23,832 nucleotides of DNA from a virus: the IMG/VR virus record IMGVR_UViG_3300037153_000161, positions 1-23,832 of that record; one strand, 5' to 3'. This document shows, one piece after another, positions 1 through 23,832 of this stretch (position 1 is the first letter of the stretch; each line of letters opens with the position of its first letter). Under the pieces are notes generated by a model. It was not told where the DNA came from. It saw nothing but the letters and a program-made list of their open reading frames with translations, and made no database searches. Both the position numbers and the translations under genes were made by a program.

Positions 1-127
1 TACGTGGCTGCCATCGTACGAAAACAAACGCCGGCCAATGAGCAGCTCTGATCGAAGGACTGGACATGACGATGCAGACCGTTCAGTGGATCCTGATCGT
101 CGCTAACGGCGCGTCGATCGCGCTCTG
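1..127. repeat. Terminal direct repeat, left copy (circular-closure overlap)
   Basis: Bases 1-127 are identical to 23706-23832. An overlap of exactly 127 bases equals a common largest k-mer of short-read assemblers, so this most likely marks closure of a circular or circularly permuted molecule of 23,705 bp, not a true terminal redundancy. It covers the HNH-to-first-gene gap and the first 21 codons of the membrane-protein gene starting at 66. Confidence 0.93.
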
Positions 128-410
128 CCTGGCCTCGACGTTGATGCACCTGAAGGCGGCGCGGCGCTGGCGCGTCGCGGACGAGAAGGCGTTGCGCGCC
201 GAAGATGACCTGCGCGAGATCGCGCGCACCTACAACGATGAGTTAGCCCGCATCTCGGCGGCGCTCCCCGATTTACGCGCATTCGGTGAGGGGGAAGTGA
301 AGACGGCGCTCACGTCGAAAGACCGCGAGCAATACCAGTTCTGGCAGGGCTGGTGCGAAGCGTTGCGAAAGTTGGCGCTCCACATGGCGACGGGGGGTGG
401 GTCGAGGTGA
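66..410 (+). CDS. Membrane-anchored coiled-coil protein (114 aa), hypothetical
   Basis: I do not recognise a named family. Residues about 7-28 form one hydrophobic segment rich in I, L, V and A, an N-terminal transmembrane helix. The rest is charged and helical, with a likely coiled coil around residues 35-65. The start is supported by a GAAGGA Shine-Dalgarno-like stretch (54-59) ending six bases before the ATG. The gene is the first of a set just ahead of the terminase; its stop overlaps the next ATG as TGATG. One N-terminal anchor plus a soluble helical domain is compatible with a spanin or holin-accessory protein of a lysis cassette, but this is inference from topology and position only. 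Confidence 0.7.
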   Translation: MTMQTVQWILIVANGASIALCLASTLMHLKAARRWRVADEKALRAEDDLREIARTYNDELARISAALPDLRAFGEGEVKTALTSKDREQYQFWQGWCEALRKLALHMATGGGSR

Positions 411-484
411 TGACGAAACTGTCCGTAACCAGGCCGGTCCGGCGCGTGTTTGGTCGCGAAATTGGGCGCCGGGGTAGGCCGTGA
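410..484 (+). CDS. Possible 24-aa basic peptide
   Basis: A very short ORF whose ATG overlaps the TGA of the upstream gene (TGATG at 408-412) and whose TGA overlaps the GTG start of the downstream gene (GTGA at 481-484). The peptide is arginine-rich, with no recognisable domain. Double stop-start overlap is the usual sign of translational coupling in this genome, which is the only reason to list it. It may simply be a coupling leader that carries ribosomes to the GTG at 481, or chance. Confidence 0.3.
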   Translation: MTKLSVTRPVRRVFGREIGRRGRP

Positions 485-645
485 CGGATCCCGGGTCCGA
501 TCTGCTCGCGCTCGTCGTCGCGATCATTGGCTTGGCGGTCGTCGTGTCGCTGGCGGCGCTCGTCGTCGAGCTGCGCTCGATCCGCTACACGTTACGCGAG
601 GGTCTCGAACATTTTGACGATTGGTACACGCGGCCGCGGGCGTGA
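481..645 (+). CDS. Small single-pass membrane protein (54 aa)
   Basis: The reading frame opens at GTG 481 and closes at TGA 643-645, three bases before the small terminase ATG. Residues about 8-30 are an almost uninterrupted run of L, V, A, I and G, a clear transmembrane helix, followed by a basic/amphipathic tail (RSIRYTLREG, then HFDDWYTRP). The GTG overlaps the preceding tiny ORF. Small single-pass proteins next to phage terminase genes are often holin, antiholin or spanin parts, but no signature proves it here. Together with the proteins at 66 and 23197 it is a candidate lysis component. Confidence 0.6.
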   Translation: MTDPGSDLLALVVAIIGLAVVVSLAALVVELRSIRYTLREGLEHFDDWYTRPRA

Positions 646-648
646 AGA

Positions 649-1119
649 ATGCGCGGTCGTAAGCCGGTCCCGACGCAGCTCAAGCTCCTTCGCGGGAACC
701 CGGGCCGGCGGCCGCTGCCGACGCAGGAACCGACGCCGGCGCTCGTCGAGGGCAGCCAGGCGCCGCCGGCTTGGTTGGACAAGGCCGCCAAGGCCGAATG
801 GCGGCGCGTCGCGCCGCTGCTCGTGAAAAACGGCCTCTTGTCCGAGCTCGATCTCGACGCGCTGACGGCGTACTGCGTCGCGTTTACCGAGTGGCGCCGG
901 GCGGCCGCGCAGGCGCGCCGGCAGACGGTCGTCGTCGGGCCGAACGGGTTTCTCATGCAGTCGCCGTATGTGCTGATCGCGGCGCGATCGCTGGCGCTCA
1001 TGCGATCGTTGATGAGCGATTTCGGCATGACGCCGAGCGCGCGCGCGCGCGTCACGAAAATACAGGCGCTCGCGCCGACGCCGCCGATCAATCCACTTGA
1101 GAAATTTCTGCGTCGCTGA
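649..1119 (+). CDS. terS: Terminase small subunit, P27 family
   Basis: This protein should recognise the packaging site on phage DNA and recruit the large terminase. The N-terminus (MRGRKPVPTQLKLLRGNPG) is the characteristic opening of P27-type small terminases. It is followed by a PPAWLD...AEW segment and a helical domain (residues about 38-110) with the LLSELDLDALTAYC pattern of that family, then a conserved GPNGFLMQSPYV stretch. At 156 aa the length is normal. It lies directly upstream of terL with a 2-base gap and downstream of the HNH endonuclease, the usual arrangement in cos-type HK97-like phages. No strong Shine-Dalgarno is visible at 649. Confidence 0.9.
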   Translation: MRGRKPVPTQLKLLRGNPGRRPLPTQEPTPALVEGSQAPPAWLDKAAKAEWRRVAPLLVKNGLLSELDLDALTAYCVAFTEWRRAAAQARRQTVVVGPNGFLMQSPYVLIAARSLALMRSLMSDFGMTPSARARVTKIQALAPTPPINPLEKFLRR

Positions 1120-1121
1120 TT

Positions 1122-2981
1122 ATGGCGAAGCGATCAGGGAGGCCTCGGAAGCGATCAGGGAGGCCTCGCCGGCGCCCGGCTCGACGTCCTCGAGCTGCTC
1201 GAACACGATCAACGGAATCCCGGAATCCGGGAACGCCGGAATCGGCGCCGCCAGTCGACGCCGTGACGGTCTACGCGCGCGCGGTCGTCGCCGGCGAGCT
1301 CGTGGCGGGCCGGCTCGTGCGCCTGGCGTGCGCGCGACACCTGGCCGATCTCGAGGCCTCGCCGGCGAACGGCCTGGAGTGGCGCGCCGACGAGGCCGCG
1401 CGCGTGATCGCGTTTTTCGAGGAAGTACTCTGCCTGCCGGAAGTCACCGACGCGAGCGAGACGCTCGACGACGATCGCGATCCCGCCGACGGCCGGCCGT
1501 TTGTCCTGCAGCCCTGGCAAGCCTTTATCAACGGATCACTCATGGGCTGGTACACGAGCGCCGGGACGCGCCGGTTTCACGATGCGTACGTCGAGATCGG
1601 CAAGGGCAACGGGAAAACGCCGAACGGCGCCGGGCTCATGCTCTATCTGCTCGTGGCCGACGACGAGCCGGCGGCGCAGGTCTATTTCGCGGCCGTGTCA
1701 CGCGATCAGGCGCGGATTGCGTTTGCCGACGCGGAAAAAATGGTGAAGGCCTCGCCGGCGCTGCGCGCCTTGATTCAGCAAACACAAAATAACCTCGCCG
1801 TGGTCGAGACGGGCTCGTTTCTGCGCGCGATCTCGAGCGAGAAACGCGGGCTTGACGGCAAGCGCGTGCATGGCGCGCTCTTGGACGAGGAACACGAGCA
1901 CAGCTCGAACGTGGTCGTGAGCAAGATGCGCCGCGGGACGAAAGGCCGCCGCAACGCGCTCGTCATGCGGACGACGAATAGCGGATTCGATCGCACGTCG
2001 ATCTGCTGGCACGATCACGACTACAGCCGGCAGGTCCTCGAGGGCGTACGCGACGATCCGAGTTGGTTCGCCTATGTCTGCGGCCTCGATCCGTGCGCGG
2101 CCTGCCAGGCCGCCGGGAAAGAGTTTCCGAGTGACGACTGCGCGGCGTGCGACGACTGGCGCGTCGAAGGGCCGCATTGGCAAAAGGCCAATCCGAATCT
2201 CGGCGTCTCGCTGCCGTGGGTCTATCTGCGCGAGCTCGTGCAGCAGGCGCTCGGCCGGGTCGACGCCGTGGCCGATCTGCTGCGATTCAATTTCTGTATC
2301 TGGACGCAAGCGATCACGCGCGCGATCTCGATCGCGGCCTGGACGGCGTGCCAGGCGCCGCCGCCCGACGATCAGCTCGTCGGCGTCCCGTGTTATGGCG
2401 GGCTCGATCTCGGCATGTCGGATGATTTTTCGGCGTGGGTGCGCGGCTGGGCGCTCGACGACGGCCGGCTCGTCGTGAAGTGCCGGTTTTGGATCCCCGA
2501 GTCGGCGCTGACGAAGTATCCGCTCCGGCCGTATCAGGCCTGGCAGCGGGCCGGCGTGCTGACGGTGACGCCCGGGCCGACGACGGATTACAGCGTGATC
2601 GAGGCCGCGATCGCGGCCGATTGCGCGGCGGATGGCGTGCGCGAGGTCGCGTACGATAATCGGTTTGCCGAGCAGATGGCGCAAAACCTCGCCGGCCAAG
2701 GGATCGTCATGGTCCATACCGGCCAGGGCTTTCAGCTCAACGAGGCGATCCGCCGGAAACTCGAGCTCGTCACCGACGGGACGCTCTGCCACGGCGGCGA
2801 TCCGATCCTGAGCTGGATGGCGAGCAACTACGTGGTCCGACACGGGACGAAGGGCGAGATGCGGCCGGCCAAGGAGCGCGCGAGCGATAAAATCGACGGC
2901 CAGGTCGCGCTCGACATGCTGATCGATCGGATCGTGCGCCGGCCGCCGGGCGGCTCGTATCGACTGATTGCGTTGACGTAA
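1122..2981 (+). CDS. terL: Terminase large subunit (ATPase/nuclease packaging motor)
   Basis: The motor that pumps DNA into the prohead and cuts it. The ATPase domain has a Walker A GKGNGKT at residues 160-166 and a Walker B LLDEEHEH with the acidic pair at D255/E256. The nuclease domain starts near GGLDLG (D429); later acids occur in AYDNRF and in the C-terminal RASDKIDGQVAL stretch. At 619 aa it is slightly long for the Terminase_1 type. Two oddities: a very basic 30-residue N-terminus containing a duplicated heptapeptide, and a cysteine cluster C320, C325, C328, C340, C343 in the linker before the KANPNLG motif, which looks like a zinc-binding insertion. If the basic tail is untranslated, a downstream start would be needed; no better Shine-Dalgarno is obvious. 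Confidence 0.95.
   Translation: MAKRSGRPRKRSGRPRRRPARRPRAARTRSTESRNPGTPESAPPVDAVTVYARAVVAGELVAGRLVRLACARHLADLEASPANGLEWRADEAARVIAFFEEVLCLPEVTDASETLDDDRDPADGRPFVLQPWQAFINGSLMGWYTSAGTRRFHDAYVEIGKGNGKTPNGAGLMLYLLVADDEPAAQVYFAAVSRDQARIAFADAEKMVKASPALRALIQQTQNNLAVVETGSFLRAISSEKRGLDGKRVHGALLDEEHEHSSNVVVSKMRRGTKGRRNALVMRTTNSGFDRTSICWHDHDYSRQVLEGVRDDPSWFAYVCGLDPCAACQAAGKEFPSDDCAACDDWRVEGPHWQKANPNLGVSLPWVYLRELVQQALGRVDAVADLLRFNFCIWTQAITRAISIAAWTACQAPPPDDQLVGVPCYGGLDLGMSDDFSAWVRGWALDDGRLVVKCRFWIPESALTKYPLRPYQAWQRAGVLTVTPGPTTDYSVIEAAIAADCAADGVREVAYDNRFAEQMAQNLAGQGIVMVHTGQGFQLNEAIRRKLELVTDGTLCHGGDPILSWMASNYVVRHGTKGEMRPAKERASDKIDGQVALDMLIDRIVRRPPGGSYRLIALT
1127..1168 (+). repeat. Perfect 21-bp tandem duplication inside the terL 5' end
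   Basis: Bases 1127-1147 and 1148-1168 are identical. The 21-bp unit keeps the frame and duplicates the heptapeptide KRSGRPR at residues 3-9 and 10-16 of the large terminase. This makes a basic, AT-hook-like N-terminal tail. Perfect identity implies a recent slippage duplication. Confidence 0.9.
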
Positions 2982-2992
2982 CGGGAGGGCGT

Positions 2993-3169
2993 ATGCGACG
3001 ACGGGCCGGCCGGCCGCGGCTCGATCCGCGGGATAGTTCAACGCCCGTGACGGTCACACTCCCGACGAAACAATATGACGCCCTGGCGACGCAGGCGATC
3101 CGCCGGTCGCTGAGTTTGCCGGAAGTCATCCGCCGGCAGCTGCAAAAAAATTCGAAAACTCGACGGTAA
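2993..3169 (+). CDS. Ribbon-helix-helix DNA-binding protein (58 aa)
   Basis: A small ORF with a good Shine-Dalgarno (GGGAGGG at 2983-2989) ahead of ATG 2993. The N-terminus RRRAGRPRLD resembles an AT-hook. Residues about 17-52 follow the ribbon-helix-helix pattern: a beta strand (TPVTVTLPT), helix A (KQYDALATQAIRR), a turn and helix B (LPEVIRRQL). Proteins of this fold are CopG/Arc-like repressors or DNA-bending proteins. Its place between terL and the capsid gene suggests a late-gene regulator or DNA-binding accessory, but no operator was identified. A second, different protein of this fold is encoded at 20131. Confidence 0.72.
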   Translation: MRRRAGRPRLDPRDSSTPVTVTLPTKQYDALATQAIRRSLSLPEVIRRQLQKNSKTRR

Positions 3170-3199
3170 GGCCGGGCGTCGGCGATCCTCGTCGCGCTC

Positions 3200-5065
3200 A
3201 TGTACCAGCGCGCGTACGCGCAGCTCGAGGTCAAAAGCCTCGAGACGGCCGGCGACGTAACGATCGTCACCGGGATCGCGTCGACGCCGACGCCCGACGT
3301 CGAAGGGCATAGCGTCGATCCCGCCGGCGTGACGTTTGTCAACCCGATCCCGTTGCTCCTGTATCACGACAAAACGGCGCCCGTCGGGCGCGTCTGGCTG
3401 GCGCGCCAGGGCGACGCGATCACGTTTCGCGCGGAACTGCCGCACGTCGCCGAGCCGGGCGTCGTGCGTGATCGCGTGCAGGAGGCGATCACGAGCCTGA
3501 AAGCCGGGCTCCTGTCGTTTGTCTCGATCGGGTTTCTCCCGCTCAAAGACGGCGCCGGCCTGGCGATCAAACGCCTGGCCTCAGGCGTCGTGTCACTCGC
3601 GAAGACGAAGATTTTCGAGCTGTCGCTGGTGACGGTCCCGGCGAACAGTGACGCGACGATCCTCACCGTCAAGGCGCTCGACGCGCCGCACCTGGCCGCG
3701 GCTGGCCCTCATCCGCCCGGCGTTGCGGGCCGATCCCTGTCGATAGGTTTCGCCATGACGAATCAGGAAGCAATCACACTCTGGGAAAACAAACGGGCGG
3801 CGACGATGGCCGCCGCGTCGGCGCTGATGACGAAAGCGAACGAGGCCGGCGTCGCGCTCGAGGGCGACGAGGCGACGACGTACGACGAGCGGATCGCCGA
3901 AGTGACGACGATCGACGCGCAGCTCGTGCGCCTGCGCCACGAGGAAAAGCTGAACGTGAAAGCCGCGACGCCGATCACGCCCGGCGCGCCGCGGCCGGCG
4001 ATCGTGACGCTCGGGCCGAAAGTGGCGCCGGGCGCCGAGTTTGCCGCGGCCGTGATCTGCCTGGCGCGCGCGCGCGGCGACAAGCTGCTCGCGATCGAAT
4101 ACGCCAAAGAGTTCAAAGACTTCTCGCCCAACGTGGAGCTCTGGACGCGCGCCGCGGTCACGCCGGCGACGACGCAGGATCCCAACTGGGCGGGCAACCT
4201 CGTGCCGGCCGTGCAGAACGTCGCCGGCGGATTTCTCGATCTGCTGCGGCCCGGAACGATCCTCGGCAAGATCGACAACCTGTACCGCGTCCCGTTCAAT
4301 TCGGCCGTCCCGCTGTTGACCAATGGCGGCAGCGTGAATTGGGTCGGCGAGGGCAAGCCGAAGCCCGTCACGAAGGGATCGCTCGACAAGGCGACGCTCG
4401 AGATGGCGAAAGCCGCGGCGATCGTCCCGCTGACGGACGAGCTCGTGCGGCGCTCGGATCCCAACGCGATCGGCGTGGTCCAACGCATGCTGATCGGGAC
4501 GATGACGCAATTTGCCGACGCGCAGTTCATTGATCCGGCCGTGGCGTACGTCGCCAACGTGCATCCAGCCTCGATCACGAACGGGGTCACGCCGATCGCG
4601 GCGGCGACGCCGGCGGATCCGTCGAAGGATATTCAGGCGCTGTTCGCGGCGTTTGCCGCGGCCAACCTGCCGATCGGCGGGCTGACGGTGATCATGAGCG
4701 AAACCAACGCCCTGGCGATGGCGATGGCGCGCACCAATCAGGGCGTGCCGGTGTTCCCGAATCTCGGCGTCACCGGCGGGACATTGCCGGGCGGCGTCAA
4801 GGTGATCACGTCCAACACGGCCGGCTCGAATGTGATCGGCCTGGCGCCCGAATACATCCTGTACGCCGACGAGGGCGTCGTGTTCGACGTCTCGCGCGAG
4901 GCGTCGATTCAGATGAACGATGCGCCCGATGACCCCGTGGCGGCCACGACCGTGCTCGTCTCGTTGTGGCAGCAGAACATGGTCGCCGTGCGCGTCGAGC
5001 GGTACATGAACTGGAAACGCGGGCGGATCGAAGCCGTGCACTACGTGAACGGCGCCGCCTACTAG
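3200..5065 (+). CDS. Fused prohead protease - HK97-fold major capsid protein (621 aa)
   Basis: One uninterrupted frame carries two normally separate proteins. Residues 1 to about 160 are an HK97-type prohead protease (peptidase U35/S78): LLLYHDK with H56, the SIGF motif with S109, and the FELSLVTVPAN block with E140. Residues about 186-265 are helical and charged, like the delta/scaffold domain of HK97 gp5. Residues about 300-621 are the HK97-fold capsid protein, with NWAGNLVP, a P-domain/E-loop region and the C-terminal VERYMNWKRG. An in-frame ATG at 3755 (residue 186) falls exactly at the domain border and could give separate capsid subunits by internal initiation; only a weak AGGT precedes it. 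The weak start at 3200 and lack of a stop between domains argue for a true polyprotein matured by self-cleavage. A long hairpin follows the stop codon. Confidence 0.93.
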   Translation: MYQRAYAQLEVKSLETAGDVTIVTGIASTPTPDVEGHSVDPAGVTFVNPIPLLLYHDKTAPVGRVWLARQGDAITFRAELPHVAEPGVVRDRVQEAITSLKAGLLSFVSIGFLPLKDGAGLAIKRLASGVVSLAKTKIFELSLVTVPANSDATILTVKALDAPHLAAAGPHPPGVAGRSLSIGFAMTNQEAITLWENKRAATMAAASALMTKANEAGVALEGDEATTYDERIAEVTTIDAQLVRLRHEEKLNVKAATPITPGAPRPAIVTLGPKVAPGAEFAAAVICLARARGDKLLAIEYAKEFKDFSPNVELWTRAAVTPATTQDPNWAGNLVPAVQNVAGGFLDLLRPGTILGKIDNLYRVPFNSAVPLLTNGGSVNWVGEGKPKPVTKGSLDKATLEMAKAAAIVPLTDELVRRSDPNAIGVVQRMLIGTMTQFADAQFIDPAVAYVANVHPASITNGVTPIAAATPADPSKDIQALFAAFAAANLPIGGLTVIMSETNALAMAMARTNQGVPVFPNLGVTGGTLPGGVKVITSNTAGSNVIGLAPEYILYADEGVVFDVSREASIQMNDAPDDPVAATTVLVSLWQQNMVAVRVERYMNWKRGRIEAVHYVNGAAY

Positions 5066-5069
5066 GAGA

Positions 5070-5138
5070 GGCCGCGGCTGTTTGGGTTCGCGGGCGTCGG
5101 CCTTCCCTTGGCCACGCCGACGCTCGCGAGCCGCGGCC
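5070..5138 (+). terminator. Long GC-rich hairpin between capsid and portal genes (attenuator/terminator-like)
   Basis: Bases 5070-5079 pair perfectly with 5129-5138 (10 bp). Bases 5089-5101 pair with 5116-5128 (13 bp, including one G-U). A 9-base bulge separates the two stems on the 5' side and the loop is 14 bases (5102-5115). It starts four bases after the capsid stop and ends just before the portal Shine-Dalgarno (AGGGA at 5142-5146). There is no U-tract, so it is not a standard intrinsic terminator. It may be an attenuator, an RNase-processing or mRNA-stability element, or a translational roadblock that lowers portal relative to capsid synthesis. Confidence 0.75.
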
Positions 5139-5148
5139 GATAGGGATC

Positions 5149-6564
5149 ATGCTCGAGGCACTCGTCGAGAAAACCATTCGGCGGATCGTGCGGTACGCGC
5201 CGCCGGCCTGGACGGCGCCGATCACGACCGGCCGCGGCGGCGGCGGCTGGTGGCGGATTAACGAGCCCTATACGGGCGCCTGGCAGAAAAATGATCCGAT
5301 CGATGTCGTCTCGACGATCAGCAACCCGACGGTCTTTGCCTGCGTCACGCTGATCGCGTCGAGTCTCGCGAAACTCGAGCTACAGCTCGTCGCCGAGGAT
5401 CCGCCGGATGTGTGGACGGTGACGAGCAATCCCGCGTACTCGGCGCTGCTGCGCCGGCCAAATCGCTACCAGATCGCAACCAAGTTTGTCCTACAGTGGT
5501 TGCTCTCGAAGCTGACGCACGGCAACGCCTATGTGCTGAAAAGCCGCGACGATCGTTCAGTCGTGAATGCCTTGTATCCCCTCGATCCCGAGCGCGTGAC
5601 GCCGCTCGTCGCACCCGACGGCGCCGTGTACTACCGGATCGATCGGGATCCCTTGCGCGGATCGCTCGAGGTCGTCGACGTGATCGACGCCGTGGCCGGC
5701 GGCCAGGCGATCGTCGTGCCGGCGTCCGAGCTCATTAACGATCCGATGTATCCGATCTTTCATCCGTTGATCGGCGTCTCGCCCTTGTTCGCGGCGGCGC
5801 TGCCGGCGCTGCAAGGGCTGAATATTCAGAACAACTCCACGCGGTTTTTTGCGAACGGCGCGCAGCCGTCGGGCATTCTGACGGCGCCCCAGGGCATAAC
5901 CGAGGCGCAGGCGACGAAGCTGGCGGCGCAGTGGAAGGATCAGTACACCGGCGAGAATGCCGGCAAGGTCGCGATCCTCACCGGCGATCTCAAGTACACG
6001 GCCTTGTCGCAGCCGGCGGCCGAGGCGCAGCTCGTCGAACAACTCAATTGGTCCGAAGTGACGATCTGCAGTTGCTATCACGTCCCGCCCTATCTGGTCG
6101 GGATCGGCCAGGCGCCGCCTTACGGCAAACAGGAGGCCTTGTTCCGGCAGTTCTATACGCAGGCCTTGCAGCCCTTGCTCGTCGATTTCGAGGGCGCGCT
6201 CGACGACGGGCTCGGCCTGGCGCCGAACCTCGGCACGCAGCTCGATCCCGACGGGCTGATCTGGCTGGATACCGAGACGCGGACCAAGGCGGCGCAGGAG
6301 TCGATCGGCGCCGGCGCCGTCTCGCCGAACGAGGCGCGGCTGAAGTACTTCGGGCTCGGCCCGGTCGCCGGCGGCGATTCGCCGTACATGCAGCAGCAGA
6401 ATTACAGCCTCGAGGCGCTCGCGAAACGTGACGCCGGCGATCCGTTTGCCGCGCCGCTGGCGCCGGATCCAACTCCGCCGCCGCCGGCGCCCGACGAGAG
6501 CGCGCAGCTGGCGGCGTTCGTGTCGCGGCTGAAACTCAAGACACAGGAACTCTATGCAGGCTGA
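5149..6564 (+). CDS. Portal protein, HK97 family (471 aa)
   Basis: Forms the dodecameric ring at the unique capsid vertex through which DNA passes. The chosen start (ATG 5149) follows AGGGA; the frame stays open upstream, but that part is antisense-like arginine-rich sequence inside the capsid gene and the hairpin. Family features: ISNPTVFACVTLIASSLAKLELQLV near the N-terminus, LLRRPNRYQ, QWLLSKLTHGNAYV, then HPLIGVSPLFAA, FFANGAQPSGILTAP, LTGDLKYTAL and the crown/stem segment VPPYLVGIGQAPPYGKQEA. Length is typical. The proline-rich C-terminus overlaps the next gene by 11 bases. Position downstream of the capsid gene is unusual, since HK97-like phages normally encode portal before protease and capsid. 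Confidence 0.93.
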   Translation: MLEALVEKTIRRIVRYAPPAWTAPITTGRGGGGWWRINEPYTGAWQKNDPIDVVSTISNPTVFACVTLIASSLAKLELQLVAEDPPDVWTVTSNPAYSALLRRPNRYQIATKFVLQWLLSKLTHGNAYVLKSRDDRSVVNALYPLDPERVTPLVAPDGAVYYRIDRDPLRGSLEVVDVIDAVAGGQAIVVPASELINDPMYPIFHPLIGVSPLFAAALPALQGLNIQNNSTRFFANGAQPSGILTAPQGITEAQATKLAAQWKDQYTGENAGKVAILTGDLKYTALSQPAAEAQLVEQLNWSEVTICSCYHVPPYLVGIGQAPPYGKQEALFRQFYTQALQPLLVDFEGALDDGLGLAPNLGTQLDPDGLIWLDTETRTKAAQESIGAGAVSPNEARLKYFGLGPVAGGDSPYMQQQNYSLEALAKRDAGDPFAAPLAPDPTPPPPAPDESAQLAAFVSRLKLKTQELYAG

Positions 6565-7084
6565 GGCTGTGGCGGATGCCGTCGCGCTCGCGTTTTCGAG
6601 TGCCCTCTCGCCGGTCTTGGCGCGCCTGGCGGCCGTCGAAACGCGGCTCGTCGAACTGGGCACACTCGCGAAAGATGTGGGCACGCTGCGCGAACGCGTC
6701 GCGGCGGTGGAAGTCAAGCCGCTCCTGGCCGGGCCGGCCGGCACCGATGGCCACGACGGCGCGGCGGGCCGTGACGGCCTCGACGGCCTGGGCGTCGACG
6801 ATTTGGTCGTCGAGCGCCACGACGCGCGATCCTGGGAGGTCGTCGCCGTGCGGGACGGCCGCCGGAAAAGTGCCGGCGTAATCGTGCTCGAGGGCGTGCC
6901 CCGCTATCAGGGCGTCTATCGCGACGGCGAGGCCTACACGCCGGGCGATCTCGTCACGTGGGGCGGATCGCTGTGGCATTGCGACGCGGCGACGCACAGC
7001 CGGCCCGAATCCGCAATCGGCGCCAAGGTCTGGACGCTCGCCGTCAAACGCGGCCGGGACGGCCGGGATCGGCGCGAGCCATGA
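6554..7084 (+). CDS. Collagen-like virion protein with carbohydrate-binding-like C-terminus (176 aa)
   Basis: Three parts can be seen. Residues about 1-55 are a helical, heptad-rich coiled coil (LARLAAVETRLVELGTLAKD, then LRERVAAVE). Residues about 60-80 hold seven consecutive Gly-X-Y triplets, a short collagen-like stretch. Residues about 115-170 (YQGVYRDGEAYTPGDLVTWG followed by SLWHC, and a final WTLAVKRGRDG) resemble the small aromatic domains of chitin-binding modules, where a G-D-x-V core is followed by a W/H surface. The collagen stretch and coiled coil predict a trimer. The gene overlaps portal and is ATGA-coupled to the connector gene. A capsid decoration or adhesion fibre is the best guess; similar genes beside portal occur in other phages, but the function is inferred. 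Confidence 0.7.
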   Translation: MQAEAVADAVALAFSSALSPVLARLAAVETRLVELGTLAKDVGTLRERVAAVEVKPLLAGPAGTDGHDGAAGRDGLDGLGVDDLVVERHDARSWEVVAVRDGRRKSAGVIVLEGVPRYQGVYRDGEAYTPGDLVTWGGSLWHCDAATHSRPESAIGAKVWTLAVKRGRDGRDRREP

Positions 7085-7434
7085 CGACGCCGGCCACGCC
7101 GCTCAATTACGTGTCCGACGCCGCGGCGGCGTGGCAGGTCGGCGAGCTGCTCGAGGGCATGCCGGCCGACAAACTCGAGGCGCTGCAAGCCGTGATCGCG
7201 CGCGCGACGGCGTTTGTCGCCGGCTATGTCACGACGCCGGATCCGGCCTGGGATGACACGACGGCGCCCGGCGAAGTGCAGCAAGCCACGCTGCTGCTCG
7301 TCGCGTACTTCTGGCGCAACCGCGGCGATCTCGTGCTCGCGAACAGCAGCGCCGATCCGGCGACGGATGACGCGCACCCGTGGCCGACGTTTCGCTCGAT
7401 GCTGCGTCGGCACAAGGATCCGATCCTCGCATGA
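7081..7434 (+). CDS. Head-tail connector protein (gp6-like, 117 aa)
   Basis: Predicted to form the ring attached beneath the portal. Start ATG 7081 overlaps the upstream TGA as ATGA. The sequence is helical, with the connector pattern: an N-terminal helix, LEALQAVIARATAFVAGYV, a linker, then EVQQATLLLVAYFWRNRGD, the central helix that identifies gp6-like connectors (Phage_connect/DUF3168-neighbour type). Length is normal. It sits in the standard order portal - (accessory) - connector - head closure - neck - tail terminator. Confidence 0.8.
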   Translation: MTTPATPLNYVSDAAAAWQVGELLEGMPADKLEALQAVIARATAFVAGYVTTPDPAWDDTTAPGEVQQATLLLVAYFWRNRGDLVLANSSADPATDDAHPWPTFRSMLRRHKDPILA

Positions 7435-7796
7435 CGAGCCTCGGCGAACAGCTGCACCAATGCAGCCTGGCGAACCCGGCGCCGCCGGCGCCCGACGGCC
7501 TCGGCGGCTATACGCAGGCCTGGATCCCGCTCGCGCCGGCCAAGGCCTACTACGCGATCGCGCCGGCGCTCGCGCAGAACCTCGAGCGTAGTGTCGCGGC
7601 CACGGTGGAGGCCTCGGCGGCGTGGCTGCTCACGGGCGCCGTGCATGCCGGCGTGAATGAATACACGCGGATCGCCGTCCTCGAGGGCGTGTACGCCGGG
7701 AAATCGTTCGACGTGCGATCCGTGCAGCGCGTGCTCGGCGATCGCGGCGAGCTGCCGTACCGGCACGCGCTCGGCTGCTCCGAGGTCGTCACGTGA
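7431..7796 (+). CDS. Head-tail joining / head closure protein (121 aa)
   Basis: Start ATG 7431 overlaps the previous stop (ATGA). The protein is beta-rich, with a segment WIPLAPAKAYYAIAPALAQNLERSV early and DVRSVQRVLGDRGELPYRHALGCSEVV at the end. In SPP1 gp16/HK97-type head closure proteins the C-terminal 'V..V.D..er...l.L.C.ev' strand pair is the usual signature and it fits here. Position between connector and gp10-like gene agrees. It should plug the connector ring and join the tail. Confidence 0.75.
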   Translation: MTSLGEQLHQCSLANPAPPAPDGLGGYTQAWIPLAPAKAYYAIAPALAQNLERSVAATVEASAAWLLTGAVHAGVNEYTRIAVLEGVYAGKSFDVRSVQRVLGDRGELPYRHALGCSEVVT

Positions 7797-8245
7797 ACGC
7801 GCGGATCGAATTTAACGGCCTGTACGAGCTGAAACAGGCGCTCAAAAATTTGCCCGACGATCTCGTCGCCGGCGCCGGCGCGATCGTGTCGAACGCCGCC
7901 CGGAGTGCCGCGGCGGCCGATTTCCGCCAGTATCCCGTCGGCAAGCCGCACATGCGGAAAGGCCATCGCGTCGGCGGTGGGACGTTGAAAAACAGTCTCC
8001 GGCTCGAGGAATACGCGCTCCAAAAAGGCGACGTGTCGTACTCGCTGCGCAATGTGGCGCCGCACGCCACGATCTACGACAAAGGCACGCTGCCGCGGCG
8101 CACGCTCAAGGGCAAAGATTGCGGCGTCATGCCGGCCGGCCAGGTCTTTATCCCGAACGCGATCCACTATCGCCAGGAGATGCGCGAAAAGCTCGTCGCG
8201 TACGTGCGCGCCGCCGGGTTTCAGATCGGAGCGTTCGGCGTATGA
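7793..8245 (+). CDS. HK97 gp10-like neck/tail component (150 aa)
   Basis: Starts at GTG 7793 within GTGA, overlapping the upstream stop. The opening IEFNGLYELKQALKNLPDDL followed by an alanine-rich helix is the standard start of HK97 gp10-family proteins; the beta-rich C-terminal half (APHATIYDKGT, then PAGQVFIPNAIHYRQEMREKLV) also fits, including the final helix. Length is typical. It belongs to the neck, between head closure and the tail terminator, and is translationally coupled on both sides. Confidence 0.82.
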   Translation: MNARIEFNGLYELKQALKNLPDDLVAGAGAIVSNAARSAAAADFRQYPVGKPHMRKGHRVGGGTLKNSLRLEEYALQKGDVSYSLRNVAPHATIYDKGTLPRRTLKGKDCGVMPAGQVFIPNAIHYRQEMREKLVAYVRAAGFQIGAFGV

Positions 8246-8682
8246 CGACGCCGGCGATCTCGAGCCTCGACGCCGCGGTCGTCGCCCAGCTCGCGCAGGA
8301 TCCCGACGTCCTCGCGTTTGTCGGGCCGGCGCCCGGCGGCGTGTATTTCGACGTGGCGCCGGAAGGCGCCGATCGCTATGTCGTGGTCGTGCTCGAGAAC
8401 TACAGCGTGCTCCGCGCCATGCCCGGCGGCGTCGTCGTGCTGGAAACGTGCACGTATGCGATCCGGGCGTGGGCACAGGATGTGAGCGCGCAGGCCGTCG
8501 AAGCCGCGGCGCTCGCGATCCGGCGCGCGCTCGAGCGCGACGACTACCCGATCACGGGCTACACGCTCAAACGATCGCAGCATGTCGACTATCTGCGGAA
8601 AAACGCCGTCGACGATACGACGGGCCGCACGTGGCAGAACTTCGGCGGCCGGTACGACGTCCAGGCCGCTCCACTCGCGTAA
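8242..8682 (+). CDS. Tail terminator / tail completion protein (146 aa)
   Basis: Start ATG 8242 overlaps the preceding stop as ATGA. The protein begins with a short helix and a DPDVLAFVG segment, then alternates strands and a long amphipathic helix (AQAVEAAALAIRRALE), ending in NFGGRYDVQAAPL. This is the layout of DUF3168/tail-completion proteins (lambda gpU-type) that cap the tail tube and set the interface to the head. Location immediately ahead of the major tail protein supports this. The call rests on fold pattern and synteny, not on a unique motif. Confidence 0.72.
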   Translation: MTTPAISSLDAAVVAQLAQDPDVLAFVGPAPGGVYFDVAPEGADRYVVVVLENYSVLRAMPGGVVVLETCTYAIRAWAQDVSAQAVEAAALAIRRALERDDYPITGYTLKRSQHVDYLRKNAVDDTTGRTWQNFGGRYDVQAAPLA

Positions 8683-8697
8683 AAGGAGAGATCAGCT

Positions 8698-9123
8698 ATG
8701 ACCCCGCCGCCCACTCCGCAAGCCATCCACGGCAAAGACGGCGCCGTGTACTGCTCGACGACGGCCGCCGGCGCGCTCGCGCTCGTCGCGCTGCTAAACA
8801 AGTGGTCGCTCGACATGTCCTGCGATTATGTCGACACGACGCCGTTCGGCTCGCCCAACAAGACGAGCGTGAAAGGGCTGCCCTCGTATAAAGGCTCATT
8901 CGAGGGATTTTTTTCGGAGGAAGACGACACCATGTTCGACGCCGCCAACTCGCCGGACGGCTGCAAGCTGCAGATCTTCCCGAAGGAAGGCGGCGCGCGC
9001 AACTGGGGCGGGCCGGCGTGGCTCGACGTGTCCGTCGACGGCTCGACGACGACGGCCGTCACGGTCAAAGGCTCGTTTCAGGCCAATGGCGCCTGGACGG
9101 CCGACGGCGCGCCGCCGGCGTAA
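8698..9123 (+). CDS. Major tail tube protein (141 aa)
   Basis: Preceded by the strongest Shine-Dalgarno in the structural block (AAAGGAGAG, 8683-8691), as expected for a protein needed in many copies. The sequence is beta-rich and lacks cysteine-based or catalytic motifs. It contains TTPFGSPNKTSVKGLPSYKG followed by a SFEGFF strand, FDAANSPDGCKLQIFP and a final VKGSFQANGAWTA strand, which match the small tube proteins of siphoviruses: a sandwich with a loop for hexamer stacking. Size is small but in range. Position before the chaperone and tape measure is decisive. Confidence 0.82.
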   Translation: MTPPPTPQAIHGKDGAVYCSTTAAGALALVALLNKWSLDMSCDYVDTTPFGSPNKTSVKGLPSYKGSFEGFFSEEDDTMFDAANSPDGCKLQIFPKEGGARNWGGPAWLDVSVDGSTTTAVTVKGSFQANGAWTADGAPPA

Positions 9124-9126
9124 CGG

Positions 9127-9450
9127 GTGGAGTATCCCGATCGGAACACGATCCGCCTGGCCGGCGGGCGTGGGTGGATCTGGGCGGGCTATCAGCCCGC
9201 CGCGATCCTCGGCGCCTGGCGCCTCGAGGCCGGCGAGCTGGTCGCGACGCTGTCGCGCCCGGCCGACGCCGATCTCTACTGGCTCCGGCAGCCGCCGCTT
9301 GTGCTCGAGGTCGTCACGTATCGCCGGCGGCCGGGCGGCGTCACGGCGAAACGCCATACGACGCTGGCGATCCGTGGCGTGACCGTCAGCAGTGATCGGC
9401 GGGAACTGCGCGGCCTGGTCGGCGCGCGCCTCGGAGGCTCATGGCAATAA
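9127..9450 (+). CDS. Hypothetical tail-region protein (107 aa)
   Basis: Starts at GTG 9127, four bases after the tail-tube stop, and overlaps the following ATG by 10 bases. The sequence is beta-rich with many W, R and G (GGRGWIWAGYQPAAILGAWRL near the N-terminus, then a strand-rich middle, and RELRGLVGARLGGSW at the end). I recognise no family. A small gene at this place, between tube protein and tail chaperone, occurs in several GC-rich siphophages. A minor tail or assembly role is inferred from position only. Confidence 0.65.
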   Translation: MEYPDRNTIRLAGGRGWIWAGYQPAAILGAWRLEAGELVATLSRPADADLYWLRQPPLVLEVVTYRRRPGGVTAKRHTTLAIRGVTVSSDRRELRGLVGARLGGSWQ

Positions 9451-9845
9451 GTAAATTCGTCCGGCCCGAAACGATCCGCGTGTCGCTGGCTAGTGGCGAC
9501 TGGCTGCAGCTCAAAAAACGGCTGACGGCCGGCGATACGCGCCGGCTCGTCGCGGCGTCGATCCCGGCCGGCCGCACGCTGACCGATGCGACGACGACGA
9601 GCGATCCGCTCCGGGCCGGCGTGGCGCTCGTGCTGGCCTATCTCGTCGACTGGTCGCTCGTCGATCCGAATGGCGAACACGTCGCGATCCGCGGCGAGGC
9701 GAGCGACACGATCGCGGCGCGGCTCGACGATCTGCTGCCGGAGGCCTTTAACGAAATCCTCGGCGCCGTGGCCGATCACGATAAGCAGATGGCGCTCGAG
9801 CGCGAGGCCGAAAAAAAAACGCCGATACCCGCGCTCGTGTCGTGA
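9441..9845 (+). CDS. Tail assembly chaperone, short form (gpG-like, 134 aa)
   Basis: Bridges tube subunits and tape measure during tail assembly. It lies between the tube protein and the tape measure, the invariable position of this gene. The protein is mostly helical, with a LQLKKRLTAGDTRRLVAAS segment, a hydrophobic ALVLAYLVDWSLVDPNGEHV core and a charged C-terminus. Nine consecutive A residues at 9811-9819 lie near its 3' end, read as GAA AAA AAA ACG. Slippage by -1 there gives a longer protein (see next entries), the conserved two-product strategy of lambda gpG/gpGT. Confidence 0.88.
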   Translation: MAISKFVRPETIRVSLASGDWLQLKKRLTAGDTRRLVAASIPAGRTLTDATTTSDPLRAGVALVLAYLVDWSLVDPNGEHVAIRGEASDTIAARLDDLLPEAFNEILGAVADHDKQMALEREAEKKTPIPALVS

Positions 9846-9949
9846 GCGATCTCTATGCCTGTAAGGTCATGGGCTGGACGCTCGACGAGCTGCTCGACCT
9901 GCCGGCCGACGTGTACGTCATTCTGCACGAGGAACTCGCGAAGGCCTGA
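9441..9949 (+). CDS. Tail assembly chaperone, frameshifted long form (gpGT-like, about 169 aa)
   Basis: Frame 0 is read from 9441 to 9818, then the -1 frame from 9818 to the TGA at 9947-9949. This adds about 43 residues, including DLYACKVMGWTLDELLDLP and VYVILHEELAKA, to 126 residues of the short form. The -1 extension could instead start at the in-frame GTG 9842, but the placement of the slippery run makes fusion much more likely. By analogy with lambda, the T extension should contact the tube protein while the G part binds the tape measure. The extension is short compared with lambda T. Confidence 0.82.
9811..9848 (+). promoter_or_regulatory. Programmed -1 ribosomal frameshift site (A AAA AAA) with short stem-loop
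   Basis: The heptamer A AAA AAA at 9812-9818 is in the correct phase: frame-0 codons AAA 9813-9815 and AAA 9816-9818. A shift of -1 continues AAC, GCC, GAT into an open frame without stop until 9949. A stem CGCTC 9832-9836 / GAGCG 9844-9848 with a 7-base loop begins 13 bases after the slippery codon and overlaps the frame-0 stop. Both elements are typical of tail-chaperone frameshifting. Confidence 0.85.
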
Positions 9950-9953
9950 CTAG

Positions 9954-12422
9954 ATGGCGATTCAAGCCACGTTCGTCGCGGATTTTTCGAGTTTCTATGA
10001 GGCCGTCCAACGCGCCGACGTCGAGCTGCGCGAGTTTCAGAACAACGCCGAAAAAGTTGCCGGCAGCCTGAAAAATCTCACGGATAAATTCTCGGGCCGG
10101 CGGCTGATCGAGGATGCGACGTTGATGGCCAAGGCCATCGAAAACGTCGGCGGCGTGTCGAGCCTGACGGCAAACGAACTCGCCAAAGCCTCGGCGAAGG
10201 CCGCGGAGGCCGCCGAGAAAATGCGCGCGCTCGGGATCGCCGTCCCGCCGGCGCTCGAGCAGCTGGCCGCCGCGGCGCAGCATGCGAGTACCTCGACGGA
10301 AAGTCTCACCAGTCATTTCAGCGAGTATCTCTCGGCCAATCTGACGGCCGAGGCCGCCTTGAAGGCGCTCGAGATCGCGTTTGAAGCGGTCGTCGGGGCG
10401 ATCGAGGCGTTTGTCGAGGCGCTCCAAAAATGTATCGAGGCCTCGGCCGAGGCCGAACAAACGGAACTCAAACTGACGGCGGCGCTGCAGGCGCAAGGTA
10501 CGAACCTACCGAGCGTGATCGCGGCGTACGACGACTATGCGCGCACGCTGCAGGCGACGACGGACTACTCGAAGGACGCCGCCAAGGCCGCCGAGGATGT
10601 GTTTGTCAAATTCGGCGACGTGATGCCGAAAGACATGCAGAAGGCGCTGACGGCCGCGGCCAATCTGGCGACGGCGATGGGCACGGATCTCGTGTCGGCG
10701 GCGACGGCGTTGTCGAAAGCCGCGGAGGGCAGTACGGCCGGCCTGCGGCGCGCCGGAATCGTGATCGACGAGACGGCCGCCAAGAGCATGTCGTTTTCCG
10801 ACATTCTCGACGTGGTGAACAGCAAATTGGGCGGCCAGGCCGAGGCCGCCGCGGCGGGGTTTACCGGGCGGGTCACGCAGATGAAAAACGCGTGGGCCGA
10901 GCTCGAGGAAGGGATCGGCAACGCGATCACGAAAAACGAAACCCTGCTCGAGCTGCTGCGCAAAATTACCGAGCTGATCGAAAGCTACACGACGGATCTG
11001 TCGAACAACCGCGAGGTGATGAACCTCGTGTCCGACGCCGTGATCCTGGCCGTGCGCGGGTTTGGCCTCTTTGCCGGCGTGCTGTCGCTGATTACGAAGG
11101 AACTCGCCGGCAATATCGCGCTTATGTCCGATTACGTCGGCAAGCTGCGCGACATGGCGACGATCGCCGGCGGGATCCTCGAGGTGATGGCGCGCGCGCG
11201 CGGCGACGCCGGGCTGGCCACGCTGGCGGCCGGCCTGCAGGGCGTCTCGGCCAGCCTCGCCGGGCTGCAACGCACGGCGCAAAGTGCGGCCGTGACGGCG
11301 CTCGAGTTTGGGATGGCCGGGCAGCGGATCGCCGGCGACGCGGCGAACCTGGCCACGCAGCTCGAGGCGACGCGCGGCCAGGTGCATAGCGTCACGGGCG
11401 CGCTCCAAGAGAATGCCGGCGCCTGGGATCAGGATACCGGCGCGGCGCAACGCAACGCCGAGGCGCTCAAAGCCAACGCCGAGTACTTGAAGGAACTCGA
11501 TCAATCCATGCGGCAGGTCTGGGCGCTGCGGACGGAACAGATGAAGGATGAACAGGCATCCAACGCCGGCAACTATGGGCCGGCCGAGCGCCTCGCGCAG
11601 CTGCAGCAGCTCGCGCTCGCCGAGCAGACGCTGACCGATTGGGTCTTGCAGTTCATTACCGCGGAAAAGGATCGCAATGCGTTGATCCTCGCCAACGCGA
11701 AAACCCAGCAGGAGATCCTGAACAAAGAGATCGCCTTGCGGCAGACGCTGCTCAATCAGATGAACACGGCGATCGAACTCGAGCTGAAAGCGCGCCAGGC
11801 CAATCAAGCCGCGCGCGGCCTGACGACAAGCGGGCGCGATCTGACCGATCCGTGGAACAAAGTCAACGAGCTGCAAGGGCAACTCGACAGCCTGCGCAAT
11901 CAAGCGAAGCCCGGCGAACCGATCGCCGAGCGCGAAGAGCAGCTGATGCGGGAGATCGACGAGGAAAGCCGGCGCGTCGCGGAAAGCCTGTCGCGCGTCG
12001 TCGGCGCCGCCGACCCCGCGGCCGCGGCGGCGAACACGATGGGCGGCGCCATGTCGGGCGCGGCGCGCTCGGCGGGCAACCTGTCCTCGGCGATGAACTC
12101 GATCGCGAGCTGGGCGCAGCAGTCGGCGAGCGTGATCACGAACTCGAGCGCCGGCTCGACCGATCCGCGGATCATGGGCCTGCTCTCCCAGGGCTACACG
12201 ATCGGCGAGGCGCAGGCCATCGTCGGCGGGTATGGCGGGATGATCACGGCGCCGGGCGCCGGCCGGAAGGCGGATCTCGCCGGCGCGTTGAGCGCCGCGG
12301 CGCCGACGGTCAATCTGACCATGAACGGGATCATGGCGACGGATAAAACGGCCTTGCACAGTGCCGTGTCGAGTGTGGTCATGGACGCCCTCAAGGCGCA
12401 GCGGAAATTCGGCAACGGCTGA
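9954..12422 (+). CDS. Tail tape measure protein (822 aa)
   Basis: The longest helical protein of the genome, lying right after the tail chaperone. It has long alanine/glutamine/glutamate-rich coiled-coil stretches (residues about 20-110, 480-680) around a central hydrophobic region (residues about 355-385, with AVILAVRGFGLFAGVLSLI) that would cross or enter the host membrane. The C-terminus is glycine/serine-rich and ends with a conserved-looking VNLTMNGIMATDKTALHSAV. At about 0.15 nm per residue the length predicts a tail of roughly 120 nm. Its ATG is four bases after the frameshift product stop; no Shine-Dalgarno is evident, so coupling is likely. Confidence 0.92.
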   Translation: MAIQATFVADFSSFYEAVQRADVELREFQNNAEKVAGSLKNLTDKFSGRRLIEDATLMAKAIENVGGVSSLTANELAKASAKAAEAAEKMRALGIAVPPALEQLAAAAQHASTSTESLTSHFSEYLSANLTAEAALKALEIAFEAVVGAIEAFVEALQKCIEASAEAEQTELKLTAALQAQGTNLPSVIAAYDDYARTLQATTDYSKDAAKAAEDVFVKFGDVMPKDMQKALTAAANLATAMGTDLVSAATALSKAAEGSTAGLRRAGIVIDETAAKSMSFSDILDVVNSKLGGQAEAAAAGFTGRVTQMKNAWAELEEGIGNAITKNETLLELLRKITELIESYTTDLSNNREVMNLVSDAVILAVRGFGLFAGVLSLITKELAGNIALMSDYVGKLRDMATIAGGILEVMARARGDAGLATLAAGLQGVSASLAGLQRTAQSAAVTALEFGMAGQRIAGDAANLATQLEATRGQVHSVTGALQENAGAWDQDTGAAQRNAEALKANAEYLKELDQSMRQVWALRTEQMKDEQASNAGNYGPAERLAQLQQLALAEQTLTDWVLQFITAEKDRNALILANAKTQQEILNKEIALRQTLLNQMNTAIELELKARQANQAARGLTTSGRDLTDPWNKVNELQGQLDSLRNQAKPGEPIAEREEQLMREIDEESRRVAESLSRVVGAADPAAAAANTMGGAMSGAARSAGNLSSAMNSIASWAQQSASVITNSSAGSTDPRIMGLLSQGYTIGEAQAIVGGYGGMITAPGAGRKADLAGALSAAAPTVNLTMNGIMATDKTALHSAVSSVVMDALKAQRKFGNG

Positions 12423-12424
12423 CG

Positions 12425-15022
12425 ATGGCGCCGCCGATCCTCGGCTATTCGATCCTGAACGTGATGCGGCTCAATGCCGCCCGGCTGAACTATGGGCCGG
12501 CCACGGTGTACATCACGATCGCGACGGGCGGCGGCGCCGGCAGTCCGATCCGGGCGCGCCTGGCCGGCGCGCAGATCCGCGACATCATCAACGCCTCGCC
12601 GTCGACGGCGCTGTTCCGTGTCTCGGACGCGATCCCGCCCGTCACGCCGCCCTTTGTCGCGCCGCAGCCGGGCCAGGATGTGGCGATCGCGATCGGCACG
12701 ACGGCGCCGCAATCGGCCATCTTCACCGGGCAGATCCTGCGGCGGGCGCAGGTCAAAGAGGGCATCTATACGAATCCGCCGGCGTTTGATTGCGAGTGCA
12801 CGGATTACACGTGGCAACTCGATCGGCGCCTGGCGTTTGGCGTGTATGCGGCCGTGTCGGCGTCGACCGTCGCCGCGGATCTGCTGGCGCGCTTCGCGCC
12901 GGGGTTTACGACGGCGATCGAAGCCGGCCTGCCGGCCGTGACGCTGACGTTCACGGGGCAACCGCTGAGCGAGTGCCTCAGTCAGGTTGTGAACGCGATC
13001 GGCGGCCGGTGGAAGGTCCTCGCCAAGGTCGTGCACGTGTATCTGAGTGCGACGCATTTGTCGCCGCCCGATCCGGTGACAGGGCTCACGTGTACCGATT
13101 TCGTCGAGACGCTGGATCTCGCACAGGTCCGATCACGGATCTACGTACACGGGATCGGCGTGCTGCTGACGGCGCCGGCGGCCGCGGGCGCGACGGCCGT
13201 GCAGCTGGCCGACGTGACGCCGTTTCTCGTGCCCGGCTCGGGCAGTGTGATCAGTGACGACGGGCAGATCCTGACCTATACGGGCGCGCAGGCGGCCGGC
13301 TATGCGCCGGGCGTCCCGCTCGGCGGGCCGACGATCCCGCCGCCGGCGGCGCCCGTGCCGATCGCCGCGGCCGATCCGCCGGCCGTGCCCGTCAATTTCA
13401 CGTCGTACACGGCCAACGCCGCCTATTTTCGTATCGTGACGACGGTCGCGCATGGGTTCGTCGTCGGCGACTACGTGGTGTTTACCGATCAAGCCCTGGT
13501 CTTAGGCGCCGTCTCGGCGATCGTGTCGGCAACGGAATTTCAGATCGCCGTGACGCCAGGCCCTGGCGGCTCGACGACGAACGGCGGAACCGTCCGGAAA
13601 GGGACGCAGATCACGGCGATCAAAGCGCGCCAGGGTACCGCGACGCTCACGTCGGCGACGCCGCATAACCTGGCGCCCGGCGTGTCGATCGCGATCATGT
13701 ACGCGACGGTCGCGGCGTTCATGGGCCGCTGGACGATCGCCACGACGCCGACGCCGACGACGGCGACATTCAGTCTCAGCGGCGCGCCGGCGGATGCGAC
13801 GCTCGGCGCGTTTGTCCGGACCACGGCGGGATCGCTGGTCGGGACGTATCAGTACAAAACCACGCTCGCCAGTGACACGGCCGAAACGGCGCCGAGTGCG
13901 GCCTCGAGCGCGATCACGATCGCGGCCGTGACGCCGATCGATCTGACTGGCTGGAATTGGGTCATGACCGATCTTGGCGGATCGGTGGAATCAATTAACA
14001 AAGGGCTGTATCCGCAGAACAACTACTGGTATGTGGTGACGGCGATCGACAGCGCCGGCCACGAAACCGCGTACGCGGCCTTTAAGACGATCAACACCAC
14101 GACGGTCCCGACGACGATCAATGCGCAGCGGGTCACGTGGTCGATCCCGGCCGGCTGGGATAATCGGATCGTGGCGATCAATGTCTGGCGGACAGCGATC
14201 CGGGGCAGCGCGCCGACGGATCCGTCGCAGTATGGCTTTGTGGGCACGGTCACGATCCCGGCGAACGGGAACGCGACGTCGTTTGCCGATGAAGTCCGCG
14301 ACAGTGCGCGCGGCGGGCCGCCGCCGAGCGCGAACACGACGGGCGGCGCCGTGATCGTGACGCAGGTGGCGATCGGCGATCCGCGGGTGCAGTCGCGGCG
14401 GATCTACCGGAACACGGCCGCGGCGCCGACGGTCTTTCAACGCGCCGGCGAGGTCAACGACAACAGTACGACGGCCTGGCTCGATCAACAACTCGACGCG
14501 CAGCTGACGACACCGGCGCCGACGACGCCCGTCGGCACGTTTGGCGCGCCCGGGCAGCTGACCGGAATCCCGGCGTCGGGCACGGGCGCGATCGCGCGGC
14601 CGCTGGTCGTCGGCGCGCCGCTGTCCTTGTGGCTGCAGCGGGACGACACCGCGGCGCAGAGTGCCCTGGCGGCGCTCGAGGGCGGCGACGGGATCCACGA
14701 AAGCCGGATCGACGATCCGACGATCGCGACGGTCGCCGCGGCGCAGGCGGCCGCGGATGCCGATCTAAAACTCTTCAACAAGGCCGAGGCCAAATGCACG
14801 TTTAGCGGCCGGGATAGCAAGCTGCAGGCCGGCGCGACCGTCTCCGTGAATTTCGGCGCGCCGACGAATCTCACGAACACGTACGTGATTCAGAGCGTGA
14901 CGATCACGGAGCTCGGGATCCCGGGCACGACGCCGCCGAAACGGACGGTCGAGGCCGCCACGACGCGGTACACGCTCGACGATCTGCTGCGGCGCGTCGC
15001 GCTGCTCGAGGGACAAGGCTAA
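12425..15022 (+). CDS. Large tail hub/tip protein with beta-repeat domains (865 aa)
   Basis: The only very large protein downstream of the tape measure, so it should form the distal tail structure and possibly the host-contact part. Residues about 1-270 look like a gp27/Tal-type hub: FTGQILRRAQVKEGI, CECTDYTWQLDRRLAFGVY, then LPAVTLTFTGQPLSECLSQV and a GGRW strand. Residues about 325-480 contain two tandem beta units of the pattern 'T...HGF..GDYV.F / PHNLAPGVSIAI', resembling FCCH-like domains seen in many phage tail proteins. Later segments are fibronectin-like and T/P-rich, repeating a 'V.R.....P..Y.F.G.V' theme. The final helix TLDDLLRRVALLEGQ could trimerise. No catalytic motif was recognised. 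It starts three bases after the tape-measure stop. Confidence 0.78.
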   Translation: MAPPILGYSILNVMRLNAARLNYGPATVYITIATGGGAGSPIRARLAGAQIRDIINASPSTALFRVSDAIPPVTPPFVAPQPGQDVAIAIGTTAPQSAIFTGQILRRAQVKEGIYTNPPAFDCECTDYTWQLDRRLAFGVYAAVSASTVAADLLARFAPGFTTAIEAGLPAVTLTFTGQPLSECLSQVVNAIGGRWKVLAKVVHVYLSATHLSPPDPVTGLTCTDFVETLDLAQVRSRIYVHGIGVLLTAPAAAGATAVQLADVTPFLVPGSGSVISDDGQILTYTGAQAAGYAPGVPLGGPTIPPPAAPVPIAAADPPAVPVNFTSYTANAAYFRIVTTVAHGFVVGDYVVFTDQALVLGAVSAIVSATEFQIAVTPGPGGSTTNGGTVRKGTQITAIKARQGTATLTSATPHNLAPGVSIAIMYATVAAFMGRWTIATTPTPTTATFSLSGAPADATLGAFVRTTAGSLVGTYQYKTTLASDTAETAPSAASSAITIAAVTPIDLTGWNWVMTDLGGSVESINKGLYPQNNYWYVVTAIDSAGHETAYAAFKTINTTTVPTTINAQRVTWSIPAGWDNRIVAINVWRTAIRGSAPTDPSQYGFVGTVTIPANGNATSFADEVRDSARGGPPPSANTTGGAVIVTQVAIGDPRVQSRRIYRNTAAAPTVFQRAGEVNDNSTTAWLDQQLDAQLTTPAPTTPVGTFGAPGQLTGIPASGTGAIARPLVVGAPLSLWLQRDDTAAQSALAALEGGDGIHESRIDDPTIATVAAAQAAADADLKLFNKAEAKCTFSGRDSKLQAGATVSVNFGAPTNLTNTYVIQSVTITELGIPGTTPPKRTVEAATTRYTLDDLLRRVALLEGQG

Positions 15023-15670
15023 ATGGCCACGACACCGACTCCCATCAATCGGGCGCCCTTTAATGCGCTCGTCGACGACGACGGGACGAACACGAAGGGC
15101 ACGTTCTGGAACAAGGCCCGGATTCAAGGCGTCCTCCTCGATCCCGTCGACGCCGCGATCGCCTCGACGATCACGGCCGTGGACAATTCGATCGCCGGTT
15201 CGATCGCCGGTCAGTCCAAACGTCTGCGCGCCGCGGAAGGGCAGTACTCCGCGACGGCCAATGGCTACTGGGAACTCCTGACGATGCCGGCGCTAAGCAG
15301 TGGGGATGTGCTGCGGCTCGTGGTCATGGTCGGACAATTCACGCAAAACGGCGGGCCGCTCTATGTCAATGTGCCGGCGGGCGCCGGGATCATTCGATTG
15401 GATGATCTGGGCGCGCCGGCGCCCAATCTGCCGGTCGGGATCAGCGCGATCTGGGATGTGGTCCTGCATCAAACCCCGCTCAATCCGGCCGGGATCTATG
15501 CGACGGCGATGGGCGGCGTCACTACGGCGGTGGGGGCCGTCCGCACGGCAAACTTTACGTTTCCGGGCGCCGCCCGGTGGAATGTGGCCGGCTGGCAGTT
15601 GGGGATCAATATCGTGTCGCAAGTGTCGGGCGGGATCCAGAACTGGAGCTGGTCCGTGCAACTCGTATGA
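15023..15670 (+). CDS. Tail fibre-like / receptor-binding candidate (215 aa)
   Basis: ATG 15023 follows the hub stop directly (TAAATG). The N-terminal 60 residues include FWNKARIQGVLLDPVDAAIAST, a common attachment segment in phage fibre proteins, and a small repeated SIAGSIAGQ. The rest is beta-rich and carries aromatic residues at strand ends: GYWELLTMPALSSGDVLRL, WDVVLHQTPLN, ANFTFPGAARWNVAGW and the terminal WSWSVQLV. This resembles the head domain of a small receptor-binding fibre. It is the last gene of the rightward structural block and convergent with the - strand genes after it. Confidence 0.65.
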   Translation: MATTPTPINRAPFNALVDDDGTNTKGTFWNKARIQGVLLDPVDAAIASTITAVDNSIAGSIAGQSKRLRAAEGQYSATANGYWELLTMPALSSGDVLRLVVMVGQFTQNGGPLYVNVPAGAGIIRLDDLGAPAPNLPVGISAIWDVVLHQTPLNPAGIYATAMGGVTTAVGAVRTANFTFPGAARWNVAGWQLGINIVSQVSGGIQNWSWSVQLV

Positions 15671-15677
15671 CCCGTGT

Positions 15678-15854
15678 TTACGCCGCGTCGTCGTCCAACC
15701 GCGCGAGGAGGGCGGCGGCGGCCTCGGCCTGGCGGAGACGCGCCGTCCGGGCGTCGACAGGTTCATGCAATTTTTCGTGCGCGATCGCAATGAAGGTGCG
15801 CAGGGCGTCGCGGACGATGGCTACTTCCGCGGCCGTCAGGCTGAGGATCGTCAT
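15678..15854 (-). CDS. Small helical protein (58 aa), hypothetical
   Basis: Reads leftward from ATG 15854-15852 to TAA at 15680-15678. The protein starts MTILSLTAAEVAIVRDALRTF and continues as two amphipathic helices with a loop (HEPVDARTARLRQAE). Similar short 'TAAE-AIVRDALR' proteins occur near repressors in phages of GC-rich hosts, but I cannot name a function. A start further upstream (15890) is possible but gives a less protein-like N-terminus. Its ATG shares the tetramer CATG (15852-15855) with the divergent gene on the + strand, so initiation on one strand may affect the other. Confidence 0.6.
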   Translation of the reverse strand: MTILSLTAAEVAIVRDALRTFIAIAHEKLHEPVDARTARLRQAEAAAALLARLDDDAA

Positions 15855-16044
15855 GCTGACAGTATTCGCGATCGCGGCCTCGAGCTGCACGGCGCTCGCG
15901 CTCGAGCGATCCCTGCACGTCCCGCCGCGGCTCGTCTGTCCCGACGGGGCGCCCGTGCAGCTGCTCGAGGATCCGAGCTGCCGCGGCGGGATCTGCGGGT
16001 GGACGTGCGAGCCCGATCGCTGGGCTCAGACGGCTCCGCGGTGA
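15853..16044 (+). CDS. Secreted cysteine-rich miniprotein (63 aa)
   Basis: A GAGGA Shine-Dalgarno at 15843-15847 is well spaced before ATG 15853. The N-terminus MLTVFAIAASSCTALA is a short Sec-type signal peptide with an ALA cleavage motif before LERS. The predicted mature part of about 45 residues has four cysteines (in RLVCPDG, DPSCRGGIC and GWTCEPDRW), suitable for two disulfides outside the cytoplasm. No family is recognised. A true lipobox is absent. It reads rightward inside a segment whose other genes read leftward, and its 3' end overlaps the repressor gene tail by 19 bases. Possible roles are superinfection exclusion, lysogenic conversion or a small envelope-acting lysis factor; all are inference. 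Confidence 0.6.
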   Translation: MLTVFAIAASSCTALALERSLHVPPRLVCPDGAPVQLLEDPSCRGGICGWTCEPDRWAQTAPR

Positions 16045-16391
16045 CGCCGTTTTTGTTTCGGCGGCCGCCGGCGGACGATCTCGAGGGTTTCCTGAAAGGC
16101 CGCGAGCCATTTCGCGCGCGTCGACGGCCGCAGGCCGCGGGCAATCTCGAGGATGGCGGCCTCTTGCGGATCCGCCGGCGAGTCGAGCAAGTCACCGATC
16201 GTATGGCCAAACACGCGCGCCAGGGCCTCGAGGTGATCGAGTGGCAGGCGGCCGCTCGGATTGCGGAGGTACCGACTGATATAGCTCTGATGCTGGCCGA
16301 TTGCGGAGGCGAGCGTTTCTTGCGTGATCGTGTCGCTGAGATCGAGCCACAGCTGCAGGCGGAGGCGCGCCCGATCGTCCAAACGTCCCAT
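16026..16391 (-). CDS. XRE-family repressor (CI-like, 121 aa)
   Basis: Leftward gene, start taken at ATG 16391-16389 (MGRLDDRARLRLQLWLDL). Residues about 20-75 form a lambda-type helix-turn-helix: ITQETLASAIGQHQSYISRYLRNPSGRLPLDHLEALARVFG, where TQETLASAIG and QSYISRYL are helices 2 and 3. The C-terminal third (EIARGLRPSTRAKWLAAFQETLEIV) is helical and ends in a basic tail; there is no peptidase S24 domain, so inactivation would not be by RecA-stimulated self-cleavage. Probable master repressor of lysogeny. An upstream in-frame ATG would add 26 poorly ordered residues across a probable promoter. Confidence 0.85.
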   Translation of the reverse strand: MGRLDDRARLRLQLWLDLSDTITQETLASAIGQHQSYISRYLRNPSGRLPLDHLEALARVFGHTIGDLLDSPADPQEAAILEIARGLRPSTRAKWLAAFQETLEIVRRRPPKQKRRHRGAV

Positions 16392-16405
16392 AGGGTGTGG
16401 CCGGT

Positions 16406-16433
16406 ATTTTGTGTGACGGGTCGGCCTCAGCAA
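16406..16433 (-). promoter_or_regulatory. Possible leftward promoter of the repressor
   Basis: On the - strand a -35-like TTGCTG (complement of 16428-16433) is followed after 16 bases by a -10-like CAAAAT (complement of 16406-16411), placing the transcript start a few bases before ATG 16391. Matches to consensus are modest (3/6 and 4/6), so this is a suggestion based on position. Confidence 0.35.
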
Positions 16434-16499
16434 CAATCTGACTCCGGATATCCGTATGCAGTCAAACACGCCATCCCGGCGGTTGTCTATTCCTTGGGA

Positions 16500-16628
16500 T
16501 CAGCGGAAACAGTCGGGCCGCGCGTCGTGGCCGGCTAAGATCTTGGCCGCGTCACGTCGAATTAACAGATCTTGAAACGCCGCGGCCTTCGTGATTTTCT
16601 TGGCGGTCGCGGCGATGCGCGCCGCCAT
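16500..16628 (-). CDS. Possible 42-aa lysine/alanine-rich peptide
   Basis: Reads from ATG 16628-16626 to TGA 16502-16500. The peptide (MAARIAATAKKITKAAAF, then QDLLIRRDAAKILAGHDA) looks like a helical coding product with codon use similar to the rest of the genome. It is not homologous to anything I recognise and has no clear Shine-Dalgarno. It lies upstream of the repressor on the same strand, with a 108-base gap. An opposing 39-codon ORF (16456-16575, +) competes for the same DNA and looks less protein-like. Confidence 0.3.
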   Translation of the reverse strand: MAARIAATAKKITKAAAFQDLLIRRDAAKILAGHDARPDCFR

Positions 16629-16654
16629 TGATCGAACGAACGGGAAGTGCCGAG

Positions 16655-16963
16655 ATGCCCAGAACTCCGACGGCGCTCGACGATCGGCGATTTGATCCGG
16701 TCTATCTCGCAGAACGGGTAACAGAGCCTGAGCGTGTCATCATCGCGGCGATCACCGTCGAGCTCCTCGCGGCCGTCGACGAATCAATCGCCTCGGGGGT
16801 CCCACTCGCCGCCGGCATTGTGATCGGCGCCTGGGTGCAGCTCGCGCTTGTCCTCGAGGATCGCTTCTGTAGCGAACGGGATCGGATCCATCGCGCCTGG
16901 CGGCGCGCGCAGGCGCTCGAGGCCGCGCGGGCCGACGATGACGAGACGCGCGGCGAATCATGA
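16655..16963 (+). CDS. Hypothetical early protein (102 aa)
   Basis: Start ATG 16655 is preceded by CGGGAAG about ten bases upstream; a TTG start at 16628 is possible but would add poorly conserved-looking residues. The protein is acidic and helical, with a hydrophobic centre (VIIAAITVELLAAV, later AAGIVIGAWVQLALVLE) that is amphipathic rather than clearly membrane-spanning, and an Arg/Ala-rich C-terminal helix. No family is recognised. It is first in the rightward early operon, the place normally held by cro/cII-like genes, but there is no visible helix-turn-helix. The end overlaps the next ATG as ATGA. Confidence 0.65.
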   Translation: MPRTPTALDDRRFDPVYLAERVTEPERVIIAAITVELLAAVDESIASGVPLAAGIVIGAWVQLALVLEDRFCSERDRIHRAWRRAQALEAARADDDETRGES

Positions 16964-17118
16964 CCCCGGCCTGGCTGGTGCGGCTCGTCGTGCGCGCGCG
17001 CTGTACGCATCACTGGGTCGTGCGCGGCGACGGCGACGGGATCCTCTGGCTCGAGTGCGCGTTTTGTGAAACGCGATCCGTCGGATGGATCGTCCATGCG
17101 CCGCGGGGCCGATCATGA
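16960..17118 (+). CDS. Zinc-ribbon-like mini protein (52 aa)
   Basis: ATG 16960 overlaps the previous stop (ATGA) and its own TGA overlaps the DUF1376 start at 17115, so three genes are coupled. The protein has C15-x-H-H followed by W, then C33-A-F-C36, a plausible single zinc site (CxHH...CxxC) in a beta-hairpin context (WVVRGDGDGILWLECAFCETRS). Such tiny ribbons are common beside phage replication genes and probably bind DNA or protein. The zinc assignment is inferred from residue spacing. Confidence 0.6.
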   Translation: MTPAWLVRLVVRARCTHHWVVRGDGDGILWLECAFCETRSVGWIVHAPRGRS

Positions 17119-17450
17119 ACCGGCCGCCGGCGTTTCTGTTTTATCCGCGCGATTTTCTCGTCGACGCGCACGTCGATCGGATGACGCTCGAGCAAATCGG
17201 CGCGTACGTGCGGCTGCTCTGTTTTGCCTGGCTCGAGGGCGGCCTCGACGCGAATCTCGACGGCCTCGCCGGCCTCTGCCACATTTCGCGCGCGGAGTTT
17301 GAAACCCGGATCTGGCCGGCGCTCCGGCCGTGCTTTCGCATTGAGGGCGGGCGGATCGTACAGAAACGGCTCGAGCGATCGCGCGCGCAATCGGCGAAGG
17401 CGTCCGCGCACGGCCGGGCGGCGGCGATCGCGCGATGGTCCCGTTCATGA
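17115..17450 (+). CDS. DUF1376 (YdaU-like) replication-associated protein (111 aa)
   Basis: The opening PPAFLFYPRDFLVDAHVDRMTLEQIGAYVRLL, followed by CFAWLEGG and later FRIEGGRIVQKRLE, is the typical DUF1376 domain, whose members sit in phage replication operons next to DnaC/helicase-loader genes or carry a C-terminal replication domain. Here the domain ends at residue about 90, followed by a basic AKASAHGRAAAIARW helix, and then stops. In many relatives the next residues are a QA/serine-rich linker containing EQC-SNA-type sequence; a stretch like that (MPEQCSCNAL) is encoded just downstream in the -1 frame (17447-17536). The protein may therefore be truncated by a frameshift. Likely recruits host replication proteins to the adjacent origin. 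Confidence 0.82.
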   Translation: MNRPPAFLFYPRDFLVDAHVDRMTLEQIGAYVRLLCFAWLEGGLDANLDGLAGLCHISRAEFETRIWPALRPCFRIEGGRIVQKRLERSRAQSAKASAHGRAAAIARWSRS

Positions 17451-17536
17451 CGTTTCGCCGCCAATTCGTCATGCCCGAGCAATGCTCCTGCAATGCTTTG
17501 CATAGTACGTACGTACTTTCAGAAGCAACGAGCTAG
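17447..17536 (+). CDS. Short -1-frame continuation of the DUF1376 gene (29 codons)
   Basis: ATG 17447 overlaps the DUF1376 stop as ATGA. The 29-residue product contains MPEQCSCNALHSTYVLSEATS, which resembles the linker that follows the DUF1376 domain in other phages. It could be a separately coupled peptide, a relic of a formerly longer protein, or part reached by frameshifting, although no slippery heptamer is obvious. The same DNA also holds iterons and a palindrome, so the similarity may be accidental. Confidence 0.3.
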   Translation: MTFRRQFVMPEQCSCNALHSTYVLSEATS

Positions 17537-17679
17537 TTAGGGTCCTGTGGAAATGTGGAAAACGATCCGGAATCGACGACGGGGCCACGCATGAACGCTC
17601 GAGCGCAAGTGACCGTCCGATCAGCGGAAACGGGATCGCGACGCGCGGCCTCGAGGGTTCGCCGGCGGCCTGTGGAAAA
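17479..17679. other. Putative phage replication origin (iterons, palindrome, DnaA-box-like sites)
   Basis: GCAATGCT occurs at 17479-17486 and 17490-17497, an 11-base spacing. A perfect 14-bp palindrome AGTACGTACGTACT lies at 17504-17517. TGTGGAAAT (17546-17554) and TGTGGAAAA (17554-17562) are tandem, and TGTGGAAAA recurs at 17671-17679; the complement TTTTCCACA differs by one base from the DnaA box TTATCCACA. The segment lies between the DUF1376 and RusA-like genes and is locally less GC-rich (17495-17565). Origin function is inference. Confidence 0.5.
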
Positions 17680-18130
17680 GCTGTCGACGGCGACGGCGAC
17701 GTATGTGGCGCCGCTCGACTGCTGGACGTTCACACTCCCGCGGCTGCTCCGATCGCCCAATGCCACATACTGGCGTCACTGGCGGATCAAACAACGCGAG
17801 GCCAAAACGTGGCGCGCGCTCCTGCTGGCGGCCTTGCTCGCCGATCCGGCCGGCGCGCCGATCGTCCGGATCGCCTTACAGGGCGGGCGTGTGATCACGG
17901 CCGGGCCGCGGCGGGTCCGGATTGAGCGGTGGTGTGCCCGGCCGCAACAGTTCATCCGGGATCGCGACAATCTCGCGTTCTCGGCGAAACATCTCGTCGA
18001 CGCGCTCGTCGGGATCGGGCTCTTGCACGATGACGATCCGGCCTGGGCGGATCGGCCAATCCCGACACAGCATGTCTCCGCGCAGGGCCGGACCTATACC
18101 GTCGTCGTCGTCGAACCGTGGAATCCGTAA
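17591..18130 (+). CDS. RusA-like Holliday-junction resolvase (about 142-179 aa)
   Basis: Cuts branched DNA left by recombination or replication before packaging. The family pattern is clear: an N-terminal strand and FTLPRLLRSPNATYWRHWRIK, then RDRDN (two catalytic aspartates), a lysine eight residues on (SAKHLVDALV) and the final LHDDD acid cluster, ending in a VVVVEPW strand. E. coli RusA is 120 aa. The start is uncertain: GTG 17555, ATG 17591 and GTG 17705 are all in frame. The first 50 residues from 17555 look unstructured and overlap the probable origin, so GTG 17705 may be the real start. The RusA-like gene is the only recognisable DNA-metabolism enzyme in this block. Confidence 0.78.
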   Translation: MNARAQVTVRSAETGSRRAASRVRRRPVEKLSTATATYVAPLDCWTFTLPRLLRSPNATYWRHWRIKQREAKTWRALLLAALLADPAGAPIVRIALQGGRVITAGPRRVRIERWCARPQQFIRDRDNLAFSAKHLVDALVGIGLLHDDDPAWADRPIPTQHVSAQGRTYTVVVVEPWNP

Positions 18131-18139
18131 GGAGGCCGT

Positions 18140-18439
18140 ATGAGCAGCTGGGCGCTCTTTCATGATCCGCTCTCGTGGTTTGGCAACGAGCCGATCGCCA
18201 ATTCACAGTTTCAGTCGTTCGACGACAAAGGCGACGGCCTCGTCGGGCTCAAGCGCGCGGATGGATCGTACGTCTCGCAGAATCCCAATCAGTACGGCGT
18301 GTTCTCGAGCGCGCCGGAGTGCAAGGCCTACGAGACATTTGGCGGCGGCGCCGGCGTCGGCGTCAAAACGAGCTGGACGCGCCCGGAGCAGGGCGACAAG
18401 ATTTTTTCGTACTTCTGCTGTCAGCTGCCGAATTGCTGA
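18140..18439 (+). CDS. Small beta-rich protein, fascin/trefoil-like repeat (99 aa)
   Basis: A strong Shine-Dalgarno (AAGGAGG, 18129-18135) precedes ATG 18140, so high expression is expected. Residues about 33-67 (GLVGLKRADGSYVSQNP, then a short strand and CKAYETF) resemble one repeat of fascin/FRG1-type beta-trefoil folds, where 'V.L...G.YV' is followed by 'W/YE.F'. The C-terminal part has paired cysteines (FCCQLPNC) and aromatic strands. One repeat is too short for a whole trefoil, so it may trimerise or pair with another protein. Carbohydrate binding is a guess from fold analogy. It opens the accessory block that includes the glycosidase-like gene. Confidence 0.6.
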   Translation: MSSWALFHDPLSWFGNEPIANSQFQSFDDKGDGLVGLKRADGSYVSQNPNQYGVFSSAPECKAYETFGGGAGVGVKTSWTRPEQGDKIFSYFCCQLPNC

Positions 18440-18442
18440 CGC

Positions 18443-18673
18443 ATGGTGAAGGCCGTCGGCACACAAACGAACGGCGATCGGTTTCTCATTCTCGGCCTGA
18501 GCGCCGAGAACCTGCGGCAGCTGCAGGCCGATCGGACGATCCTCGTCGAGCTGGCCGATTTTGCGCCGCACCTAGCCGCCGGTGAGCCGGTCGCGCGGAT
18601 CGTGCTGTTTACGGGCGCGACGGAAGCGGAAATAACGACCACACTCCAGGCCATTTTTCAGACACAGAGGTAA
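18443..18673 (+). CDS. Hypothetical small protein (76 aa)
   Basis: Begins at ATG 18443, three bases after the preceding stop, and precedes the large TIM-barrel-like gene by six bases. The sequence reads as two strand-helix units: GDRFLILGLSAENLRQLQADRTILVELAD, then PVARIVLFTGATEAEITTTLQAIFQ. Very similar 'LGLS-EN..RL..' and 'LFTG-TE..I...L' patterns recur in small phage proteins of GC-rich hosts, usually annotated hypothetical. The domain looks like a compact alpha/beta fold without catalytic residues. Role unknown; operon context suggests partnership with its neighbours. Confidence 0.65.
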   Translation: MVKAVGTQTNGDRFLILGLSAENLRQLQADRTILVELADFAPHLAAGEPVARIVLFTGATEAEITTTLQAIFQTQR

Positions 18674-18679
18674 ACGCCC

Positions 18680-19804
18680 ATGCGCGCCGCCTTGTTGCAG
18701 CCGACACAGCCGAGCGTGATCCACGTCCCGCCGATCGTACGGCCGCCGCTGCCGCTCCCGTTGCCACGGGCCGATCGGGATGGCGTCCCGTGGGCCGATG
18801 GCCTGCCGTGGGACGGCGGCCAGGCGCCGACGTCGCGCGACTACTGCCGGGCGGATGCGTGGGGCGTCGTCGTCGACGGCGCCCCGTGGGTGCCGGGCGC
18901 CTCGAGCGCGTATCCCGAACGGATCCTGACGTGGTTTCTCGATCGCTGGTCGCTCGAGTGGCAACGCCGGATCCTGACGACGTACGCCGGCCTCGGCTAC
19001 ACGCATTTTTTTCTGAGCGTGGCCGACAGCCTGGCGGACGTCAATCAGCCGGCCGGCAGCCCGCCCGGCGCCGGGAAATCCCTGAGTGAGTTTCGATCGA
19101 CGTGCGAGCTCGTGAAATCGTACGGCCTGTACGTGGCCGTCATGCTCGGAAGCAAGTACTTCGCGACATTTCCGCGCGAGCCGGGCCTCTACTGTCCGCA
19201 CGACATGGATCCCGGCCAGTGGGCGGCGTATGCCGATCCGCTGCTCGACGCGCTCCTGCCGGTCGTCGATGAAGTGGTGCCGGCGTGGGAGTGGAATCTC
19301 TGGTGTCGGACGGCGCCCGACGCGATCACGGCGATCAAACATATCGGCGATCGCTGCCACGCCGCCGGCGTCAGCTGCTGGCTGCATTTCAGCCCGCACT
19401 ATACGAGCTGGTTTGCCGACGGCGATCCGCGTGGCCGGTTTGGGTTCTATGACGATCTGAACACGTCAATCGACGGCCTCAACTATCAGGGCGTGAGCGA
19501 CTGGACAACGCAAGACGCCGCCGATCGCGCGGTCGATACGCTGTGGCAGTTTGCCCAGCAGCCGTATGGCCACAAATTCCGGTACTGGGAGGATCTGGCG
19601 TTTGTCATGTTCGACGGGAACCCGCAACGCGGGACGCCGCCCGCCTACACCGACGGCGTGGCCCGCGGGCCGGCCTGCACGCCGGAGGATGCGAACTGCC
19701 GCGGCTGGTACCTCATGTCGACCTATGACAACGTGAAAGGCACGGACGGAAAGATCTGGGGCTTCGGCAATGGCGGCCGGCGGCCGGACGGCTCGCGGAT
19801 CTGA
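18680..19804 (+). CDS. Conserved phage TIM-barrel-like protein, glycosidase-like (374 aa)
   Basis: The largest non-structural gene besides integrase. After a proline-rich N-terminus (residues 1-50; the PPLPLPLPRAD stretch) come alternating strands and helices compatible with a beta/alpha barrel: WQRRILTTYAGLGYTHFFLSVAD, ELVKSYGLYVAVMLGSKYF, then VVPAWEWNLWC (E204 at a strand end), SCWLHFSPHYTSWF (residues about 243-255) and DGLNYQG (275-281). The end is WGFGNGGRRPDGSR. The W-E-W and H-F-S-x-H strand ends are where glycoside hydrolases place catalytic acids. Relatives appear in soil-phage and prophage sequences as hypothetical proteins. It has no signal peptide. It may be a virion depolymerase or the missing lysin. 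AGAGG at 18666-18670 is its Shine-Dalgarno. Confidence 0.65.
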   Translation: MRAALLQPTQPSVIHVPPIVRPPLPLPLPRADRDGVPWADGLPWDGGQAPTSRDYCRADAWGVVVDGAPWVPGASSAYPERILTWFLDRWSLEWQRRILTTYAGLGYTHFFLSVADSLADVNQPAGSPPGAGKSLSEFRSTCELVKSYGLYVAVMLGSKYFATFPREPGLYCPHDMDPGQWAAYADPLLDALLPVVDEVVPAWEWNLWCRTAPDAITAIKHIGDRCHAAGVSCWLHFSPHYTSWFADGDPRGRFGFYDDLNTSIDGLNYQGVSDWTTQDAADRAVDTLWQFAQQPYGHKFRYWEDLAFVMFDGNPQRGTPPAYTDGVARGPACTPEDANCRGWYLMSTYDNVKGTDGKIWGFGNGGRRPDGSRI

Positions 19805-19806
19805 TC

Positions 19807-20103
19807 ATGGCGCCGCAGACACTCCGCCTCGACGACGACGATCGATACCTGCGCCTCAGTGATCTAGTGCGGTACTCGACGCTCTCGATCCGCACCCTGC
19901 GCCGCTATATGCACGACGCGATCGATCCGCTGCCGGTCCACCGGATTGGCGGGTGTCTGCTCGTCAAACGATCGGAATTTGACGCCTGGCTGCGCCGTCG
20001 GGAACAGCGCGACGCCGATCGCGGGCCGGCGCCGGCGACCGGGTTTGCGCGGGCGCAGCTCCTCGAGCGCGTCGCGCGCGCCGTCAAGGCCACGCGCGGG
20101 TAA
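19807..20103 (+). CDS. Xis/AlpA-like helix-turn-helix protein (98 aa)
   Basis: Residues about 14-65 form a winged helix-turn-helix of the excisionase/MerR type (HTH_17): YLRLSDLVRYSTLSIRTLRRYM, followed by a wing IDPLPVHRIGGCLLVKRSEFDAWL. The C-terminus is Arg-rich and low in structure. The gene starts two bases after the upstream stop and is followed by the RHH protein and integrase, so excisionase (directionality factor) is the most likely role; it could also act as a transcription factor. Confidence 0.78.
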   Translation: MAPQTLRLDDDDRYLRLSDLVRYSTLSIRTLRRYMHDAIDPLPVHRIGGCLLVKRSEFDAWLRRREQRDADRGPAPATGFARAQLLERVARAVKATRG

Positions 20104-20118
20104 ATGGTGCCGTTGTGA

Positions 20119-20124
20119 TACACT
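20119..20124 (+). promoter_or_regulatory. Likely -10 element of a leaderless transcript for the RHH/integrase genes
   Basis: TACACT lies exactly at -12 to -7 when the A of ATG 20131 is +1, the arrangement typical of leaderless genes with a TANNNT motif. No Shine-Dalgarno exists before 20131, and no -35 is clear. Confidence 0.4.
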
Positions 20125-20130
20125 GTCGGC

Positions 20131-20298
20131 ATGAAACACACCGAGACGGTCAATCTCCGGATCCCGGCGGACATGCGCGCCGCCCTCGACGCGATCAAGA
20201 TCCGCGACGGGATCCCGTACAGCGAACAATTGCGCCGCGCGCTGCAGCTCTGGCTCGATCAGAAGAATCCGCCGGCGACGAAGAAGGCGAGGCGCTGA
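20131..20298 (+). CDS. Ribbon-helix-helix protein (55 aa)
   Basis: A short gene with ATG 20131 and TGA 20296-20298, sharing one base with the integrase ATG (TGATG). The product opens with the strand ETVNLRIPADM, then helix RAALDAIKIRDG, a turn and helix IPYSEQLRRALQLWLDQK, a canonical CopG/Arc-type ribbon-helix-helix, followed by a basic tail KKARR. Probably a dimeric DNA-binding protein that controls the integrase or takes part in recombination as an accessory factor. No Shine-Dalgarno is present; see the leaderless promoter entry. Confidence 0.8.
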   Translation: MKHTETVNLRIPADMRAALDAIKIRDGIPYSEQLRRALQLWLDQKNPPATKKARR

Positions 20299-21542
20299 TG
20301 GCGCGCGCGCGCGGGATCGTCGTCACGCTCTACCACGACCACACGCCCGGCCGCAAGAAACCATGGGCGCTCCTATGGCGCGCCTACAAGACCGGACACG
20401 TCGGGCCGGGCAAGCGCCTGTCGATGTGGTTTACGACGGAGGCCGAGGCGACGGAAGCCAAGATTGAGCTCGAGAAAGGGCTGGCCGCCGACGCGCCGCC
20501 GCCGGACGTCCCGACGGTCAGTCTCCGCCGCGTCGATTCCTTGGGCGCGCTCGCCGGGGAACATCCGGATAAGACGAAGCTCACGGGGTGGTTGGCCGAC
20601 TGTCAACGGACGCTCGCCGGCGCGACCGTGCGCGGCTACCGGAGCGCGCTGCGCAATTACCTGGCGCCGGAGCCCGGCCATCGTCGGTATCCGGGCCTCG
20701 GCGATCTCGTGATCAGCGACGCGACGTGCTCCCCGATCGTCTTCCACGAGTATCTTCTCGCGCTCCACGCAGCCGGCGTGAGCCTGAGCATGCGGCGCCG
20801 CCTGCAACGGGTGCTGAGTGCGTTCTGCACCTGGGCGAAATTCGCCGGCAAGCTGACGGGACACAATCCGTGCTTCGATCTTGGCCGCAAGATTCGGCAG
20901 AAGGGCGAGCTCGTGGTGGAGCATCCGCCGAACCCCTTCACGGCCGCCGAGGTCGGGCAGCTGTTCGATCAGATCGCGGCCGTCGAGCCCGACTATGTGC
21001 CGTACTTCCAATTTCTGCTGGATGTCGGCGTGCGGGTGGGCGAGGCCGGCGCGCTCCCGTGGACGGCGATTGACTGGACGGCGCGGACGGCGACGATCGC
21101 GGCGAGCTACAGCCCGACGGAAGGCGCCGATAAGGATACGAAAACGCATCGCGTCCGCGTCGTCCAGTTGAGCGGCCGCGTGCTCGAGCAGCTCGAACGC
21201 TGGCAGGCGGAGCAACGCAAGGAAGCCTTTCGCCGCGGCCGGCCGACGCCGCGCCATGTGTTTACGACGCGCCGGCTCGCTCGGCTGACGCCGAACAGCA
21301 GTGTGCGCGATGTCCTCGCGCGATCGATGGCGGCCTGCGGGATCGCCGGGCATACGCTGCACGACTTTCGCGATACCTTCGCGACGTCGCACCTCGTTAA
21401 GAACTGGGATAGCAAGCTGGCCTGGGTGAGCAATCAACTCGGGCATGCCGATCCCCAGGTGACGGCGAAGCACTATTACCGCTACCGGCCGACGACGGCC
21501 GCGGCGAGCTTTGCCGACGATATCGTGACATGGACGAGCTGA
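20298..21542 (+). CDS. int: Tyrosine-family integrase (414 aa)
   Basis: Catalyses site-specific integration and excision. The start ATG 20298 is coupled to the RHH gene; the frame is open further upstream, but that part is the RHH gene read out of frame. N-terminal residues 1-60 form an arm-binding-like domain (KKPWALLWRAY then RLSMWFTTEAEA). A SAM-like core-binding domain spans about 95-190. Catalytic residues: R246 in LDVGVRVGEAGALPW, K282, H355 and R358 in HTLHDFRD, H383 in QLGHAD, and nucleophile Y393 or Y394 in KHYYRY. Length and motifs are complete, so the enzyme should be active. The gene ends five bases before the tRNA gene that points towards it. Confidence 0.96.
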   Translation: MARARGIVVTLYHDHTPGRKKPWALLWRAYKTGHVGPGKRLSMWFTTEAEATEAKIELEKGLAADAPPPDVPTVSLRRVDSLGALAGEHPDKTKLTGWLADCQRTLAGATVRGYRSALRNYLAPEPGHRRYPGLGDLVISDATCSPIVFHEYLLALHAAGVSLSMRRRLQRVLSAFCTWAKFAGKLTGHNPCFDLGRKIRQKGELVVEHPPNPFTAAEVGQLFDQIAAVEPDYVPYFQFLLDVGVRVGEAGALPWTAIDWTARTATIAASYSPTEGADKDTKTHRVRVVQLSGRVLEQLERWQAEQRKEAFRRGRPTPRHVFTTRRLARLTPNSSVRDVLARSMAACGIAGHTLHDFRDTFATSHLVKNWDSKLAWVSNQLGHADPQVTAKHYYRYRPTTAAASFADDIVTWTS

Positions 21543-21547
21543 GGGCT

Positions 21548-21620
21548 AGCCGGCGCGCGGACTTGAACCGCGAACCCCCGGTTTACGAAACCGGTGCTCT
21601 ACCGATTGAGCTACGCCGGC
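21548..21620 (-). tRNA. tRNA-Thr (anticodon CGT)
   Basis: A complete 73-nt cloverleaf on the - strand. The 7-bp acceptor stem is formed by 21614-21620 and 21549-21555. The D arm has the stem GCTC/GAGC and loop AATCGGTA; the anticodon stem is CCGGT/ACCGG with loop TTCGTAA, giving anticodon CGT, which reads ACG. The T arm is CGCGG/CCGCG with loop TTCAAGT. Discriminator U, no encoded CCA. Thr/ACG is by far the commonest Thr codon in this genome (5 of the first 6 Thr codons of the capsid gene). The 3' end faces the integrase stop five bases away, the usual geometry of a tRNA attachment site. Confidence 0.95.
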
Positions 21621-21623
21621 GTG

Positions 21624-21673
21624 GTGATAACTGGCGATCGGGCCGAAGTGATAACTAAGTGATAACTGGCGAT
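21624..21673. repeat. Three phased direct repeats next to the tRNA (possible integrase arm sites)
   Basis: GTGATAACTGGCGAT at 21624-21638 and again at 21659-21673 are identical over 15 bp. A shorter copy GTGATAACT sits at 21648-21656. Repeat starts are 24 and 11 bases apart, close to whole helical turns. The segment is much less GC-rich than the coding DNA. Position beside tRNA and integrase suggests arm-type binding sites of attP. Confidence 0.7.
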
Positions 21674-21978
21674 GAGTGCTTGTCCCCTAAATCCTGTCGC
21701 TCGTAGGCGTTACGAGATTTACGTAATTTTCTCGAAGACGCTTACGAAAGCTCGCCGAATCCGCGCATTCTCTCAGCAAATCCGCCACTCGCGAAAAACT
21801 GACCGCGCGTGCGTTTGCATGACCGCTCGTGCCGGCGCCGCACCAGTGAACGATCGCGATGTCTAACAAGCCTCGGCCTCGAGCTCGGCCGTCTCGGCGG
21901 CGCCAGGAGGCGCGCGAACCGTCGCGACGGTCGACTCTCGAGGCCGTCGGCGATCGTTCACGCTGCGCCACGCCAGCC
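21674..21978. other. AT-rich, inverted-repeat-rich intergenic region
   Basis: About 300 bases without a convincing gene. It contains a hairpin CTCGTA/TACGAG (21700-21705 / 21711-21716, followed by ATTT), a second TTACGA (21742-21747) 32 bases after the one at 21710-21715, and a 12-bp inverted repeat GTGAACGATCGC 21846-21857 / 21950-21961. Nested in the latter are GGCCTCGAG 21875-21883 / CTCGAGGCC 21937-21945 and a 14-bp palindrome 21918-21931. Likely holds the late promoter and possibly further attP or control elements. Read as coding DNA, the short ORFs here have codon use unlike the rest of the phage. Confidence 0.55.
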
Positions 21979-22200
21979 ATGCCGCCGGCCTTTCTGAGCA
22001 GTGATCCGAGTGTGCGACGACTGACGCCGGACGGGACGCGGTACGGGATGGTGATCTCCGACGCGGAGGTCGGCGATCTCGCCGCCGGGATCGTCCCGCA
22101 GACGCTCGTCGCGATCTGTCGGATGTGGCTCGAAGATGTGGACGAGGCCTACCGCCGGCTCGCCGATCGGCCGTACGCCCCACGGAGGGCTCGAGGATGA
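21979..22200 (+). CDS. Hypothetical protein (73 aa)
   Basis: First gene of the rightward chain after the integration region. The protein-like part starts at ATG 21979 (MPPAFLSSDPSVRRLTPDGTRYGMV), continues with ISDAEVGDLAAGIVPQTLVAICRMWLEDVDEAYRRL and ends Arg-rich. A start at ATG 21859 would add 40 residues, mostly R, S and P, encoded with unusual codons over the inverted repeats, so I prefer 21979. No Shine-Dalgarno is clear for either. No family recognised. The 3' end overlaps the next ATG as ATGA. Confidence 0.55.
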   Translation: MPPAFLSSDPSVRRLTPDGTRYGMVISDAEVGDLAAGIVPQTLVAICRMWLEDVDEAYRRLADRPYAPRRARG

Positions 22201-22412
22201 GCGTCGTGCAACCGTTCGATCTCCAGGCGCTGCGCGTGGCGGGCCTCGAGCTGATCGTCGTCGATGTGGCGGCCGGGACGCTCGAGCTCCGGTTCGCGCA
22301 TACGACCGAAATCTGGCAACGGGTCGACGCCGGCGCCGCGGCGATCAGGGTCGCCAAGTATCTCCGCTCCTTCAATGGCGAGCTGTATGTCGGGCCGCGG
22401 GAGGCCGCATGA
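22197..22412 (+). CDS. Hypothetical protein (71 aa)
   Basis: ATG 22197 overlaps the previous TGA, and its own TGA overlaps the next ATG (ATGA at 22409-22412). Strand-helix pattern: MSVVQPFDLQALRVAGLELIVVDVAAGTLELRF, then HTTEIWQRVDAGAAAIRVAKYLRSFNGE. This resembles a small sheet with one helix. No known motif. The codon use and tight coupling say it is expressed; its role is unknown. Confidence 0.6.
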   Translation: MSVVQPFDLQALRVAGLELIVVDVAAGTLELRFAHTTEIWQRVDAGAAAIRVAKYLRSFNGELYVGPREAA

Positions 22413-22753
22413 CCGATCCGCGTGGCGCGGATGACGCGCCCGATCCGCCGATCGACGCGATCGATTTTTCATTTCGCACGGATACGCCGCACGGCGCCGG
22501 CGGGCCGACGACGCGGCTCGTCGTGGCCGGCCAGGATCTGACACGGTTCGCGCGCCGGGTCAATTTCACGGCCGATGTGCACAGCCTGAACACGGTCGAG
22601 CTCGAGCTCTACGCCGGTCGGGGCTTCGAACTGATTGCGCCGCTGTCGGTCGTCTACATTGCGATTTATCCGTTGCCCGGGTTCCGGCTCGTCGAGGATC
22701 GCGTCCCCGATCGCGTGATCTATCGCGTCGTGCCGGAGGATAGCGATCTATGA
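22409..22753 (+). CDS. Hypothetical beta-rich phage protein (114 aa)
   Basis: ATG 22409 is coupled to the upstream stop. After a D/P-rich start, residues about 35-90 follow a frequent phage pattern 'RLVVAGQDLTRFARRVNF.AD...LNTVELELYAGRGFEL', in which a 'G.D.T....R' turn is followed by two strands ending in 'TVELEL'. Such proteins are common in small gene clusters upstream of terminases and are uncharacterised. A beta-sandwich binding protein is plausible. Overlaps the next ATG at 22750. Confidence 0.62.
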   Translation: MTDPRGADDAPDPPIDAIDFSFRTDTPHGAGGPTTRLVVAGQDLTRFARRVNFTADVHSLNTVELELYAGRGFELIAPLSVVYIAIYPLPGFRLVEDRVPDRVIYRVVPEDSDL

Positions 22754-22899
22754 CCGCGGGCGCTCTCGGCATGAGGGCGGGCAACCGGTCGCGGGAACTC
22801 GACGTGGACAGCCCGATTCAATACGTTCCTGTCGGGATTGTTGAGCAACACCGTCGAAGTTGCGCGGCCGCCCGCGGTGCTCGAGGCTGCCGTCTATGA
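22750..22899 (+). CDS. Small hypothetical protein (49 aa)
   Basis: Starts at ATG 22750 in ATGA with the upstream stop and ends in TGA 22897-22899, itself inside ATGA with the next gene. The peptide has a SPIQYVPVGIVEQHRR centre and an Arg/Cys/Ala-rich tail. Nothing indicates a function. It is listed because without it the coupled chain would have an unexplained 142-base gap. It could also be a non-coding spacer. Confidence 0.4.
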   Translation: MTAGALGMRAGNRSRELDVDSPIQYVPVGIVEQHRRSCAAARGARGCRL

Positions 22900-23189
22900 A
22901 TGCCACGATCGAAGTTTTCGCGGCGTCGATTCAACGCGCGCAATGCAAGGGCTGCAAGGCCGCGATCGTCTGGGCCACGGTCGTGAGCTCAGGCCGTCAT
23001 ATGTGTTTCAACTCGATCAAGATCCTCGAGACGAAACTCGAGCGCGTCGCGCCGTTTCGCGTGATCAAAGTCGTGGATCGGACCTTGAATCACTGGGCGA
23101 CGTGTCCGCAGGCGGATCAATTTCGCCGGCGCGAGGATCGGAGTCTGCCCGGTACGCCACGAATGGCGGCCGTGCGGCGGCGAAAGTAG
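22896..23189 (+). CDS. Zinc-ribbon-like protein (97 aa)
   Basis: ATG 22896 overlaps the preceding stop. A metal site is visible as CKGC (C17, C20) near the N-terminus and HWATC (H66, C70) later, with the linking segment IVWATVVSSGRHMCFNS between strands. The pattern 'C.GC...I.W......HW.TCP.A..FR' is recurrent in small phage proteins and may bind nucleic acid or stabilise a fold. The C-terminus is basic. It precedes the membrane protein and HNH genes on the way to the terminase. Confidence 0.72.
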   Translation: MNATIEVFAASIQRAQCKGCKAAIVWATVVSSGRHMCFNSIKILETKLERVAPFRVIKVVDRTLNHWATCPQADQFRRREDRSLPGTPRMAAVRRRK

Positions 23190-23196
23190 CAGGGCA

Positions 23197-23328
23197 ATGG
23201 TCGCCATCGCGTACGCGCTGTGTTACCTGGCCGGCGTCGCCGGCGTCGTCGTGCTCGTGCTGCACGGCCACAGCATCTATGCCGGCGTGCTGCTCGTCGT
23301 GACGGTGGGGTTGCGATGGCTGCACTAA
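23197..23328 (+). CDS. Small two-helix membrane protein, holin-like candidate (43 aa)
   Basis: Reads from ATG 23197 to TAA 23326-23328. Almost the whole protein is hydrophobic: one helix at residues about 4-22 (AYALCYLAGVAGVVVLVL), a short polar turn HGHS and a second helix AGVLLVVTVGLRW. This is a two-pass hairpin with both ends on one side, as in very small class II holins. A weak GGG-type Shine-Dalgarno is at 23191-23194. Its end overlaps the HNH gene start by 13 bases. There is no lysis enzyme beside it, so the holin role is inference from topology. Confidence 0.6.
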   Translation: MVAIAYALCYLAGVAGVVVLVLHGHSIYAGVLLVVTVGLRWLH

Positions 23329-23696
23329 CGCAGCATCCGTGCGCGGCGCCCGGCTGCGCCGAGCTCCTGCCGGCCGGCGGGCCGAGCTACTGCCGGGCGC
23401 ATGCGCGGCGGCGGGATCACTACCGCGGATCGCAACGGGCGCGCGGCTATACGTGGCGATGGGAACAACGCCGGGCGCTCTTTCTGCAGCTCTACCCCTT
23501 GTGCGGGATGCGGCCTGGTGGCCGGCCGCCGGTGTCCTCGTCTTGCTGGGAGGCGCGACGTGTCACGCCGGCGACCGTGGTGGATCACGTCATCCCGCAC
23601 AAGGGCGACGCCGCGCTGATGTGGAATGAGGTCGAGAACTGGCAGGCGCTGTGCGCGCGCTGTCACGGCCTCAAGACCAATGCGGAACGAGGGTAG
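23316..23696 (+). CDS. HNH endonuclease (126 aa)
   Basis: A cysteine-rich N-terminus (CAAPGCAELL, YCRAH) is followed by the HNH core: VVDHVIPHKGD (D90, H91), NWQALCARCHGLKT (N108, C113, C116, H117), the classic beta-beta-alpha metal fold. The gene lies right upstream (over the contig ends) of the terminase, as in HK97-like phages whose HNH protein helps terminase cut cos DNA. This suggests cos-type packaging. Start taken at ATG 23316; upstream frame is non-coding-like. A homing endonuclease is less likely because of the placement and small size. Confidence 0.9.
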   Translation: MAALTQHPCAAPGCAELLPAGGPSYCRAHARRRDHYRGSQRARGYTWRWEQRRALFLQLYPLCGMRPGGRPPVSSSCWEARRVTPATVVDHVIPHKGDAALMWNEVENWQALCARCHGLKTNAERG

Positions 23697-23770
23697 ATGC
23701 TATGTTACGTGGCTGCCATCGTACGAAAACAAACGCCGGCCAATGAGCAGCTCTGATCGAAGGACTGGAC
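23697..23770. other. HNH-terminase-side gap; candidate cos/promoter region
   Basis: The 74-base gap between the HNH stop and ATG of the membrane protein (continuing as bases 1-65 at the other end). It is one of the few gaps above 50 bases near the terminase. It contains TACG/CGTA half-sites and an A-rich AAAACAAAC stretch. One 19-codon ORF (ATG 23697, TGA 23754-23756) crosses the contig join but is not convincing. Cos is expected near here from HNH/terS context; the precise site cannot be read. Confidence 0.35.
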
Positions 23771-23832
23771 ATGACGATGCAGACCGTTCAGTGGATCCTG
23801 ATCGTCGCTAACGGCGCGTCGATCGCGCTCTG
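23706..23832. repeat. Terminal direct repeat, right copy
   Basis: Exact copy of bases 1-127; see the left copy. It defines the circular junction at 23705/1. Confidence 0.93.
23771..23832 (+). CDS. Second, truncated copy of the membrane-protein gene start
   Basis: The ATG at 23771 and the following 20 codons repeat those at 66-127. The gene is cut only by the end of the contig; on the circular molecule it is complete (66-410). Confidence 0.9.
   Translation, partial: MTMQTVQWILIVANGASIAL

Follow-up and report, generated by a model that had tools for sequence, protein, structure and literature searches.

What is the function of a gene that lies, in a temperate phage, between a resolvase gene and an excisionase gene, and whose 374-aa product matches no nameable sequence family? 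The window, i.e. the whole stretch of DNA analysed here, is a 23.8-kb (23,832 nt) IMG/VR virus record. The phage encoded is a tailed and temperate one, with genes for terminase, protease-capsid, portal and tail. A CI-like repressor gene directed leftward is also present, and so are RusA-like and primosomal genes, an integrase gene and an excisionase-like HTH gene. An earlier note had singled out a block of three ORFs of 99, 76 and 374 aa, and had proposed that the largest one encodes a glycosidase-like TIM barrel, possibly an undescribed lysin, depolymerase or virion enzyme. In our best reading, the 374-aa protein represents a glycosidase family that has not been described before, with a known fold and a predicted mechanism that is also known; most likely it is a polysaccharide depolymerase.

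The three ORFs are all present on the + strand. The 99-aa gene (18140..18439) has an AAGGAGG (18131..18137) 5' of its ATG, i.e. the strong Shine-Dalgarno sequence attributed to it, and the block directly follows the RusA-like resolvase gene (17555..18130, + strand; phrog_34, E 3.4e-13). The 76-aa ORF (18443..18673) comes between it and the 374-aa gene (18680..19804), directly downstream of which are, on the same strand, the HTH excisionase-like gene (19807..20103; phrog_66, E 1.6e-7) and then the tyrosine integrase gene (20298..21542, the longest ORF reading beginning at 20115; Pfam Phage_integrase, E 2.6e-14, and phrog_1). The order RusA, 99-aa and 374-aa is kept in contigs L007 and L002, both of which are devoid of the 76-aa ORF. 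The latter had no tblastn match in any other fetched locus; the small hypothetical gene included in the block by the earlier note is thus there, but it is private to the window phage, and the conserved block does not include it. As to the 374-aa gene, it is real and under purifying selection: its product is 87% identical to that of L007, 77% to that of L002 and 67% to that of L003, with dN/dS values of 0.21, 0.27 and 0.29, respectively. The 99-aa gene is likewise under purifying selection (dN/dS of 0.09 versus L007 and 0.29 versus L002).

The fold of the 374-aa protein was predicted with AlphaFold2, using an alignment of 27 sequences (the matches of an earlier and poor model, built with 8 close relatives and having a pLDDT of 43, were set aside). 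The model, a confident one (pLDDT 85, pTM 0.87), is an eight-stranded TIM barrel, as had been supposed; the strands, at residues 56-59, 109-113, 151-157, 198-202, 232-236, 266-269, 299-302 and 358-362, form a complete (beta/alpha)8 barrel. The two sequences previously pointed out as strand ends are found in such places, WEWNLW (residues 203-208) directly after strand 4 and HFSPH, which begins at residue 236, at the end of strand 5; GFGNGGRRPDG is indeed near the C-terminus. Comparison with the PDB by Foldseek and VIA-align returned almost exclusively glycosidases, and the best 50 VIA-align rows (Z from 17.1 to 15.7) were essentially all clan GH-A-type enzymes. Among them were 4n0r, a putative glycoside hydrolase from Bacteroides (Z 17.1, rmsd 4.0, 245 residues aligned), the fungal GH53 galactanase 1hjs (Z 16.7, rmsd 3.3, 242 aligned) and PslG, a GH39 member (4zn2; Z 16.6, rmsd 3.9, 265 aligned), as well as GH1 and GH5 enzymes. 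PslG is a biofilm-exopolysaccharide hydrolase. Since the top rows differ by no more than about 1 Z, they designate no single GH family or substrate. The likeness, with Z values of 16-17 over 240-270 residues, is one of fold: identity to these enzymes is only about 10%. Among viral models (BFVD), the best fold match was A0A6J5MJP7, an uncharacterised TIM-barrel phage protein (E 1.2e-9, TM about 0.55); A0A6J5RDT7, annotated as GH5, was another one (E 1.9e-6). They are 17% and 12% identical to the 374-aa protein, respectively. The description of the protein as glycosidase-like, and as a member of no nameable sequence family, was therefore apt: neither the protein nor its relatives had a relevant match in Pfam or PHROGs, sequence searches against the PDB gave spurious matches only, and no profile of a named GH family was matched in the Pfam and PDB searches. 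No signal peptide was seen either, in agreement with the earlier note.

Relatives of the 374-aa gene were found in about 45-50 IMG/VR contigs. Direct searches yielded seven viral contigs; a degenerate DNA pattern (WE-x-[ND]LW plus HF[ST]) revealed the wide family, which was then extended by profile. No true relative emerged when the proteins of the window, L004, L018, L055 and L079 were compared by tblastn with 50,697 phage records, and none was found in the plasmids searched, nor in scans of prokaryote genomes carried out with the motifs of the window clade only. Two apparent relatives were discarded, LucasX as a chance match outside the gene and a 'Listeria phage' match because it is a ProA-type bacterial gene. 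The idea that L002 is the same sequence as the window was also rejected; the sequences differ and the common length of 23,832 nt is a coincidence.

In clan GH-A, strands 4 and 7 carry the catalytic residues at their C-terminal ends (PMC5725463). In the model these positions are occupied by E204, two residues past strand 4, and E304, two residues past strand 7 (codons 19289-19291 and 19589-19591). Both glutamates are invariant in 45 out of 45 family proteins, and so are K159, H236, W244, Y269, Q270 and D286. As the search pattern had contained W203, E204, L207, W208 and H236, it was partly responsible for their invariance in the first 27 proteins; hence 18 of the 45 proteins, from divergent clades, were recruited independently, without the E204 motif and using the C-terminal part only. 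In this larger set, residue 203 is W in 31 proteins, F in 13 and G in one, and positions 207 and 208 vary too. Among the first 27 proteins, the invariant columns were enriched at strand C-ends (8 out of 24, P 9e-5, with no concentration at strand N-ends), a figure inflated by the five columns out of 24 (203, 204, 207, 208 and 236) that the pattern had included, so that the test on 45 proteins is the fair one. The residue before E204 departs from clan GH-A usage: an Asn usually precedes the acid/base Glu, save in some GH-A families, and it is replaced by Trp, Phe or Gly in the barrel family.

E204, already singled out in the earlier note, is thus likely to be a catalytic residue, and E304 is added as its predicted partner. 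That note had also named what would speak against its proposal, a predicted structure without a barrel or without acids in the pocket; the model displays the barrel and an invariant glutamate pair at the 4/7 positions. A TIM barrel may nevertheless be retained for its fold, in a non-catalytic tail protein with a structural or receptor-binding (lectin-like) role: there are annotated phage TIM barrels that are not enzymes, one of which, a tail-sheath domain, is found low among the viral fold matches, and the barrel gene often adjoins fibre genes. We regard this as quite improbable, because both glutamates and the pocket-face residues do not change among 45 diverse proteins while the residues next to them do.

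For the 99-aa protein, which had been described as trefoil-like, the family profile gave significant matches to CBM92 structures only (7zoh, E 7.1e-8, and 7zoi, E 1.7e-8, i.e. CpCBM92A and B), and these matches cover two of the repeats in the target structure. CBM92 is a beta-trefoil with three sites, a preference for beta-1,6-glucans and a WExF motif in each repeat, and CBM92 domains accompany glycoside hydrolases (PMC11039641). The 99-aa protein shares with them the trefoil-type repeat, a near-WExF motif (YETF) and the association with a glycosidase. It differs from them in being a stand-alone gene product with one clear repeat instead of three, the three WExF subdomains that define CBM92 not being present, and in having Tyr in place of the ligand-stacking Trp. 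All clear matches to its family in 44 loci (window, L002, L007, L074, L077 and L078) are directly upstream of the barrel gene, and in all of these save L074 they form a separate gene. The barrel of L079 carries a CBM92-like stretch fused to its N-terminus. Elsewhere the neighbour is of another type: in L085 and L093, what directly precedes the barrel gene is a small Ig/CarboxypepD-like gene, and in L060 the barrel itself is fused to a domain of Ig/CarboxypepD type, according to a weak Pfam match. The recurring design is that of an enzyme with an exchangeable accessory domain, either separate or fused, and the 99-aa protein is probably a glycan-binding partner.

At 7705-8907, directly upstream of its barrel-family member, contig L074 encodes a 400-aa predicted glycosidase ending with a CBM92-like domain; GNEP and TEFG motifs could be read in it by eye, and no Pfam match was obtained.

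The setting of the barrel gene differs among relatives. In most tailed-phage relatives it comes after the tail and fibre genes, at the tail/lysis end of the genome, with tail-fibre, holin-like and beta-helix genes as neighbours; in many of them the genes that follow it encode a beta-helix protein (in L055, one that matches Pfam Beta_helix), along with a Cys-rich lipoprotein and a small protein of TM type. The early-type position is found in the window clade, L075 and L076 only, and is thus a peculiarity of the clade. The assignment of the block to the early region rather than to the tail genes holds for the window, where it extends from the RusA-like gene to the excisionase and integrase genes, but not for the family, which is mostly in the tail region. 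A tree unites the early and tail forms, the window, L007, L002 and L075 grouping with L003-L005 (support 100/97). The DNA similarity of the window to L003 and L006 is limited to the barrel gene, which indicates that this gene moves between phages. Two members, in L077 and L024, belong to low-GC phages (GC3 of about 0.2-0.4) and the remaining ones to high-GC phages, which suggests spread across distant hosts; in L077 too, a CBM92-like gene is just upstream.

The location between replication-type and integration genes in the window, L007 and L002, and the transfer of the gene between otherwise unrelated phages, would both suit an auxiliary or lysogenic-conversion gene, the product of which would degrade environmental glucans, such as soil beta-glucans, for the host and have no role in virion entry. 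Beta-glucans are bound by CBM92 (PMC11039641), and a chitosanase from a soil virus is an active enzyme (PMC9485262). This explanation is unlikely in our opinion, given that most relatives are at the tail/lysis end of phage genomes, that the 374-aa protein has no visible secretion signal and that the prokaryote scans, within the scope given above, produced no relative.

The lysin proposal, i.e. that of an endolysin or a virion-associated peptidoglycan hydrolase in a phage without another recognised lysis gene, draws on two observations: none of the scanned window ORFs matches a PHROGs lysis family, the 374-aa protein included (which has no Pfam match either), and some relatives have the barrel gene 3' of holin-like single-TM genes. 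However, the barrel gene of L079 and that of L073 directly follow a separate GH108/endolysin-type gene, and GH-A-type glycan hydrolases, among which we know of no peptidoglycan-hydrolase family, are the structural neighbours of the 374-aa protein. Of the activities put forward in the earlier note, we therefore keep the depolymerase as the most likely one and consider a lysin very improbable.

Altogether we find it rather probable that the 374-aa protein is a GH-A-like glycosidase cutting a host extracellular polysaccharide, and that the 99-aa protein holds it on the glycan; hydrolysis of a host surface or matrix polysaccharide would be the most economical reading. The barrel would cleave its substrate with retention, in the clan GH-A manner, E204 acting as acid/base and E304 as nucleophile. 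The 99-aa protein, the gene of which is just upstream, would attach to this glycan as well and keep the enzyme there. The most likely role would be to depolymerise the host capsule, exopolysaccharide or biofilm matrix, the enzyme acting either from the virion or in soluble form once freed at lysis; incorporation into the virion is less obvious for the window phage, where the barrel gene is away from the tail genes. More tentatively, and as a possibility to which we give somewhat less than even credence, the family as a whole could constitute a new glycosidase family of uncultured phages, the glycan-binding part of which is either a small separate upstream gene (CBM92-like or Ig-like) or fused. 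Enzyme and binding part would thus make up an exchangeable depolymerase of two parts, passed between phages that differ in tail type, and between genome positions.

A function, two named predicted catalytic residues and a binding partner can thus be proposed for a family present in dozens of uncultured phage contigs and unrecognised by Pfam and PHROGs. It may help viruses to pass the sugary coats around bacteria and, if active, would be a candidate for a new family of glycoside hydrolases and a tool for opening bacterial exopolysaccharides. It would also call for caution in viral ecology, where genes of this kind might be classed as 'auxiliary metabolism' though they are usually among tail genes.

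A few additional features deserve mention. A small Cys-rich lipoprotein-like family (CPDG.PV..L.D..CP.G.CG.TC.P.RW) recurs near the barrel gene and the tail end; its window member (15853-16044, + strand) closes the tail module, and relatives lying near the barrel gene of their phage are found in L056 (12113-12319), L064 (11883-12086), L066 (4822-5070) and L093 (7748-7960). Just after the barrel gene or a short way beyond it, L055 (10499-11809), L058 (10057-11382) and L068 (10069-11403) encode modular, tail-spike-like proteins with a shared N-terminal segment and different C-terminal parts, a beta-helix in L055 (Pfam) and a propeller-like part in L068 (weak). In the window, the 621-aa protein encoded at 3200-5065 matches families of the head maturation protease as well as of the major head protein and is a protease-capsid fusion. 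The 3' end of the integrase gene adjoins a complete tRNA-Thr (CGT) gene, a likely attachment site, in the window (21548-21620, - strand) and in L007 (8175-8247, - strand). Lastly, the HNH and TerS genes, at opposite ends of the window, are neighbours in L007, so that the window phage may be near complete.
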